A stretch of 64,000 nt of DNA. Source: Ammoniphilus oxalaticus. GTDB lineage: Bacteria; Bacillota; Bacilli; Aneurinibacillales; RAOX-1. The notes beneath the pieces were generated by a model. It made no database searches and was not told the origin of the DNA. It saw only the letters and a list, made by a program, of their open reading frames with translations. Of the stretch, positions 1-64,000 are shown piece after piece (position 1 is the first letter of the stretch; every line of letters starts with the position of its first letter). The position numbers were made by a program, and so were the translations under genes. The stretch lies in NCBI RefSeq assembly GCF_003609605.1, contig NZ_MCHY01000006.1, forward strand, positions 310,001 to 374,000, written 5' to 3'.

Positions 1-695
1 TAGGCGCAATTCTTTTCATTACTTACTTTATGGGAACAGTTAGTATTCAATGGCTGCCATTTGCGGCGTTATTAGGGGCTGCGCTCGTGTCGCTCGTGAT
101 TTATCTACTATCCTGGAATAAAGGGGTCACCCCTATTCGTCTCATATTGATCGGTATTGGGGTTGCGGCGGCTATGGGGGCTATCGTGACGATGTTTATT
201 GTGATAAATGAGACTGCTGCAACGACGAAAGCATACCTTTGGATCACGGGAAGTCTGTATGGCGCAAGTTGGCGAGAGGTTATGTCCATGTTACCGTGGG
301 TTCTTATTTTTATTCCACTCTCCCTTTTGTTTTCTAGAGCAGTAAATGTTAAAGAATTAGGGGATGATGTCGCGTTTGGACTTGGTGTCAACGTACAGCT
401 TCATCGCTTGATCCTATTATTCATAAGTGTGTCATTAGCAGGTTCAGCGGTGGCATTTGCGGGCGGGATCGGTTTTGTTGGGTTAATTGCTCCGCATATG
501 GCTCGAATGCTAGTCGGTCGTTCCTTCGCTAGTCTTATACCGATTTCGGCATGTCTAGGCGGAATCATCGTGGTCATGGCGGATACTGTCGCAAGGACCG
601 CATTTTTACCGCTTGATATTCCAGCTGGAGTCTTTACTGCTGGAATTGGAGCGCCCTTTTTTATTTTTTTATTGTATAGAAATCGGAACATGTAA
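1..695 (+). CDS. FecCD-family iron/heme ABC transporter permease, 5' end outside window
   Basis: Membrane permease of a siderophore, heme or cobalamin importer. The reading frame is open to the left edge (from base 3), so this is the C-terminal two thirds of a protein that is normally about 330-350 residues. Multiple hydrophobic helices are visible. Counting from the Met at base 30, the FecCD-typical stretches WITGSLYGASW (71-81) and GFVGLIAPHMARMLVG (148-163) are present; the latter contains the loop that docks the ATPase. A cognate ATPase gene follows after 35 bp, so the two are likely co-transcribed. The substrate cannot be told from sequence; Fe(III)-siderophore is the usual one for this pairing. 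Confidence 0.93.
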   Translation, partial: GAILFITYFMGTVSIQWLPFAALLGAALVSLVIYLLSWNKGVTPIRLILIGIGVAAAMGAIVTMFIVINETAATTKAYLWITGSLYGASWREVMSMLPWVLIFIPLSLLFSRAVNVKELGDDVAFGLGVNVQLHRLILLFISVSLAGSAVAFAGGIGFVGLIAPHMARMLVGRSFASLIPISACLGGIIVVMADTVARTAFLPLDIPAGVFTAGIGAPFFIFLLYRNRNM

Positions 696-730
696 ACAGT
701 CTGATTCAAATATAAAAAGGAGTTGAGAAG

Positions 731-1522
731 ATGAGTGTGTTAGAAGCAAGAGCCCTTACATTAGGGTATGGTGACGCGATTATAATACGTGATTTACATT
801 TACACATTCCTGCTGGAAAAATAACAGTATTAATTGGGGCAAATGGCTGTGGTAAGTCTACTTTATTATGTTCACTTGCTCGTCTTATCAAACCAAAATT
901 AGGGCATGTATTACTAGGAGAAGAGATAGTCGGCAAGTTATCTACAAAAGAAGTAGCCAAAAAACTAGCGATCTTGCCGCAAGGCCCCATCGCGCCAGAA
1001 GACCTTACAGTGTTGCAACTCGTGAAGCAAGGAAGATATCCGCATCAAAGCTGGATCAAACAATGGTCGACTGAGGATGAACAAGCAGTGAGTCAAGCTT
1101 TAGAGGCTACTCAGATGGAAGCATTCGCCCATCGAGCTGTAGATTCCCTATCTGGCGGGCAGCGCCAAAGAGCATGGATTGCAATGACGTTGGCCCAACA
1201 AACAGATCTCATTTTACTTGATGAACCGACAACCTATTTAGACATGGCGCATCAAATTGAAATATTAGACTTACTATTTGAGCTAAACGAAAGAGAAGGT
1301 CGAACAATTGTGATGGTTTTACATGATTTAAATCTTGCTTGTCGTTATGCTCATCATATTGTGGCTGTAAGTAATCAAAAGGTGTATTCACAGGGGAAAC
1401 CCGAGCAGGTAGTCACTTCTACTATGGTAAAGGATGTATTTCGAATGAACTGTAATATTTCAAGCGATCCATTATTTGGCACACCTCTATGTATTCCACA
1501 TGGAAGAGGGAGAAAGGTGTGA
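731..1522 (+). CDS. ABC transporter ATP-binding protein, FecE/FepC type
   Basis: ATPase that powers the importer whose permease lies just upstream. It has 263 residues, full length for the family. Walker [10 protein letters not shown] (36-44), signature [11 protein letters not shown] (140-150), Walker B LILLDEP (160-166) and switch histidine in VLHDLNLA (about 198) are all intact. An AAAGGAG ribosome site lies 8 bases before the ATG. It forms an operon with the upstream FecCD gene; no binding-protein gene follows, so that component is probably upstream of the window. Confidence 0.94.
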
Positions 1523-1573
1523 GCCTAATGAAATGGACACAATAGAATTTGTAATTTGAATATATCCATCCTT

Positions 1574-1768
1574 TTAATAACGATCGGTTGACGAATCGGT
1601 TATTCTTTTTCTTATAATCCAATCCATCACAACGACGACAAGCGTGATAAAAATAGAAAAACGTAAAGATTTGCCAAAGCTAGCTTGATCATAAATCCAA
1701 AAATAACTCAATAGAAAATTAGCGACGAAGGTAAAGAGGTATCCGAAAATATCTATCATTCCTTTCAT
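1574..1768 (-). CDS. Small hypothetical membrane protein (64 aa)
   Basis: Unrecognised small protein with two hydrophobic stretches (roughly residues 4-24 and 34-51) and a polar, basic C-terminus. It lies between convergent or co-directional neighbours with no sharp ribosome site before the first ATG; a second ATG three codons on is preceded directly by AAAGGA, too close to function well. A real small membrane protein is likely, but the start is uncertain. Confidence 0.5.
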   Translation of the reverse strand: MKGMIDIFGYLFTFVANFLLSYFWIYDQASFGKSLRFSIFITLVVVVMDWIIRKRITDSSTDRY

Positions 1769-1784
1769 GCTTTGGTGACGCCCG

Positions 1785-1829
1785 CCCTGTCGAATCGCTA
1801 TTAACCTGTTTCATTTAGATTCGACAGGG
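1785..1829. repeat. Perfect 11-bp inverted repeat
   Basis: CCCTGTCGAAT at 1785-1795 and ATTCGACAGGG at 1819-1829 form a perfect 11-bp stem around a 23-base loop. It lies just downstream of the cardiolipin synthase gene on the minus strand. There is no T-run, so it could be a weak terminator, a protein-binding site or an mRNA-stabilising hairpin. Confidence 0.6.
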
Positions 1830-1851
1830 TCTATCGTTTGTCTCCTGACGC

Positions 1852-3315
1852 TTACAAAATAGGGGAGAGCAGTCTGGAGACGGATTCCTTGAATTTGGTG
1901 AACATCGAGCGGTTTTCATAATCTTCTACCGTCAGTTCCTTTGAATCGAGCATATCGTCTTCAAACGTTTTGCGCAATGCTGACGCTGTTTCGCCATCAT
2001 ATAAAAACGCGTTCACTTCAAAATTCAATCGAAAACTACGCGGGTCAATGTTCGCGGTGCCGACCGAGGCGATCGCGTCATCGGCGACGACCATTTTTGC
2101 ATGGATGAATCCTTTCTCATAAAGGTACACTTTGACGCCCGCTTTCAGCAATTCGCCCGCATTGGACAATGTCGCCCAGTAGACAAACGGATGGTCGGGC
2201 TTGTTGGGAATCATAATCCGCGTATCGACGCCAGACAGAGCCGCAATTTTCAAGGCGTCTAACAGGGTGTCGTCTGGAATGAAATAGGGCGTTTGCAAGT
2301 AAACGTACTGTTTGGCGGAGAAGATCATCTTCACATAGCCATTTTTAATTTGCTGCTGCTCCGTGTCGGGACCACTTGAAACAATTTGGGCCGAAACGTT
2401 GCCAGCTGGTTGCGGATCTGGAAAAAAGCGTGGTTGGTAGGTCAGTTTATTTCGACGGGACGCTTGATTCCAATCCAAGATAAAGCGCGTTTGCAAGGCA
2501 TGGACAATTTTTCCCTCGGTACGAAGATGCGTATCGCGCCAATAACCAAACTTTGGATCCAATCCGAGGTACTCATCCCCGACGTTGAAGCCGCCAACAT
2601 AGCCAATCGCGCCATCAATGATCACCAGTTTGCGGTGGTTTCGGTAGTTTAAATGCAAATAGGGGAAAAAAGCTTCAGTCCGTCCGCCCGCTTCGCGATA
2701 CGCTTTGAAAAAGGAGGACGTGATTTTTCTGGACCCCATGTAGTCATAGAGCAGCTTTGTCTCAACGCCTTGCTTCGCTTTGTTCGTCAGCGCTTCCACC
2801 AAACGCCGCCCCAACCCATCCTCGCGAATGATGTAATACTGAATATGAACATGATTGGTCGCCTGTTCGATATCGTGGAGCAACGCATCGAATTTTTCCC
2901 GCCCGTCGGTGAAAATCTTCACCTCATTATCTTCTGTAAACAACGCCCCATCATCAACGAGGTGCATGTAAATTTGTTCTTTGCGCGTTGAGCAGTCGTC
3001 ATGTTGAAAGGGGAAAGTCCCTTGTTTAATCGATTCAATTTGGTCCGTAATCTGTTCTTTTATTCCGATCTTTTCCTTGCCGACCCACTTAAACATCTTT
3101 TTGCGCGACAAGTTTTTCCCGAAGATCAAATACAGGACAAAGCCGACGATCGGCAGAAAAACAAGCACCATCAGCCAAGCCCAGGTTGCCCCGGAGTTGC
3201 GTCGTTCGAAAAAGATAATGACAATCCCAAAAAAGATGTTCACAAAAAATAAAACGCTTAATATTAGCGAAAAATAGTCCACCTCGCGCCCCCTCTTAGA
3301 TGTGATGTTTTCCAT
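1852..3315 (-). CDS. cls: Cardiolipin synthase (phospholipase D superfamily)
   Basis: Condenses two phosphatidylglycerol molecules to cardiolipin and glycerol at the membrane. The 487-residue length is typical for Bacillales Cls. Two N-terminal membrane helices (about 14-36 and 43-66) are followed by two PLD domains, each with an HKD motif: H227-x-K229-x4-D234 within HRKLVIIDGAIGYVGG and H405-x-K407-x4-D412 within HAKMVVADDAIASVGTAN. Both catalytic histidines are present, so the enzyme should be active. It is monocistronic on the minus strand, with a TATAAT-like hexamer near 3361 on that strand as possible -10. Confidence 0.96.
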   Translation of the reverse strand: MENITSKRGREVDYFSLILSVLFFVNIFFGIVIIFFERRNSGATWAWLMVLVFLPIVGFVLYLIFGKNLSRKKMFKWVGKEKIGIKEQITDQIESIKQGTFPFQHDDCSTRKEQIYMHLVDDGALFTEDNEVKIFTDGREKFDALLHDIEQATNHVHIQYYIIREDGLGRRLVEALTNKAKQGVETKLLYDYMGSRKITSSFFKAYREAGGRTEAFFPYLHLNYRNHRKLVIIDGAIGYVGGFNVGDEYLGLDPKFGYWRDTHLRTEGKIVHALQTRFILDWNQASRRNKLTYQPRFFPDPQPAGNVSAQIVSSGPDTEQQQIKNGYVKMIFSAKQYVYLQTPYFIPDDTLLDALKIAALSGVDTRIMIPNKPDHPFVYWATLSNAGELLKAGVKVYLYEKGFIHAKMVVADDAIASVGTANIDPRSFRLNFEVNAFLYDGETASALRKTFEDDMLDSKELTVEDYENRSMFTKFKESVSRLLSPIL

Positions 3316-3446
3316 TAATGTCGAACCGATACCGAATCCGAATTTTGTGTACCCCCAATTATAAAGGAAACTATCGAATATTGCCTGTTGATTTAATATT
3401 GACGTTAATTGGAAAACTGATCTTTCAAAAAGGGAAGCAAAACATC

Positions 3447-3602
3447 TTACTTTAACTTCTTCTCATCGATTACACTTGCGCTGTAGAACAATTCCATTTC
3501 CTTGCGTTGATTAGCATCCGACCGATTCACAAAATCAGAGGAGGTAATAAAGCGCTGAGTAATTCGACCCTTAAGTCTTTTAATCGGAGATAAATCAGAC
3601 AT
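3447..3602 (-). CDS. Small hypothetical protein (51 aa)
   Basis: Unrecognised, polar and charged. I choose the ATG at 3602 (MSDLSPIKRLKG) because a GGGGGGCGAT ribosome site lies just upstream; the frame stays open a further 16 codons upstream without such a site. No membrane segment or motif is visible. It is isolated, about 130 bp upstream of cls. Confidence 0.4.
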   Translation of the reverse strand: MSDLSPIKRLKGRITQRFITSSDFVNRSDANQRKEMELFYSASVIDEKKLK

Positions 3603-3865
3603 GTTATCGCCCCCCACGAATGAAATGGAATTACCATAAAGAGTCACCAATACCTTATTCTAACTCTTTAGGATCATCTCTATTCGTAGCCGTCAGCGGC
3701 GAGGGATGCGCTTAAATCGGCTAATGCTCAGACTCCTTTTTATGGATAACAGCATGGAATAGTGTTGATTTTTAAAGAAGCTCATTTTTCAAAAGGGATT
3801 CCCTCAAGCCATCTCCGAATTGATCAATGTCCTTTTTGAATAAGTTAGTTGGCATACCAAAAACC

Positions 3866-3874
3866 TGCTATAAT
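3866..3874 (+). promoter_or_regulatory. Extended -10 promoter of Rpn copy 1
   Basis: TGCTATAAT is a perfect extended -10 element with no good -35. The same element and the following 30 bases recur before the second Rpn copy (12080-12088), so promoter and gene were duplicated together. Confidence 0.6.
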
Positions 3875-3909
3875 ATAGATACAGTAAGGTTTTGAGGAAG
3901 GTGGATCGT

Positions 3910-4824
3910 ATGATGGAAGACGACAGTTATCCGGATGAACCAAAAGAAAGAGTCGACCATGATCGCTTATTCAAAGAGTTAATTGGGACGTTTTTCGAGG
4001 AATTTATGTTACTGTTTTTTCCAAAAGCGTATGAATCCATTGATTTCGAACATACCGTATTCTTGTCAGAAGAATTGTATACCGATATTGTAAAAGGCGA
4101 AAAAAGGCGGGTTGATCTCTTGGTCGAAACACGTTTAAAAGGCGAACAGGCTTTGATCATTATTCATGTCGAGCCTCAATCCTACGTTCAACCTGACTTC
4201 CAAGACCGAATGTTCGTCTACTTTAGCCGATTGTATGAAAAATATCGCAGAAAAATCTTACCGATCGCAATCTTCAGCTACGATAAAAACAGAGATGAAC
4301 AGGACACGTTAGACATCTCTTTTCCCTTTTTCGACGTGATGAAATTTCAGTATTTAAAAATTGAATTAAAGAAGCAAAACTGGCGCGACTATCTGAAACA
4401 GGATAATCCAGTTGCAGCTGCGCTTCTGAGTAAGATGGGATACACCGAAGATGAACGGGTAAAAGTAAAGGTAGAATTTCTCCGCATGTTAGTTCGACTC
4501 GAACAAGATCCAGCGCGCACGCAACTACTCACAGGTTTTTTTGAAACGTATTTAAAATTATCAAGACAAGAAGAACAACAATTCGAACAAGAATTGAACA
4601 AATTAAAACCAGAGGAGGCCAAACAAATGATGGAGATTACAACCTCTTGGCATAAAAAAGGTAGAGCAGAAGGTAGAGCGGAAGGCCTAGCAGAGGGAGT
4701 AGCAAAAGGAAAAGCAGAAACTGCAAAAAACATGCTGATGATTGGCATGGATAAAGAACTGATTGCCAAAGTAACAGGACTGAGCAAAGAACAAATCGAT
4801 AAATTACAAAAAGAATTGCATTAA
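3910..4824 (+). CDS. Rpn-family recombination-promoting nuclease / putative transposase, copy 1
   Basis: PD-(D/E)XK nuclease-like protein of 304 residues. The core shows VDLL (D69) and IIHVEPQS (E88-x-Q90) in the expected spacing. A long helical region leads to a repetitive GRAEGRAEGLAEG segment and a C-terminal EL(I)AKVTGLSKEQI helix typical of the Rpn/YhgA superfamily. These proteins cleave DNA and stimulate RecA-independent recombination in E. coli; function here is inferred. I place the start at ATG 3910, because AGGAAGGTG (3895-3903) is the ribosome site and lies inside a longer TTG-started frame. A near-identical copy sits at 12124-13050. Confidence 0.85.
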   Translation: MMEDDSYPDEPKERVDHDRLFKELIGTFFEEFMLLFFPKAYESIDFEHTVFLSEELYTDIVKGEKRRVDLLVETRLKGEQALIIIHVEPQSYVQPDFQDRMFVYFSRLYEKYRRKILPIAIFSYDKNRDEQDTLDISFPFFDVMKFQYLKIELKKQNWRDYLKQDNPVAAALLSKMGYTEDERVKVKVEFLRMLVRLEQDPARTQLLTGFFETYLKLSRQEEQQFEQELNKLKPEEAKQMMEITTSWHKKGRAEGRAEGLAEGVAKGKAETAKNMLMIGMDKELIAKVTGLSKEQIDKLQKELH

Positions 4825-4869
4825 GTAAACAGCTTGCCACCATCGCAATTTGCGTAAACGTGAGACTAA

Positions 4870-4919
4870 AACAAGCAATCTTGCCCGCTAGATTATTCTA
4901 GTAGACAAGATTGCTTGTT
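4870..4919. terminator. Bidirectional terminator between Rpn copy 1 and rtcB
   Basis: AACAAGCAATCTTG (4870-4883) pairs with CAAGATTGCTTGTT (4906-4919), a perfect 14-bp stem. It separates convergent genes; only short T-rich tails are present on either side. Confidence 0.7.
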
Positions 4920-4954
4920 CAGTAGATTTAATCCTTGCAGCCGCGTTTCAGACA

Positions 4955-6151
4955 TTAAGCCATACAGACACCAATTGGTTTCAATACGTGCAGGACGTCT
5001 AACGTATTTTTGTGGGCGTCGAGTACGTCTTGCAACTTTTTGTATACAAACGGACTTTCGTCGGGTCCGCCGCCGCGCAGTTCTACGCCGAATTGTTTGA
5101 CTGCTGTCATCATTTCGTCCTCACTGATCGCGCCGCCGCGGCGTTTTCTTGTTCGCCAGTTCATTCGACCCGCTGCTTGTGTTCGGCTCATGACGCGTCC
5201 CGCGCCGTGGACCGTGCTGTAGAAAGCGTCTTTATTTTCCTGGGTGTCCTTACCTTGCACGATTACCGAAATATCTCCCATGCTGCCCCCGATAAAGCCC
5301 ACCTGACCTGGCGCCGAAGGTGTAGCCCCTTTTCGAACAACGACAAATTCTTTGCCGTTATGTTCTTCTTTCCAGGCATAGTTGTGATGATTGTGCGCTT
5401 CGAAAGTGGACTCCGCATTCAAAATATCAAGCACGCGATCAAGCACATAGTCACGGCCGGCATAGGCGTAGCGGCCCGCCAAACTCATCGCCCTAAAATA
5501 CAAGTCGCCTAACTCCGAATCCATGTCAATCAGCGTCGGGGGTTGATTCATACTTTCTTGCGGCGCTTTATCGCCAAACTTTAGCCCGCTCGCTAAATTG
5601 AGGAAGCCCGTTGCTGTTCGATGCCCGAAACCTCTGCTGCCAAAATGATTGGCAACCCAGATCGCCTGCGTCGACTCTTCCACAAAAATATCGACATAAT
5701 GATTCCCCGAACCGACCGTGCCCAGCTGATCCCTCGCTAGCTTTTTGAGAGAATCATGCTCCCTTTGGCCAAACTCTTTATATACATTCCAGTCTTCATC
5801 ATCAAACAACTCATGATCGACTTTCTCTTTATTCACGCCGCCAACGCCAAACACAATCGCGTCTTCAATCTCGTCCATGATTGTTGAAATTTTAGGTTTC
5901 ACATCATCGTAGGTGAGATTGGTTCTAACCGCTTTGTTCCCGCAGGCAATATCATAACCGACCCCAGATGGAGCAATCTGACCCTCGTACACAACGACAC
6001 CGCCGACTGGCTGCGAATACCCAACATGGTGATCGGCCATTAACAAAACCGCCTCGACATTACCATGCTTCGCGCACGTTACGGCCTGCTCCACCGCGCC
6101 CTCCATCGGGTCTCCCCACACTTTTACACCATTAACAACTTGATATTTCAT
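4955..6151 (-). CDS. rtcB: RtcB-family RNA-splicing ligase
   Basis: GTP- and Mn-dependent ligase joining 2',3'-cyclic phosphate or 3'-phosphate ends to 5'-OH RNA ends; in bacteria it is linked to RNA repair. The 398-residue length fits the short bacterial subfamily. Visible active-site elements: GYDIAC (C70), GTVGSGNHYVDIF (H151), VANHFGSRGFGH (H169) and STVHGAGRVMSRTQA, where H315 is the likely guanylylated histidine. No archease or RtcA gene is next to it. It stands alone on the minus strand, ending 36 bp from a strong hairpin shared with Rpn copy 1. Confidence 0.93.
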   Translation of the reverse strand: MKYQVVNGVKVWGDPMEGAVEQAVTCAKHGNVEAVLLMADHHVGYSQPVGGVVVYEGQIAPSGVGYDIACGNKAVRTNLTYDDVKPKISTIMDEIEDAIVFGVGGVNKEKVDHELFDDEDWNVYKEFGQREHDSLKKLARDQLGTVGSGNHYVDIFVEESTQAIWVANHFGSRGFGHRTATGFLNLASGLKFGDKAPQESMNQPPTLIDMDSELGDLYFRAMSLAGRYAYAGRDYVLDRVLDILNAESTFEAHNHHNYAWKEEHNGKEFVVVRKGATPSAPGQVGFIGGSMGDISVIVQGKDTQENKDAFYSTVHGAGRVMSRTQAAGRMNWRTRKRRGGAISEDEMMTAVKQFGVELRGGGPDESPFVYKKLQDVLDAHKNTLDVLHVLKPIGVCMA

Positions 6152-6399
6152 GGATAAGCTGACTCTCTCCTTTTAGTTGATCTTTGTCTACTATTTCGAT
6201 GCTTCACTGATCAAAAAGCCTTTTATTTATCATCAGGCATGGGACATAAACACTGTCAATGATTTAGTTTACCGATACAAAATGAATCTGGCAAATGGGA
6301 AGGGGGGACTTTTCCGAGATATAGGCGAGTCCGCCTTTTTTAAACTAAAAAAGAGGATGTGAAGAACTGGGGGGAGGTTGTGGGGGTCAGTGATAACAA
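6152..6399. other. Intergenic region without a convincing gene
   Basis: The rtcB start and the downstream terminator of the oxidoreductase flank this stretch. A 61-codon frame at 6177-6362 lacks a ribosome site and resembles no family I know, so I do not call it. Confidence 0.6.
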
Positions 6400-6476
6400 G
6401 TAAAAGTAGGGTAGTTGTTCAGAGAAGCCTTTTTACGATGTTGTGGAAAACCGTTTCTCTGAAGCTACCCTTTTAC
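6400..6476 (-). terminator. Terminator of the FAD/Rieske oxidoreductase gene
   Basis: Long imperfect stem: GTAAAAGTAGGGTAGTTG... (6400-6425) pairs with TTTCTCTGAAGCTACCCTTTTAC-region bases 6454-6476. It lies 6 bp beyond the stop codon on the minus strand and ends in a short CTTTTAC tail. Confidence 0.65.
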
Positions 6477-6481
6477 TATCT

Positions 6482-8062
6482 TTAGTAACCGGAATCATCC
6501 GATGTCAAATTATCAATCATGCTGTAATCATACTGCTGCAATGGCTTTTCGGCGGGACCTTCGACGACTTCCCCTGTGTATGAGAACCTCGAACCGTGGC
6601 AAGGGCAATCCCATGTTCGATCCCCGTTGTTCCATTCCACTTCGCAACCAATGTGGGTGCAGGTGGTATCTACAATGTGGAGACAGCCTGCTGGATCCCG
6701 ATAAGCTCCTTTTCGTTCCCCGTCGATGCTAATAATCCCACCTTCGTCATTTCCGATCTCGTCCCACGTTTTATGAGGCATTTCAAATTTACCTTTTAGT
6801 AATTGGCCGACGACATTCGCATTTTGGACGAAAAAGTTTTTCAAACTTGGATTGGCGTAAAAGCGTGAGGGAGAATATAAATCTTGGTATCGGTTCTTTT
6901 TTTTCAAAACAACATCGCGGAACAGGAACGCGGCAACGGCGCTGGTCGTCATTCCCCACTTTCTGTATCCTGTCGCGATCATAATGTTCGATTCCTTACT
7001 TGTTATTCCACCAATATAAGGGACCTTGTCCAGTGTGATCAGATCTTGCGCGGACCAGCGATAGGCGATTTTCTCAAGTCCAAAAACTTGTTCGCCAAAA
7101 GTCTCCAGCTTTTTGTAATGATCAAGCGTGTCCCCACCTTGACCTGTTTTGTGATCTTCACCGACTATCAACACGAATTCCTCGCCATTGATCATCGCGG
7201 AACGCAGTGAACGCGTCGGTTTGTCCACGCTGACGTACATTCCGCCAGGGTACTTCTTTTTCGTTTTTGCGGCAAGAACGTAGGAACGACTCGCATACAT
7301 TCTGGAAGAATAGAGGCCCAAACCTTCGTAAAAGGGGAAGTGGGAGCAGATCAGCGCATGATTAGCGGTCACGCGATGGTTTTCTCGGGTGAGAACGGTT
7401 GGATGCTGATCATCCGTTTGGATATTAACCGCTGTTGTATTTTCATAGATCAATCCGCCTTTTTCAGTAATCAAGCGGACCAGCTGCGCCATGTATTTTA
7501 AGGGATGAAATTGCGCCTGCTCTTTCATGACAAGTCCATTTTGGATCTCTATATCAAAAGGAATCTCATCCACTAACCCGCCATCGATGCCTAGCTTCTC
7601 ATAGGCCGCGGCTTCCTTTTCAATTTTTAGCTTGTATTCCTCCGTCGTCGCGTATAGGTATGCATCCTGTTTCTGAAAGTCGCAATCGATGTGGTGCTGC
7701 TCCACCATCTGCTCGATAAACTGCAAAGCGTCCAGATTGGCTTCATAATATAACCGCGCTTTGCTTCTGCCCATCGAGCTGATCAGTTCATCATAAATTA
7801 AACCGTGTTGAGCGGTTACTTTTGCGGTCGTATGACCCGTCGTTCCATTCAGTAATCGATCGGCCTCCAATACAGCCACTTTTAACCCCTCATTTACCAA
7901 TAGATAGGCAGACGTAAGCCCAGTCATGCCGCCGCCAACAATGACCACATCCACATCGATGTTTTGCTCTAAGCGAGGAAAAGGAGGTAATCCAACGGAA
8001 TCGGGCCAATAGGATTTAGAGGTTTTTGGCAGCATTCCAGTGTCATGGGTATTTTTCGTCAT
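6482..8062 (-). CDS. FAD-dependent oxidoreductase with C-terminal Rieske [2Fe-2S] domain
   Basis: 526-residue fusion like B. subtilis YhfW. The N-terminal DAO fold has the dinucleotide motif VIVGGGMTGL (40-49) and GTTGHTTAK (73-81). The C-terminal Rieske domain carries C468-x-H470 and C486-x2-H489, with C473 and C488 placed for the usual disulfide. It probably moves electrons from an amine or glycine-like substrate through FAD to the cluster, but the substrate is unknown. GGGGGAGAT precedes the ATG. It is monocistronic on the minus strand. Confidence 0.92.
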   Translation of the reverse strand: MTKNTHDTGMLPKTSKSYWPDSVGLPPFPRLEQNIDVDVVIVGGGMTGLTSAYLLVNEGLKVAVLEADRLLNGTTGHTTAKVTAQHGLIYDELISSMGRSKARLYYEANLDALQFIEQMVEQHHIDCDFQKQDAYLYATTEEYKLKIEKEAAAYEKLGIDGGLVDEIPFDIEIQNGLVMKEQAQFHPLKYMAQLVRLITEKGGLIYENTTAVNIQTDDQHPTVLTRENHRVTANHALICSHFPFYEGLGLYSSRMYASRSYVLAAKTKKKYPGGMYVSVDKPTRSLRSAMINGEEFVLIVGEDHKTGQGGDTLDHYKKLETFGEQVFGLEKIAYRWSAQDLITLDKVPYIGGITSKESNIMIATGYRKWGMTTSAVAAFLFRDVVLKKKNRYQDLYSPSRFYANPSLKNFFVQNANVVGQLLKGKFEMPHKTWDEIGNDEGGIISIDGERKGAYRDPAGCLHIVDTTCTHIGCEVEWNNGDRTWDCPCHGSRFSYTGEVVEGPAEKPLQQYDYSMIDNLTSDDSGY

Positions 8063-8224
8063 CGTAATCTCCCCCTCGTCAATTCCTATTAGGGTCTACA
8101 GGGGTGGGAAAATTATACATCTGTTATTATGTAAGCTTGGATGGTTAGGTATATAACTCGTATTTTTTTACATACAGTTGGGTCGCGCGGGAATTTTATT
8201 AGTAAAAGAGAGGGGGTTCCACGC

Positions 8225-8764
8225 TTGAATTTTGTCGCCTGGATGATCATTGCTAGTGAAATTGGCTTTTGGATCGTGATTGTTTTGGGTTTAGTCACTC
8301 GGTATGTCCTAAAGAGAAATAAACTCGGCTTGTTATTACTTGCCTTAACGCCTGTCATTGATTTAATTTTGTTACTGGCTACGAGTGTGGATTTGTATCG
8401 CGGAGCAACGGCAACAACGATGCATGCTCTTGCGGCTGTTTATATCGGTGTTTCTATCGCTTATGGGAAAAGCATCATTCAATGGACAGATGAAAGATTC
8501 CGTTATTATGTAACGAGGGAGGGGGCCAAGCCGATTCAACGGTTTGGAATGGACTATGCCATTCACTATTTAAAAAGTTGGGGAAGACATGTACTCGCTT
8601 ATTTGATCGGCGCCGGCCTGTTGACAGGAATGGTTTATCTCATTCATAATCCATCTCGAACAGAGGCCTTGATTGGCGCGCTAAAAGTATGGACACTCGC
8701 GTTAGGGATCGATTTCGTAATCTCAATTTCAAACTTTATTTGGCCCAAAAGGAAGAAAGCCTAA
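8225..8764 (+). CDS. Integral membrane protein, YmcC-like
   Basis: 179 residues with four or five hydrophobic segments (around residues 3-23, 33-53, 60-80, 115-135, 150-172). From memory it resembles B. subtilis YmcC, an uncharacterised membrane protein (similar IIASEIGFW start and GATAT..HALAAVYIGVS region). I choose the TTG at 8225 because AGAGAGGGGG lies 9-17 bases upstream; the frame is open further upstream without such a site. It is transcribed divergently from the FAD/Rieske gene. Confidence 0.75.
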   Translation: MNFVAWMIIASEIGFWIVIVLGLVTRYVLKRNKLGLLLLALTPVIDLILLLATSVDLYRGATATTMHALAAVYIGVSIAYGKSIIQWTDERFRYYVTREGAKPIQRFGMDYAIHYLKSWGRHVLAYLIGAGLLTGMVYLIHNPSRTEALIGALKVWTLALGIDFVISISNFIWPKRKKA

Positions 8765-9031
8765 CGCTTCAACTTTGGACGTATGAATACTCGCTCATTT
8801 TGATGGTAAATCTAAAAGTTTTCCCTTTCCCAAATTTTATTTAGCCTATAGCGTCAAAAGTGAAGGCGCTGAAATGAAGAAACGAGCGAGTGGCGCATGC
8901 GCAATTGAAAATGGGTGAAGCGGATTCCATGTTCAGCGGCACGTATGAAGGCGCGTCCACTTTCCGCTTTTTCCGCAAGATTATATCCGGACTGGAATCG
9001 TATTCCATTAAAATCTATCGCCAAATCTTAA
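8765..9031 (+). other. Intergenic stretch with a coding-like remnant
   Basis: From 8881 a frame of about 63 codons stays open to 9069 and reads as protein-like (VAHAQLKMGEADSMF, then SGTYEGASTFRFFRK). It has no start codon with a ribosome site, a stop lies just upstream, and it runs into a terminator hairpin. I read it as the worn-out fragment of an unidentified gene. Confidence 0.3.
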
Positions 9032-9067
9032 ATATGCTCCACCCTTGTCTAGAAGGGTGGAGCATAT
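9032..9067. terminator. Perfect terminator-like hairpin downstream of the chemoreceptor gene
   Basis: ATATGCTCCACCCTT (9032-9046) and AAGGGTGGAGCATAT (9053-9067) form a perfect 15-bp stem with a 6-base loop, 56 bp past the stop of the minus-strand chemoreceptor gene. Confidence 0.7.
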
Positions 9068-9122
9068 AGGATGTTACCTGACTTGATTAGATAAAAAAGC
9101 GGGAATTTCAGTTAAAGGTGAA

Positions 9123-10820
9123 TTAAATTCTAAAACGGTGAACTAATTCATTTAAATCATTGGCCAAGCTAGCCAATTCATTTGAGCTTGAGCTAACTTC
9201 TTGCATTGAACTACTCGTTTGTTGCGATGAAGCGGATGTTTCTTCGATTCCAGCGGCGGATTGCTCTGAAATTGCTGCAATCTCTTGAATCGAACGATTC
9301 ATTTCATGGCTATCATTTGTAATATCCGATAAATTTGTGGTCACTATATTTATATTTTGAACGACATCTTCAATTGCTTTCGTAATATCGCCAAAGGTCA
9401 TTCCGGTCGTTCTCATATGTTCCGTTCCCTTTTCAACTTGGATATAGCCGTCTTGCAATGACTCCGTTACGATATGTGTTTCCTGCTGGATGCTGTGAAC
9501 AATATCAGTGATATCCGTGACTGAAACAGAGACACCTTCCGCTAGTTTACGGACTTCATCTGCAACAACCGAAAATCCGCGCCCATGCTCTCCGGCGCGA
9601 GCAGCTTCGATCGCCGCGTTTAGAGCTAAAAGATTTGTCTGATCGGCAATCGTCTGAATAACAGAAACAAGCTCTGAGATCCGTTGCGACTGCTTGTCTA
9701 AATTTTGCACCTTTTGCACGGCATCTCGCACAATTTCATCAACAATGTTCATCTGACTTCTTGAGGTTTCCATCAATTGGTAACCATCGCTTGTCAACTG
9801 TAGTACTTCATTAGAGGCTTGCTGAACATCATGACCATTTTCATTCGCTTCTACCACTTTTGATGTGAACACACTTGTTAGGGAAGAAAGCTCACCGGAA
9901 TGGTCCGCTTGCATCTCTGATCCAGAGGCCAATTCCTCCATTGTCGCCGCAATTTGTTCAGATCCAGCCATCACTTCACTTGCCGCTTGGGTTAATTCTT
10001 CGCTTTGACTGCTGACTGTTTCCGAAACACGATTGATTTCAGTTAATAATTCTCTCATATCTTTACTCATTTCATTCGTTGCCTGACAAAGTTGCCCTGT
10101 TTCATCGATAAGCTTCGTTTCCAGTGGTTCCATGCTTAAATCGCCTGCCGCGATCGCTCTCATACGCTCAATGATCATTTTAATTGGACTTGAAATTGAA
10201 TTCGAAGTAACGATCGCTGTTGCGATCCCTATAACCACAAGAAGTACAGACACAACGATACCGAATACCAATGTCTGTTGTCCTTCTCTTATAGCTGTAT
10301 TTCCGAGCTCCATTAACTGGGCTTGTTGTTCAACCGCTAAATTCTTAAATCCATTTTTGACCTCTCTAGAAAGCGTTGTCATTTCTGTTAACTTTTCCAT
10401 TGCTGTGTCGATGTTTCCCTTTTGATACTCATTTATTACATCATTGACAACCAACGTTTCCCATTCATGTTTCTGTTCAAACAAACGGTTAACCTCGGTC
10501 GAGGCGTTTAAAGACAAGAGAGCTTCCTGGAATTGCTTACCCTCCTCTAAATACCTGTTGAATAGTTCTACGTATTCAGGGTCCCCTTCGCTTAATACAT
10601 ACCCTCTCACAGTAGCCAACATCTCAGCGGCATTAAATGCGATGTCCCCAGCTAGCGCTACAATGGGTGTATCTTCCTCTATGATCACCCTCGTATTGTT
10701 GCTCATATGGTTAACCGCCAGGTAATTATAAACGCCTAAAATACCAACCAATAGCAATACTAACGAAAAGCCAAATAACATCTTAGTCCTGATTGTTCTA
10801 AACCTAATAAATCTGCCCAT
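9123..10820 (-). CDS. Methyl-accepting chemotaxis protein (transmembrane)
   Basis: Membrane chemoreceptor of 565 residues that signals to CheA/CheW. Order: N-terminal membrane helix ([21 protein letters not shown]), a roughly 150-residue helical 4HB-type sensor domain, second helix ([19 protein letters not shown]), HAMP linker, and a cytoplasmic signalling domain. The hairpin tip contains [20 protein letters not shown], the conserved CheW/CheA contact. I prefer the ATG at 10820 (MGRFIRF) since the AAAGGATGG ribosome site overlaps the upstream ATG at 10832. No chemotaxis genes are adjacent, so its ligand is unknown. Confidence 0.94.
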
Positions 10821-10932
10821 TTCATTTTCCATCCTTTATTTTTTATTTATATAAGCCTATTATCCTAGTATCGGCAAAAGGGTGGAGGGTGTTTAGGATC
10901 ACCTCAAAACACTAAGTAGAGACTTTACTCCT

Positions 10933-11085
10933 GGTAGCGGAAAAGGTAGAGCAGAACGCGGGGTAGCAGGAAAAGGGGAAGCTGCAAAAAACATGTTGAT
11001 GATTGGTATGGATAAGGAACTGATTGCCAAAGTAACTGGACTGACCAAAGAGCACATTGATAAATTACAAAAAGAACTGCATTAA
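10933..11085 (+). pseudogene. C-terminal fragment of an Rpn-family gene
   Basis: 51 codons without a start read GRAERGVAGKGEAAKNMLMI then GMDKELIAKVTGLTKEHIDK, almost the same as the last 50 residues of the two intact Rpn copies. The downstream terminator is also shared with copy 2, so this is the relic of a third copy that has lost about 250 codons. Confidence 0.85.
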
Positions 11086-11105
11086 GTAGACCACATTGTT
11101 AGATC

Positions 11106-11139
11106 AGCCCTATACTCCACGTTTGTGAGGCATAGGGCT
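11106..11139. terminator. Terminator after the Rpn fragment
   Basis: AGCCCTAT (11106-11113) pairs with ATAGGGCT (11132-11139), followed by GTTTT. The same hairpin design follows Rpn copy 2 at 13071. It may also serve the convergent MerR gene. Confidence 0.65.
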
Positions 11140-11157
11140 GTTTTCGGTTGCTACGTC

Positions 11158-11907
11158 TTATTTTGTGTTGTTATCCGCATAAACAGTCATCGCATCGCGC
11201 ATAAATGTTGCCAAGCCATCGCCAAATTGGTCAATGTTCTTTGTGAATCGTTCGTCGTCCACATACATTTGGCCCAATGCTCGGAATGCGTCTAGGGAAT
11301 ACGCATGGCCCGTTTGCTGAATTAAAAAATCATACCATTCCTTAATCCCCGCTTGCGCTTCCGCTGAGTCAGGTGAAGTGTTTCTGAGTTCCGCCAATTT
11401 CCGATAGATGTCATTCATGTTCTCGTTTATCTCCTTTTGTTGCGCTTCTGACAACTTGCTTCGATTCGCGTTCGACTTTTCAACCGCCTCATCTCCCCAA
11501 CGCTCACGCGCCTCTTGTTCATAGGGGTTATGACTAAAGTCAAAACCCTCAAACTTCTCTTTGTTCGACATTTGAATCTCTCCTTTTGCATGTCGGATGG
11601 TCTTATCAATGGTCGTGATCATGTTGTCGATCCGTTGGCGTTTCTCTAGCAACATCTTCCGATGCAGCTGGAGCGCATCCTGACGATCAAACGATGGACG
11701 ATTGATGATCTCTTTTATCTTTTTAAGAGGGAAGTCGAGTTCTTTGAAAAATAGGATTTGTTGCAACGTCTCGATATTTTCATCTGAGTAAAGACGATAG
11801 CCAGACTCGGTTGTCTTCTCAGGAGTTAGCAACCCGATCTCATCATAATGATGCAGCGTACGCACACTAATGCCAACCAAATCAGCGACTTCTTTAACTT
11901 TCATCAT
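11158..11907 (-). CDS. MerR-family activator with TipAS ligand-binding domain
   Basis: 249 residues. An N-terminal MerR winged helix ([33 protein letters not shown]) and a coiled-coil dimerisation helix (about 75-110) precede an all-helical TipAS domain with the typical [16 protein letters not shown] stretch. TipA-like proteins such as TipAL and Mta bind antibiotics or hydrophobic drugs and activate their own promoter and efflux genes. Drug sensing is inferred; no efflux gene is adjacent. GAAGGGGG precedes the ATG. Regulation is probably autogenous through the 19-bp-spacer promoter just upstream. Confidence 0.92.
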
Positions 11908-11928
11908 CGTGTTCCCCCTTCCCTTTTT

Positions 11929-11959
11929 ACTTTAAAGTATAACGTTACGAGAGAGTCAA
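11929..11959 (-). promoter_or_regulatory. MerR-type promoter/operator of the TipA-like gene
   Basis: On the minus strand TTGACT (11959-11954) and TAAAGT (11934-11929) are separated by exactly 19 bp, the overlong spacer typical of MerR-activated promoters. The spacer carries the palindrome TAACGTTA at its centre, the expected activator site. Confidence 0.75.
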
Positions 11960-12079
11960 TGCTGAATTTGGAAAAGGGATTTGAGGATACTTCGTCGCGC
12001 GCGGATTGTGTTTGTGAGGTACAGGCTAACAATTTCCTTTGGCAAACGTAAAAAATGCAATGATCGCGCGTCAAAAACT

Positions 12080-12088
12080 TGCTATAAT
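12080..12088 (+). promoter_or_regulatory. Extended -10 promoter of Rpn copy 2
   Basis: TGCTATAAT, identical to the element before copy 1, followed by the same leader up to the ribosome site. Confidence 0.6.
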
Positions 12089-12123
12089 ATAGATACAGTA
12101 AGGTTTTGAGGAAGGTGAACCGT

Positions 12124-13050
12124 ATGATGGAAGACGACAGTTATCCGGATGAACCAAAAGAAAGAGTTGACCATGATCGCTTATTCAAAGAGTTAATTCG
12201 GACGTTTTTTGAGGAATTTATGTTACTGTTTTTTCCAAAAGCGTATGAATCGATTGATTTCAAACATACTGCTTTCTTATCTGAAGAAGTGTATACCGAT
12301 ATTGTGCAGGGCGAGAAACGACGAGTTGACCTGTTGGTCGAAACACGTTTAAAAGGCGAACAGGCTTTAATCATTATTCATGTCGAGCCTCAATCCTACG
12401 TTCAACCTGACTTCCAAGACCGAATGTTCGTCTACTTTAGCCGATTGTATGAAAAATATCGCAGAAAAATCTTACCGATCGCAATCTTCAGCTACGATAA
12501 AAACAGAGATGAACAGGACACCTTAGACATCTCTTTCCCCTTTTTCGACGTGATGAAATTTCAGTATTTAAAAATTGAATTAAAAAAACAGAATTGGCGC
12601 GACTATCTGAAACAGGATAATCCCGTTGCAGCGGCATTACTGAGCAAAATGGGTTACGCCAAGGATGAACGGGTAAAAGTAAAGGTAGAATTTCTGCGCA
12701 TGTTAGTTCGACTTGAACAAGATCCAGCGCGAACGCAACTACTCACAGGATTTTTTGAAACGTATTTAAAGTTATCAAGACAAGAAGAACAACAATTCGA
12801 ACAAGAATTGAACAAATTAAAACCAGAGGAGGCCAAACAAATGATGGAGATTACAACCTCTTGGCATAAAAAAGGTAGAGCAGAAGGTAGAGCAGAAGGT
12901 AGAGCGGAAGGCCTAGCAGAAGGTAAAGCAGAAGCAAAAGCAGAAACTGCAAAAAACATGCTGATGATGGGCATGGATAAAGAACTAATTGCCAAAGTAA
13001 CCGGACTAACTAAAGAGCACATTGAAAAATTACAAAAAGAACTGCATTAA
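12124..13050 (+). CDS. Rpn-family recombination-promoting nuclease / putative transposase, copy 2
   Basis: 308 residues, near-identical to the copy at 3910-4824, with VDLL and IIHVEPQS nuclease motifs intact. It differs by scattered substitutions near the N-terminus (RTFFEEF, SEEVYTDIVQGEKRRVDL) and by one extra AEGR unit in the repetitive tail region, so the tail repeat has expanded by slippage. ATG 12124 is chosen for the AGGAAGGTG site upstream. Both copies appear functional. Confidence 0.85.
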   Translation: MMEDDSYPDEPKERVDHDRLFKELIRTFFEEFMLLFFPKAYESIDFKHTAFLSEEVYTDIVQGEKRRVDLLVETRLKGEQALIIIHVEPQSYVQPDFQDRMFVYFSRLYEKYRRKILPIAIFSYDKNRDEQDTLDISFPFFDVMKFQYLKIELKKQNWRDYLKQDNPVAAALLSKMGYAKDERVKVKVEFLRMLVRLEQDPARTQLLTGFFETYLKLSRQEEQQFEQELNKLKPEEAKQMMEITTSWHKKGRAEGRAEGRAEGLAEGKAEAKAETAKNMLMMGMDKELIAKVTGLTKEHIEKLQKELH

Positions 13051-13070
13051 GTAAACCGCATTGTTAGATA

Positions 13071-13103
13071 AGCCCTATACTCTACGTTTGTGAGTGTAGG
13101 GCT
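13071..13103 (+). terminator. Terminator of Rpn copy 2
   Basis: AGCCCTA (13071-13077) pairs with TAGGGCT (13097-13103), followed by GTTTGGG. Homologous to the hairpin at 11106-11139. Confidence 0.65.
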
Positions 13104-13330
13104 GTTTGGGATGGTTTGCTAAGAATCGCAAAAAACTGCCTCGTCCGCGCCCCTTTTATATAAAAATCCCTTAATAATTTCCAGTGGCAAAAGAATGTTT
13201 TAAAGCATGAGGGGGAATGGATTTTACGCTCGATGAAGTTAATTCTAGTTGTGGTATAATTGAGGCTAAATACCTAATGTGAAGAGAGCTCAATCAATAC
13301 CAATCTATTGAAATATCGGGAGAGATCAGC

Positions 13331-14512
13331 ATGGTTGTTCTATCTGAACAGGAAATTGAAGATATTGTCGCGCTTCACCCCGAGTTAATCGAAACGGGTC
13401 TTACGTTATTGGAAAGACAGGGGCAGTTGGAAAATCGGCGGACGGACCTCATGTTTAAAGACGCTCAAGATCGGTTGTTGGTTGTCGAATTGAAAAAGGG
13501 GATTGTGATCGAAGCGGACGTCGATCAGATCGAAGACTATCTGCAGCGGGTAAACAAAATCAAGCAGGGCGACAACAGGGCAATGATCATTGGGGAAGCC
13601 GTTCCCCCTTCAATTCGATCAATCTGCGAGGATAAGGGAATCGAGTGGAAAGAAATCAAGGATGAAGCGCTTTATACATACCTCCAACAGCATAATCCTT
13701 CATTACTCAACGAAGTCTTTTTTGAAGAAAAATTACATGAAAAAGCAAAACAAGTAGAAACGATGAGTTTTCATGATTATCTACAAGCAACCACCTCTCC
13801 GTTTGGCGGACCCTATTCATCTTACCAATTTTTCAAACCACGAGATGCCAGCACGGAATTAAGCGACAATCTCGAAGCAAACCAAGTCGTAGCTGACGAA
13901 ATCAAACAAATCATCTTAGAATATCCATTTGATCGAACGTTGTTTCATGGCGCGATTCGCGTAAAAAGGAATGAAAAAACAGAGCCGAGGTGGGAAGTCA
14001 AAACGAGTAACGGCGCCTGGCAAGGGTACGTCATCGATTATGATCTCTATCTCAAAAACAACCCCGAAGCGATCCCGTGTGAATTATATTTGGGGACCAT
14101 TGGATACAGGGGGAACCCGAGAGCGGTATATGCGGATGAAACATCGCGGTTTATCGTGTTAGACATTGGCAAGGGGAAGGAGAAAGTATCCACACAGTAT
14201 GGATTTCATAAATATTTGAGAACGCAACAAAAAGCGTTGTTTCCTTTTTACGAATTAAAATTCAATGCAAAAGGAACGCCCAAGGAAAACTGGCAAAGCA
14301 TTTACGATCGATTGAGTCAGTACGGGTATGCTGTGAGAGAATCGGATGATGGAAAATCTCAGCTGCTTTGGATCGGGGAGATTGGATTAAACAAAGAAAC
14401 AACAGCAACAGAAATCGCCAATCTAATCGAAGCCTTATTTGCCGTCACCATCGTAAAATCTCATTTTATGAGGGAAGGTAGAGGGATGTCGTTTGAGTTT
14501 TTGGAGGGATGA
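13331..14512 (+). CDS. NucS-like PD-(D/E)XK endonuclease-domain protein
   Basis: 393 residues. The N-terminal 130 resemble the nuclease domain of NucS/DUF91: RRTDLMFKD (metal-binding Asp) then LLVVELKKG (E-x-K) and the downstream QIEDYL helix. The C-terminal half (about 190-393) is not one I recognise. It contains no methylase or helicase motif. The gene overlaps the next one (GIY-YIG) by a TGA/ATG junction, so both are translated together. NucS enzymes cut mismatched DNA in actinobacteria and archaea; the fused C-terminus and the company of restriction genes suggest a defence or DNA-editing role instead. A TGGTATAAT extended -10 lies at 13251-13259. Confidence 0.78.
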   Translation: MVVLSEQEIEDIVALHPELIETGLTLLERQGQLENRRTDLMFKDAQDRLLVVELKKGIVIEADVDQIEDYLQRVNKIKQGDNRAMIIGEAVPPSIRSICEDKGIEWKEIKDEALYTYLQQHNPSLLNEVFFEEKLHEKAKQVETMSFHDYLQATTSPFGGPYSSYQFFKPRDASTELSDNLEANQVVADEIKQIILEYPFDRTLFHGAIRVKRNEKTEPRWEVKTSNGAWQGYVIDYDLYLKNNPEAIPCELYLGTIGYRGNPRAVYADETSRFIVLDIGKGKEKVSTQYGFHKYLRTQQKALFPFYELKFNAKGTPKENWQSIYDRLSQYGYAVRESDDGKSQLLWIGEIGLNKETTATEIANLIEALFAVTIVKSHFMREGRGMSFEFLEG

Positions 14513-14514
14513 AA

Positions 14515-15390
14515 ATGGCAGGAAGTTTAATACGTTTGTTTCTAGTAGATGGGAATCCAAATGGACTTAGAACCGTTGAAATATCGAATATGACAATCTA
14601 TGCAACTATATTTCCAAGAACAAAATTATCTCAGTTTCTAGATCGGAAAGAGTCTACCAGGCCTGGTTGTTATATTTTGTTAGGAAACAGTATCGAAGAC
14701 CCAGATAAAGCGATCGTTTATGTTGGTGAAGGCGAGTCCGTCGGCGCAAGACTTAAAAGCCATGCTCGTGGTGAAAAACAGAAGGATTTTTGGGATGAAG
14801 CGATTGTATTTACTTCAAAAGATGACTATATCACGAAAACTCAAATCCAGTATCTTGAATCTGAAATATATCGCTTGCTTCAACAATCAGAGAGAGCGGA
14901 GCTTGCGAACAATCAAATCCCTTCTAGTCCCAACCTTTCTGAAGTAGATACTGCGGAAATGAAACAATTCTTAAATGCGATTCGACTGATTCTATCATCC
15001 GTCGGAATCGATGTGTTGGAGCCGCAAAGAATTGAGTCTGATACAGAAACTATCAAAAGGGAACTTATTTATCGTTTTAGCGTGAACAGCGCAGAGGCTA
15101 AAATGACAATTGAAGAGGACAAGTACATCGTTCTTAAAGGTTCTACAGCAGTGATACAAGAAAGACCATCGGCGCCTCCTGGAATTACAAAATTGAGGGA
15201 ATCCTTAGTTAGCAGCGGTGCACTAAAAGAAAATAGGAATAAAAATCTTTATGAATTCACAGATGACTATATATTCAATAGTCCGAGTTCTGCCGCTTCC
15301 GCCATATCAGGGGGTTCAGAAAATGGCAGAATACAATGGAAGTATAATGGTAAAAGTTTAAATGATATGGAATCGAGAGAGTTAGCGTAG
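14515..15390 (+). CDS. GIY-YIG nuclease-family protein with C-terminal DUF4357
   Basis: 291 residues. An N-terminal GIY-YIG-like fold is suggested by GCYILLGN (about 41-48), IVYVGEGESVGARLKSHAR and the E in YLESEIYRLL. The C-terminus (about 255-285), with FNSPSSAASAISGGSENGR and a following WKYNGKSL, matches DUF4357. Proteins of this layout accompany restriction systems and probably nick DNA. I prefer ATG 14515, six bases after GGAGGG; the ATG at 14509 abuts that site. It is co-transcribed with the upstream NucS-like gene. Confidence 0.82.
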   Translation: MAGSLIRLFLVDGNPNGLRTVEISNMTIYATIFPRTKLSQFLDRKESTRPGCYILLGNSIEDPDKAIVYVGEGESVGARLKSHARGEKQKDFWDEAIVFTSKDDYITKTQIQYLESEIYRLLQQSERAELANNQIPSSPNLSEVDTAEMKQFLNAIRLILSSVGIDVLEPQRIESDTETIKRELIYRFSVNSAEAKMTIEEDKYIVLKGSTAVIQERPSAPPGITKLRESLVSSGALKENRNKNLYEFTDDYIFNSPSSAASAISGGSENGRIQWKYNGKSLNDMESRELA

Positions 15391-15604
15391 ATTTATTATA
15401 TAGGGGGCAGGGATAGAAATTTATTTCTTGGATGTTGGCGGTTCAAGCTTTGGGACCATTCCTCTGTGGTGATGTATCTACGTTAATAAAGAATTAGATG
15501 AAACTGTAATCTATAGTAAAAGGAAAAACAGGAAAGTTTTATATGGTATCATGTGGCTAGAAACGATTGTTTTAGGTGGGTCGATGGGATCAAGAGAAGG
15601 GGAG
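15391..15604. other. Intergenic region before the type III R-M locus
   Basis: No gene is supported. A short stretch at about 15414-15470 reads IEIYFLDVGGSSFGTIPLW and stops; it may be a gene scar but is too short to assign. Confidence 0.4.
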
Positions 15605-15651
15605 TTGACACTCAACTTATCTTTTATTCATAAACTAGTAAAATTAAGTTG
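15605..15651 (+). promoter_or_regulatory. Candidate promoter with flanking inverted repeat for mod
   Basis: TTGACA (15605-15610) and a poor -10 TCATAA (15628-15633) at 17-bp spacing. CAACTTA (15613-15619) and TAAGTTG (15645-15651) form an inverted repeat across the presumed start region, which could be an operator. Confidence 0.4.
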
Positions 15652-15693
15652 AAGGAACTGAAACGGATGTAACTGATAAGGAGTGACTAGATT

Positions 15694-17698
15694 TTGTTGA
15701 AGAACAACTTAAAATACAATGAAGAAGTTAAACCCAATACTGCTTTTATAAATGAATTAAGAGGAAAACTTCCACAATTTTTTACTGCGGACAAATTCGA
15801 TGAAGAAGGGAATTTGGTAGAGGAAGGAAATTTTGATCTAGATAAATTCCAAAGAATGCTGAAAGATAAAAATATCGAAGAACTGTCCAGTGGATATCAA
15901 TTAGATTTTATCGGGAAAGACTATGCAAAGAAACAAGCGGGTGAGTTTGCTAAAACGGTCATAGTTCCCGACCTTGATCATAATGGACTAGCTGAGAATA
16001 GAAATAGTAAGAACTTGTTTTTTACAGGGGATAATTTAGAGGTATTGCGCCATCTTCAAAATAATTATAGCCAATCTATTGATATGATTTACATAGATCC
16101 TCCTTATAATACAGGTTCGGATGGATTTGTTTACCCCGATAAATTTGAATATAGCGACCAAGCATTAAAGGATATGTTTGGGATGAGTGATACAGAGCTA
16201 GAGCGTTTGAAAAGTATCCAAGGAAAAGCTACACATTCAGCGTGGTTAACATTTATGTACCCAAGACTATGGTTGGCAAAGAGGCTACTTTCTGAGAAAG
16301 GTATAATTTTTATATCTATTGACGATAACGAACACTCGAATTTGAAGTTGATATGTGATGAAATTTTTGGAGAAATATCTTATGTTGGGAGTATTGGATG
16401 GGAATCAAAAACAAAATCACAAAACACAAAAACGTCTTTTGATAAATTACAACCTAAGATAGAAACTATATTGGTATACTCTAATGTTACAGTCAATCAT
16501 TTCAATTTAATTGTTACTGGTGAAAAAGAATATCCTTTTACAGATAAGGATGGAGTTTATAGAGAATATGTGTTGGAGTCAATGAGTTCTGAAGGGACTC
16601 GAGGTAGAAATACAATGATCTTTGACATCGAGGGAATAAGTCCTCCAGAAGGGATGCAGTGGAAATTAGGAAAAGATTCAATTGAAGAATACAGGAATAA
16701 AGGAAGTTTAAGCATAAGAGAAGGGAAAATAATTATTAAAATTAGACCTAATGAGGAAAAAAACTATCAAACCGAGCCATTTTGGGGCTTTTTTTCTAAA
16801 TCTATTGGTACAGCCGAAACTGCAAAAAGGGAATTAAATCAACTGATGGGAATTAACGGGTTGTTTGACACAGTTAAACCTTCTGCATTGGTAAAAAGGG
16901 CTTATTTTTCATGCTTCTAATAAAAATAGTATTATATTAGACTTTTTTGCGGGATCAGGAACAACCGCTGATGCAGTCATGCAATTAAATGCTGAAGACG
17001 GTGGAAATCGTCAGTATATTATGGTTCAACTTCCTGAAATGACATATCTCCTCGATAATAATGGAACAAAGGTTCCAAATAAAGGGGGCGAATCTGCCTA
17101 TAATTCGGGCTATATGTCTATAGACCAAATGAGCCGTGAGCGGATTAAAAGGGCGAGTAAAAGAATTCAAGAAGAAGCTGGATTAGCATTACCAGAACAC
17201 TTTGATGGTGGGTTTAAGCATTATTATGCTGTGGCTCCTGAGCAACCTACACTAAATGATATTGAATCATTCGATATCGAATCGGGGTTATTTGTAGATA
17301 ATAGTGGACAGTTAGTCAACTTATTAGAAAGCGGATTCGATGATATGATTCAACCATTTTCGTCGGAAGGGTTAAAGGTAAAGGGGAATGCTAGCGGTGT
17401 CGATACGATTGTGACAACATGGCTCGTAACCGATGGGTATAAAATGGATGTGCAAGCGGAAAGTCTCGACATTGCCGGTTACAAGGCTGCTTATATTGAA
17501 CAACACCGATTATATTTAGTTCTTCCTGAATGGAATGCAGAGCAAACAAAAACACTCTTAAATTTAATCGGAACTAATCAACTAAGTCTTCAAACGATTG
17601 TATTGTACGGCTACTCATTTAACCTAGAAAGTGTTCGTGAACTTGAGATTGGTTTAAGACAACTCGATAGCAGAGTCAATCTGATAAAAAGGTATTAA
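15694..17698 (+). pseudogene. Type III restriction-modification methyltransferase (Mod), frameshifted
   Basis: N6-adenine methyltransferase and specificity subunit, split by a frameshift at the T5 tract 16905-16909. The first part (408 codons, to 16920) has the catalytic DPPYNTG (135-141). The second frame resumes at CAT 16910 with HASNKNSIILDFFAGSGTTA, the AdoMet-binding motif, and runs to 17698. Catalytic motif before AdoMet motif is the expected beta order. One T too many, or two too few, explains the shift. Truncated Mod lacks AdoMet binding, so modification should be off unless slippage restores the frame. TTG start with AAGGAG upstream. Sequencing error is an alternative. Confidence 0.9.
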
Positions 17699-17715
17699 GG
17701 AGATAGGCATAAAAG

Positions 17716-20685
17716 ATGAAAATCTTATTAGAAGAACTACCTCACCAAGAAGAAGCTCTAAGAGCGATAATGGACAGTTTTACGGGCATAGATCATGCCT
17801 CCACTGATCCAAATGCGGGAGATGTGTATGCTAACCCTCTAATTCTCGGAAGATATCATGAATCATCTAATATTGATGTCAAGATGGAGACGGGGACAGG
17901 TAAAACATTTGTCTATACTAGATTGATGTATGAAATGCATCAGCAATACGGAATCTTTAAATTTGTAATAGTTGTCCCAAGTCCAGCAATAAAGGAAGGA
18001 ACGAAAAATTTTATCCAAAGCGACTATGCAAAGCAATACTTTGCTCCCATTTACGAGAATGCCAGGATTGAACTAAATGTTATCAATGCGGGAGATTTCA
18101 GAGCGAGATCTGGGCGGAAAAATTTCCCTGCGCATCTGCTTAATTTTGTTGAGGGAAGCAGACAAAATTCTAATACAATTCAAGTGCTATTGATCAATGC
18201 AGGCATGTTAAATTCTTCAAACATGAAGAAAAATGACTATGATCAAACATTAATGGGAGGCATAACAAGTCCAATACAAGGGATTCAGAATACTCGTCCG
18301 ATCGTAATTATTGATGAGCCACATCGTTTTCATCGGGATAAGGCAAATTATCGAGCGATTGAAACGATTAATCCCCAGATAATTGTTCGTTTTGGAGCTA
18401 CCTTTCCCGATACCACGATAGGGAGAGGAAAAAACAAGGTAATAAAAAAAGATTATTATCGTGGAAATCCGCAATTTGAATTGAATGCTATAGATAGTTT
18501 CAACAACGGCTTAGTCAAAGGGATTGATATTTACTATCCTAACTTAACAGAAGAACAGGCAAAAAATCGTTATATTATAGACCGTGTTACTGCGAGAGAA
18601 TTGGTGCTCAAACAAGGTAGTAACAATTGGGAACTGCGTGTTGGCGATAATTTAGCCGAAGTGGACTCTGGATTTGAAGGAAACATTGAATATGCCGGCT
18701 CTAGATTGTTAAGCAATGAATTAGAGCTTGCCAAAGGGATGATTTTAATCCCAGGAACGTATCGATCTTCCTATCAAGAATTGATTATTAGGGATGCGAT
18801 TGATAAGCATTTTGAAATTGAGCAGAAAAATTTCTTGAGAAACGGTGCTAGAGATAATAATGAGCCGAAAATCAAAACGTTAAGTTTGTTTTTTATTGAT
18901 AATATAAATAGTTACCGTAAAGAAGACGGTTGGTTAAAGGAAACTTTTGAGCGTTTATTGAAAGAAAAACTATCTCGATTAGTCTCAGAATATGAATTTA
19001 AACGTTTACCAAGAGAACAAGAGTATCTAGAATTTTTAAGGGCAACTCAAATAAGTCTAGCTCTCGGAGACGACAAGCAAAATGTTCACGCAGGTTATTT
19101 TGGTGAAGATCGTGGTTCAGGTGAAGAGGCAATTCAAGCGCAAGTTGATGATATATTGAAAAATAAGGAAAAGTTACTTAGCTTTAAAAATGACAAGGGA
19201 GATTGGGAGACAAGACGCTTTCTATTCTCAAAATGGACGTTACGCGAAGGCTGGGATAATCCTAATGTTTTTGTAATCGCTAAATTACGAACATCCGGTA
19301 GTGAAAACAGTAAAATACAGGAGGTTGGGCGTGGATTACGACTCCCCGTCGACGAAACAGGAAAGCGAGTTCAGCAAGATGAATGGCCATCTAGACTAGC
19401 TTTCTTAATTGGGTATGATGAAAAAGATTTTGCAAAAAATCTTGTAGGTGAGATCAATAGTGACGCCAAGCTTCAATTGAACGAAGAAAAGTTAACAGAT
19501 GAAATGATTACCTTAATAGTTACAGAGCGTCAGAAAACAGATTCAGCATTTACAGATGAAATATTACTTGGGAATTTGGATGAGTTGGGCATAATCAATC
19601 GTAAAAATGAATTTAAAAAGGCTGTTGAAATAGATGGTGTTCAGAAAGATGGCTTTGTATGGTTGGTTGAATTGTATCCCGAATTGAACACCACACGATT
19701 ACGGGAGGGTAGAGTAGATGAACCGCAAAACTCTCAAACTAAAACCCGAGTGAAATTAAGGAAAGAAAACTGGGAAAAAGTAAAAGAACTTTGGCGGCAA
19801 TTTTCGAATCGCTATATGTTGAAATTCGAGCGCATCCCTCAGACGATTCAACAGATGGCTGATGATATCGTTGGTAATGCAGAATTATATGAACGGCAAG
19901 TTCCTATACAAATACATGAATCTGTATATGCAAGCGAAGATAAGAAGAGTGTTGGGTTAAAAGAAAGAGATGGTGAATATGAACTAATTTATTTACCTGG
20001 AATGTCTTACGGAAAATTCGTTAAAGCCATTCATACGGCGACAGGTATTCCTGTTAAAGCCATTCATACAAATTTATTTCGCGTGATGAAATCTGATTTA
20101 CGAGGCGACTCAAGATACTTAAGTGAAGTGTCGTTGCAAAATATAACACGTGAATTTAAGAAGCGTTTTGATGAAGTATTCGCGCAGACTTACGAATATA
20201 AAAAATTAGCTTTTCAAGCGCATACATCTCTTTACAATCCTGACACGGATAGTTTTGTAGATGATCTAAATGCAGAAATTCTTGGTGTTAATATAGATCA
20301 TCAAGCGATTGAAGACGGTCGTTACCTTTATGAAGTTCCACCAATGAGATATGACAGTGTGACGCCAGAAAGGGAACTACTGAGACATGATTATCATAAG
20401 AGGGTAACTGTCTTTGGGAAATTGCCAAGAAGAGCTATTCAAGTGCCCAAATATACGGGTGGCTCTACAACTCCTGATTTTATTTATATGATTGAAAAAG
20501 AAGACGACACAAATGTGTATTTGCTTGTAGAGACAAAGGCGGAAAATATGAGGATAGGTGATCAACGTATTGTAGAAGTTCAAAAGAAATTCTTCGAAAA
20601 TTTAAAAGAGAATGCTGTTGAATTTGAAGAAGCCACTAGCGCGCAACAAGTCTATTCGGCTATTAGAAAACTAGCAGAAGAATAG
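17716..20685 (+). CDS. Type III restriction enzyme, Res (helicase-endonuclease) subunit
   Basis: 989 residues, full length. Superfamily 2 helicase motifs: METGTGKTF (Walker A, about 58-65), IIDEPHRF (198-205), [11 protein letters not shown] and [10 protein letters not shown] (motif VI). The C-terminal nuclease shows TPDF (D921) and LLVETKAEN (E939-x-K941). AAGGAGAT lies before the ATG, 17 bp after mod. Res needs Mod to recognise DNA, so with mod frameshifted it should be silent rather than toxic. The mod-res pair is visibly more A+T-rich than flanking housekeeping genes, as expected for acquired DNA. Confidence 0.95.
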
Positions 20686-20737
20686 GAGAAGTTACGGTAT
20701 GCATAAAAAACGGAATTTATTGAATTTGATTAAAGAT

Positions 20738-20808
20738 AACCGCTACGGCGAAGCTTTGCTTCACCTTACTGAAGGGGGCCAGTCCCCGCTCGAATCATGT
20801 CGAATTAC
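20738..20808. repeat. Dispersed short repeat, copy a
   Basis: Contains CACCTT..., CCAGTCCCC and TCGAATCATGTCGAAT. The same succession recurs at 21287-21385 and, more degraded, near 26495, 28485 and 29320. No function is evident. Confidence 0.6.
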
Positions 20809-20840
20809 TAGATAGGTGGGCACATGAAATCTCGCAAGAA

Positions 20841-21102
20841 TGGGAGTAGGCCTTGTTTGAGGTGGAAGCGGGGAAATTTATAGAGAATCATAAGAACAAA
20901 AAAGGAACGCATGTACGAGTGACATGGGTTCCTTTCTCCGATTACGTAAACGTATGTACGAGTGACACGAGTTGTACGTATCTCTTTTATTGTATTCATT
21001 ATCGGCGGGAGGTATGCTCTTGTCAAGAAAAGCGGTGTGTAATATGGATTATCAAAAGAAAACTGATTTAATTATTTGTTTCGATGAAAACGGCAAGCAT
21101 GC
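20841..21102 (+). repeat. 260-bp direct repeat R1
   Basis: Matches 27691-27951 (R2) at roughly 85-90 percent by eye. Both contain a stem AAAGGAAC/GTTCCTTT, two tandem copies of ATGTACGAGTGACA about 43 bp apart, a GGGAGG ribosome site, and the first 25 codons of a DUF3800-like gene. Confidence 0.85.
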
Positions 21103-21232
21103 TAGTGATCAATATAACGGCTTTGTTACAAAACGAATATACACCAATCTGGTATACATATTGTCGAAACTATTTAACACAACACTAACCGTAATTCCTC
21201 TTTGTCGTTCAACAATTCCTGAATGTTCATAA
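21020..21232 (+). pseudogene. Truncated DUF3800-like gene in R1
   Basis: TTG start behind GGGAGG, reading MSRKAVCNMDYQKKTDLIIC then FDENGKHASDQ. LIICFDExG resembles the N-terminal catalytic-type DESG strand of DUF3800 proteins (here ENG). After about residue 28 it diverges from the R2 copy and ends, so only the N-terminus survives. Confidence 0.55.
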
Positions 21233-21285
21233 ATTGACTTACCTTGCCGGTAATCGAAATACTGACTTTACGATGAGGAACTGCT
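21174..21285 (-). pseudogene. C-terminal gene fragment (copy 1 of a duplicated piece)
   Basis: On the minus strand AVPHRKVSISITGKVSQFMN continues IQELLNDKEELRLVLC and stops. A matching piece (VPHRKVNISITGELSQFMN-like) is at about 28708-28790. The parent family is not recognised; the substitution pattern is protein-like. Confidence 0.45.
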
Positions 21286-21286
21286 T

Positions 21287-21385
21287 GTAACCGCCCACGG
21301 CCAAGCTTCGCTTCACCTTGCTAAAGGTAAAGGGACCAGTCCCCAATCGAATCATGTCGAATCCCTATGAGGCAGGTGAGTGGGT
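21287..21385. repeat. Dispersed short repeat, copy b
   Basis: Starts AACCGCCCACGGC, contains GACCAGTCCCC and TCGAATCATGTCGAAT; see copy a. The same AACCGCCCACGGC start recurs at 29322. Confidence 0.6.
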
Positions 21386-21402
21386 TACCTGTTTTGCTCT
21401 TA

Positions 21403-22212
21403 CTAGCAAAGCCCTAGTCGAATACAAACAGTGATGAGCAATAAAAGGATTGCGATAAAGACGATAATGATATCAGCCCTCGATGATTTATGTAATCTAA
21501 GAGGTGTTCTCTCTACTCGATCCCCTTGATAACAACGGGCATCCATCGCTGTTGCAAGCTCTTCCGCGCGTAGTATGGATTGGACAAACATCGGCATGAG
21601 CAATGGAAATATACCACGCGCCCTTTTCAGGATAGTACCTCGATGGAAACCGTTACCTCTAGCGATTTGAGCTTTTCTAATTTTATCAAACTCATTGGCT
21701 AGAATAGGCAAAAATCGGATCGAAATGGTAAACATCATGACCCCTTCATGGACGGGGAATTTAATCTTTTTTAGCGGCTTCATCAATGCCTCCATTCCTT
21801 CAGCAAGGATGATCGGGGAAGTTGTTAAAACAAGCATAGTCAAAATGATGATAATGCCCGCAATCTGTAAGCACATGGAGAGTCCTGAATAGATCCCGTC
21901 CAGATTTATAGGCGCATTCGCGTTTCCTATTATATTCGTATCCGTTTCAGGCGGTAAAATAAAAATATGGTATATCATTGTGGACAAAAAAAGGAAAAGA
22001 ACGGAGCCGATTGCAATGAATAATACCTTCCAAGAAAGTTCAGCTATTTTCCACAAAACAATAAGACCAGCTAGTAGTAGCGATGCCATGATTAAATTAT
22101 TATTTATGATTAAGGCCAATGTCACTGCGATGGCAAACAATATTTTTGAGCGAGGATCTCTTTCTCCTATGTAGGAAGTATTTGATTGAAATAACAACCC
22201 TCCATTATTCAC
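21403..22212 (-). CDS. ecfT: ECF transporter transmembrane component EcfT
   Basis: Scaffold membrane subunit that couples ATP hydrolysis to the substrate-binding S component. 269 residues from the GTG at 22212, which overlaps the ecfA2 stop (GTGA) and follows GGGGGTG. Membrane helices are evident, and the family landmarks are ERDPRSK near the N-terminus and the coupling helices containing RARGIFPLLMPMFVQ and RAEELATAMDARCYQG. It is the last gene of the minus-strand ecfA1-ecfA2-ecfT operon. Confidence 0.92.
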   Translation of the reverse strand: MNNGGLLFQSNTSYIGERDPRSKILFAIAVTLALIINNNLIMASLLLAGLIVLWKIAELSWKVLFIAIGSVLFLFLSTMIYHIFILPPETDTNIIGNANAPINLDGIYSGLSMCLQIAGIIIILTMLVLTTSPIILAEGMEALMKPLKKIKFPVHEGVMMFTISIRFLPILANEFDKIRKAQIARGNGFHRGTILKRARGIFPLLMPMFVQSILRAEELATAMDARCYQGDRVERTPLRLHKSSRADIIIVFIAILLLLITVCIRLGLC

Positions 22213-23057
22213 TTTTTCACCCCCAAACTTTTTAAAATCACCTGGGCGACTTGATCTACATCCCACGGCTGATCCGAAACCGACAACCCTTTATTTTGGA
22301 GAAAATGATTGAGCGCAATAAAAGGCAACGGCTTTAAATGGTTATCATGTAAAAAGTCAACATCTGATAATACGGTTAAGGGTTTTCCGTCCTTGATAAT
22401 GCTTCCGTTTTTAAACACAACTAACCGTTCGGTATGCGAAATAATTTCCTCCCATCTATGAGTGACTAAAAGAATGGTCACTCCTGTGTTGTTCAGTTGA
22501 TGAAGAACCTTAAACAAGGCGGTCCTTGATGGAAAGTCTAAGCCAACGGTTGGTTCGTCCAAGATTATGGTTTGGGGACGAAGAGCCAACACGCCAGCAA
22601 GCGCGACACGGCGTTTTTCTCCGCCGCTTAAGTCTAATGGGTGCCGATGTTTGAATGAGTTAAAATCAAGATTAACCTTGTGCATTGCTTCTTTGACGCG
22701 TTTTTCAATCTCAATGTCTTTCATGTTCTCTGACTGATTTTTTAGACCAAAGGCAATGTCTTCAAAAACAGTAGAAGCGAATAATTGATGTTCGGGGTAT
22801 TGAAAGAGAAAACCGATCGTATTGTAAAGCTCGTATCTCTTTTGCAGGTGTGGATTTGCTCCTTGAATTAAGATTTCACCTTCCGTAGGCTTTAACAATC
22901 CTTTCAACAATTGAATAAAGGTAGACTTTCCAGATCCTGAATGACCAGCAATCCCGACAAACTCTCCCTGTTGGAAAGATATATTTATTTCTTTCAAAAC
23001 GTTTGGGGTTCTTTTTGCATCATAGGAGAAAGATAAATTTTTTACTACTATTTCCAT
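22209..23057 (-). CDS. ecfA2: ECF transporter ATPase (second of the pair)
   Basis: 282-residue ABC ATPase. Walker A GHSGSGKST (37-45), signature LSGGEKRRVALAG, Walker B IILDEPTVGLD and switch H in LLVTHRWEE. It overlaps the upstream ecfA1 by 10 bp and ecfT by 4 bp, so the three are translationally coupled. With ecfA1 it forms the ATPase heterodimer of a group I-like ECF importer, in which the S component gene lies close by rather than elsewhere. Confidence 0.93.
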   Translation of the reverse strand: MEIVVKNLSFSYDAKRTPNVLKEINISFQQGEFVGIAGHSGSGKSTFIQLLKGLLKPTEGEILIQGANPHLQKRYELYNTIGFLFQYPEHQLFASTVFEDIAFGLKNQSENMKDIEIEKRVKEAMHKVNLDFNSFKHRHPLDLSGGEKRRVALAGVLALRPQTIILDEPTVGLDFPSRTALFKVLHQLNNTGVTILLVTHRWEEIISHTERLVVFKNGSIIKDGKPLTVLSDVDFLHDNHLKPLPFIALNHFLQNKGLSVSDQPWDVDQVAQVILKSLGVKK

Positions 23058-23860
23058 AATGCCGTCACCAATTCCTCTAAAGTAGGCCAGGCTGGAAGAG
23101 TGATCCCACCCGCTTGTAATCGATTGCTAAGCGCAGGTAGAAATGGAATTTCTAATCCACATTGTTGCGCTAGCGTTTCTTCCTGTAATAATGAAGCAGG
23201 AGTATGTTCGCCCACAATCTTTCCTTCATGGAATAAAAAGATGCGGTCTGCTTGAACGATCTCTTCCAAATGATGCGTGATATAGATGATACCGAGACCA
23301 AGCTTATTCTTTAATTCAACGATAGTGGATAATACAGAATTTCTTGCGGCTTCATCTAGCATAGATGTGGCTTCGTCCAGTATGAGATATTTTGGGGATA
23401 ACGCTAAAGCGGCAGCAATTGCTAGTTTTTGTTTTTCTCCGCCTGATAAAGCATATACAGAATTCTTCTTCTTATTTTGCAGTCCTACCTTTTCAAGAGA
23501 CCACTCGATTTGTTTATCCATATTTTTCTGTTCATAAGCAATATTTGATAGTCCAAATGCAATATCTTCTTCTACCGTTGTGCCAACAATTTGATTTTCT
23601 GGATTTTGGAATATCATTTGAGCTTTTTTTCGAATAGACCACTGATGTTCAACTACGCTTGTATCTAAATCATCTACCAAGATTTTTCCCTTGCTTGGGA
23701 TATGCAGCGCATTCAAGAGACGGGACAGAGTTGATTTTCCAGACCCATTCCTTCCTAAAAAAACGACAAACTCCCCTTCATCAATTGATAGGGATATATT
23801 TTCCAGGATGGAGGGCCCGTTATTTTCATACTGAAATGAAACATTGCAGATATTGATCAT
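23048..23860 (-). CDS. ecfA1: ECF transporter ATPase (first of the pair)
   Basis: 270-residue ABC ATPase. Walker A GRNGSGKST, signature LSGGEKQKLAIAA, Walker B YLILDEATSMLD, and switch H in IYITHHLEE. First gene of the minus-strand operon, reading away from the S component gene. The D-loop and Q-loop regions look intact, so it should hydrolyse ATP. Confidence 0.93.
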   Translation of the reverse strand: MINICNVSFQYENNGPSILENISLSIDEGEFVVFLGRNGSGKSTLSRLLNALHIPSKGKILVDDLDTSVVEHQWSIRKKAQMIFQNPENQIVGTTVEEDIAFGLSNIAYEQKNMDKQIEWSLEKVGLQNKKKNSVYALSGGEKQKLAIAAALALSPKYLILDEATSMLDEAARNSVLSTIVELKNKLGLGIIYITHHLEEIVQADRIFLFHEGKIVGEHTPASLLQEETLAQQCGLEIPFLPALSNRLQAGGITLPAWPTLEELVTALWK

Positions 23861-23959
23861 TCTTTACCCCTTAATTATAAAAATTTATACATAATATAAT
23901 TTAATGCTATATAATAATCCTTAATGAATATAATAACATATTTGGATAATGGAGGGTTT
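23861..23959. promoter_or_regulatory. Divergent promoter region between the ECF operon and the S component gene
   Basis: About 100 bp, very A+T-rich, with several TATAAT-like hexamers on both strands (for example around 23893-23900 and 23913-23920). Shared regulation of the two transcription units is likely. No riboswitch fold was apparent. Confidence 0.5.
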
Positions 23960-24550
23960 ATGAATAAGCAAACATTTAAGTTAGGTTTGGCCGGTCTTGC
24001 AATTGCCGTAAATGTGCTTGCTGGTTCGATCGTGTCAAGTTTAAAGATCCCATTGCTGTTCCTTGACGCCATTGGCACTATTTTCATCGCTGTTCTTCTT
24101 GGTCCTTTTTGGGCCCTAGGTGTTGGAATTGTTACTAATCTAGTTATGGGGGTTACTTCCGGCCCCACGGCGATCCCGTTCGGCCTGGTAAACGGCGGAA
24201 TTGGGCTTGTTGTCGGTTTAATTGCTAGGAAGTATGGTTTTGGTTGGGGGTCTGCTATTATATCGGGCATTATTATCTCTATCGTTGCTCCTTTAATTGG
24301 AACACCAATCTCAATCGCTATGTTTGGCGGGTTAACGGGAGGCGGTATCGACATTTTTGTACTGTGGCTAAGCCAAATGGGTCAATCCATTTTTGCCGCC
24401 GCTTTTATTCCCAGAATCACCTCAAACTTTGTCGATAAGATTTTATCTTGTATTCTCGTATTACTTTTAATTAAACAATTACCTGCAACACTTTTGTTAA
24501 AGATGGGGTATTCAACGAAGGAAAGGAATGATCAGTCCTATGGAGCGTAG
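23960..24550 (+). CDS. ECF transporter S component, CD3073-like
   Basis: 196-residue membrane protein with about six helices, rich in Gly and small residues as in S components. ATG 23960 follows GGAGGGTTT; the frame is open 12 codons upstream without a ribosome site. The pairing with the next gene matches the Clostridioides CD3073-CD3072 arrangement I remember, where a putative S component precedes a TudS-related protein. Substrate is unknown; a thiolated base or other sulfur compound is an inference from the partner. Confidence 0.8.
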   Translation: MNKQTFKLGLAGLAIAVNVLAGSIVSSLKIPLLFLDAIGTIFIAVLLGPFWALGVGIVTNLVMGVTSGPTAIPFGLVNGGIGLVVGLIARKYGFGWGSAIISGIIISIVAPLIGTPISIAMFGGLTGGGIDIFVLWLSQMGQSIFAAAFIPRITSNFVDKILSCILVLLLIKQLPATLLLKMGYSTKERNDQSYGA

Positions 24551-25019
24551 CAAAAAAATTATAATCGCTTCACATTGCATCCTAAATCAAAACACGGTTA
24601 TCCCAGAGGAAGCCCGAAGTAAAGGGCTGATGAAAAGCGCTGTGGAGTGGTGTGATCAAGAAAGTTACGGTATTGTTCAGCTGCCGTGTCCTGAATTTAC
24701 GTATTTAGGATTAAACAGGCCTTCAATGACAAGAGAAGAATACGATATCCAAAAATACCGTGAACATTGTCAAACGATATTGGCGCCCATCATGGACCAA
24801 TTAAGGATGTATGTAGAAAGTGGCTATGATCTTGTTGGCGGATTTGGGATTCAAAGCAGTCCATCATGTGACCCCGGTCGTGGTATTTTTATGGAGGAAT
24901 TTCTTTTGTTAACGAAAAGGGAAGGGATAAGTATTCGCTACTTCTGGCAGATCCCGGCAACAGATAATGGGTACTTTGATGAGAAGGACCCTGCCAGTCA
25001 TTATGGAGCCATATCATAG
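24540..25019 (+). CDS. CD3072-like, TudS-related (DUF523-type) putative desulfidase
   Basis: 159 residues. Three cysteines spaced as in thiouracil desulfidase TudS, which holds a [4Fe-4S] cluster: C13 (ASHCILNQN), C50 (LPCPEF) and C110 (PSCDPGRG). GFGIQSSPSC and the QLPCPE strand match the DUF523-like fold. The gene overlaps the S component by 11 bp using ATG 24540 (12 bases after AAAGGA); an ATG at 24528 is in frame too. Predicted to remove sulfur from whatever the ECF transporter imports. Confidence 0.8.
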   Translation: MERSKKIIIASHCILNQNTVIPEEARSKGLMKSAVEWCDQESYGIVQLPCPEFTYLGLNRPSMTREEYDIQKYREHCQTILAPIMDQLRMYVESGYDLVGGFGIQSSPSCDPGRGIFMEEFLLLTKREGISIRYFWQIPATDNGYFDEKDPASHYGAIS

Positions 25020-25037
25020 AGACGGGAATTGTAAACC

Positions 25038-25146
25038 GAAGTAATTGCAAAAGTAGCTGATGATGTGGAATCGAAGTAAAACGATCCACCGAAGTCATGT
25101 AAACGATGTATCTATGCCCTACAACTCCATCTTGGAAATGTAGGGC
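25038..25146 (+). pseudogene. Tail of an Rpn-family gene plus its terminator
   Basis: TEVIAKVADDVESK and a stop (25038-25080) resemble the C-terminal helix of YhgA-type Rpn proteins. GCCCTACA (25116-25123) and TGTAGGGC (25139-25146) form a hairpin like those following the Rpn genes at 11106 and 13071. The rest of the gene is gone. Confidence 0.45.
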
Positions 25147-25382
25147 TATTTGAGCTTGAAACGACTATTGAAAAACGGCGGTTCTATGGGAATGCAGTAG
25201 AAATTCCATAAGAAGTTCCTACAAGGGTCTCTCTATATCTCATGATTAGTACCCAAGTTGGATCTATCTTAATATTCAGTAAACTATTATACTTAGATGC
25301 AAAGAATTAAATTCAAAACGAATCAGACAATCATAGAGAATATGTGAAAACTACCTGGTTAAAGCAAATTATGTAAGGGAGA
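25147..25382. other. Non-coding stretch before the DUF1643 gene
   Basis: No gene, RNA or clear promoter seen. Confidence 0.5.
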
Positions 25383-25898
25383 GTGAGCGGAGTGGCAGGG
25401 GAAATTATGGAGTTTAATGCCATTTTTGATAATCCGACAGACCCTGTATTTAGATATTCACTAACAAGAAAGTGGAATGAGGATCTAAAGAAGGCGACGA
25501 TTATCATGCTGAATCCGAGTGTCGCAAATGTATTAAAGAATGATTTATCTATTAATCGCTGTCTGAATTTTTGCATAGATAATGATTATGGTTCGTTAGA
25601 AGTCGTTAATTTATTTGCTTATATTGAAACAGACTCGAAAAAATTATCAGCGCAGTCAGAGAATGTTGGCGTAGAGAATAACAAATATCTCCAATCAGCG
25701 ATTGAAACCGCAGATACGATCATTGTTGCCTGGGGTAGCGATAATCAATATAAAACAAGAAAGAGAGAGGTTTGGAATAGGTTTTTAAGAGAGAAGGATG
25801 TCTACTATTTTGAGGATGATTCCAATCGAACAATACCTTTGCACATTTCTAGATTGGCGAATGGTTTTTACTTGGAACGATATAAACCGACATTTTAA
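25383..25898 (+). CDS. DUF1643 family protein
   Basis: 171 residues from GTG 25383, which follows AAGGGAGA; GTG 25392 and ATG 25407 are alternatives. Recognised by RYSLTRKW, IIMLNPSVAN and the VVNLFAYIET and VAWGS strands of DUF1643. Function unknown; these proteins occur in phage and mobile islands. Two small genes follow closely in the same direction and probably share its transcript. Confidence 0.8.
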   Translation: MSGVAGEIMEFNAIFDNPTDPVFRYSLTRKWNEDLKKATIIMLNPSVANVLKNDLSINRCLNFCIDNDYGSLEVVNLFAYIETDSKKLSAQSENVGVENNKYLQSAIETADTIIVAWGSDNQYKTRKREVWNRFLREKDVYYFEDDSNRTIPLHISRLANGFYLERYKPTF

Positions 25899-25916
25899 TA
25901 AAGTGGTGGATTAGTT

Positions 25917-26153
25917 TTGAAACAAGGAAGTTTTAAAAAGTTTTTGATGGATGAATATAAAATTGGAGAAAGTTCAGCGAATGATTATGTAGGCCGTTTA
26001 AACGGAATCTTAAATCGCGGGATTTATAATGAAGAAAAAGAATGGAATCCAAGTCTTAAACAAACGATTGAAAAAGAATATGAAAACTCGAAGGGGCATT
26101 ATGTCCTAACTATCGAGAGATATATTGAATATATGGGGCGGGAAGGTAAGTAA
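25917..26153 (+). CDS. Small hypothetical protein (78 aa)
   Basis: Unrecognised, mostly helical and charged, beginning MKQGSFKKFLMDEYKIGESS. The SANDYVGRL stretch resembles the N-terminal SAM-like fold of tyrosine recombinases, but the catalytic domain is absent. TTG start, 18 bp after the DUF1643 stop, with GTGGTGG upstream. Confidence 0.55.
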   Translation: MKQGSFKKFLMDEYKIGESSANDYVGRLNGILNRGIYNEEKEWNPSLKQTIEKEYENSKGHYVLTIERYIEYMGREGK

Positions 26154-26177
26154 CGTAAAACGAGGCGATTGATAAAG

Positions 26178-26363
26178 ATGAGTATTAGTAAAGTAGACAA
26201 GCTCTTAAAAGCCATAGGCAAAGCATGCTTTATTCGGTATTATTACGAATTTAAAAAACTAGCCGAGGGAAACGGATCGAATATGGACGTTGTTAATAGA
26301 ATGAAGGAAGATTACACTTTTAAATCTAAGCAAACCCGAACGTCAAAGGGGAAAAAAATTTGA
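26178..26363 (+). CDS. Small hypothetical protein (61 aa)
   Basis: Unrecognised basic protein starting MSISKVDKLLKAIGKACFIR. It lies 24 bp after the previous gene in the same direction; a TTG at 26169 is an alternative start. Directly after its stop the DNA reads for another 30 codons (DAVKAAIASNNKQIDEVRDR...) to 26475 without a start codon, perhaps the remains of a fourth gene. Confidence 0.5.
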   Translation: MSISKVDKLLKAIGKACFIRYYYEFKKLAEGNGSNMDVVNRMKEDYTFKSKQTRTSKGKKI

Positions 26364-26553
26364 GGAGGGTTTAAATATTGATGCGGTAAAAGCAGCGATT
26401 GCATCAAATAATAAACAAATAGACGAAGTTAGAGACAGGGCAAAAGAGATCTTGAAGCTAGAAGCAGGAGCCTGATTATCCACGATAACCCCTTTCGCGC
26501 CTCACCTTGTGAGGTCCAGTCGCCAATCGTTTAACTTTATTCTAAGGGTTATC

Positions 26554-27432
26554 ATGGCAAGGACGAAGCTTAGTAAAACATGATGCAGCTTATTGACACC
26601 GATACGTTGGAACCACAAAAAGATAGTTTTATTAACGAGGAACTACGGGAGAACTTTTAGGATTTACTTTTTAAAGTGGATATACGTGATGAAGAGGGCT
26701 TTATCTATTTCCTTTTTGAGCATAAAAGCTACACGAGTAGAGAAACCGCTTTTCAACTTCTGAAGTACATGATCGAGATTTGGGAAGCGAAAAGCAAAAA
26801 AGAAGATATGAGTGAATTGCCAATGATTATTCCGTTGGTTATCTACCATGGAAAAGGAGATTGGAACGTAAAAAACGAATTTAGGCGATATGATACAAGG
26901 GTATAATGAGCTACCAAAGGACGTTCAAGGCTATATACCGAATTACGAATACCTATTGTACGACATCTCAAGCTACACAGATGAAAAGATAAAAGGCGAG
27001 GCCCAACTTCGGATTTTATTCACAATGTTTAGGGATATACACAACGAAGACAATAAAGACTTTAAAAACTCAATTTACCGAGCGGTAACCTATCTACAAG
27101 AATTAGAAAATAAGCAGACAGGGATCGGGTATTTTGAAACGTTGATGCGATATGTGTTCAGCGCAGGTAAAAACTTAACAAAGTTCGATGTAAGCGAAAT
27201 CATCCATACGATTGAAAAAACCTATCCAGAAGGGAGCGACGCAGTCATGACTTTGGCGGATATGTTTAGGGAAGAAGGAAGAGAAGAAGGAAGAGAAGAA
27301 GGGGCTAAAGAGAGCATGGAAAGAGTAGCAAAAAAATTACTATCTAAGGGGCTCCCCACAAAGGATATTACCGAAGTCACTGGCTTGACAACAGAGGAAG
27401 TTGAGGATATCAGACAAAAAACACTTCAATAA
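26554..27432 (+). pseudogene. YhgA/Rpn-type transposase-nuclease gene, broken
   Basis: Starts MARTKLSKT as in YhgA-type Rpn proteins, loses most of the next 30-40 codons, continues LIDTDTLEPQKDSFINEELR, has a TAG stop near 26658, reads on through FYFLFEHKSYTSRETAFQLL-like core residues, then shifts frame near 26895 into a long intact C-terminal part ending in GREEGREEGAKESMERVAKK and a TGLTTEEVEDI helix. Three lesions make it non-functional. It belongs to a different Rpn branch from the genes at 3910 and 12124. Confidence 0.85.
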
Positions 27433-27690
27433 TGGCGCAGAAATCTGACTGTCATAGGGTGACGGCCTATTCAAGTGCCAAGCCTGAAAGTATTCCTTTC
27501 ACAGATGATTCAATGAAAAGCCTAGATTTTGAGTCAGCAACTAATCGAGAGGCGAGTAATCAGTTAGAACATACTTTAATGCTAACGCGCACTTTCTAAA
27601 GTAATTTCAAAAATTAAAATGAAATATATTTGAGCGTCCGTTACGTAGCTGTTGGATAGTCTCCATTTTTTATGAGTGCGTCTAAACAGT
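27433..27690. other. Non-coding stretch between Rpn relic and R2
   Basis: No gene supported; likely scar sequence within the decayed region. Confidence 0.4.
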
Positions 27691-27951
27691 GGGGATAGGC
27701 TTTGTTTGAGAAGGAAGCGGGGAGATTTGTAGCATCCTACAGAACAAAAAAGGAACGCATGTACGTGTGACATGAGTTCCTTTCCTCCGATTACGTAAAC
27801 GCATGTACGAGTGACATGAGTTGTACGTATCTCTTTTATAGTATTCATTATCGGCGGGAGGTATGCTCTTGTCAAGAAAAGCGGTGTGTAATATGGATTA
27901 TCAAAAGAAAACTGATTTAATTATTTGTTTCGATGAAAGCGGCAAACATGC
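27691..27951 (+). repeat. 260-bp direct repeat R2
   Basis: Second copy of R1 (20841-21102). Same hairpin, same paired ATGTACG(A/T)GTGACA units, same ribosome site and gene start. The R1-R2 interval spans the whole ECF locus and the broken Rpn genes. Confidence 0.85.
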
Positions 27952-28021
27952 CGGCAATCCCATTCAATTGATGGGCGTGCTAAGTATTCCGACTTCTATT
28001 CGGTATGTTGTTCAGGAATGA
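27869..28021 (+). pseudogene. Truncated DUF3800-like gene in R2
   Basis: 50 residues: LIICFDESGKHAGNPIQLMG then VLSIPTSIRYVVQE and a stop. Here the DESG motif of DUF3800 is intact, supporting the family call, but over 150 residues are missing. The stop lies next to the toxin promoter, so truncation may have been caused by arrival of the toxin locus. Confidence 0.6.
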
Positions 28022-28022
28022 A

Positions 28023-28051
28023 TAGACGTAGTAGGAGGGATTTGCTAGAAT
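28023..28051 (+). promoter_or_regulatory. Promoter of the type I toxin gene
   Basis: TAGACG (28023-28028), 17-bp spacer, TAGAAT (28046-28051) preceded by TGC, giving an extended -10. Confidence 0.6.
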
Positions 28052-28087
28052 AGAGGGGCAATTACATAAAGCAAGGTGGCGGCTGAA

Positions 28088-28105
28088 CTCCCTGCAAAAA
28101 GGGAG
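28088..28105 (+). promoter_or_regulatory. Hairpin sequestering the toxin ribosome site
   Basis: CTCCCT (28088-28093) pairs perfectly with AGGGAG (28100-28105), which is the toxin's Shine-Dalgarno (GGGAGGTGA). Such sequestration is typical of type I toxin mRNAs and keeps the full-length transcript poorly translated. Confidence 0.7.
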
Positions 28106-28114
28106 GTGAAGCTC

Positions 28115-28222
28115 ATGACGACATTCGAAGCAATTAGTTTGATCGCTAATTTTAGTTTAGTGCTAATAGCGTTGCTAACATTAGTTGTAAGCATTGTCGT
28201 CCATTTGAATAAAAAGAAATAG
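28115..28222 (+). CDS. Putative holin-like type I toxin (Hol_Tox family), 35 aa
   Basis: Sequence begins MTTFEAISLIANFSLVLIAL and ends VVHLNKKK. One membrane helix with a polar N-terminus and lysine tail matches the 'putative holin-like toxin' family (relatives of TxpA/BsrG/PepG1), which insert in the membrane. Start ATG 28115 lies 5-9 bases after GGGAGGTGA. It has its own promoter, a ribosome-site hairpin, a downstream terminator and a convergent antisense RNA candidate, so the locus looks complete and probably functional. Confidence 0.85.
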   Translation: MTTFEAISLIANFSLVLIALLTLVVSIVVHLNKKK

Positions 28223-28350
28223 CCACCTCTGCTCGCCAAAGTAAGGTGACTATTTCAGTTGCATATATAATTTGGTCAGCCGCACCTTTTTGCGGCATGT
28301 AGTTGCGTGGTCGGGCGTTGAATGAATCGCCCGACTTTTTTATTATCTTT
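28217..28350 (-). ncRNA. Candidate antisense antitoxin RNA of the type I toxin
   Basis: On the minus strand a TATAAT (28356-28351) would start an RNA near 28345. It would end at a hairpin whose arms are 28255-28244 and 28228-28217 (12 bp, one G-U pair on this strand only) followed by TTTCTTTTTATT. The RNA would overlap the 3' end of the toxin mRNA, as in txpA/RatA and bsrG/SR4. The -35 (TACATA) is weak. Start and existence are inferred. Confidence 0.55.
28310..28341 (+). terminator. Terminator of the toxin mRNA
   Basis: GTCGGGCG (28310-28317) and CGCCCGAC (28328-28335) followed by TTTTTT: a classic rho-independent terminator. A second small hairpin, GCCGCA/TGCGGC (28279-28296), precedes it. 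Confidence 0.88.
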
Positions 28351-28437
28351 ATTATACTATACATGTGTGTAGTTATGTACTTAGTTATACACATACATAC
28401 TATCATTACTTCTTGTAATACACAATATTTAAGTTTC

Positions 28438-28620
28438 CGTATGGAGCTGATTTTAACGGGCCGTTATTAGCTGTACCTTTGTCACTGGACCAGTCAGCAG
28501 TCGGATCATGTCAAAATCCTATGAGATATGGGAGTGCGATGACATCAAAGGCTTCCTTCTGGACTTGCGTGGGGTAATGGGTTCTTGAAACTGGATTTTA
28601 CCTATAACGTGTATGGAAGG
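28438..28620. repeat. Dispersed repeats within the decayed region
   Basis: Contains a degraded copy of the CCAGTC...TCGGATCATGTC element (28485-28520). It also holds a unit ending TTTTACCTATAACGTGTATG (28588-28615) that recurs at 29424-29492 with the preceding ACTTGCGT and GTTTTTGAAAC-type sequence. Confidence 0.5.
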
Positions 28621-28725
28621 TATGACTACACAGATGAAGAAATAAAAGGCGCGGCGCAGCTGCGGATCTTGTTTACGATGTTTAGGGATATACACGAAAA
28701 GAGTAGTGGTCTTAACAATTCCTGA
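28621..28725 (+). pseudogene. Internal fragment of a YhgA/Rpn-type gene
   Basis: Reads YDYTDEEIKGAAQLRILFTM then FRDIHEKSS, nearly the same as the SSYTDEKIKGEAQLRILFTM region of the pseudogene at 26554-27432. No start; truncated on both sides. Confidence 0.7.
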
Positions 28726-28825
28726 ATGTTCATAAATTGACTTAGCTCGCCGGTAATCGAAATATTGACTTTGCGATGAGGAAGTGCTTGTGGATGAACA
28801 GCCCACACTTTTGCTTGGTAATCAG
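28708..28825 (-). pseudogene. C-terminal gene fragment (copy 2 of the duplicated piece)
   Basis: Minus-strand KTDYQAKVWAVHPQALPHRK continues VNISITGELSQFMNIQELL, matching the fragment at 21174-21285. It is out of frame with the adjoining 28822-29211 gene, whose stop lies at the junction. Confidence 0.45.
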
Positions 28826-29211
28826 TTTTTAACCAGGATTGGTGAAACAAACTCATAGGAATCTGTCGCTAAAATTCCGCCTGTTGCCCGTAAAATGTCT
28901 ATTTCTGTACAATCTGATGAAAGTCCCAATTCTCGGAGTACTGATGGATAATCAGGTCTTCGGGAATCTGGTAAACGTCGCGCAAACGGTCCGAAAAGAT
29001 TACGGGAAGTATACGTCTTATTAGTATCTGGGAATGCTAAGTGAGGTCGATAGCCATTGTCCATAGCTTCTGCCAATTTTCTTCTATACCCATTTGTCGC
29101 ATATGAAAATGTATAGATGCCATCTTCAAGAAGTAACCTACCTACATGGTAATGCTGACGTGTCTCGACATTTTGCCAAATCAACCACAGCTCAAACGGT
29201 TTCATTCTCAT
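28822..29211 (-). CDS. Hypothetical protein, HIRAN-associated-like N-terminal domain, probably truncated
   Basis: 129 residues: FELWLIWQNVETRQHYHVGR, a GIYTFSYA strand, ARRLPDSRRPDY and ILRATGGILATDSYEFVSPI. From memory this matches the N-terminal region of longer bacterial proteins annotated as HIRAN-domain proteins; the HIRAN part itself is absent and the frame stops soon after YEFVSPI. GGGAGTGTG precedes the ATG. Either a short free-standing form or a truncated gene; the duplicated fragment at its 3' end favours truncation. Confidence 0.55.
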   Translation of the reverse strand: MRMKPFELWLIWQNVETRQHYHVGRLLLEDGIYTFSYATNGYRRKLAEAMDNGYRPHLAFPDTNKTYTSRNLFGPFARRLPDSRRPDYPSVLRELGLSSDCTEIDILRATGGILATDSYEFVSPILVKN

Positions 29212-29492
29212 GCGTTCACACTCCCTTCAAACCAATTTAAGATGCATGCTTTTCGGTAAAGCTACAAAAGTTCTTCTCTAAATCATATAGTTTAAGTGCC
29301 TAAATGTCACTCAGAAAACATTAACCGCCCACGGCGAGGTCTCACCAATCCCCAGTCGAATCCACAACAGAACACTTTAGCGCCTTACCTCGTTAGTGGG
29401 TTAATCCCTGCTCGAACTACATCAAAGACATCCTCCTAAGACTTGCGTTCATGGTTTTTGAAACCAAATTTTACCTATAACGTATATGAAAG
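29212..29492. repeat. Intergenic repeats
   Basis: Holds AACCGCCCACGGC with CCCCAGTCGAAT (29322-29362, dispersed repeat family) and the second copy of the TTTTACCTATAACGT(A/G)TATG unit (29424-29492). No gene. Confidence 0.5.
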
Positions 29493-29509
29493 GAGGGGGT
29501 GATAATTTG

Positions 29510-29611
29510 ATGTGTCTGATTGAGCGTATCATTCTTATTGCTTTAGATTTTTACGGTCAATATCATTTGAAGAAGGAGACAAAGGACTCTAATGATGTCA
29601 TCCTTTCATAA
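29510..29611 (+). CDS. Very small ORF with strong ribosome site (33 aa)
   Basis: ATG 29510 lies 10 bases after AAAGGAGGGGG. Peptide starts MCLIERIILIALDFYGQYHL and ends in a charged tail. The N-terminal half is hydrophobic. Unrecognised; the ribosome site is the main support. Confidence 0.4.
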   Translation: MCLIERIILIALDFYGQYHLKKETKDSNDVILS

Positions 29612-29625
29612 ATGATCACCGTGAT

Positions 29626-29784
29626 ATGGATTTGGAAAATGAGGGGGGCGGGGTGAGCTGGCTCAATAGTAAATGGTTCGGCAAGATTTTTTTGACTGCA
29701 TGCAGGTTATTTTTAATTTTGTCTGCGGTGGGATTTATTTTTGTTGGTGGGTACATCTTTATGTTATTTCTTAGTGAACTTTAG
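29626..29784 (+). CDS. Small hypothetical membrane protein (52 aa)
   Basis: A polar N-terminus (SWLNSKWFGKI) followed by one long hydrophobic helix (FLTACRLFLILSAVGFIFVG and on to the C-terminus). GTG 29653 after GAGGGGGG is an equally likely start. It follows the preceding small ORF by 14 bp and could share its transcript. Unrecognised. Confidence 0.45.
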   Translation: MDLENEGGGVSWLNSKWFGKIFLTACRLFLILSAVGFIFVGGYIFMLFLSEL

Positions 29785-29892
29785 ATTGGTTTCTCCCTCG
29801 CTTATTTGTATTGATGGAAATTGCAAAGATTACGAAATCCATGCTATGGCGCTTCACTCCGTGAAGCGCTATAGCTTTATTCAAGGGTTTTC

Positions 29893-30068
29893 ATGGCAAA
29901 GACGAAGCTGAGTAAAGGATGATGCAGTTTATTGACACCGATACGTTGGAATCATTGGAAGTGGCGCGTAATGCTATAAGGGAAGGGTTGGAAGCCGAGG
30001 TAATCGCAAAATTAACTGGATTTTCAAAAAGCGAAATCGAAAAGATAGCCGAAGATATGGAGAACTAG
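29893..30068 (+). pseudogene. YhgA/Rpn-type relic with internal deletion
   Basis: MAKTKLSKG, a broken junction, QFIDTDTLES, then directly the C-terminal REGLEAEVIAKLTGFSKSEI and a stop. The first 50 bp and the deletion junction match those of the pseudogene at 26554, so both descend from one already-damaged copy. Confidence 0.75.
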
Positions 30069-30155
30069 GAAGTAATTGGCTTTGTCTGGGAGATGTTCGA
30101 TGTTAGTTTACCAAAATATCGGTACAGGTCCCAAAATCTACTGATCGGCGCTATG

Positions 30156-30199
30156 CCTCTATCGAATATCGGATCTATTCAATTGCTATTCGACAGAGG
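30156..30199 (-). terminator. Hairpin downstream of the YvrJ gene
   Basis: CCTCTATCGAATA (30156-30168) pairs, with one mismatch, with TATTCGACAGAGG (30187-30199). No T-run on the minus strand, so termination is uncertain. Confidence 0.4.
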
Positions 30200-30240
30200 G
30201 TTAGCGTCCATTGGCGCTTGAGCGTGTAAAGTTCCCCCGT

Positions 30241-30408
30241 CTACGTTTCCTTTTGCGCAGTGGCCTGGCTTTGGATCGCCTGGGTCATTGCGGTGATCGA
30301 TGCGGTGAGTGTTTCGATGCGGCTTTCAACGCGGGTGAGCAGATACCAGGAAACGAAGATGGGGAAACCTAGGTTGCTGATCCACTGGATGAGGTCCAGA
30401 TGTTCCAT
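30241..30408 (-). CDS. YvrJ family protein (55 aa)
   Basis: Reads MEHLDLIQWISNLGFPIFVS then WYLLTRVESRIETLTASI: one membrane helix followed by an amphipathic coiled coil, the YvrJ pattern (similar to small phage BhlA/UviB proteins). AAAGGGGGG lies about 8 bases before the ATG. Function unknown. Last gene of the YvrJ-DUF2922-DUF1659 trio. Confidence 0.85.
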   Translation of the reverse strand: MEHLDLIQWISNLGFPIFVSWYLLTRVESRIETLTASITAMTQAIQSQATAQKET

Positions 30409-30456
30409 GCTGTAGGTCCCCCCTTTGTTTTTGGGTTGTTTTAGATTTTTCTTAAA

Positions 30457-30687
30457 TTAAGCTTCTTGAACATCAAATGGTGTGACTGTGCGATGCGTGA
30501 TCGCGGCTCCTTTGATCGAGACGATGCCGAATAGATCGGCGCCAATTTCGAGGACTTCTTCCATTTGCTGTTTGACTTCAGCGTCCGTGACATCTTCCCT
30601 TGCGGCGGGAATTTCAAATTTCACGGTGGTTCCATCGTCTTTTGCAAAATACAAAGCGATGACGGTTTCGTCAATTTCACGAGGCAT
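30457..30687 (-). CDS. DUF2922 family protein
   Basis: 76 residues from ATG 30687 (MPREIDETVIALYFAKDDGT), chosen because AAGGAGGTG lies just upstream. IPAAREDVTDAEVKQQMEEV and IVSIKGAAITHRTVTPFDV match DUF2922. Small soluble protein of unknown role that habitually accompanies DUF1659 and YvrJ genes in Bacillales. Confidence 0.88.
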   Translation of the reverse strand: MPREIDETVIALYFAKDDGTTVKFEIPAAREDVTDAEVKQQMEEVLEIGADLFGIVSIKGAAITHRTVTPFDVQEA

Positions 30688-30777
30688 GAGGCGCACCTCC
30701 TTTCGTGAGGAAATAGTCGTGAGGCGGGTCAACCGAGGCGGTTAACGGAAGGACATGGGACTTAGTTTGGATTTCAG

Positions 30778-31002
30778 TTACATGCGAATGACTTCGGATT
30801 CAGTCGCTAAGATCACGCGATCCAGCGGCAATTCAGATAGGACGGCGAGGGCGTCGCCAAAGGCTTGGACATTATCCAATGTCGCAAATTCGGAGTTGAC
30901 GTTTTTGTATGAGCGGCTTTTGAAGATCGGTTTGCCCAAATCGCTGACTCCGACGAGAAACCCAAGCTTAATTTGCTTATTGTCTTTTGTCGTGTACATC
31001 AT
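30778..31002 (-). CDS. DUF1659 family protein
   Basis: 74 residues, MMYTTKDNKQIKLGFLVGVS and FKSRSYKNVNSEFATLDNVQ, a clear DUF1659 sequence. GGGAGGTGA lies 9 bases before the ATG. First gene of the trio, with its own promoter at 31132-31160. Confidence 0.88.
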   Translation of the reverse strand: MMYTTKDNKQIKLGFLVGVSDLGKPIFKSRSYKNVNSEFATLDNVQAFGDALAVLSELPLDRVILATESEVIRM

Positions 31003-31131
31003 CTTGTTTCACCTCCCTTCAATTGGTTGTCTGAAGCTGTAGGGATACCTATACCCCTAGAGGAACGGGTCTGACCCCGGTCGGAACTTGTCGAACCTTG
31101 TCGACCAACCTCCTTTCGCTTCATTGATTTA

Positions 31132-31160
31132 AGTATAGCGCCTTTCGATTACCTTGTAAA
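31132..31160 (-). promoter_or_regulatory. Strong sigma-A promoter of the DUF1659-DUF2922-YvrJ trio
   Basis: Minus strand TTTACA (31160-31155), 17-bp spacer, TATACT (31137-31132). The leader to the DUF1659 start is about 120 bases and contains a GGTATACC-type hairpin. Confidence 0.75.
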
Positions 31161-31161
31161 C

Positions 31162-31179
31162 AATTATTTTAAAATAATT
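31162..31179. promoter_or_regulatory. Perfect 18-bp palindrome abutting the -35
   Basis: AATTATTTTAAAATAATT, one base upstream of the -35 on the minus strand. Candidate operator, perhaps for the XRE protein encoded at 33219-33518, or an UP-like element. Confidence 0.55.
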
Positions 31180-31201
31180 TATTATTTTGAGTACAAAAGC
31201 A

Positions 31202-31873
31202 TCACCTCCTTAAATTGACACGTCGAGCGAGTTCTTCCCATTTGACGTCATAGCCTAACGCCTCCGCGACTTTGCGGATCGGGGCGTAGGTCAGTCCATT
31301 TTCAATAAACCCCATCGCGATCGGGCGGCCATTGTCACAAATCGAAACGAGCGATTTTTCTGTTTGCAAATCTTTCATGAGTAGGGTCCATGGAAAAAGC
31401 GGACCCGGGCAATACACTTTGTTCACGGAATCGATTTCGTTGTGTCCGATGATGTAATCGCGGGTAAGCGGGATCTGCCAACGGGCGGCGATCTGTTTGA
31501 TCAGCCAAAGTCCCGCCTGGTACTGCGCTTCATCGAGCGTGCCGCCGCGGTCTTTTCCTTCAAATTCAATCGTGATCGTGTAACGATTCGGATTGCCGCG
31601 CCGCTGTAAAATAAGCGGAGCGGTTGGCTTCAGGACCCGCCCGTTCGTCCAGGCGCCGTCGGTTTCTTTGACGTATTGATGGATCTCGCCGTTGCGCCCG
31701 ACACCGTAATGGCTGCTCACTTGGGTCGTTGGGTTTTGAAAATGGGCGAGCGTGCCCGCCATAAAACCGGCCATCGTATGCAACACGATTAACGGTGGAG
31801 TGGGCGGCAGGGTGGTTATGGAACGGACATTGGGTGTGAAGTTTGGGCTCGGTTTCCAGACAATCGGGTACAT
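31202..31873 (-). CDS. N-acetylmuramoyl-L-alanine amidase with C-terminal stalk-type domain
   Basis: 223 residues. Amidase_2 (PGRP-like) domain: zinc ligands H32 (VLHTMAG), H144 (IIGHNEID) and C155 (YCPGP). The C-terminal 50 residues (GLTYAPIRKVAEALGYDVKW) match the copper amine oxidase N-terminal-like stalk repeat. No signal peptide, as for phage endolysins released by a holin. AAAAGGAGG lies before the ATG. It sits in a compact minus-strand phage-like cluster. Confidence 0.9.
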   Translation of the reverse strand: MYPIVWKPSPNFTPNVRSITTLPPTPPLIVLHTMAGFMAGTLAHFQNPTTQVSSHYGVGRNGEIHQYVKETDGAWTNGRVLKPTAPLILQRRGNPNRYTITIEFEGKDRGGTLDEAQYQAGLWLIKQIAARWQIPLTRDYIIGHNEIDSVNKVYCPGPLFPWTLLMKDLQTEKSLVSICDNGRPIAMGFIENGLTYAPIRKVAEALGYDVKWEELARRVNLRR

Positions 31874-31916
31874 CCATAGATTCCTCCTTTTGTAAGTGGG
31901 TATTGTTTAATAGAAA

Positions 31917-32105
31917 TTAACGGAATCGATCAGTGGGCTGCCGTTGGGTATCGGTTGGCGGGTGTCTGCACCCAAAGTGATAAAAAGCGGGCGGTCCATA
32001 GACGCAAGGAACGAGATCCCCATTGAGAAACAGGGCTACAGTCAGCCCGCAGGCAGGGCAACGTTTATCGCCGTATGTGGGTTGCTTTGAAAGATATGGA
32101 TTCAT
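31917..32105 (-). CDS. Small Cys-rich protein (62 aa), zinc-ribbon-like
   Basis: CPACG near residue 17 and a distal FGCRHPP give a possible C-x2-C...C-x-H metal site. It overlaps the upstream replication-like gene by 4 bp (ATGA), so the pair is translationally coupled. Function unknown; DNA or RNA binding is a guess. Confidence 0.6.
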   Translation of the reverse strand: MNPYLSKQPTYGDKRCPACGLTVALFLNGDLVPCVYGPPAFYHFGCRHPPTDTQRQPTDRFR

Positions 32106-33091
32106 GAGCCTAACGCCTCCAATTTTTGCAAGAGATCAGCTGCGATTGCTTGTTGTTCGGGCGAGAGCTTGTCCTCTTTGTCGGTCACGAGACCGAGCTC
32201 TTGCCGCTGTTGTTGCTTGATCACCCATTCGGGCAGATCAGAATTGCGGCGTTGTGAGGATCGGGAAGGAAATCGTTTCGGACTTGTTCCTATGATTGGA
32301 GCAATTAACGGTAGAGCGGCTTCGCGTGAATCCCGCGTTTGCGGTGGCCGCTGTTGTTGCGCCGGTTTTTTCCGCGTGGGCTTGTTCCAATCGTTGAATA
32401 GCGCTTTAAGGAAGTAAGCGGAAAAATAGTGTCGATTGACGTTGTAAGTTAAGCATTTGGACAATGTGCGCAAAAAAGATGCCGTTGAATAGGCTGGGTG
32501 TTCGCAAACCTGTTCATAGACGTTGACAATACTAGAGAGATGGGTGATCGCTTCGGGAAGTTCGGTAAAAATCCCATCGCTTATTTCGGTCGGAAGCTGC
32601 TCCTCTTTTTCAGGGGGAGTCGCGTCGATGGTTGGTATAGTGGGAACGAAAGCGTGAATGGAGCTAGAGCTCTCAATAGGCTCGTTTAAATCGGGATCCG
32701 CTTGGTCTGTGTCGTGTTCAGCAGTGATTGGCGTTAATGGCAGCCGCGCTTTTTCAGGGCAATTTTGCGGGAAAGAGTAAACGATCAGGTGTGTTTCGCG
32801 ATTCGCTTGTTCGGTTCGTTTCAATTTGACAAGGCCATAGCGTGTGAGCGGCTTTAAGATTTTTTCGTAAAACGTATTTTTTCCGATAGCTAACTTTTTG
32901 ATCAATTGATTTAAGGAAGATTGCAAACAATACGGCTGCCCATTTGAAGTAGGATCCGTTTTCCAACTGTGAAATTTCAGCCAGCAGACAAAAGCGCGTT
33001 CTCCGAGTTTTTCGATCCAGTCGGACAGTACAATTGGATGCAGAGGGGGAATGGTAGAGTCTAATTTCATCATCGGAACAACAGCCTCCAT
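32102..33091 (-). CDS. Winged-helix protein resembling phage/plasmid replication initiators
   Basis: 329 residues. The N-terminal 110 (IVLSDWIEKLGERAFVCWLK, LIKKLAIGKNTFYEKILKPL, YGLVKLKR) look like the winged-helix domain of RepA_N/DnaD-type replication proteins. The middle is low-complexity and acidic; the C-terminus is basic, then helical (SPEQQAIAADLLQKLEAL). No helicase or primase motif. I infer a role in replication or partition of a former mobile element. Confidence 0.6.
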   Translation of the reverse strand: MEAVVPMMKLDSTIPPLHPIVLSDWIEKLGERAFVCWLKFHSWKTDPTSNGQPYCLQSSLNQLIKKLAIGKNTFYEKILKPLTRYGLVKLKRTEQANRETHLIVYSFPQNCPEKARLPLTPITAEHDTDQADPDLNEPIESSSSIHAFVPTIPTIDATPPEKEEQLPTEISDGIFTELPEAITHLSSIVNVYEQVCEHPAYSTASFLRTLSKCLTYNVNRHYFSAYFLKALFNDWNKPTRKKPAQQQRPPQTRDSREAALPLIAPIIGTSPKRFPSRSSQRRNSDLPEWVIKQQQRQELGLVTDKEDKLSPEQQAIAADLLQKLEALGS

Positions 33092-33218
33092 TATTTAGAA
33101 TGGCGATCAACTTTCCTTCCTGACAAGGGGTCGTGGAAGCCCTGTCAGGGAGGAAAGGAACGTAGTCTATTAAATCGACGTGACCCATAGCAGTAACTTT
33201 TTTAAAAAAGGGAAAGAA

Positions 33219-33518
33219 TTAGGACAGCTCCCACCGTCCATATGTTATGTAAGTAGACACTTTTAAAATGCTTTCTATCAGGGCGCGGAGTAACTCCCAT
33301 TCGGTGAGGTCGGCCTTCACAGCCTTGCCTTCGCACAAAACGACTAGGATATACGTAAGCGTTTGCAGTCTTGGACTTGTGCGCCTGCCTGATTCGATTT
33401 CCTCGATCGAGCGGATGCTGACTCTGGCAAGTGTAGACAACTGTTGGCGTGTATAATGTTGACGGAGACGAAGCGACTTTACGACGTAGGCAATTGTGCA
33501 TTTCTCATGATGACTCAT
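33219..33518 (-). CDS. XRE-family transcriptional regulator
   Basis: 99 residues from ATG 33518 (MSHHEKCTIAYVVKSLRLRQ), which suits AAAGGAGG ten bases upstream better than the ATG at 33527. Helix-turn-helix: HYTRQQLSTLARVSIRSIEE with IESGRRTSPRLQTL. The C-terminal tail is uncharacterised. It is the first gene of the phage-like cluster and its likely repressor. Confidence 0.85.
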   Translation of the reverse strand: MSHHEKCTIAYVVKSLRLRQHYTRQQLSTLARVSIRSIEEIESGRRTSPRLQTLTYILVVLCEGKAVKADLTEWELLRALIESILKVSTYITYGRWELS

Positions 33519-33527
33519 ATTCTTCAT

Positions 33528-34233
33528 TCCTCCTTTGTCTTAATCTAAATGTAAATCATACCGAGAAAAATTACCACAACATTATAATGTGGGTTTTTGA
33601 AATGGTTGTTAGTTTAGATTTATTCTAAAAAGGTAATCCGATTACTCCACAATCATCATCATCTATCATCTCTTTAATCTTTTAAATATTTTAATATATA
33701 TAGGGCGGACCAGTTCCAAAACGGAACCACGTGGAGTTTAAAATCCTGTTTGTTTACATAAGGGCACATGGGTGGAAAAGCAGGCGTAGCAACGGTTCGG
33801 GTGGGCAAGTAGCAATAGAAAAAGGGGCATCTTGATCGATTGGACCCCTTTGGGACTAGTACTAAACGGGAACCAGGTAGCGGGGTGTTGAGTGGATACT
33901 GGTTCTGGATTGGGACTGCTAGTCGGATCAGTCTGTATAACAAAACAAGCTCCTAAGACGCCAAGGACTTTATTTCGTTATACTTGGGCAGGCGCAAGAC
34001 GCGGGCGAACAAATGAAAGTAAGCGTATGATCAATCGACCTTGACGGCTTCCCCTTATAAAAAGCGCAAATCCTCGTTGAATTTAGGTGAAAGAGAAGAT
34101 GTCACATGAAGAAGACGATATGCGCTATAATAAGTCATAATACCCAATGTTTGGATGACTAAGCATAATCACCTATACTGGGCACCAACAGCGTGTTAAA
34201 ATAATTGAATATTTAGATTTGTGACTCTTCTAG
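33528..34233. other. Non-coding region of about 700 bp
   Basis: No supported gene. An 89-codon minus-strand frame at 33674-33943 has no ribosome site and an implausible composition. Probably the promoter region of the XRE operon followed by scar DNA. Confidence 0.5.
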
Positions 34234-34539
34234 AAGGTTGACTATGCAATTATTCATGATGGTTCGCCAGTAATTTTAATCGAAGCAAAATCTGTTAATG
34301 AAATTTTAGAAAAGCATGATTCACAATTATTTCGTTATTTTGGCACAACTTCAGCAAAATTCGCAATTCTAACGAATGGAATCATTTATCGTTTTTACAC
34401 TGATTTGGAAGAAAGGAACAAAATGGATACATCTCCATTTTTCGAATTTAATTTACTAGATTTAAAAGATAGCGCGATCCAGGAGCTTAAGCTTTATTTA
34501 AGAAGATTCGGGATGAGATTGCGGAATCAAACACATTGA
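34234..34539 (+). pseudogene. Remnant of a type I restriction HsdR N-terminal-domain gene
   Basis: 101 codons with no start: KVDYAIIHDGSPVILIEAKS, LFRYFGTTSAKFAILTNGII, FFEFNLLDLKDSAIQELKLY. This is the HSDR_N_2 PD-(D/E)XK domain (D of VDYAI, E-x-K of LIEAKS). A stop lies directly upstream and the reading frame slips near 34515. Stand-alone proteins of this type exist, so it may derive from one. Confidence 0.8.
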
Positions 34540-34582
34540 AAGTCTAATCGTTACGGATAAGAGATAGTTGGAGGGGATTTTC

Positions 34583-34804
34583 GTGGCATTAGTCAAAAGT
34601 ATGAGTAAAATGACTAAGAATGTCCGTGTGCATGGCACTGTAGACGCTACTTATACGGTTTTTGTTAAAGGTGGAGAGAAATATATCCAGATTAATACGT
34701 ATGGTTCAAAAGAGAGGCAGGTAAAAGGGGTTGCTAGTCAGAGCATCCAATTTAACAAGAGCTCAGTACGACAATTGTTAGAGATTATAGGGAATGAGTT
34801 TTAG
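34583..34804 (+). CDS. Small protein associated with HsdR_N-type genes (73 aa)
   Basis: GTG 34583 follows GGAGGGGA. Reads VHGTVDATYTVFVKGGEKYI, INTYGSKERQVKGVASQSIQ and FNKSSVRQLLEIIGNEF. This resembles small proteins found beside restriction genes and often mislabelled methionyl-tRNA formyltransferase. Intact, although its HsdR_N-like neighbour is broken. Confidence 0.6.
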   Translation: MALVKSMSKMTKNVRVHGTVDATYTVFVKGGEKYIQINTYGSKERQVKGVASQSIQFNKSSVRQLLEIIGNEF

Positions 34805-34917
34805 TCCAAGGATTGAAAGGGGTTTACAAATTATCACTGAAACAGTTCAGATCATGTTTTGAACTGACGATAGAGTCGTCGATAAGTATAAAGCAGCGAT
34901 AGCAAAGACGTCAAAGA

Positions 34918-34961
34918 AAAGTCCTACAAGATTAGTAAATGGTTAATTGGTAGGACTTTTT
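34918..34961 (+). terminator. Rho-independent terminator
   Basis: AAAGTCCTAC (34918-34927) and GTAGGACTTT (34950-34959) followed by a T-run; about 115 bp after the small R-M-associated gene. Confidence 0.8.
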
Positions 34962-35039
34962 ATCTTGAGCCAAATAGCAATTAACTGGTTTTCTTTTGGA
35001 GACACTGAACATGTTTCGTGTATAAAAGTCTGCATCTCA

Positions 35040-35074
35040 AAAAGCATCTTATCCCTATTGGACAAGATGCTTTT
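35040..35074 (-). terminator. Terminator of the monooxygenase gene
   Basis: AAAAGCATCTT (35040-35050) and AAGATGCTTTT (35064-35074); on the minus strand the stem is followed by TTTGAG after the A/T-rich base. About 65 bp past the stop codon at 35139. Confidence 0.7.
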
Positions 35075-35138
35075 CTCAATTCTTCCTGAAAGGAAGGTGA
35101 TGTGATTTTACAAATCTTACCTCGATGTTTATTTAGCG

Positions 35139-35471
35139 TTATTTTTCTGCTGGGTGATGCTGGACACAAATTTCAAAAGTGGTAAGTTCAGCGCCAAGAA
35201 TGGGACTGTTTTCTTGCTTTTGGCTCGGATTGTTTTGCTGGGTGTGGGCTTTTTCCGCTGCTCGGCTTTCTCTCCATGCTTCGAAAGAGGCATGGTCTTC
35301 CCAAGTCGTGCAAATTTGCAATTCATCATATTCTTCCGTATTTTCTTTTCTCAACACTTCCATAAAGATAAATCCCGCAAACGTGTGAACCGACTTTGCT
35401 TTTGCGAAGCGCGCAATCACTTCATCAGCTCTGCCTTTTTGGATCCGTATCGTATTAACTGCCTTCATCAT
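35139..35471 (-). CDS. Antibiotic-biosynthesis-monooxygenase fold protein, IsdG/HmoA-like
   Basis: 110 residues. FAGFIFMEVLRKENTEEYDE, LQICTTWEDHASFEAW and RAAEKAHTQQN follow the ABM/IsdG fold, in which a Trp and a His near the C-terminus (W and H in these stretches) position heme. Likely a heme-degrading monooxygenase releasing iron, consistent with the Fe-type importer at the window's start, although the two are unlinked. GGGAGG precedes the ATG. Confidence 0.82.
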   Translation of the reverse strand: MMKAVNTIRIQKGRADEVIARFAKAKSVHTFAGFIFMEVLRKENTEEYDELQICTTWEDHASFEAWRESRAAEKAHTQQNNPSQKQENSPILGAELTTFEICVQHHPAEK

Positions 35472-35726
35472 CGATATCCGAAACCTCCCTAGATTATCTT
35501 GTTATGAAACTGCGATAGACTAAGTTTTGTTTTATTGCGTGAAGGAATTGAATTCCCTCCACTTATAGTTTCATGTAATCATGATTATAATGTAGTTTAC
35601 GAGCAGATGTAAGTTATGATTGATTTGATTGTTGATTATCAAGGGCGAAGACCTAGACCAGGGGAGCGCTTGATAGGTTTTGAGAAACAAAACTTGTCTT
35701 GAACATCCGCAACCTTACTTTTTTCT

Positions 35727-36191
35727 TTATTTTAAAAAACATTCAACTGTCTTTTCAAATTTAAAGTTATCAAGTATGGAGTAATTTCTTTTTGATATGT
35801 TTATTCCGTATTCTGGGGCGCTTTTTTGTCCAGGCTTATCATAGTTTCTGTCAACAAAAACTTCATTTGGAACTTCCCATACTTGCGCGGGTATTAGAAA
35901 CATATCTGGTAATTTTCCAGCTTCAAATCTAAGTAAAGCGAGGTAAAGATTCCTGTTGGTAATATCAAATTTACTTTTTTGGGCGAAAACATAGCCTGTC
36001 CCTCTAAGGGATTTTACTTGGATCTCGCAGAAACGACCATTCTTATCTCTAACAATAAAATCAATTCCACGATCATCCACCTCTGAGGTGTATACTTCTA
36101 AGCCATATGAAGCGAATTCCATTTTTGAAAAATACTCCGCATATCTTCCTATTTGTAAGTTATTGAGTTTTGTCCAATCCATATTCGGCAT
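35727..36191 (-). CDS. PD-(D/E)XK protein, DUF4365-like
   Basis: 154 residues. NNLQIGRYAEYFSKMEFASY, then DDRGIDFIVRDKNGRFCEIQ and VKS give the D...E-x-Q-x-K nuclease signature of DUF4365/Holliday-junction-resolvase-like proteins. It stands alone on the minus strand between a monooxygenase and a stalk-domain gene. Such solitary nucleases are often parts of restriction or defence loci; the partner is not visible here. Confidence 0.7.
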   Translation of the reverse strand: MPNMDWTKLNNLQIGRYAEYFSKMEFASYGLEVYTSEVDDRGIDFIVRDKNGRFCEIQVKSLRGTGYVFAQKSKFDITNRNLYLALLRFEAGKLPDMFLIPAQVWEVPNEVFVDRNYDKPGQKSAPEYGINISKRNYSILDNFKFEKTVECFLK

Positions 36192-36265
36192 TGCTTTCCC
36201 ACCTTAAAATTTTACCTTAGTACTAAATAAGTTCGAAAGATGTCATCCTCTTATTTAAAAATAAC

Positions 36266-36298
36266 AATCCCTATTCTTTTAAAAAGAATAGGGATTTT
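36266..36298 (-). terminator. Terminator of the stalk-domain protein gene
   Basis: AATCCCTATTCTTTT (36266-36280) and AAAAGAATAGGGATT (36282-36296), with T-rich DNA on both sides; 17 bp past the stop at 36315. Confidence 0.8.
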
Positions 36299-36314
36299 CC
36301 AACGGATGTATCGA

Positions 36315-37385
36315 TTACTCCCAAACCATTTGGCCCGTTTTAGCTGCAAATTGGACAATATGCGTGTATTCCTGATTGCTTACTTTGAATACATACGTTT
36401 TTTCAGGTGTTTTTGGCCCATGATTAACATCCCTACCCGTATTGACCATGACGGTTTTTTCTCCAACAAATTCAATTCGTTCCCCGTATGATTCATAAAT
36501 AGAAGTTAAATATTGTTGGACTTCACTTCTTGTCAGGTTCAGATGCTCATCATAGTAAGGAACAGAATCCACTCGATCCAGCGTCCATTTGCCGCCTTCT
36601 TTTACAAATGTGAGATAGACGGTTTCGCTCCAAAGATAAGATTCATTCTCAAGTTGGAAGGTTTTCACTTTGACTTTACTTTCTGTATTTTCAACGATTT
36701 GCATTCTAGCATCAAAAGAAATAGTTGGGAATAAACCACCTTCTCCTGATGCCTCATGATAATAGCTTATATACTGTCCCAAATCCTGTTCAATGAATCG
36801 TTTAGATGCGATCCCAATTAATTTAGGGGAAGCGACTTTTTTAGCCGAACTTTCAAACAGGTCAGTGAACCATAATTCGGAGTCAAGTGAATTGCTAATG
36901 GCAGTCTCTACAAGATCATACACTTTAATTAATTCTTTGATTTGTTGTTCCGTTAATTTGGTCTGGACAGCTAGTAACATATTTTTTCCTGCTAGCGTAA
37001 TAGAAACCTGTCTTGTTTCCGCCAACCATTGAATATCCGCGCCGAGCGCCTCGCCAATAAACCGAACGGGAACATAGGTGATGCCTTGTTGAATGACGGG
37101 TTTCGTGTCCATTATAACGGGCTTGTTATTTACGAGAGCTTGGGTGTTGTCTATTGTAAAAGAAATATGGGCTCCCTTGTGATCGATTGACACCTTGCGC
37201 GCCTGACCGTTCCAATCTACTTTTGCCCCAAAATGTTCTGTAATATATCGAACTGGAACCATTGTGCGGTTGTTAGAATCGATATAAGGATGAACCTCGG
37301 TTGCGGCATTTGCTGAAAGCGCAAAACTACTCATTGCTGAACTTACTAGTACAGTCATAACGAGTGACTTAAGTAACTTTTTCAT
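36315..37385 (-). CDS. Secreted protein with copper amine oxidase N-terminal-like (stalk) domain
   Basis: 356 residues from ATG 37385 after GGAGGGTTT; a longer frame upstream has no ribosome site. Signal peptide MKKLLKSLVMTVLVSSAMSS with cleavage near ALSANA-A. Two stalk repeats follow: RTMVPVRYITEHFGAKVDWN and ITYVPVRFIGEALGADIQWL. The C-terminal 200 residues are unassigned and contain a region resembling NTF2-like or DUF-type extracellular domains. Likely exported and cell-wall associated. Confidence 0.85.
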   Translation of the reverse strand: MKKLLKSLVMTVLVSSAMSSFALSANAATEVHPYIDSNNRTMVPVRYITEHFGAKVDWNGQARKVSIDHKGAHISFTIDNTQALVNNKPVIMDTKPVIQQGITYVPVRFIGEALGADIQWLAETRQVSITLAGKNMLLAVQTKLTEQQIKELIKVYDLVETAISNSLDSELWFTDLFESSAKKVASPKLIGIASKRFIEQDLGQYISYYHEASGEGGLFPTISFDARMQIVENTESKVKVKTFQLENESYLWSETVYLTFVKEGGKWTLDRVDSVPYYDEHLNLTRSEVQQYLTSIYESYGERIEFVGEKTVMVNTGRDVNHGPKTPEKTYVFKVSNQEYTHIVQFAAKTGQMVWE

Positions 37386-37601
37386 CTTTTTAAACCCTCC
37401 TGCGTCATTTGAATCCCACACTGTTATATTTTTAAATCTGGAAACGTAATGATCAAAGTTATTTGTAACTTTTACAGAACGCTCCAATTGCTCAGGGGAG
37501 ATGCGCTATCATTTCAATAACCGCTTGTCTCCCAACAATTAGGTATATACTACCATAACCATAGGTGATTTGTAATAGATTTATTGTTTAAAAAAGAAGG
37601 T

Positions 37602-37901
37602 ATGTTAAAAAGGAGAGTGCGCTTCGGGGGGCTTGTAATTTACGTTTGGGAAAACGGGTTGGAGATTATGAACCGAACGGGTGGGGAAGAGACGGAGGAT
37701 GAACGGACGTTTCTAACTGAAATTTTTCAACTCGCTTACCCTACTTCCTACCCACAGTTAGTGGACATTGTGCTGAGTTTTGAAGTAGAGGATGATGCGG
37801 AATGGAATGGACGCGCTTTTTTTAGCGGTTGGAGTGGACCTAGGGGAACGACTTCTGAATCTGCCGTTAACGCGTTCAGTAAAGTTAAACAAAATCTTTG
37901 A
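37602..37901 (+). CDS. Hypothetical protein (about 99 aa)
   Basis: Unrecognised. Contains an acidic stretch (GGEETEDERTFLTEIFQLA) and WNGRAFFSGWSGPRGTTSES. Starts at 37584 (TTG), 37602 (ATG) or 37617 (GTG) are possible; AAAAGGAGA lies at 37608-37616, just before the last. No neighbours in the same operon. Confidence 0.5.
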   Translation: MLKRRVRFGGLVIYVWENGLEIMNRTGGEETEDERTFLTEIFQLAYPTSYPQLVDIVLSFEVEDDAEWNGRAFFSGWSGPRGTTSESAVNAFSKVKQNL

Positions 37902-38005
37902 GAAAAAGGGTAGAGGTATAAATTAAAGTCGGGACTCGCCGAAATAGACGTCGGGCGTAGAGCAAATGCTGCTTCTCGGCAAGTCCTAACCTATCTTTTG
38001 TTCTG

Positions 38006-38521
38006 CTATCGCTTGTCTAAAAGTAAAGTTTCATTTTGCATTACATTTCTGACATTGGCTTGTTCATAGAACTTTTGGAAAATATAATTTATAAAAGCAT
38101 TTGTAACAATGATCAGATAAAAAACTTTTGAGCTTAATTTTATCTTGAAGAAACCTAGCTTTTTAAACAATGCCATAATTGGGAAGGCATAGATGAAATC
38201 GGCGACGATGTTAATGAGGGCATACAATAGAAACCTTCCTTTTGCTAAATGAAAGACTAATAAATTTGCGAAAAAGAAGGGCCCAACTATCAGGACCAAC
38301 GTATTGCACACCATGACGGAGATGCCGCCTTTTGACTTCCAAAGCTTATGTACGGTCAAATAGTAAATTTGCGCAAACAAAGCCGCGGTCGAAAATAAGG
38401 TTACGGGTAAATATTTCACAAAAGATTTTTTAGGCAGTCGCCAAGCTACCAATAAGGAACCTAACACCAAAATGACTCGAATGACATTCCTCGTTATATT
38501 ATAATTTCGTACCAATTTCAT
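38006..38521 (-). CDS. Hypothetical membrane protein (171 aa)
   Basis: Four or five hydrophobic helices (about 12-28, 38-56, 68-95, 98-118, 130-150) with basic loops. A pattern common in Bacillales but not one I can name. GGAAGGAAGGAA precedes the ATG. The next gene upstream (38573-38749) encodes another small membrane protein and is probably co-transcribed. Confidence 0.7.
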   Translation of the reverse strand: MKLVRNYNITRNVIRVILVLGSLLVAWRLPKKSFVKYLPVTLFSTAALFAQIYYLTVHKLWKSKGGISVMVCNTLVLIVGPFFFANLLVFHLAKGRFLLYALINIVADFIYAFPIMALFKKLGFFKIKLSSKVFYLIIVTNAFINYIFQKFYEQANVRNVMQNETLLLDKR

Positions 38522-38572
38522 TTCCTTCCTTCCGATTTATTCCACATCCACGTTGTTTAATTCAGTGGTCAG

Positions 38573-38749
38573 TTAACGTAGGCGTGAGGGGATTAATTTC
38601 TTTAACATGAGAAAAGGACAAAGGGTTATCCCAGTATGATTTTTTCTGCGTGGACTTACCATGCGCATAACAATTAAGCAAATTGTTGAAAGAATGCTGA
38701 CGCCTATTCCAACTTTAACGATTCTATTGTCATGATCCTTATGAATCAT
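38573..38749 (-). CDS. Small hypothetical membrane protein (58 aa)
   Basis: ATG 38749 lies 9 bases after AAAGGAG. MIHKDHDNRIVKVGIGVSIL continues STICLIVMRM, one membrane helix, then a basic tail. 51 bp before the 171-residue membrane protein gene in the same direction, so likely an operon. Unrecognised. Confidence 0.55.
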   Translation of the reverse strand: MIHKDHDNRIVKVGIGVSILSTICLIVMRMVSPRRKNHTGITLCPFLMLKKLIPSRLR

Positions 38750-38969
38750 CCAAACCTACTCCTTTCGTCTGCAATTTGATGTTGTTAGCTTATCCAAAAA
38801 GGGGTGAACTATTGATATAAAATCCCAATGGAGATAAAAGGAAATCTGAGCGATTTTGCTGAAAAAGTGGCTACTAACTTGTGGACCTCCTGCTACTATG
38901 AGAAAAGTGTAGACGTCAGTTGTGCTATAATGGGCAAGTGTTTATTTGAACATTTGGAGGACAAATCGA

Positions 38970-40901
38970 TTGAGTACGTATCCGTTTGAATTTGACCCCA
39001 AGCAGTCGTTTGTTCAGCAAGCGAGCGATTGGATTGGGGATGTGTTTTATGATATTTTGCCCGAAGCTGGATTTGAGGTTAGAGATGAACAAATTTATAT
39101 GGCTTTCCAATTGGAACAAGCTTATCGCAAAAAAGAAACTGTTTTTGCCGAAGGCGGCGTTGGAACGGGGAAGACGTTCGTTTATTTGTTGTACGCGATT
39201 CTATATGCCCGTTATACGAGAAAACCGGCCGTGATTGCCTGCGCGGACGAGTCTTTAATTGAGCAGTTGGTCAAGCCCGAGGGGGATATTGCAAAACTGG
39301 CCCGTCATCTGGACCTTGTGATTGATGCCCGTTTAGGAAAATCTCATGATCAGTATATTTGTTTAAATAAGTTAGATGAAGCTCGCGGACCTGGGAGGGA
39401 GGACGCGAATCTTTACCGTGAGATCTACCAAGGGCTACCCACGTTTGTTCGTTCGCCCGATACGTTGCAGTCTTTCTATCCATATGGGGATCGAAAAGAT
39501 TACCCGGATATGACCGATGCGCAATGGAGTGAGTTGGGATGGGACGTGTTTCAAGATTGTTTGGTTTGTTCCCAACGGCATCGCTGCGCCTTGACTCTCT
39601 CACGGGAGCATTATCGGAAGTCGACGGACTTAATTATTTGTTCTCATGATTTTTACATGGAACATATTTGGACGTATGAAGCGAGACAGCGTAGCGGACA
39701 ATTGCCATTGTTACCTGCTCACAGTTCTGTCGTTTTTGATGAGGGGCATCTGCTTGAAACAGCGGCGCAAAATGCGTTGACCTATCAATTACAGCATGAT
39801 GTGTTCGAAGCGATCGTAACGCGGTTGCTGGAAGGGGAAATTCGCGAGTCGTTTGCTTATGCGGTTGAAGACGCGATCGGGCAAAGTGAAGCGGTGTTTG
39901 CTTTGCTTGACGAGCGTAGCCATCCTGTTCCCGCTTCGGATCGAAGAGAAATCGAATGGGACTCCACACTGATTGGGGAGATCAACCGCTTCCGCGAGAT
40001 GATTGCCGAGATTGAAGAGCAGATTGTGTTGGAAAGCGGCTTGTTTACGCTGGATGCCTACCAACTTAAAATCGTGGAGGAGCATCTGGAAATGATCCAA
40101 CTCGCTTTGGGGTTATTTAAAGAGCCAAAGCAGCTTATCTCTTGGGTGAAGGAAGATGAGGATGGAATCACGTTTGTGATTATGCCGAAGATGGTCAAGG
40201 AAGTGTTAAAGGAACGCTTGTTTCACCAAAAAATGCCGATCGTGTTTTCTTCGGCGACGTTATCGATCCAAGGAGATTTTGAACATGTGGCATCCAGTCT
40301 AGGGATTGAAAACTATCAATCGTTTTCCGTCTCCTCGCCCTTTGATTACAGTGAACAAATGAAAGTCAATCTCATTCCCGATGATCCTGCGGTCGATAAA
40401 ATGAAACAGACACTACAATTACTGAAGCAGTCGGAAGGCGGCTCGTTAATTTTGTTTGCGTCCCGAGAGGACTTAACCCAGTTTCAGCAAGCTGTTGGTG
40501 ACTATTCGGAATCAGCGGACTTTCGTTTCCTATTCGAAGGTTCAGCGGAGATTAGTCATCTGATCTCCCAATTCCAGAATGATCGCGACAGCATTCTTTG
40601 CGCTGTTAGTTTGTGGGAAGGATTAGATATTCCGGGTGAGGCGCTTTCCCATGTCCTGATGTGGTCCTTGCCCTTTCCTCCGAACGATCCCTTGTTCACA
40701 GCGAAGCGAAAAGAGGCGACGGATCCATTTGAACAGGTTGATCTCCCTTATATGTTGTTGCGATTGAAGCAAGGAATTGGACGCTTAATCCGCACGCAAG
40801 AGGACCGCGGCATCATCACAATAATGGGGGAAGAGCTAGCGCGGGAAGAAGTGAGGGAAAAAGCGCGTCTCGTCTTGCCAGAAGGCACGTTAATCCGCTA
40901 G
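38970..40901 (+). CDS. DinG/Rad3-family ATP-dependent DNA helicase (YpvA-like)
   Basis: 643 residues from TTG 38970 after GGAGGACA. Superfamily 2, XPD-like: Walker A GGVGTGKT (62-69); four cysteines C131, C197, C200, C206 that would hold a [4Fe-4S] cluster; VVFDEGH (DEAH variant, 257-260); SSATLS; and RLKQGIGRLIRTQED (motif VI). Likely 5'-3' unwinding of forked DNA, R- or D-loops in repair. TGCTATAAT at about 38922-38930 is a good extended -10. Monocistronic. Confidence 0.92.
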   Translation: MSTYPFEFDPKQSFVQQASDWIGDVFYDILPEAGFEVRDEQIYMAFQLEQAYRKKETVFAEGGVGTGKTFVYLLYAILYARYTRKPAVIACADESLIEQLVKPEGDIAKLARHLDLVIDARLGKSHDQYICLNKLDEARGPGREDANLYREIYQGLPTFVRSPDTLQSFYPYGDRKDYPDMTDAQWSELGWDVFQDCLVCSQRHRCALTLSREHYRKSTDLIICSHDFYMEHIWTYEARQRSGQLPLLPAHSSVVFDEGHLLETAAQNALTYQLQHDVFEAIVTRLLEGEIRESFAYAVEDAIGQSEAVFALLDERSHPVPASDRREIEWDSTLIGEINRFREMIAEIEEQIVLESGLFTLDAYQLKIVEEHLEMIQLALGLFKEPKQLISWVKEDEDGITFVIMPKMVKEVLKERLFHQKMPIVFSSATLSIQGDFEHVASSLGIENYQSFSVSSPFDYSEQMKVNLIPDDPAVDKMKQTLQLLKQSEGGSLILFASREDLTQFQQAVGDYSESADFRFLFEGSAEISHLISQFQNDRDSILCAVSLWEGLDIPGEALSHVLMWSLPFPPNDPLFTAKRKEATDPFEQVDLPYMLLRLKQGIGRLIRTQEDRGIITIMGEELAREEVREKARLVLPEGTLIR

Positions 40902-40944
40902 TGTAGCGTATGATTCGTGATCCGGTGATATAGATATAGATTCA

Positions 40945-40985
40945 AGCCAAGTCTCCTCATGAAAATAGGAGACTTGGCTCTTTTT
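40945..40985 (+). terminator. Terminator of the helicase gene
   Basis: AGCCAAGTCTCCT (40945-40957) and AGGAGACTTGGCT (40967-40979), perfect 13-bp stem, then CTTTTT. Confidence 0.9.
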
Positions 40986-41179
40986 AAAAAGGGGATTACG
41001 AGTTAGTCGGCCTTGTTAAAGAAGCAGGACCGTTTTTTTGGCGGATCTGAGCGACTTTTTCAGTATATGGGCGAGTCCCCCTTTTAGAGGAAGGAAATAT
41101 GCAGCTTTTTTCGCGCTAGGATATGAATGTCAGTCGAATTCCTGAGACAAGTGGGTTTTCACTTTAATACGCGCAAAAT

Positions 41180-41800
41180 CTACTCTATTATGCTATCCTT
41201 CCAAATGTCAGGGTTGTTAATCGTTAGTTCTTCTCCGCGAACGGTGAAGTCATATCCATCTTTTGCGCCCGTATACCAATCGACAATGGCCAACTTGCCG
41301 TTTACATTCCGAACAAGGAACTCAGTCACTTCACCACGGCTACCGTGCGTCATAATTACTTCCGCAGGCAATTTTAAATAGAGAAACCCTCCATCCTCAT
41401 CATTCGTAAACTCTATCTCCCAAGCGTCAATCAAAACATCATACGCCTTACTATTAAATGCGGCATACACATTAGATTGGGTTTGAATCTTCTTTTGCGT
41501 ATAGTGTTTAAGGTTGTCGTTATCTATAAATGAGTCTAATTCAATATCTTCGCCGTTCCAGATCGCTTTATAGTAGTCAGTCAGCGCTTTTGCGCACAAT
41601 TCATAAGCTGTTTCAGCATCTTGAACAGATAGTTCCTGTTCGTTTTTAGCTAAATATGTAGGGAAATCCTGTGATGCAGGCCGTTTCGAGTCGTGAGTAG
41701 TTTTATTGTTGTTAGTTCGAGCATCGCTGTGTTGATCTGAGCCTGTTGGGACGCATGAACTCAAAGTAAATAAGATGATGAATAGATAAGCAAATTTCAT
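41180..41800 (-). CDS. Hypothetical lipoprotein
   Basis: 206 residues. Signal peptide MKFAYLFIILFTLSSC with lipobox LSSC (C16 lipidated). A polar linker follows, then a folded domain (YELCAKALTDYYKAIWNGED and later FLYLKLPAEVIMTHGSRGEV) of NTF2-like appearance. Probably anchored outside the cell membrane; function unknown. Confidence 0.75.
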   Translation of the reverse strand: MKFAYLFIILFTLSSCVPTGSDQHSDARTNNNKTTHDSKRPASQDFPTYLAKNEQELSVQDAETAYELCAKALTDYYKAIWNGEDIELDSFIDNDNLKHYTQKKIQTQSNVYAAFNSKAYDVLIDAWEIEFTNDEDGGFLYLKLPAEVIMTHGSRGEVTEFLVRNVNGKLAIVDWYTGAKDGYDFTVRGEELTINNPDIWKDSIIE

Positions 41801-42002
41801 TATTTTCTCCCTCGCGTATGTATAGTCGTTTTTTCAAAAGTTAGGATACCTTTAAGGTAGCCGAAAGAGGGGGAAGTGGCAAATTTTTTAATATATTTTA
41901 TATTCAATTAAAAATTCCAATCTATCTGGTAAAATATAGAGTAGACTACTTGAATGATAGGAAGCGATGGATGGCTAAATTATGAAAGGGGCGGGGTCTA
42001 TT

Positions 42003-42209
42003 ATGAAGTTTGGTTTTAGAAAACCGAGTTTAAAGAAACGAATTTCTGCGAGAACAAGTCTAAAGAGGCAAATCGTTCACCGCGCCGGTTTGAAAATGCC
42101 GAGAGGATATGGGTGGCTGCGCAATCCGAAAAGATATGTGTACAACAAAGTGTATCGAAGAACCACTTTTGACATCTTTAAAATCCTGCGAAAAATATTC
42201 AAATTTTAA
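42003..42209 (+). CDS. Small basic protein (68 aa), phage-type
   Basis: MKFGFRKPSLKKRISARTSL ... YGWLRNPKRYVYNKVYRRTT, highly basic. I recall similar 'FGFRxPSLKxxIxART...YNKVYxxTTF' proteins in many Firmicutes and their phages, of unknown role. ATG 42003 follows AAAGGGGCGGGG. Stand-alone. Confidence 0.65.
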   Translation: MKFGFRKPSLKKRISARTSLKRQIVHRAGLKMPRGYGWLRNPKRYVYNKVYRRTTFDIFKILRKIFKF

Positions 42210-42422
42210 TCCTAGATGAATAGGTACTGTTTGAAGAAGTTTGGGAGGGCGGTTAAACAAAAAGAAATTGGAGCTTACGCAAATGATTACAATGTTGGGG
42301 TTTCTATCTGTAATTGAATCGTTCACAATACTAGCTGAATGCGCGTTGAGCGTCAAGTGAAGAGGGGAAGTGATTTTCGAAGGGTCTTTTGCTCCCCTGT
42401 TTCACTTGAAATTAGTCAATCT

Positions 42423-43913
42423 TTATTCTAAAAAGAACGCGTCTAAATCATCATCGTCTTTTAGTATAGTTTTCTGATCGACACCAAGTTCCACAGCCAA
42501 GTCTATTGAAGCCGCGGCTAAAACCGCCGCATTCATGTTGGAATCAAAAGCGGCTTCGATGAGTGTGTTGTAGCGCGTGTAGGTGTCGTTTATTTTTGCG
42601 ATGATTTCTTGATAAGCGCTTTCGATTGTTTCGAGCACGGAAAAAACATAGGCGTTTAGCGTTTGTTGGACCTGATGCTCCTTGTGGCCGAGTTGATCTT
42701 TTGCGAATCCCCACACGATGTTGGCGGTGATGGTTCCTAAAATTGCGCCTAGAATCGGCACAGGGATTAGGGTTTGTCCGATGGCGCCGCCAATCGCCGC
42801 GATGCCCGCTTCTAAGCAGAGAATCTGACCTTGCGCTACAAAGTCATCCGTTGAAATCTTGTCTCTTTTTAGGTTGAAAATCAACAAGGATAATCCAGCG
42901 GCGGCGCTTGTAACAGCCCCAGCAAAGGGAGCGGAAAGCGATGTTATGTTTATTAACGTGTAGATACTGCCTGCGGTGACCCCTCCTTTGGCGCCGACCA
43001 CGGCGGAACTTAGGCCAATATCTTTCCAATCTTCTTTATCGAATTGATTGAGCTTCTTTCCCGCTTTTACTTTACGATAGATGACAGTGAGTGTGTTCAA
43101 TCCTGCCGCAACGACGACAGCCGCTCCCGCAACCTTTAATCCCTCGCCAACCGAGGGGCCTTGTTTGGATTCGATTCCCTTCGTTTTTTCCCTTGCATCC
43201 TGTTCAATTGATTCTAAGACTTTTTGGTTTTCGTCTGCCAACTGACTCTCATGTCTGGAGACGGTCTCTCCAACTTTGCCAAGTTGTACATCATCATAGG
43301 TAGAAATAGAAGGTTTGATAACATCCTCAAAGCTTCTCCCTGTTCGAAATTCAATTTCCTCAACTTTTTCTAAAATGGCTTGAATCGAGCGACTATGCAA
43401 CTGTTCAGGATCATGAGCAGCTCGGATGGTTGAAATGACTTCGAACTGGTCCTTTGGAATGGAATAATTCATTGTTGTGTCTTCATACTTATTGAAATGG
43501 TCCAATACATGCTTCAACGTGTTGTTCGTCCCGTTTATAAACTTAGACTGATAGTTAACCCCGTCCAAAATAAAATCTTCAGGCGCGGTTCTGCCTACGC
43601 CTTCAAATGTGGCGACTTCACCTTCTCCATTTAATACAGACCAAGCATTCCGCGCGTTAACTTCCAAGTGTTCAGCTATTTCCCCATGCTTTGCCTTCTC
43701 TGAACCGAGGATTGCTCCCGGTTCAGAGAGGAATTGGCGCATGCGCATCATATGTGTCAACGCTTCTTCAAAATAATGATCTTGTTGATCGAAAGATGCC
43801 ATTTTTTCATTTACGATTTGATCCAATTGGCGGGCGATGGAACGGTTTTTCCATTCGTTAAATCCATCGACTCCAGCGGCGATGAATTGATCTTTCCAAA
43901 CGTTTGTCGCCAT
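42423..43913 (-). CDS. Large hypothetical protein with Ala/Gly-rich hydrophobic domain (second gene of a coupled pair)
   Basis: 496 residues, unrecognised. An N-terminal 250-residue helical, soluble part is followed by hydrophobic, small-residue-rich segments: VAGAAVVVAAGLNTLTVIYR (about 260-280), SAVVGAKGGVTAGSIYTLIN and SAPFAGAVTSAAAGLSLLIF (about 300-350), and IAAIGGAIGQTLIPVPILGA with ILGTITANIVWG (about 376-410). A helical tail ends in an acidic DDDDLDAFFLE. Its ATG directly follows the TAG of the upstream gene with no gap. The layout suggests a membrane-inserting protein held soluble by its N-terminal part; this is inference. Confidence 0.7.
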   Translation of the reverse strand: MATNVWKDQFIAAGVDGFNEWKNRSIARQLDQIVNEKMASFDQQDHYFEEALTHMMRMRQFLSEPGAILGSEKAKHGEIAEHLEVNARNAWSVLNGEGEVATFEGVGRTAPEDFILDGVNYQSKFINGTNNTLKHVLDHFNKYEDTTMNYSIPKDQFEVISTIRAAHDPEQLHSRSIQAILEKVEEIEFRTGRSFEDVIKPSISTYDDVQLGKVGETVSRHESQLADENQKVLESIEQDAREKTKGIESKQGPSVGEGLKVAGAAVVVAAGLNTLTVIYRKVKAGKKLNQFDKEDWKDIGLSSAVVGAKGGVTAGSIYTLINITSLSAPFAGAVTSAAAGLSLLIFNLKRDKISTDDFVAQGQILCLEAGIAAIGGAIGQTLIPVPILGAILGTITANIVWGFAKDQLGHKEHQVQQTLNAYVFSVLETIESAYQEIIAKINDTYTRYNTLIEAAFDSNMNAAVLAAASIDLAVELGVDQKTILKDDDDLDAFFLE

Positions 43914-44762
43914 CTAATTGCCGACTTCCTTCATGAACAACCGAGATAGGCTCTGGGTGTTATTAATGATAGACATGAGCGCATGACGCTCGTTTTCTGA
44001 AAAGGAAGGGTAAGAGTTCTGTTTTGTCTCGTTTGTAAAGGAGCATAAGGCTTGATCAAGCTGGGCTGCCAAAGAATGAGTAGCGGCATTTAAATGATTG
44101 ATTTCATGTGATGTGGCGTCCAACGTTCTTCTTGCTTTGACAATCTTCATTCGTTCTTGGCCCGCTTTTAAAGCCGCTTCCTTATTCTTTTTGCGCGCAA
44201 ATAAACCGCCCGCGACTAAACTAGCGGCCCCGATGCCCCAGCCAACTGGACCCGCCAACGCAAGTAAGGCGCTACCGCCAGCCATACCTCCGCCGCCCGC
44301 GGCAAGAGCTCCGCCACCTAACCAAGCTAAAGCCGCATTCGTTGCGGCGGCGCCCGATAAAGTGGAAATAGCGGCGCCAGTTGAAGCGGTCCCAAATGTC
44401 GTCGCAATAGCCATTGCTGCCGTTGGAGCAAACGCCGCTGTTGCGACCCCCGCGGCAACGCCGACTGCGGAGCCTCCACCAGCTAACTTGATCATTTCTT
44501 TTTCATCATACGAAATTTCGCTTAGCGCTTTAAAACTTGCTAGATTAATATGTACTTCGTAAAAGTATTTCTCAAATTCCTTCGGCGTATTGGCCAACTG
44601 ATTCACGTAATCTTCAACTTTTTGAATGATACTAACGCTGTAAACACGTGTGTCATGTAACTCGATCGCGTCGTTTTCGACTTTTCTGGCGGAGTATTTG
44701 TACTCTTCCAATGCTTGTTCTAGTCTTGCGATTGCGTCTTTCTTTAGTGAATGATTTAACAT
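43914..44762 (-). CDS. Hypothetical protein with glycine-zipper-like hydrophobic domain (first gene of a coupled pair)
   Basis: 282 residues, unrecognised. N-terminal helical part (about 1-95), then a hydrophobic Ala/Gly block: GGSAVGVAAGVATAAFAPTA, AIATTFGTASTGAAISTLSG, AALAWLGGGALAAGGGGMAG and LLALAGPVGWGIGAASLVAG (about 103-195). A charged ARKKNKEAALK coiled coil and helical tail follow. I remember the GTASTGxAIS..GAA..NAxLAWLGGGALAAGGGGM motif from uncharacterised proteins in variable gene islands. GGGGGT precedes the ATG. Promoter TTGTGC-17-TATAAT upstream. Confidence 0.7.
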   Translation of the reverse strand: MLNHSLKKDAIARLEQALEEYKYSARKVENDAIELHDTRVYSVSIIQKVEDYVNQLANTPKEFEKYFYEVHINLASFKALSEISYDEKEMIKLAGGGSAVGVAAGVATAAFAPTAAMAIATTFGTASTGAAISTLSGAAATNAALAWLGGGALAAGGGGMAGGSALLALAGPVGWGIGAASLVAGGLFARKKNKEAALKAGQERMKIVKARRTLDATSHEINHLNAATHSLAAQLDQALCSFTNETKQNSYPSFSENERHALMSIINNTQSLSRLFMKEVGN

Positions 44763-44805
44763 CGTTGGACCCCCTGGTTAGCAAATTACAAAATGAATAC
44801 TTTAA

Positions 44806-44834
44806 ATTATAAACGAACACAACGATGGGCACAA
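44806..44834 (-). promoter_or_regulatory. Promoter of the two-gene hydrophobic-domain operon
   Basis: Minus strand TTGTGC (44834-44829), 17-bp spacer, TATAAT (44811-44806), 44 bp before the start codon. Confidence 0.6.
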
Positions 44835-45071
44835 TTACCTATTTTACAAATGTCTGGATAGACTTAAAGTAGTGGAGGGAGTTGGCTGAAGGACATTGAT
44901 GTTTAATGTAGAACAGCGAAGAGGAGGGGGAGCAGAACCCCGTTTTTTCTCTAACCAATTGATTATTTTAATAAAATTATGAATTTACTGAAAATTTAGG
45001 CTAGACAAAAATACGAAAATGGTTTATGATGAAGTGGAAACTCGGGTACAATCCAACGCTTTCATAAAAAA
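44835..45071. other. Intergenic region without a gene
   Basis: Nothing beyond A+T-rich promoter-like DNA was seen. Confidence 0.5.
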
Positions 45072-45093
45072 TCCCCGGGAACTCTCCCAGGGA
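45065..45093 (-). terminator. Terminator of the lactate permease operon
   Basis: TCCCCGGGA (45072-45080) pairs with TCCCAGGGA (45085-45093; one G-U on the minus strand), followed on the minus strand by TTTTTT. Confidence 0.8.
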
Positions 45094-45110
45094 CGTTGTG
45101 TACTATTTAA

Positions 45111-45329
45111 TTAGTTTCTCGCATAGAGAAAGCCCGCGGATGCTACCATGAGTCCTAAAGCAATCCACATGAACGTTTCATTGCCGCTTTTAAGCGCAAA
45201 GAATGAAATGGTAAACATAATAAACATGAAGATCAGGCTAAGCACTTTCAATTGTGAAGTTCTATCCGCATTTTTCTTTATCGTCGTAACAGTTGCCTTT
45301 TCTGATTTCTCCGGATATGTTTCGGCCAT
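45111..45329 (-). CDS. Small hypothetical membrane protein (72 aa)
   Basis: A charged N-terminus (MAETYPEKSEKATVTTIKKN) is followed by two membrane helices (about 30-48 and 52-68). It lies 57 bp after the lactate permease gene and before their common terminator, so it is probably an accessory protein of that operon. No family recognised. Confidence 0.65.
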   Translation of the reverse strand: MAETYPEKSEKATVTTIKKNADRTSQLKVLSLIFMFIMFTISFFALKSGNETFMWIALGLMVASAGFLYARN

Positions 45330-45386
45330 TTTTAAGTAGCCTCCTTTTAAAAGTTGGTGTTCTTAAGATTAGGGTATGAATGGACC

Positions 45387-46997
45387 TTACATTCCCAGAC
45401 CCATTTTAATCATGACATAAGCAAGGACGCCGACGAATCCGGCTTGCAGTATGGTGTACACGGATGTTTTGGCTAAGATCGCGCCTTCTTGTCCAGCCAA
45501 ACCAGATACACCCGCGCCTAAGGCGGCGTTGCCTGGAGCGAAAGCATTGGCGAGCGTTGCCCCAGTCGTTTGAGCGCCCAAAATAATGAAGGCGGACATC
45601 CCGAGAATACTTGCTACCTCATATTGCAAACTGGTAAACAGAATGTTCGAAGAGGTGCATGAACTCGTGACAAATGCGCCGATGACCCCAATTTGCGGGG
45701 CAAGCAGCGGGAAGAAACTTCCGGTTGCTGTTGCAATCCCATAGGCAAGATATGTCGTCATTCCTCCGACTGTCATGAGTACCGCCATCATCGTCATGGA
45801 AATAATAGTGGCAGATGACCCCGCGGATTGTCTTACGGTTTTAGTCCAAGCATCTTTCATGGCGCCTTGAGGTAAGAGACCCTTCGATTTGTAGAACCAG
45901 GCGGCAAGGAAAATGGAAATTAAAATCAAGGTCCCTGGCATCGTTACGATTTTCAATGCTGAGTATTTCGCTTCGGCGTCTTGGATATAACCAAACAACG
46001 TTGTGGTTTCTCCAAAGGGAAGTCCAACCTTGAATGTATCCAGAAAACTTTTGATCGGTTTGATTAGGTAAACGACGAATACAACGCCAACCATAATAAT
46101 ATAGGCCGAGAAGGCAGTGATAAAAGATTTGCCCGCGACTTCAGGGTCTTCCTTGATCGGTGGCGCATCCGTTGCTGGCCGATAGGCTTTCAGTTTAGGT
46201 AACACAAAGCTTCCGACCACTAGCCCAGCGGCTCCGGCTACGAAACAACCAAGGTTTGGCGAAACGAAATTAACGACAAGCACAAGCGTTCCGCTCATCA
46301 CGACGGACATGAAGAGAACAGCGACGAAACCTTCTTTAACGGCTTTAAATCCGCCATAGTTGTGAACGACACACCACCCAATCATTAATCCGCCAAAAGC
46401 GATCATGAGGGAGGCCCAGAAAGCCATTCCATCAGGGTCGACTGGACTTAATCTTGGCAGAACGGAATAAGACGATCCAAGCGAACCAAACGTAATTCCC
46501 CAAGAGTGTCCAAGCAATGCGGTCACAACCGCTTTAATCGGACTAAATCCGAGTCCAATTAAGAGGGGAGTCACTACTGCAACCGGAACTCCGAAACCGC
46601 ATACCCCTTGAATAAATGTTGGGAACGCCCAACCAAGAATCAATAATTGCAACATCTGATTTCCGTTCGTTAATCTTGTAAAGGTAGCGGCAATAACTTT
46701 AAAGCTTCCTGTCAAATCAACGACGTTATACATGTACATAGAGGTCCAAACGATCGATAGAACAAAAATCGTTTCCCAAATCCCCTTTGCTGTACCGCTG
46801 AGGAGCACGTCGACTCCGCCTCCAAACGCAAAATACGTAACGGCCAAGCCGATGACCCAAGAAATGACACCCGCTCGAGACCCACTCATTTTAAAACCCA
46901 TCATCAGAGTAAGTACGACAATAATTGGAAGCGCAGCCATCATCCATGTAACGAATGACATTTCCGGAAGGCCTGCGACCGACATATCAATACCCAT
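45387..46997 (-). CDS. lctP: L-lactate permease (LctP family)
   Basis: 536 residues with about 13 hydrophobic segments; symports lactate (or glycolate) with protons. Family landmarks: WAFPTFIQGVCGFGVPVAVV, TALLGHSWGITFGSLGSSY and QIGVIGAFVTSSCTSSNILF, all intact. AGGAGGTATGATG lies before the ATG. No lactate dehydrogenase or lut genes are adjacent. Confidence 0.93.
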   Translation of the reverse strand: MGIDMSVAGLPEMSFVTWMMAALPIIVVLTLMMGFKMSGSRAGVISWVIGLAVTYFAFGGGVDVLLSGTAKGIWETIFVLSIVWTSMYMYNVVDLTGSFKVIAATFTRLTNGNQMLQLLILGWAFPTFIQGVCGFGVPVAVVTPLLIGLGFSPIKAVVTALLGHSWGITFGSLGSSYSVLPRLSPVDPDGMAFWASLMIAFGGLMIGWCVVHNYGGFKAVKEGFVAVLFMSVVMSGTLVLVVNFVSPNLGCFVAGAAGLVVGSFVLPKLKAYRPATDAPPIKEDPEVAGKSFITAFSAYIIMVGVVFVVYLIKPIKSFLDTFKVGLPFGETTTLFGYIQDAEAKYSALKIVTMPGTLILISIFLAAWFYKSKGLLPQGAMKDAWTKTVRQSAGSSATIISMTMMAVLMTVGGMTTYLAYGIATATGSFFPLLAPQIGVIGAFVTSSCTSSNILFTSLQYEVASILGMSAFIILGAQTTGATLANAFAPGNAALGAGVSGLAGQEGAILAKTSVYTILQAGFVGVLAYVMIKMGLGM

Positions 46998-47534
46998 TCA
47001 TCATACCTCCTTTTTTTCCTTTTGAAATCTGATCCAACCGTGAATTCAATGAAACCCTCTAGTCACCCAGTTTGGGTGTAGGGTAGGACGAGGACCCCTA
47101 CCTTTTATCGTATGTCATTTGATTTAGGAAAAATTACAATGTAAGGGCTACCAAAACAGTTGTGAACACCACCTGCCTTTTTGTTTTTCATCCCAATCAA
47201 GCCCTTTTCTAGATGAAAAACGCTTATGAAGACTCCTTTAAATGAATTTTTATAATTCAGATTCTTTTGACGAATGGCATGATTAGAATTTGTAAAAGTA
47301 TTCTAACACCCCCTTTTCACATATGGCAATAAAAAGTTCAACAATTAGACACATTTAGTTCATTGGTCATTGGCGAAAATCGTGATGAAAGGCATTAAAA
47401 CACGTTTTTATCCGCTATTTTGTTGCTTGTCTTTGATCATTGGCGGGTCCAATGGACTAGTTCATATAAATTATAGAAATAAATGGATAATCATGTTGTG
47501 AACGGGTAATATGGAATCATGGAGGGGATAGACA
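46998..47534. other. Long divergent intergenic region upstream of lctP
   Basis: About 540 bp without a gene. It holds a partial direct repeat, ATTGGTCATTGGCG (about 47363) and ATCATTGGCGGGTCCAATGG (about 47437), and A+T-rich promoter-like DNA. Space for regulation of lctP, but no site I can assign. Confidence 0.4.
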
Positions 47535-48038
47535 TTGGACAAAAGACAAAGATCTATCATGCGTTTTTCAATAGGGCTAAATATTTTGTTAGTCGCGCTT
47601 GTCGTATGGGGACACTTGAAAGTGAATTTTATAGAGGATGAAATTTTATTTACGAAAATTCAATATACATTTGTAAAATTAGAAGGTGTCATTGAAAAGC
47701 AAAGTAATCATGGTTGGACCGAACCGAATCGGGTCGCGGATCAATTGAATGCAGCAAGAAGCGGGGTTTGGGTGGCGATTTTAAAAAGCGGGACACTGTC
47801 CCATGATGATAAATTGATGTTTCAACGTTTGTACAGTACATTAGGTAATGTTTTTCCAGCTTCTGACGAAGAAGGTGATCGCGATATAGTCCTGACCGAA
47901 CAGGAGAAACAGAATTTTGAAAAGTTAAGAGAGATTCTTCATGATGTAGGGTTAGGGTCGAATGTTCAATTGAGTGACAGTCGAAATTCGATGTTAAAGC
48001 AAGTGGCTGAATTGGAAAGAAAATTGGGGTCACTTTAA
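47535..48038 (+). CDS. Hypothetical membrane-anchored protein (167 aa)
   Basis: TTG 47535 after GGAGGGGATAG. One N-terminal membrane helix (FSIGLNILLVALVVWGHLKV), then a helical extracellular domain (IQYTFVKLEGVIEKQSNHGW, LTEQEKQNFEKLREILHDVG). Unrecognised. Followed by a strong terminator, so monocistronic. Confidence 0.65.
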   Translation: MDKRQRSIMRFSIGLNILLVALVVWGHLKVNFIEDEILFTKIQYTFVKLEGVIEKQSNHGWTEPNRVADQLNAARSGVWVAILKSGTLSHDDKLMFQRLYSTLGNVFPASDEEGDRDIVLTEQEKQNFEKLREILHDVGLGSNVQLSDSRNSMLKQVAELERKLGSL

Positions 48039-48081
48039 TAGCGCGGCCAAAACTCGTGTTTCATCTTCATAATAATCGATT

Positions 48082-48128
48082 AAAAATGGTTTTGATTATG
48101 TTCGCTCCATAATCAGAACCATTTTTTT
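48082..48128 (+). terminator. Rho-independent terminator
   Basis: AAAAATGGTTTTGATTATG (48082-48100) pairs with CATAATCAGAACCATTTTT (48108-48126), then more T. Confidence 0.88.
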
Positions 48129-48214
48129 GTGTTCGCCAAAGCAATGTTACAAAACCACGGGATTGCGTTTCGAGGTATAAACGGAACATATCCCTAAGGA
48201 CATCATTCCAATTG

Positions 48215-48228
48215 TGGTATAATAGGCC
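48215..48228 (+). promoter_or_regulatory. Extended -10 upstream of the soluble chemoreceptor gene
   Basis: TTGTGGTATAATAGG-type element (TGGTATAAT). About 155 bp before the start codon; the intervening leader shows no fold I recognise. Confidence 0.45.
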
Positions 48229-48382
48229 TGTATTTTCACGTTTTACCTTATGATTAGAGCGCGTTCTCAGACGAGATATGCGCATATGAAGGATATACGG
48301 CTAATAAAGCTTGATTTTCCGATATAGAGTAGTCCGTTAGGACTATCAATTAAAAAGATATTTGTTTTTAGAGAGGATGCGA

Positions 48383-49333
48383 ATGTGTATGTTTTGGAAA
48401 AAGGACGTAAAGAAAGAAACTGATCAACAGGAAGGAAATTCAGGGGACCAGTTGGCATCGCAATTGGCCGAGCGACAAAAGCTGGAAGGTGAAATTTATT
48501 CCCTTTCTAAACAGATGGGGGCAATCATCAGGCAGCATGAACTCGTCAATGACCAACATGACGAACTAGGCGTTCTTGTTGACTCCTTGAAGCAAACGGT
48601 TGAAAAAATTCAGAGCATTAGCGCGGAGGGAGCGCAAGAGGCTCAAACTCTTTCAGTTACAGGGGAAAACCTCAGTCAAATCGCTGATCAATCGGTCCAA
48701 AATACAATGGAGGGAGAAAAAGCATTAACAAGATTGGACCAAGTAATTACCCAATTACAATCAGACAACGAACGCGATTCCATTTCTATGAATCAACTTA
48801 GTGAACGATCGGAACAAATTACTTCGATTGTACAAGCAATTGGCGACATCTCTAAACAAACGAATTTATTAGCGCTGAATGCGGCAATCGAGGCGGCGCG
48901 GGCTGGGGAGCATGGTCGCGGTTTTGCCATCGTCGCTGACGAAGTTCGGAAACTAGCGGATATGACGAATACTTCCACGGTGGAAATAACGGAACTTATC
49001 CACGCGATTCAAGAGGAGGTTTCCAAAGCGCTCAGCAATTCAAGAGAAAATACGAAGTTAATTGCAGAGGCGCAAGACACTTGTCATAATTTATCGGAAA
49101 AAATGAGATCGATCATACAGGCTTTTGATTTGACAAGACAGGAAGTCTATAATGTCGGAACTCATATCGAATCCCAAAGGGCTTACTCGAATCAAATTCA
49201 AGATCAGATCAATGAATCGTACAAGATTTTAAGTTCCGTTCATGAAAAAATCGTTTCGCATATACAGGAGGCCTCGGTTGTCGATGACGGTTTGGAAAGT
49301 ACGTTTAATGAATTGAAAACGATGGTTCCATAA
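48383..49333 (+). CDS. Soluble methyl-accepting chemotaxis-type signal transducer
   Basis: 316 residues, no membrane helix. A short N-terminal helical region (Lys/Glu-rich) leads into an MCP signalling domain with [20 protein letters not shown] and [10 protein letters not shown], the CheA/CheW contact. The C-terminal part is a shorter coiled coil than in membrane receptors. ATG 48383 (MCMFWKK) or 48389 fits the GAGAGG site; earlier starts overlap it. It senses an intracellular signal, not identified. Confidence 0.88.
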
Positions 49334-49415
49334 CAGGGAAAGGAATGTGGTAGGGCCAGCAAAGGGGGAAGGATTCAGATGATTTTTCGTTCAAAAATAG
49401 CGCGCCCAAATCATA

Positions 49416-49454
49416 GCCGCCCCTTAGTTTGAAAGAAGGGGGGGCGGCTGTTTT
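49416..49454. terminator. Bidirectional terminator
   Basis: GCCGCCCC (49416-49423) and GGGGCGGC (49441-49448), followed by TGTTTT; separates the convergent chemoreceptor and SLH-protein genes. Confidence 0.8.
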
Positions 49455-49465
49455 GGTTCTAGTCA

Positions 49466-51685
49466 TTATAGTTTAAACGTTTGAGCTATTTGATATAGGA
49501 TTTCAGCGACTTCTGCGCGTGTCACCTTTTGATTTGGCTTGAACTCGGTTTCTGTTCCTTTCCAGAGGTCAAGCGCTTGGCTTAAGGCGACAGCAGGGAC
49601 GTGGCGCGGATCGACGTCCAGATAACTCGTTTTGAATATGTCATGTTTTGTTAACAGTTTGTCGTAGCCAACGAGTTTGGCAATCATTTCAGCGACTTCA
49701 ACGCGACTGACCTCCGCATTTGGATGGAATTGGTTTCCTTCTTTTGGAATCAGTCCGATGCGAAGCGCTTGTTGAACAGCGGGATACACGCTGCTTTTTT
49801 CACTCACGTCCGTAAACGTGTACGATTGTCTCGACGTCTCATCTGCATAACGATGCATTTTCGCGCTGATTGGAAGTTGCTGCGCCATGGGTAACATCAT
49901 GGCAACGAGTTCCCCGCGAGTGACCACTTTGCTTGGATTTACTTGTCCATTCTCGGTTTTTAAAATGTTGTGTTGAATCGCAAATAATATAGCCGTTTTG
50001 CTTGGATGTTGATTGATGTCCTGCGGTTGTTGACTTTCACGTAATGTTCGGAATGACACCCATTCCCCTTTTACAGCATCGACAACGCCGGCCTCACCAA
50101 CTGGGCGGTAAACCAAATTCGGTTTCGTTGTTTCTGGGGCGCTGAATGGCATGTAAAGCCCGTTGAATGAGGGTTGAAAATAAGTTAACATCACTTTCTG
50201 TTTTTCTGCCTCTATCTGTTTGGCGCGGTTGGCATCGATCGTTGGCTTCAGCGTATCAAGATTAGACGACTCGCTTTGGTTCGCTCTTGACCACAAATGC
50301 ATGATCTTTCCGGTTTCCGCATTCACCTCAACTTGAAGAAATGCATTTTCAACTGGAATATTGTCCTTCAACCAGCCGAAAGAGATAGAATATCCGCCAG
50401 TTCCTGATTCGAACTGCTTCTTTAAGACGTCATCAGATGGTTTCTGTGAGACCAAATATAATTCGCCCAACCGATCGGGAAACAGTAATTTGATCGTGTC
50501 GATCGCGTTATTTTTGGCTTGATCCCAAGCGATAGGGTTGTCCACTTTTTGATTTTGCCCCATCCACCGAACTTCATCATTAGAAAAACCACTTACTTGC
50601 CCGGTGTCATCGATTTCTAAGCGGATGCTTTCTTTGTTTTGATCCTTTTCGTCAGTAGAAACGTAGCCAAAGCTCCATGAGTGGCGGGAAATCCCATCAC
50701 TGCCGATGCTCGTTCCTGAACCCGAAGATCCATCAGTAGTATACGTTCCGGGAATTCTTTTTAAAAACTCTTCCGCGATACTTTGGGCTTCATCTCGATT
50801 GATTCGTTTCGTGGCAGGGGCTTGAATTTTGGTGTCGCCGAGCGGTTGAATTTTGGAATCGGCGCTGAGCGGTTGGCCAAGCGGATTTAACACGGATCCC
50901 TTTGAGGCGTCAACCATCATGCCATCATTCGCTCCATATTGATAGACTAACGAGTATGGTTTGACACCAGGACTATGATCGCCAACGCGATCGCTTAAAC
51001 GAACATAAGTAAGAGAGGGCTTCGCCTCATCTGCCAGCTTTTGCTGAGCCTGTTGCAAAGAAACGGCTGGATTCGCGGACGGTAACGTTCCAAGGTGCCA
51101 ACGTCGTGAAAACTGAATCACGTTGCCTGCCTGATCGATTGAAATATGAATAAAATTTTCTGGAAAAGGAATCTCTCCTTCGACCCGTGTATACATAAAG
51201 GAATGGACGCCCGCCATGCCAAAATGGGTCAAATTGTTTTCATATTCATTCGCGAGAGATAACTTATCGCGTTCCTGTTGATCGACTGTTTTTTGTAAAA
51301 ATTGCTGGGCCGTTTGTTCCGCTTGAGCGCGATCGACAACGCTCCCGCTGCTTTCAAGCGGATTTTCCTGATAGCGTGAAAAACTCAATAGCTTTCCTGA
51401 CTGGGCGTCGATCGTAAAGTGGATCCCGCCTGCCCGTTCTTTGGAAAAGTGTAAGACCCAAGCGGAAGTGGAATGCTCCAAATATTCTTTTTCCAAATTA
51501 TGATGATCTAGCGTGTAATCCGCGGGAATTGGCGCATATTTGTTCGCGAGGGCTACAGCTTCATCCTTTGATATTGTTTTCGTGTTTGAGTCAGCGGCAT
51601 AAACAGATGGCGCATCAAACAAAGGTGTGAATACACTTCCGGCCGCAATGGACAACGAAAGCGCCAAAATAGACCTTCTTCTCAA
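49466..51685 (-). CDS. YcdB/YcdC-repeat surface protein with C-terminal SLH domains
   Basis: 739 residues. Signal peptide (RRSILALSLSIAAGSVFTPL, cleavage near VYA-A). Three YcdB/PepSY-like repeats (SKDEAVALANKYAPIPADYT; RAQAEQTAQQFLQ; RDEAQSIAEEFLKRIPGTY; also IAWDQAKNNAIDTIKLL). Three SLH motifs at about 560-739, such as KVTRAEVAEILYQIA and EVSRVEVAEMIAKLVG, anchor it to pyruvylated wall polymers. The role of the YcdB part is unknown; PepSY domains often inhibit peptidases. Confidence 0.9.
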   Translation of the reverse strand: MRRRSILALSLSIAAGSVFTPLFDAPSVYAADSNTKTISKDEAVALANKYAPIPADYTLDHHNLEKEYLEHSTSAWVLHFSKERAGGIHFTIDAQSGKLLSFSRYQENPLESSGSVVDRAQAEQTAQQFLQKTVDQQERDKLSLANEYENNLTHFGMAGVHSFMYTRVEGEIPFPENFIHISIDQAGNVIQFSRRWHLGTLPSANPAVSLQQAQQKLADEAKPSLTYVRLSDRVGDHSPGVKPYSLVYQYGANDGMMVDASKGSVLNPLGQPLSADSKIQPLGDTKIQAPATKRINRDEAQSIAEEFLKRIPGTYTTDGSSGSGTSIGSDGISRHSWSFGYVSTDEKDQNKESIRLEIDDTGQVSGFSNDEVRWMGQNQKVDNPIAWDQAKNNAIDTIKLLFPDRLGELYLVSQKPSDDVLKKQFESGTGGYSISFGWLKDNIPVENAFLQVEVNAETGKIMHLWSRANQSESSNLDTLKPTIDANRAKQIEAEKQKVMLTYFQPSFNGLYMPFSAPETTKPNLVYRPVGEAGVVDAVKGEWVSFRTLRESQQPQDINQHPSKTAILFAIQHNILKTENGQVNPSKVVTRGELVAMMLPMAQQLPISAKMHRYADETSRQSYTFTDVSEKSSVYPAVQQALRIGLIPKEGNQFHPNAEVSRVEVAEMIAKLVGYDKLLTKHDIFKTSYLDVDPRHVPAVALSQALDLWKGTETEFKPNQKVTRAEVAEILYQIAQTFKL

Positions 51686-51825
51686 GTCAATTTCCTCCTA
51701 TGAATCTAGTTTTTTCCAGGCAAACCTATATTAGCATGTTTAAGGTCATATTTGGGCTCGATTTTCAAAATAGACGTTACAATTTTGTATTAACTGAATA
51801 AGAAAGTCTTCATTCTATCTATTTA

Positions 51826-52278
51826 TTATGTATTTTCGCTTCGGCTAAAATAGGGACCGAGCCAACCTGTTTCGTGTGTGATGACAAAGGTCCAACGAAA
51901 TTGGTTATCCACAATGTACATATCTTTTTTCGTTACATGAACGAAGTCCGCGGCGCTCAACATTGAGGCATTTTCGAGGAGCAGGACCTCATCCGCATCC
52001 TGGAAGAAGAGATAGCACGTATTTTTCGGCTCAAGGTTAAAAGCATCTTCAGCTTTTTGACCTTCAAGACAATCTTTCTTTTCATAACTGAATACATGCC
52101 ACAGATGGCCGCGACAACTTTCCTGATCTAGTAAATGAATCTCATTTTTTTCTTGATTGCTAAGATGAGCGGCGAAATAAGATTCCCATTTGTTTCGTAA
52201 TAAAGCGCCCTGTTCGGGGATTTTTGTCACCCTAATGTCTTTGTTTCTCCATTTTTCCGATACGTCGATTGCAATCAC
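51826..52278 (-). CDS. DUF4275 family protein
   Basis: 150 residues from GTG 52278 after GGATGGGG. KWESYFAAHLSNQEKNEIHL, GHLWHVFSYEKKDCLEGQKA and RWTFVITHETGWLGPYF match the DUF4275 family as I remember it. Function unknown. Monocistronic. Confidence 0.78.
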   Translation of the reverse strand: MIAIDVSEKWRNKDIRVTKIPEQGALLRNKWESYFAAHLSNQEKNEIHLLDQESCRGHLWHVFSYEKKDCLEGQKAEDAFNLEPKNTCYLFFQDADEVLLLENASMLSAADFVHVTKKDMYIVDNQFRWTFVITHETGWLGPYFSRSENT

Positions 52279-52389
52279 CCCATCCGCTTTTTTCCACTAT
52301 TGCATTTTTAAAAGGGCGAGTAGGATGAATAACCACTGTCAAGAGGGCTGTTCATCCTGCTCATTGTCCATGTTAGGTATCTATTGCGA

Positions 52390-53076
52390 TTATGCTTTTA
52401 GCGGCTTGACGACCTCACCGCTTTTTTCGATGGAGGAGGTGGCTGCCAAGTCGATTAAAATGGCAACAATATCAGCGGGATCGATATCGGTATCTGGATT
52501 TCCTTCTGAAGTGAAATAAATCGGATCAAATATATTCACCTGGATACCGTTTTTCTCTTCTTCAATGGCAAGCGTTTTCATTAACGCTTCGACGCCCGCT
52601 TTACTTGCGGAATAAGCGCCATATGTTTCCATATAAGAACTGGCTAAGGCGGATGTGACAGAGATCAATTTTCCATTGCCGTTTTTTCGCAACGCTGGCA
52701 AGAAGGCATTCGCAACGATAAACTGGCTCGTTAGGTTTAAGTTGATCATTTGCTTCCATTCGTCCAACGTGAGTTCACTTATGGAATTGAGCGTGGGTAC
52801 GCCCCCGACATTATTCACAACAATATCCAACTGGCCTCCCGTCGCAGCGAGCAACTTGTCACGTGTCGCATGAATAGCAGATTGATCGGTTACATCAGCC
52901 GGCAAGATAATCGCTTGCTTCTCTCCGATTTCGGCTTGTACTTCCCGCAGCGCTTCCTCACGCCTGCCATTGAGCGCAACTGTCGCGCCCTCTTTAGCAA
53001 AAGCAATGGCTATTGCTCGACCGAGTCCCGTTCCGGCCCCTGTAATGAATGCAATGCGATTCGATAATTTTCCCAT
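52390..53076 (-). CDS. Short-chain dehydrogenase/reductase
   Basis: 228 residues from ATG 53076 after AAAGGAGAGG. Rossmann motif TGAGTGLG (12-19), DVT (61-63), NNVGG in place of the usual NNAG (88-92), catalytic S142 and Y155-x3-K159. Resembles 3-oxoacyl-ACP reductase-type SDRs; the substrate is not predictable. The C-terminus is slightly short. It is divergent from the MarR gene. Confidence 0.9.
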   Translation of the reverse strand: MGKLSNRIAFITGAGTGLGRAIAIAFAKEGATVALNGRREEALREVQAEIGEKQAIILPADVTDQSAIHATRDKLLAATGGQLDIVVNNVGGVPTLNSISELTLDEWKQMINLNLTSQFIVANAFLPALRKNGNGKLISVTSALASSYMETYGAYSASKAGVEALMKTLAIEEEKNGIQVNIFDPIYFTSEGNPDTDIDPADIVAILIDLAATSSIEKSGEVVKPLKA

Positions 53077-53292
53077 TGTACCCTCTCCTTTTAACAAGAT
53101 GCCTCTACTTACAATTTCAAAGGTCTACTACTATACTAGCGCATCAAATTTGGTTCCAAGCGCTTTCTTGCTTTTGTGTATGGAAAAGGGGGGAGATGGG
53201 TCGCTAATAATGAGTTGATCCTAGATTGCAAATTCCGACTAACAGCCTTAAACCCCTTGCTCGGTCATTGACATTTACTGTAGATCTGAATA

Positions 53293-53310
53293 TAATTAGC
53301 ATACTAATTA
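53293..53310. promoter_or_regulatory. MarR operator 1 (upstream of marR)
   Basis: TAATTAG-CATA-CTAATTA, 7-bp arms around 4 bases, 21 bp before the marR start. The same arms recur at 53781-53798. Confidence 0.8.
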
Positions 53311-53331
53311 ATTGCGAGAGGGAGAATCACC

Positions 53332-53760
53332 ATGGTCGAGGATGAGATCCGCGAATATTTAAGAAGGTTGTGCGCGCAGATGCGAAAAAATTATGCCGAA
53401 ACGTTGCGCGTTTACCAGATTCATGTTGGTCAAGAACATGCGTTGTGCCAACTTTGGATGGAGGAAGGCATCACGCAATTGGAATTAAGCCAACGGATGG
53501 AGATTGAACCGCCAACGGCGACGAATATGTTAAGAAAGTTAGAGGAATACGGTTGGGTATACCGTAAGCGAGACCCGCAAGACGGCAGGGTGAGTCGTGT
53601 TTACTTAACGGATGAAGGACGGGCGCTGCAAAAACCGGTTCAAGATGTGTGGAAACAGCAACAAGAGAAGCTGTTGGATGGCATTTCGTCGGAGGAAAAG
53701 TTAATTTTGCGTCGGCTAATGCGTCAAATGATGAACAATCTGGAAGATACGGATGATTAA
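53332..53760 (+). CDS. MarR-family transcriptional regulator
   Basis: 142 residues with the MarR winged helix: ITQLELSQRMEIEPPTATNM (recognition region) and YRKRDPQDGRVSRVYLTDEG (wing). AGAGGGAGAA precedes the ATG. A matching palindrome lies before its own gene and before the oxidoreductase downstream, so it should repress both. Ligand unknown; the lone cysteines (Cys 14, Cys 43) might permit redox sensing, but that is a guess. Confidence 0.92.
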   Translation: MVEDEIREYLRRLCAQMRKNYAETLRVYQIHVGQEHALCQLWMEEGITQLELSQRMEIEPPTATNMLRKLEEYGWVYRKRDPQDGRVSRVYLTDEGRALQKPVQDVWKQQQEKLLDGISSEEKLILRRLMRQMMNNLEDTDD

Positions 53761-53780
53761 TTCATCCCTTTTTGCCCATT

Positions 53781-53798
53781 TAATTAGTGTGCTAATTA
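53781..53798. promoter_or_regulatory. MarR operator 2 (upstream of the oxidoreductase gene)
   Basis: TAATTAG-TGTG-CTAATTA, identical arms and spacing to operator 1. Confidence 0.8.
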
Positions 53799-53897
53799 TT
53801 AGTTGAATGGGGAAAGAGGAAGCAGCGCATGAGTAGCATCCGAGATAGGTAGACAGCATTTGATGAGAGGGTATGTCATTGAAATAAGGAGGCGGAA

Positions 53898-54830
53898 ATG
53901 ATGAGCAAAATGAAAGCGTTTGTTCGAGTGGACGCAAAGAATGATCGAGTAGAATTGGCAGAGGTGGCGATTCCAGAGATCGACGACAACGAAGCGCTAG
54001 TTGAAGTAAAAGCATTTGGGGTTGGGGTGCATGATCGTTATTTTATTCCGCAAGACGCCTCATTCCCTTATACGATTGGGACGGAGGCGGCGGGAATCGT
54101 TGCGAAAACAGGTAAAGACGTGACCGATTTTAAAGTGGGGGATCGCGTCATTTTAAGCAGTAGCCTCTATCCAAAAGGGGGATGTTGGGCCGAATATGTG
54201 GCCGCTTCGCCTCAAGTGATGGTCCAGATGCCCGATTCGATGGATTTCACGCTAGGCGCTTCTCTTCCTGTAGCGGGGAAAACGGCGTTGGAATCGATTC
54301 GCGCCCTTGATTTAAAACAAGGCGACACGTTGTTTGTGGCAGGGGCGTCCGGGGCAATCGGCACGCTTGTGATTCAATTGGCCAAAGCCAGGGACATTCG
54401 CGTGATTGGATCCGCTTCAAGTAAAAACCACGACTATATGAAAGCGCAGGGGGCGCTAGCGGCGGTCGATTATCGGGCCTCCAATTGGAAAGAGGATGTA
54501 TTAAACTGGAAACCGGGTGGAGTCGACGCGGCGTTGGCGATTCAGCGCGGGACGGTCAAAGATAGTATGGATGTGGTCAAAGACGGCGGCAAAGTGATCA
54601 CGGTTTCTGGCGACGATCAGGTTCTGGCGGAACGCGGCATTTTCGTCCATCAATTTGAACATCAACTCGACATCCAGCAAGCTGTGAAGATACTGATTGA
54701 AGAAATTAATTCGGGTCAACTGGACGTTGTTCTCGAACAAATCTATCCTTTTGCGGACGCGATGAGCGCCTTGGAAAAAACGGAAACAAGACATGCGAGA
54801 GGGAAGCTCGTTGTTTCAGCTGATGCCTAG
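53898..54830 (+). CDS. Zinc-independent MDR oxidoreductase (quinone-oxidoreductase-like)
   Basis: 310 residues, NADPH-dependent medium-chain dehydrogenase. VGVHDRYFI and TIGTEAAGIVAKTGKDVTDF (catalytic domain), then AGASGAIGTLVIQLAKARD (cofactor fold; AxxGxxG). The zinc-binding cysteines of alcohol dehydrogenases are missing, as in QOR-type enzymes acting on quinones or reactive carbonyls. AAGGAGGCGG precedes ATG 53898 (ATG 53901 also possible). Controlled by the adjacent MarR protein through the palindrome at 53781-53798. Confidence 0.9.
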   Translation: MMSKMKAFVRVDAKNDRVELAEVAIPEIDDNEALVEVKAFGVGVHDRYFIPQDASFPYTIGTEAAGIVAKTGKDVTDFKVGDRVILSSSLYPKGGCWAEYVAASPQVMVQMPDSMDFTLGASLPVAGKTALESIRALDLKQGDTLFVAGASGAIGTLVIQLAKARDIRVIGSASSKNHDYMKAQGALAAVDYRASNWKEDVLNWKPGGVDAALAIQRGTVKDSMDVVKDGGKVITVSGDDQVLAERGIFVHQFEHQLDIQQAVKILIEEINSGQLDVVLEQIYPFADAMSALEKTETRHARGKLVVSADA

Positions 54831-54875
54831 TCGCTGATTCTCGAGGTTGGATGTCCCAGAAAACAGTATGATAAG

Positions 54876-54909
54876 AGCCAAGTTTCTTCGTCGGAGAAGA
54901 AACTTGGCT
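54876..54909 (+). terminator. Terminator of the oxidoreductase gene
   Basis: AGCCAAGTTTCTTC (54876-54889) and GAAGAAACTTGGCT (54896-54909), perfect 14-bp stem, then TTCT. Confidence 0.85.
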
Positions 54910-54932
54910 TTCTGTATGTGGAGTGTGGAGCT

Positions 54933-55110
54933 TTAATCGTTCTTGTTAAACACGATGTCTACCCTTCGATTTCATTTTGCCCTTCTTCACTCTCATTGGA
55001 ATCAATCGGTTTCGTTTCGCCGTACCCTTTCTTTTCAATGGTCAGGTGGCTGATGTTTCCGTGATTGATTAAATATTTTTCAATCGGCGTAACTTTTACG
55101 TATCGGTTAT
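54933..55110 (-). pseudogene. Remnant of an OmpA/MotB-type C-terminal domain
   Basis: Minus strand: RYVKVTPIEKYLINHGNISH, LTIEKKGYGETKPIDSNESE, then a one-base frameshift and RVDIVFNKND with a stop. GYGETxPI...N...RRVDI is the peptidoglycan-binding motif of OmpA-like domains. The N-terminal membrane and core parts are missing; the fragment is joined to the end of the next gene upstream. Confidence 0.7.
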
Positions 55111-55653
55111 TTTTTTTTGTCTTGCTACGATAGAGACCAAAGCGCCGACGGCGCAAAGTCCGATCACGATAAACCCAGCTTGTACTGTCTGTTTTGGCAC
55201 CGATTCTGTTGTAAAAGCGAGTTCAATCGGTTCATCTAATGTCATGCCGTTTTCTGCCTGAAAAGTAGGTTCAATTTGCAAACGATACGTTGTTCCCTTT
55301 GTTAGCGGGTCCGTCGGTTTGATCGTAATTTCCCGCTGTTTTTCTGAATCGATTTGGTCATCCGTGAGATGGATTTCAATGTCAACATCTTCACCCGCAT
55401 GATCGAGTAACGAGATCGCCGCCTTGTTTTGCTGAGTGATGCCCGGGTGAACGACATTGTGAGAAAAAGATAGCTTGATCTCTTGATCGAGGGGGACCTG
55501 TTTTTCTCCATTTTTAATGCTGGATGTTTCGAGCGCAAAAGCGATGCCTTTGCCAGGCCTTCCACCTGTTCCATCCCCTTTGGCATCAACCGATGAAACC
55601 AAGACAACCAGCAGCGAAAAGGCTGTCATCCAAAATAAAAACATTTTTTCCAT
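55096..55653 (-). CDS. Secreted Ig-like (Big_5/SbsA-type) domain protein with C-terminal membrane anchor
   Basis: 185 residues. Signal peptide (MEKMFLFWMTAFSLLVVLVS, cleavage near VDA-K), an Ig-like domain (VPLDQEIKLSFSHNVVHPGI, LTKGTTYRLQIEPTFQAENG, IELAFTTES) and a C-terminal membrane helix (VQAGFIVIGLCAVGALVSIV) with a basic tail. Probably a small surface-exposed, membrane-anchored protein. The downstream OmpA fragment overlaps its end, so its natural C-terminus may have been altered. Confidence 0.75.
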   Translation of the reverse strand: MEKMFLFWMTAFSLLVVLVSSVDAKGDGTGGRPGKGIAFALETSSIKNGEKQVPLDQEIKLSFSHNVVHPGITQQNKAAISLLDHAGEDVDIEIHLTDDQIDSEKQREITIKPTDPLTKGTTYRLQIEPTFQAENGMTLDEPIELAFTTESVPKQTVQAGFIVIGLCAVGALVSIVARQKKITDT

Positions 55654-55820
55654 CCAATCTTAATCCTTTCAACGTGATCATTCTCATATTTTATATAACG
55701 AAGGCAATTAGATATCACCAATGATACATAAGGCGCTTGTCTTATCGCATCTTTTTATCGTTAAAATGATCATTTGGGCCTATGGGATAAGGAGGTTAGC
55801 AATATAAACAGTTGACCCCC

Positions 55821-55849
55821 TTGGTCTGAGCCTCAAAGTGTACTATACT
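55821..55849 (+). promoter_or_regulatory. Promoter of the TauE/SafE gene
   Basis: TTGGTC (55821-55826), 17-bp spacer, TATACT (55844-55849). Confidence 0.55.
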
Positions 55850-55907
55850 GTCAAAATGTAGTTGCATGTAGCGCGCCCGATGTTTTCGGGGAAGGGGGAA
55901 TACCGCG

Positions 55908-56621
55908 GTGGATTTGATTGCTCTCATCCTGATTATATTCATGGCCTCTCTTCTGCAATCAAGCACTGGCTTTGGCTTTTCGATTGTGGGGACCCCTTTT
56001 CTGTTCCTGGTCTATTCCGCTCATACAGCGATCCAAATTAATATCATCCTATCGCTATTCCTGTCGGTCTTTATGATGCGTCAGATCCGAGATGGAGTAA
56101 ATAAATTATTGCTTTGGAACTTGATAAAGGGAAGTTTGCCTGGTGTAGTCGGCGGGATCTTGATTTATCTACATTTACCGATGACTGGGTTAAAACGATC
56201 GGTTGGTTTCCTCATTCTTATCCTAACGATTTTACTTATATTGAACGTGACGATTCGACGGACTACTAAGCGGGACGCGGTTACGGGCGCAATTTCGGGA
56301 TTGCTAACGGCAAGCATCGGCGTGCCTGGACCGCCATTGTTGCTTTATTTTGCTGGATCCGCTATCAAAAAGGAAGAATTACGCAGCACAACGCTAGCTT
56401 ACTATCTTTTTATCTACTCCATTAGTTTGGCGCTGCAAATCTTGTTTAGCGGAACGAATGAGGAAATTTGGTTGCTATCTATGGCTGGTGTTCCATCATT
56501 ATTAGCGGGGATTGTTGTCGGTCAGCTGTTATTTAAGCGAATCAGTCAAAATACATTTAGACGATTTACATACATCATCCTGCTTTTTACAGGTGTCTAT
56601 TTAATGATGACGAGTTTCTGA
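55908..56621 (+). CDS. TauE/SafE-family anion permease
   Basis: 237 residues, about eight membrane helices. The two family repeats begin LLQSSTGFGFSIVGTPFLFL and LLTASIGVPGPPLLLYFAGS. Family members export sulfite, sulfoacetate or related C1-C2 anions; specificity unknown here. GTG start after AAGGGGGAA. No sulfur-metabolism gene is adjacent. Confidence 0.9.
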   Translation: MDLIALILIIFMASLLQSSTGFGFSIVGTPFLFLVYSAHTAIQINIILSLFLSVFMMRQIRDGVNKLLLWNLIKGSLPGVVGGILIYLHLPMTGLKRSVGFLILILTILLILNVTIRRTTKRDAVTGAISGLLTASIGVPGPPLLLYFAGSAIKKEELRSTTLAYYLFIYSISLALQILFSGTNEEIWLLSMAGVPSLLAGIVVGQLLFKRISQNTFRRFTYIILLFTGVYLMMTSF

Positions 56622-56840
56622 AAGTTGATATGAAAACGTTTCGATTCGCTAGAAGGGAAAGGTAAAAAATTAAGGGGTGAAAAAGCGCAATGTTGTAAAC
56701 TGTGATGCCGCCGCATGGATGTCAAATTACATTGTTGCCTCATTTTTTCCTCGGTTATCGACTAAAATCTTAACAAATTCGACTTAATTGAAGCCGGGCT
56801 CCCTATTGGCTAAATGGAGCTGCCGCGCTAGAATCAAGGA
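56622..56840. other. Intergenic region before the permease leader
   Basis: No gene seen; ends in the promoter of the following leader. Confidence 0.5.
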
Positions 56841-57002
56841 TATAATATGAGCGGGACATTTAGACAAAAGATATTTGGATGTTTCTGTCGCGCAATCGGA
56901 TTTCGCTAGAACGGCAGAGTCAGATTACATGCAGATGAACTGAAGTAGCAACCTTATGTTGAGATGCCCTAACTTGCGGCGGAGGAGGCTACTTCTTTTT
57001 TT
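56841..57002 (+). promoter_or_regulatory. Promoter and leader with terminator-like hairpin before the amino-acid permease gene
   Basis: TATAAT at 56841-56846 would start an RNA near 56853. GAAGTAGC (56942-56949) pairs with GCTACTTC (56988-56995) followed by seven T, about 80 bp before the permease start. This could be an attenuator or the end of an independent small RNA. I recognise no riboswitch consensus. Confidence 0.5.
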
Positions 57003-57084
57003 GTTGAAAAGATGAACATCAATGAGTTTCCTGGGGATGTGGGGCAACATCTGCTTCGCGGGAGATGAAAATGAGGGATAATGG

Positions 57085-58479
57085 ATGAGGAATGTGTTGT
57101 TTAGAAAGAAAAATTTGGGCGAGTTACTGACAAAAAAGAGGGATAATCCGCTGCAACAGTCGTTGGGGGCATTTGATCTCGTGTTGCTCGGGATTGGGGC
57201 GATCGTCGGCACGGGAATTTTTATTTTGCCCGGAACGGTCGCGGCAAACTATGCTTGACCTGGGATCGTTTTTTCGTTTTTGATCGCCGCTCTCGTCTGC
57301 GCGTTGGTCGGGATGTGTTTCTCGGAGTTTTCCTCTTCCATCCCTGTTACGGGCAGCGCCTATACTTATGGATATATTGTGTTTGGAGAAATTGTCGCCT
57401 GGTTGATCGGCTGGGCTTTGGTATTGGAATATGGGCTTGCGGTTGCCGCAGTTGCAACGGGGTGGGCTTCTTATTTGTCCACCCTATTAGCCGGATTTCA
57501 GATCATTCTTCCAACAGCGATCTCGGGCCCTTTTTCGCCTGCGGATGGAACATACGTCAATGCCCCCGCAGTCGTGATCGTCATGGCCACCGCTGTTTTA
57601 TTGTCGCGCGGCATTCACGAATCGGCAAAGCTAAATAAGATCATGGTCTTCATTAAGCTTGGCGTGATCGTTTTATTTATTTCTGTCGGCATTTTTTACG
57701 TGAAGCCCGTCAATTGGCAACCGTTCATGCCTTTTGGGATCGAAGGAGTGATGAGCGGGGCGGCCCTTGTCTTCTTTGCGTTTCTTGGGTTTGACGCGGT
57801 TTCTTCCGCTGCGGAAGAGGTCAAAAATCCGCAACGAAATTTGCCGATTGGGATTATCGGTTCGTTGCTCATTTGCGCGCTGCTTTATGTCGTCATCTCG
57901 CTCGTGTTGACGGGGATGGTTCCGTATACGCAGTTGAACGTAAGCGATCCGGTTAGCTTTGCCTTACAGCTGATCAACCATGAATGGATGGCCGGTATAA
58001 TTTCGCTGGGGGCGGTTGTTGCGATGATGACGGTCACCCTCGTAATGTTGTACGGAGGCACGAGATTGCTTTACGCGCTCGGGCGCGACGGATTGTTGCC
58101 GAAAAGCATGTACGAGTTGCACCCAAAATATAAAACACCGGTTAAAAATACGTGGGTTTTTTCTGCATTGATTGCTTTTTGCGCGGGCTTCATTCCATTG
58201 TCAAAACTGATTGAACTGGTCAACATGGGTACGCTGCTCGCCTTTACCACTGTCTCCATCGGCGTTATTTTCCTAAGGCGGAATAAAAGTGTTCCCACTG
58301 GCGGTTTTCAAGCGCCGTTTTTTCCCGTATTGCCGATTTGCGCGTTCCTGCTTTGTCTATTGTTAATCACGCAATTGTCTGTTCACACGTGGATCGCCTG
58401 CGGGATTTGGTTCGCCATCGGCTTGGTCATCTATTTTACGTACGGGCGAAAACATAGCTCCATGAATAAGGCAAAATAA
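57085..58479 (+). pseudogene. APC-family amino-acid permease with in-frame TGA stop
   Basis: From ATG 57085 (after GAGGGAT) the frame reads MRNVLFRKKNLGELLTKKRD, GAFDLVLLGIGAIVGTGIFI and TVAANYA, then TGA at 57256-57258 (codon 58), then PGIVFSFLIAALVCALVGMC and on without break to 58479 (465 codons in all). Homologues of the YfnA/CAT type have Gly at this place (AGPGIVFSF), so a single GGA to TGA change explains it. The rest, about 12 membrane helices, is undamaged, which implies a recent mutation or a sequencing error. Confidence 0.88.
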
Positions 58480-58884
58480 AGTAGGGTGATAAGGGGAGCG
58501 GCGCCTGGGTGAGAGAAACAAAGAGGATGGCTCGATCAGATAGACTCAGAAGCTGGACTTCATTTCTGAACAAGTTGTCGGAAATACCGAGTGTATTTCT
58601 CATTTGGACCGCCATGTAAAAGACCATGATACGGACATTTGAAATCTAAATAAAATCGTTGCAATGTAGCTAATAGGTCATTCCGAAATTCGCTTTCTGT
58701 TTACAGAGGGCGAATTTTCTTTTGCTAATTTTAAAATTTGTTTGTAAAAAAGCCGAGATTCCGTTTATGATGAACGAGTGAGCAAAAGATCGAAAATGGT
58801 CGAAATGTGATTGTTTACTATGGAGTGAGATCGATTTGAAAAGTTGAAAACACCTGTATTTTTTCAAAAAACAACACATTTAAA
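58480..58884. other. Intergenic region upstream of nrdI
   Basis: No gene supported. It ends in the NrdR boxes. Confidence 0.5.
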
Positions 58885-58926
58885 CTATTAGTAGTGGAAA
58901 AGTAGATAAAGTTGTACTATATTTAG
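58885..58926. promoter_or_regulatory. Tandem NrdR boxes before nrdIEF
   Basis: Core CTATATTTAG (58917-58926) matches the NrdR consensus CWATATATWG at nine of ten positions. A weaker CTATTAGTAG lies at 58885-58894, exactly 32 bp (three helical turns) upstream. Paired boxes at 15-16 or 31-32 bp are the hallmark of NrdR control. Confidence 0.8.
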
Positions 58927-58981
58927 TGGGGCAAACTTATTTACGCCTAAAATGATGAATTAAGAAGAAGGGGGTCATCAT

Positions 58982-59359
58982 ATGATGATTTATTTCTCCT
59001 CTATGACAGGGAATGTGCGCAGGTTCGTTAAAAAAACGGGTTTGCCTGTTAAAGAAATTATGCCAGGAACGATCGCAGAAGAGCCGTACATTCTGATTAC
59101 ATATACGTTTGGATTTGGAGAGGTACCCACGCCCATCCGTGAATTTTTGAACAGCAATGGCCACTTACTAAGAGGGGTAGCGGTCAGCGGGAATCGAAAT
59201 TGGGGCGCGAACTTTGGGATGGCGGGAGATTTAATTGCAGAGGAATTTGAGGTTCCGCTCTTACACAAGTTTGAATTGAGCGGGACAGCTCAGGACATAG
59301 AACAATTTAAGAGAGAGGTGGAATTGCTTTGCGTCACATTCAGCTTAATAACGAAGTGA
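58982..59359 (+). CDS. nrdI: NrdI, flavodoxin-like activator of class Ib ribonucleotide reductase
   Basis: 125 residues. FMN-binding loop SSMTGNVRRF near the N-terminus and TYTFGFGEVPTPIREFL and SGNRNWGANFGMAGD typical of NrdI. It supplies the oxidant that builds the Mn(III)2-tyrosyl radical in NrdF. AAGAAGGGGG precedes the ATG. Its 3' end overlaps nrdE by 31 bp. Confidence 0.95.
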   Translation: MMIYFSSMTGNVRRFVKKTGLPVKEIMPGTIAEEPYILITYTFGFGEVPTPIREFLNSNGHLLRGVAVSGNRNWGANFGMAGDLIAEEFEVPLLHKFELSGTAQDIEQFKREVELLCVTFSLITK

Positions 59360-61416
59360 TCCACAGAGATCATGATGGGAAATTGAAGCTTGAAAAAGAT
59401 AAAGAGGCCGTACGATCGTATTTCATCGATTATGTAAATAAGAATACAGTGTTTTTTCATGATTTGCGCGAGAAGTTGGATTACTTGATCGATAACGATT
59501 ATTACGACGCTGATTTATTTGGGCTGTACGAATTTGACGAAATTAAGAAAGTGTACGAAGCGGCCTATGCGAAGAGGTTCCGTTTTCCATCGTACATGTC
59601 CGCGTTTCGCTTTTATAACGACTATGCCTTAAAGACGAACGATGGCGAGCGGATTCTTGAACGGTATGAGGACCGAATCGCGGTCAACGCCCTGTTTTTT
59701 GGAAAAGGGGATGCGGAAAAAGCGTTAGCGTATGTTACGGCATTGATTGAGCAAGAATTCCAACCAGCCACACCGACATTTTTAAATGCGGGCAGAGCGA
59801 GACGAGGCGAACTTGTGTCCTGTTTCCTGCTTGAAGTCGGTGACAGTCTGAACGACATTAACATGGCTGAATCGATGGCGAAACAATTGTCTAAAATCGG
59901 CGGCGGCGTTTCTTTGAATGTCTCCAAAATACGGGCGAAGGGCGAATCGATCAAGGGAATTGAGAACGTGGCAAAGGGTGTCGTTGGCGTCATGAAAATG
60001 CTCGATCACGCGTTCCGGTATGCGGATCAAATGGGGCAACGTCCGGGAGCGGGTTCCGTCTATTTATCGGTTTTCCATGCTGATATAAACGATTTTCTTG
60101 AGACGAAGAAAATCAACGCGGACGAAGATTTTCGCGTGAAGACGTTGTCGATCGGCGTGGTGATTCCAGATAAATTCATCGAACTCGCGCGCGAGAACAA
60201 GTTTGCCTATGTCTTCTACCCGTACACGGTTTACAAAGAATATGGCGTCCACTTAGACGAGATGGATTTTGATGAAATGTACGATCAGCTCGTCAATAAT
60301 CCGAATGTGCGCAAAGATCGAGTGAATCCGAGGGCGATTTTAGAAAAAATTTCGGCGCTTCGTTTTGAGTCGGGTTATCCTTATGTCATGTTTGAAGGTA
60401 ATGTCAATCAGGCGCACGCATTGAATCATTTAGGAAAAGTTAAATTCTCGAATCTCTGTTCTGAGATTCTGCAGTACAGCGAACTTTCGGAGTACGCGGA
60501 CTATGGGAAAGAGGACCAGATCGGTTTGGACATCTCTTGCAACTTAGGTTCGCTAAATATCGCTAATATTATGAAAAATAAGTCGATCGAGCGGGCAGTA
60601 CGGCTAGGCACAGAGGCGTTGACGATCGTTTCTGAATCGACCGATATTGTCAATGCCCCAGCGGTTGCGCGGGCGAATCGAGAAATGCGTTCGATTGGAT
60701 TAGGCGCCTTAAATTTACACGGGTATCTCGCTCAAAACGGGATTGCATACGAAAGTGAGGAGGCTAGAGAGTTTGCCGACGTATTTTTTGCGGCTGTAAA
60801 CTATTATTCGATCCTCAAATCGAATGAACTAGCAATGGAGAACGGAAGTTCATTCTATGGCTTTGAAAACTCGACTTATCATGATGGAACCTATTTTGAC
60901 GATTATGTAAAGACGCCATACCATCCAAAATCGGATACGGTAAAAAAGTTATTTGAAGGGATGGAACTGCCGACGCCCGCAGACTGGGAAACGTTGCGCG
61001 AGAGAGTTAAGGAGAGCGGACTCTATCATTCCTATCGATTGGCGATCGCTCCGACAGGCGGGATTTCCTACGTGCAATCGGCGACAGCTTCCGTTATGCC
61101 GATTATGGAACGAATTGAGGAACGGACATACGGAAATTCCAAAACGTATTATCCGATGCCAGGTTTAACGCCGCAAACGTGGTTTTTATATAAAGAAGCG
61201 TATGATATGGATATGTTCCGCGTCGTCGATATGGTCGCTACGATTCAGCGTCATGTCGATCAAGGCATTAGTTTTACATTATTTATGAAAGATTCAGACA
61301 CGACCAGAGATTTAACAAAAATCGATCTTTACGCGCATCACAAAGGAGTAAAAACGCTCTATTACGCGAGAACGAAAGACACAGGGCAAGAAGAATGCCT
61401 ATCTTGCTCGGTTTAG
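59329..61416 (+). CDS. nrdE: Class Ib ribonucleoside-diphosphate reductase alpha subunit
   Basis: 695 residues; reduces ribonucleoside diphosphates to deoxy forms. Redox cysteines C165 ([10 protein letters not shown]) and C404 ([10 protein letters not shown]), active-site N375, C377 and E379 (SNLCSEI), tyrosines of the radical path near the C-terminus, and the mobile C-terminal CLSC pair (690, 693). TTG start nine bases after AGAGGTGG, inside nrdI. All key residues are present. Confidence 0.96.
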
Positions 61417-61427
61417 GAGGGCATACG

Positions 61428-62396
61428 TTGACAAAAGCAGTTTACACGGCGGCGAATTGGTCGCAGCATGATGATAGTTTCACGCAATTATTTTATACGC
61501 AAAACACGCGTCAGTTTTGGTTGCCAGAGGAAATTTCGCTCACGGGCGATATTCACTCGTGGAAGTCGCTGACCGATGAAGAAAGACGCGCCTACATGCA
61601 AGTATTGGCTGGATTGACGATGTTAGATACGATTCAAGGTGATGATGGCATGACGTCCATCGTGCAACATGTTGAAGGGCATCAAAGAAAAGCGGTCCTC
61701 ACGTTTATGGCCGCGATGGAAAACGCGGTGCACGCCAAATCGTATTCGAATATATTTATGACACTCGCTTCCAAAGAGGAAATCGATGGACTATTCAGGT
61801 GGGTACAGGTTAATCCATATCTTCAACGCAAAGCCGGCATGATTCGAAACTATTATGATAACATCACGGATCAAGAGTCTTTGTACAAGGCGATGGTGAT
61901 GTCCGTGTTCTTAGAAAGTTTCCTTTTTTATTCGGGTTTCTATTATCCGCTCTATTTTTACGGGCAAGGACGAATGATGAATAGCGGCGAAATTATTAAT
62001 CTAATCATCCGCGACGAATCGATCCACGGTGTCTATGTCGGTTTGCTGGCCCAGGAACTGTATGGAAAATTCTCCGCGGAAAAGCAAGAGGAATTGAAAG
62101 ACTTCGTATTCCGTTCGTTGCAGGAATTATATGAAAATGAAGTCGAGTATACGAGTGATGTTTACGATCCGGTCGGCCTATCTAGCGATGTTAAAGTTTT
62201 CGTAAGGTACAACGCCAATAAGGCATTGGCGAACCTTGGATTCGATTCTTACTTTGAAGACGAAGAAGTGAATCCTGTTGTGTTAAACGGGCTATCCACA
62301 GAAACGAAATCACACGACTTTTTTAGCCAAAAGGGGAACGGATATAAGAAAGCGAACATTGAGCCGATTAAGGATGAAGATTTTATATTTGAGTAA
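61428..62396 (+). CDS. nrdF: Class Ib ribonucleotide reductase beta subunit
   Basis: 322 residues from TTG 61428, whose AGGAGG site overlaps the nrdE stop codon; the frame is open 11 codons further up inside nrdE. Metal-ligand helices are visible: [22 protein letters not shown] (E, H), [13 protein letters not shown] and [13 protein letters not shown] (E, H). It houses the dimetal-tyrosyl radical cofactor activated by NrdI. Confidence 0.95.
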
Positions 62397-62412
62397 CACG
62401 AGAAAAAATAGG

Positions 62413-62462
62413 CAGCGATGGGTTGGCGCGATCCGCTTCGGCGGATCGGTCTCCTGTCGCTG
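62413..62462 (+). terminator. Branched hairpin after nrdF
   Basis: CAGCGA (62413-62418) with TCGCTG (62457-62462) enclose an inner perfect stem GATCCGC-TTCG-GCGGATC (62430-62447), then TTTGCTTT. Likely terminator of nrdIEF. Confidence 0.7.
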
Positions 62463-62494
62463 TTTGCTTTACTGATGATCGAAGGCGCGCGCAA

Positions 62495-62680
62495 CGGTCA
62501 AAATTCCCGCTAGAGATCGGGTGGACAACCCGACGCGGCTGTAAGGGTAGATACTCCCGTTGGAGAGGGATCAACCGCAGAAATCCAGCGAATATGGAAT
62601 GTAACGGTCTGGAAGACCGTTACAAAGGTGGGTGATGTGCGAGAAGACGTTCCAACGGTCAAAATTCCCGTTACAGTGAG
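62495..62680. repeat. Cluster of AACGG...CCGTT hairpins
   Basis: AACGGTCAAAATTCCCG occurs at about 62496 and 62653, and GTAACGGTCTGGAAGACCGTTAC-type stem (about 62601-62623) lies between. Each unit can form a small hairpin. No gene lies here; function unknown. Confidence 0.6.
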
Positions 62681-62780
62681 GTCTGCCGCATCGGCTCGTT
62701 AGAATGATATAATTGAAGAATATTGTCGAAAGAAAGAAGAGTGGACGTTTTAAATGATGGAAGAAAATTAGGCGGGGGTC

Positions 62781-63635
62781 GTGAGATTGAAAAAATGGAT
62801 GGGGATTTTTGCGCTACTGGCGCTTGCAGCGGGTGTCTTTTATTTTCCGAAAAAGGAACAGAGTGAACAACCGCGGGCAGCTGAAGCCAAAGGGAGCGAG
62901 GCGACGTCTGAGGAGTCGGAAGCGTTAGATTATCAGGCGGTGGAGGCAATGGTAAAGCCCTCCATTGTGTTTGCTCGAATAGATGCTTCCACCCCTTTTT
63001 ATGAGAAAGAAAGAGAGAAAGATGAGCAGGCGGCAATCGGTGTTTTAGAGGCTGGCAAACAGGTTGAGATTTTAGAAGATCGTTCTTATGAGTGGTATCG
63101 TGTCCGTCCAAAAGGGACAAGCGGGGATGGCGTATGGATCAAAGCGAACGTGGATGGAATCAAAACGCTAAACATCCCGCAAGATCCGAAAACGAATGTA
63201 ACGCCGCTGCTTGAGAAGCAGTTAGAAACGTATGTGAACGGAAAAGGGTTGGCAAGCGAGACCTCGTACCTCATCTGGGTCGATTTGGACAGGCAACTGA
63301 CAAATGTGTTTGTTGGAACGCAGGGAGACTGGAAATTAGAGCGTTCAATTCTTGTTTCGACGGGTGTAAATGAAGCCCCGACGAGTAGGGGATTGTTTAA
63401 AATCGGAGCAAGAGGCGACTTTTTTTATAATCCAAAATTAGAGGGCGGGGGTTTAAACTGGGTGCGATTCAACGGGTCCTATTTGTTTCACAGTGTGACA
63501 ACAGACCGGCATGGCAATGTAATCGACGATCGCTTGGGAGCGCGTGGTTCAAGCGGGTGTATTCGGATGGGCATGGAAGAAAGCGAATGGTTCTATAAAC
63601 AGATTCCCGAAAACACAACGGTGTTTGTGCATTAG
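62781..63635 (+). CDS. L,D-transpeptidase (YkuD domain) with SH3-type module
   Basis: 284 residues. N-terminal anchor or signal (WMGIFALLALAAGVFYF), an acidic linker, an SH3_3-like module (about 65-125, AIGVLEAGKQVEILEDRSYE WYRV) and a C-terminal YkuD domain. Catalytic LFHSV histidine and SSGCIRM cysteine are present, with SRGLFKIG upstream. It makes or edits peptidoglycan crosslinks outside the membrane. GTG 62781 or TTG 62787; the second is better spaced from GGCGGGGG. Confidence 0.92.
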   Translation: MRLKKWMGIFALLALAAGVFYFPKKEQSEQPRAAEAKGSEATSEESEALDYQAVEAMVKPSIVFARIDASTPFYEKEREKDEQAAIGVLEAGKQVEILEDRSYEWYRVRPKGTSGDGVWIKANVDGIKTLNIPQDPKTNVTPLLEKQLETYVNGKGLASETSYLIWVDLDRQLTNVFVGTQGDWKLERSILVSTGVNEAPTSRGLFKIGARGDFFYNPKLEGGGLNWVRFNGSYLFHSVTTDRHGNVIDDRLGARGSSGCIRMGMEESEWFYKQIPENTTVFVH

Positions 63636-63679
63636 CCGTCGGCATGCGGCTGCGGAATGAGATGAGTTAGTAATGACAG

Positions 63680-63707
63680 AAAAGCGCTTGAACCGGCGCT
63701 TTTTTTG
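63680..63707 (+). terminator. Terminator of the L,D-transpeptidase gene
   Basis: AAAAGCGC and GCGCTTTTTTT enclose an 8-base loop. Confidence 0.88.
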
Positions 63708-63802
63708 TTTTCCAAATCCCGCTGTACAAACATCAGCGATTTTCGCAGATCACCTCCCATCACTTCGCCTTAAATGTGACTATTTTATGACACCACTGCA
63801 TC

Positions 63803-63818
63803 TGTGACGCATCTCACT
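63803..63818. promoter_or_regulatory. Fnr-type site before hcp
   Basis: TGTGA-CGCATC-TCACT matches the Fnr/Crp consensus TGTGA-N6-TCACA at nine of ten conserved bases. A TAGTAT -10 (63837-63842) puts the site centre near -39 to -41, the position of class II activation. Confidence 0.75.
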
Positions 63819-63890
63819 TAACCATTTCCGTTACGGTAGTATCCTAAGGATAAGAAAAACAACCGATTACCAACAGGGGGGAAAACAAAG

Positions 63891-64000
63891 ATGAGTATGT
63901 TTTGTCATCAGTGCCAAGAGGCATTAAAAAATGTGGGGTGCAATGTACGGGTTGGGGTATGTGGAAAAACAAGTGAGGTAGCGAATCTTCAAGATTTACT
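63891..64000 (+). CDS. hcp: Hybrid cluster protein (hydroxylamine/NO reductase), 3' end outside window
   Basis: First 36 codons, [37 protein letters not shown]. The C-x2-C-x7-C-x6-C cysteine pattern of the N-terminal [4Fe-4S] cluster and the [15 protein letters not shown] sequence identify Hcp. GGGGGGAAAA precedes the ATG. Hcp deals with NO or hydroxylamine under low oxygen, consistent with the Fnr-type site upstream. Confidence 0.9.

Follow-up and report, generated by a model that had tools for sequence, protein, structure and literature searches.

The PDC-M09 gene pair of Ammoniphilus oxalaticus, a candidate two-component defense system with a predicted nuclease-like domain and a conserved Gly/Ala block

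Two adjacent genes of Ammoniphilus oxalaticus, called A and B here, are by profile match the two components of the candidate defense system PDC-M09, and a role of the pair in defense is likely. In PADLOC-DB the A protein matches PDC-M09A (PDLC04407; E 1.2e-114, residues 1–280 of 282) and the B protein matches PDC-M09B (PDLC04409; E 8.6e-184, residues 4–495 of 496), and nothing material separates the pair from the catalogued system. Our tentative reading of how it works, which we rate at a little under an even chance, is that B is a membrane-anchored nuclease and that A is its membrane sensor, switch or pore partner. PDC-x entries are candidate systems that are unpublished (PMC11811056), and the public part of PDC-M09 consists of its name and its models; literature searches did not find PDC-M09 named, nor any paper that describes the pair or tests it against phages. 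What is new here relative to the catalog is the reading of the domains, namely an E-D-QxK site in B, membrane modules, and a conserved Gly block in A. The original prediction, made from the DNA alone, called the two proteins unrecognized, and this holds for Pfam and NCBIfam, where neither A nor B has a significant family (nor, in Pfam, does any member of the two family alignments, 69 B proteins included), but not for PADLOC-DB with its two full-length matches; its statement that the two partners occur together in no known system must be replaced, since the pair is a catalogued, if uncharacterized, candidate.

The gene pair and its surroundings

In the window (the whole 64,000-nucleotide stretch that was analyzed), gene A (282 codons) occupies bp 43914–44762 and gene B (496 codons) bp 42423–43913, both on the minus strand. 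The predicted reading frames and the zero-base junction between them were verified on the sequence; the TAG stop codon of A (43916–43914) is followed by the ATG of B (43913–43911) with 0 bases between. A ribosome-binding-site-like AGGGGG (44770–44775, minus strand) lies 7 nt 5′ of the ATG of A. The promoter that had been predicted for the pair was not borne out, as the upstream DNA has at best 9 of 12 consensus matches and most of the promoter-like sites of the region are intragenic. Just 3′ of B, at 42350–42420, there is a long inverted repeat (TCAAGTGAA..AGGGGA / TCCCCT..TTCACTTGA) that has no T-run and may be a terminator or the end of an element.

The genes that flank the pair encode a DinG-like helicase, a small lipoprotein-like protein and a lactate-permease-like transporter, and of these the helicase gene alone is matched at the equivalent position in the three closest genomes, so the pair lies in a variable stretch. 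By sequence, the genes nearest to A and B in the window are ordinary ones and include no dynamins. The lactate-permease-like gene (45387–46997) has five more copies elsewhere in the genome, with 71–74% identity. Some 22 kb away from A and B, the window has genes of a type III restriction-modification system (PADLOC REase_III, E 0; MTase_III, 4.9e-137); their location, 15694–20685, follows from ORF order and sequence rather than from a per-gene scan. Two closely similar copies of a 310–314 amino acid protein, encoded at 3892–4824 and 12106–13050, share the N-terminal sequence LRKVxRMMEDDSYPDEPKERVDHDRLFKELI and perhaps belong to a transposase-like PD-(D/E)XK family.

Predicted domains of the B and A proteins

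The AF2 model of B (mean pLDDT 84.7) consists of a helix, a nuclease-like domain, a membrane bundle and C-terminal helices. Residues 64–160 (bp 43434–43724, minus strand) are the most conserved part of the protein (0.67, compared with 0.39–0.54 elsewhere, in 69 B proteins) and form a predicted PD-(D/E)XK-like domain. Here the model has a helix at residues 75–94, strands near 101 and at 114–116 and 119–123, a helix at 129–143 and a strand at 149–152, mostly with pLDDT ≥90; judged by the order of elements only, this is an alpha-beta-beta-beta-alpha-beta arrangement in which the fitting elements carry E81 (43671–43673, helix 1), D113 (43575–43577, at strand 2) and the QxK motif Q122-S-K124 (43542–43550, strand 3; all minus strand). 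E, D and QxK in such a core are the hallmark of the Mrr (QxK) type of PD-(D/E)XK nucleases. Residues H76, G77, E81, D113, Q122 and K124 are unchanged in all 69 B proteins across phyla, and the spacing from D113 to Q122 is always 9. Even in 32 distant B-like proteins that are otherwise diverged, the E, D and K are present in every one, and the Q is present in 30 and replaced by S in two.

From these invariant residues and the predicted fold order we infer that B is probably a nuclease. The cautious name PD-(D/E)XK-like is used because profile and fold searches gave no significant nuclease match. An hhalign comparison of B with Mrr_cat has a probability of 0.4% and is not significant; its single aligned stretch does pair the QxK strands. 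A fold search with full-length B (Foldseek/VIA) returned no nuclease of note, and a sequence search of the PDB with B gave chance-level matches (best E 0.026, to toxin translocation domains). B shares with Mrr-type enzymes the E-D-QxK residues and the order in which its helices and strands are predicted, but it differs in being fused to a membrane bundle.

The predicted membrane bundle comprises B residues 251–410 (42684–43163, minus strand), where the AF2 helices span 255–407. Hydropathy peaks of moderate height lie at 261–279, 330–348 and 382–400, and an invariant PxPxxGxxxG turn is found at 384–393. Residues 254–385 superimpose on yeast Tim17 (8e1m_A) with Z 6.8 over 125 residues at 4.2 Å, a value within the chance range for helical bundles, and other Tim17/Tim23 and complex I B14.7 chains also match loosely (Z 5.5–6.8). 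Homology with Tim17 was rejected, as the fold match is tied with unrelated helical chains and the Tim17-family PRAT motif occurs in none of the 69 B proteins; the modeled likeness possibly reflects a common helical arrangement only.

Distant B-like and A-like genes are adjacent in six Bacillota loci (L145, L149, L150, L152, L153 and L154). One class of B-like proteins (L009/L014) keeps the membrane half and has a different N-terminal half, which by eye is suggestively HNH-like in sequence and has a weak match to PDC-M40B (1.8e-5) and none in Pfam. B-like genes at L146:6345–7844 and L147:6507–8006 likewise join a different N-terminal half, HNH-like in appearance, to this membrane module, and they adjoin a gene for a large Gly/Ala-containing A-like protein. 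In Enterobacterales (Enterobacter and E. coli), B is followed by one more gene, of about 840 codons, which repeats the E-D-QxK pattern (L042:11468–13990, L052:11459–13978, L100:3471–5993 and L211:18328–20850). In E. coli ET729 (L212), IS1 interrupts this third gene but leaves A and B intact; the third gene is therefore probably optional.

The A protein is built around a Gly/Ala membrane-insertion-like block at residues 93–189 (44196–44486, minus strand), which in the AF2 model lies between long helices at 4–97 and 186–275 (pLDDT <50 at 93–169). All 97 residues of the block are free of D, E, K and R, whereas no such run longer than 49 arose when the protein was shuffled 2000 times with its composition kept. 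Conservation in 65 A sequences is 0.78 in the block and 0.87 in its core (110–175), compared with 0.43–0.45 in the flanking arms, which is expected if the block does the work in the membrane. Both proteins had been predicted to have soluble helical ends around a long block of small hydrophobic residues, and a switch from soluble to membrane-inserted form had been proposed. This description fits A, in which the block is the most conserved region of the family; B, on the other hand, has a mixed alpha/beta domain in its N-terminal part, and its longest charge-free run (39 residues) is not exceptional against shuffled composition. A PDB sequence search with A gave coiled coils only. A BFVD fold search returned only tape-measure-like long helices, to which no meaning was given.

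The layout of A, with long helices and a hydrophobic block between them, agrees with the helical bundle and tongue of ClyA-type toxins in the AF2 model, and Foldseek searches with A recurrently returned pores of this type (AhlB, SmhB, ClyA and YaxAB) at non-significant values (E 0.08 and worse). Together with a weak match of A to LeoBC of Eleos in PADLOC-DB (E 2.5e-6), these features favor an abortive-infection pore, in which A, perhaps with B, would on infection form a ClyA- or JukB-like helical pore that depolarizes the cell or a phage compartment, and the B domain would serve as a sensor or be a nuclease fold without activity. JukA homologs, so assigned by number and YaaW-like sequence, lie directly 3′ of B in four Burkholderiales loci (L059, L064, L077 and L088), which points the same way because JukB, the partner of JukA, forms pores (PMC13282480). 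However, residues E, D, Q and K of B never vary, which is hard to explain without catalysis, and related systems have exchanged the N-terminal half of B, so that a pore alone, the main rival reading, is a possible but rather unlikely function. The pore-former or glycine-zipper toxin of the original prediction thus keeps its Gly/Ala block in A, but a pure pore toxin is not the simplest reading of a pair whose second member has an invariant E-D-QxK site.

Distribution and genomic neighborhoods

A single-sequence scan of genome contigs found no relatives, and a search with an alignment as query gave 218 confirmed matches, of which the best 80 loci were analyzed. The matches listed come from Bacillota, Pseudomonadota, Cyanobacteriota, Bacteroidota, Chloroflexota and other phyla, and the alignment search also gave six strong matches on viral contigs. 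Plasmid copies are present in Niallia (64% identity), Klebsiella (46 plasmids), Leptolyngbya, Lactococcus and Actinomycetota. In 77 of the 80 listed loci, gene A lies upstream of B at a distance of no more than 600 bases, mostly −4 to +20, and the pairwise distances of the A and B proteins are correlated (Mantel r 0.76, permuted maximum 0.22), a correlation to which shared host descent contributes. This adjacency and co-divergence bear out the coupled two-gene unit that had been predicted and indicate an obligate partnership; neither lone, scattered homologs nor homology to a housekeeping family turned up.

Within groups, full-length B is rare, being found in 3 of 398 Bacillota genomes and in 5 of 5426 E. 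coli genomes. The B tree is mostly phylum-coherent (5 changes, compared with the least possible 4); frequent transfer across phyla is therefore not seen, and the family is old, its history being one of repeated loss or local transfer and not of continual exchange among phyla.

The neighborhoods of the pair are of the defense type. The 137 immediate neighbors have PADLOC matches in 91 families, compared with 19 for 136 control genes, a rough comparison in which families rather than independent genes were counted and the control set was from Bacillota only. Among these families are WYL (7), JukA (4), MTase_I and BrxE, and JukA-like genes are found in four or five of the 80 listed loci. In E. coli PSJ-29 and Z226-5, a module of a WYL gene, A, B and the 840-codon gene is carried in an integrase element at tRNA-Thr/proA, along with a gene for a SIR2 protein; McrBC lies beside the pair in Leptolyngbya, and in Lactococcus the pair is between two dynamin genes. 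A conserved Gly-rich membrane protein of 165–190 amino acids is encoded directly after B in seven gut Clostridia loci (L061, L070, L076, L078, L083, L084 and L094). With the PDC-M09 match, these neighborhoods agree with the conflict or defense role that had been predicted; overall, the earlier interpretation survives in part, its defense role, its pairing and the block in A being supported and the novelty of the partners and the layout of B not.

Klebsiella plasmid copies adjoin ter operons, and several of the distant Bacillota pairs adjoin a TerB-like gene (so labeled by eye), which could indicate a function in envelope stress or Ter-type membrane maintenance that is unrelated to phages. Such a function is improbable, as the presence of the family is patchy, its genes are carried on plasmids and islands, and a link to the inhibition of phages has been made for ter operons, too. 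Least probable, and very unlikely, is that the two proteins are a toxin pair used between bacteria or on contact, with a domain of the translocation type: B residues 367–448 weakly resemble toxin translocation domains, and on the Niallia plasmid an LXG toxin and its immunity gene are found some 4 kb from A and B, but the translocation-domain profile matches are at chance level, no secretion signal was seen at the N-terminus of A or B, a dedicated immunity gene is absent, no toxin is homologous to A, and the integrase islands, with their SIR2 and WYL genes, favor defense.

A proposed mechanism and related defense systems

The membrane-anchored nuclease reading can be set out as a sequence of steps. 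B would be a membrane-associated nuclease with an N-terminal PD-(D/E)XK-type domain and a Mrr-like E-D-QxK site, and its helical bundle would sit in, or insert into, the cytoplasmic membrane. The obligate partner A would form a long hairpin of helices and, when triggered, would insert its conserved Gly/Ala block into the membrane. Phage entry, or a membrane structure made during infection, would perturb the membrane or bring a phage protein there; A would respond by inserting or by changing its assembly state, and this response would position or release B, which would then cut foreign DNA nearby. The DNA might be met at phage entry or at a phage-made vesicle, and self would be told from non-self by membrane location, not by sequence.

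Known systems offer loosely comparable working analogies, not homologies. SNIPE is a membrane-bound nuclease that cuts DNA during injection, and its tethering spares the host genome (PMC13190303). The likeness to PDC-M09 lies in the proposed logic only, in which a membrane-tethered nuclease meets phage DNA on entry; no homology was detected. SNIPE is a single protein with DUF4041 and a GIY-YIG nuclease, neither of which has a Pfam match in A or B, whereas PDC-M09 has two proteins and a QxK-type domain. In Juk, a sensor recruits pore-forming and other effectors to the phage vesicle (PMC13282480). The JukA homologs 3′ of B in 4 of the 80 listed loci suggest a parallel, but the pair usually occurs without JukA, neither A nor B matches JukB, and an HMM of the JukA-like neighbors found no such gene among the 56 proteins of the window. 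Eleos is a dynamin pair (LeoA/LeoBC), and A resembles part of LeoBC and the Lactococcus pair is flanked by dynamins, but neither A nor B is a GTPase; a P-loop is present in none of the 69 B proteins and in one of the 65 A proteins, where it is not conserved.

More speculatively, and with considerable doubt, PDC-M09 could be the first example of a large group of two-component entry checkpoints in which a membrane partner with a conserved Gly/Ala block works with exchangeable nuclease domains on a common membrane bundle, Mrr-like QxK domains here and HNH-like ones in sister systems. Members of such a group would recognize an infection by its location at the membrane and would cut the phage DNA at that site, in some cases under the direction of JukA sensors. 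PDC-M09 has so far been a database name; with the E-D-QxK site and the Gly block it gains a mechanism that can be tested and residues to mutate. If this mechanism is true, a broadly distributed two-part membrane nuclease would join the few known systems in which location, not sequence, separates self from non-self, and it may account for the means by which some JukA sensors exert their effect.
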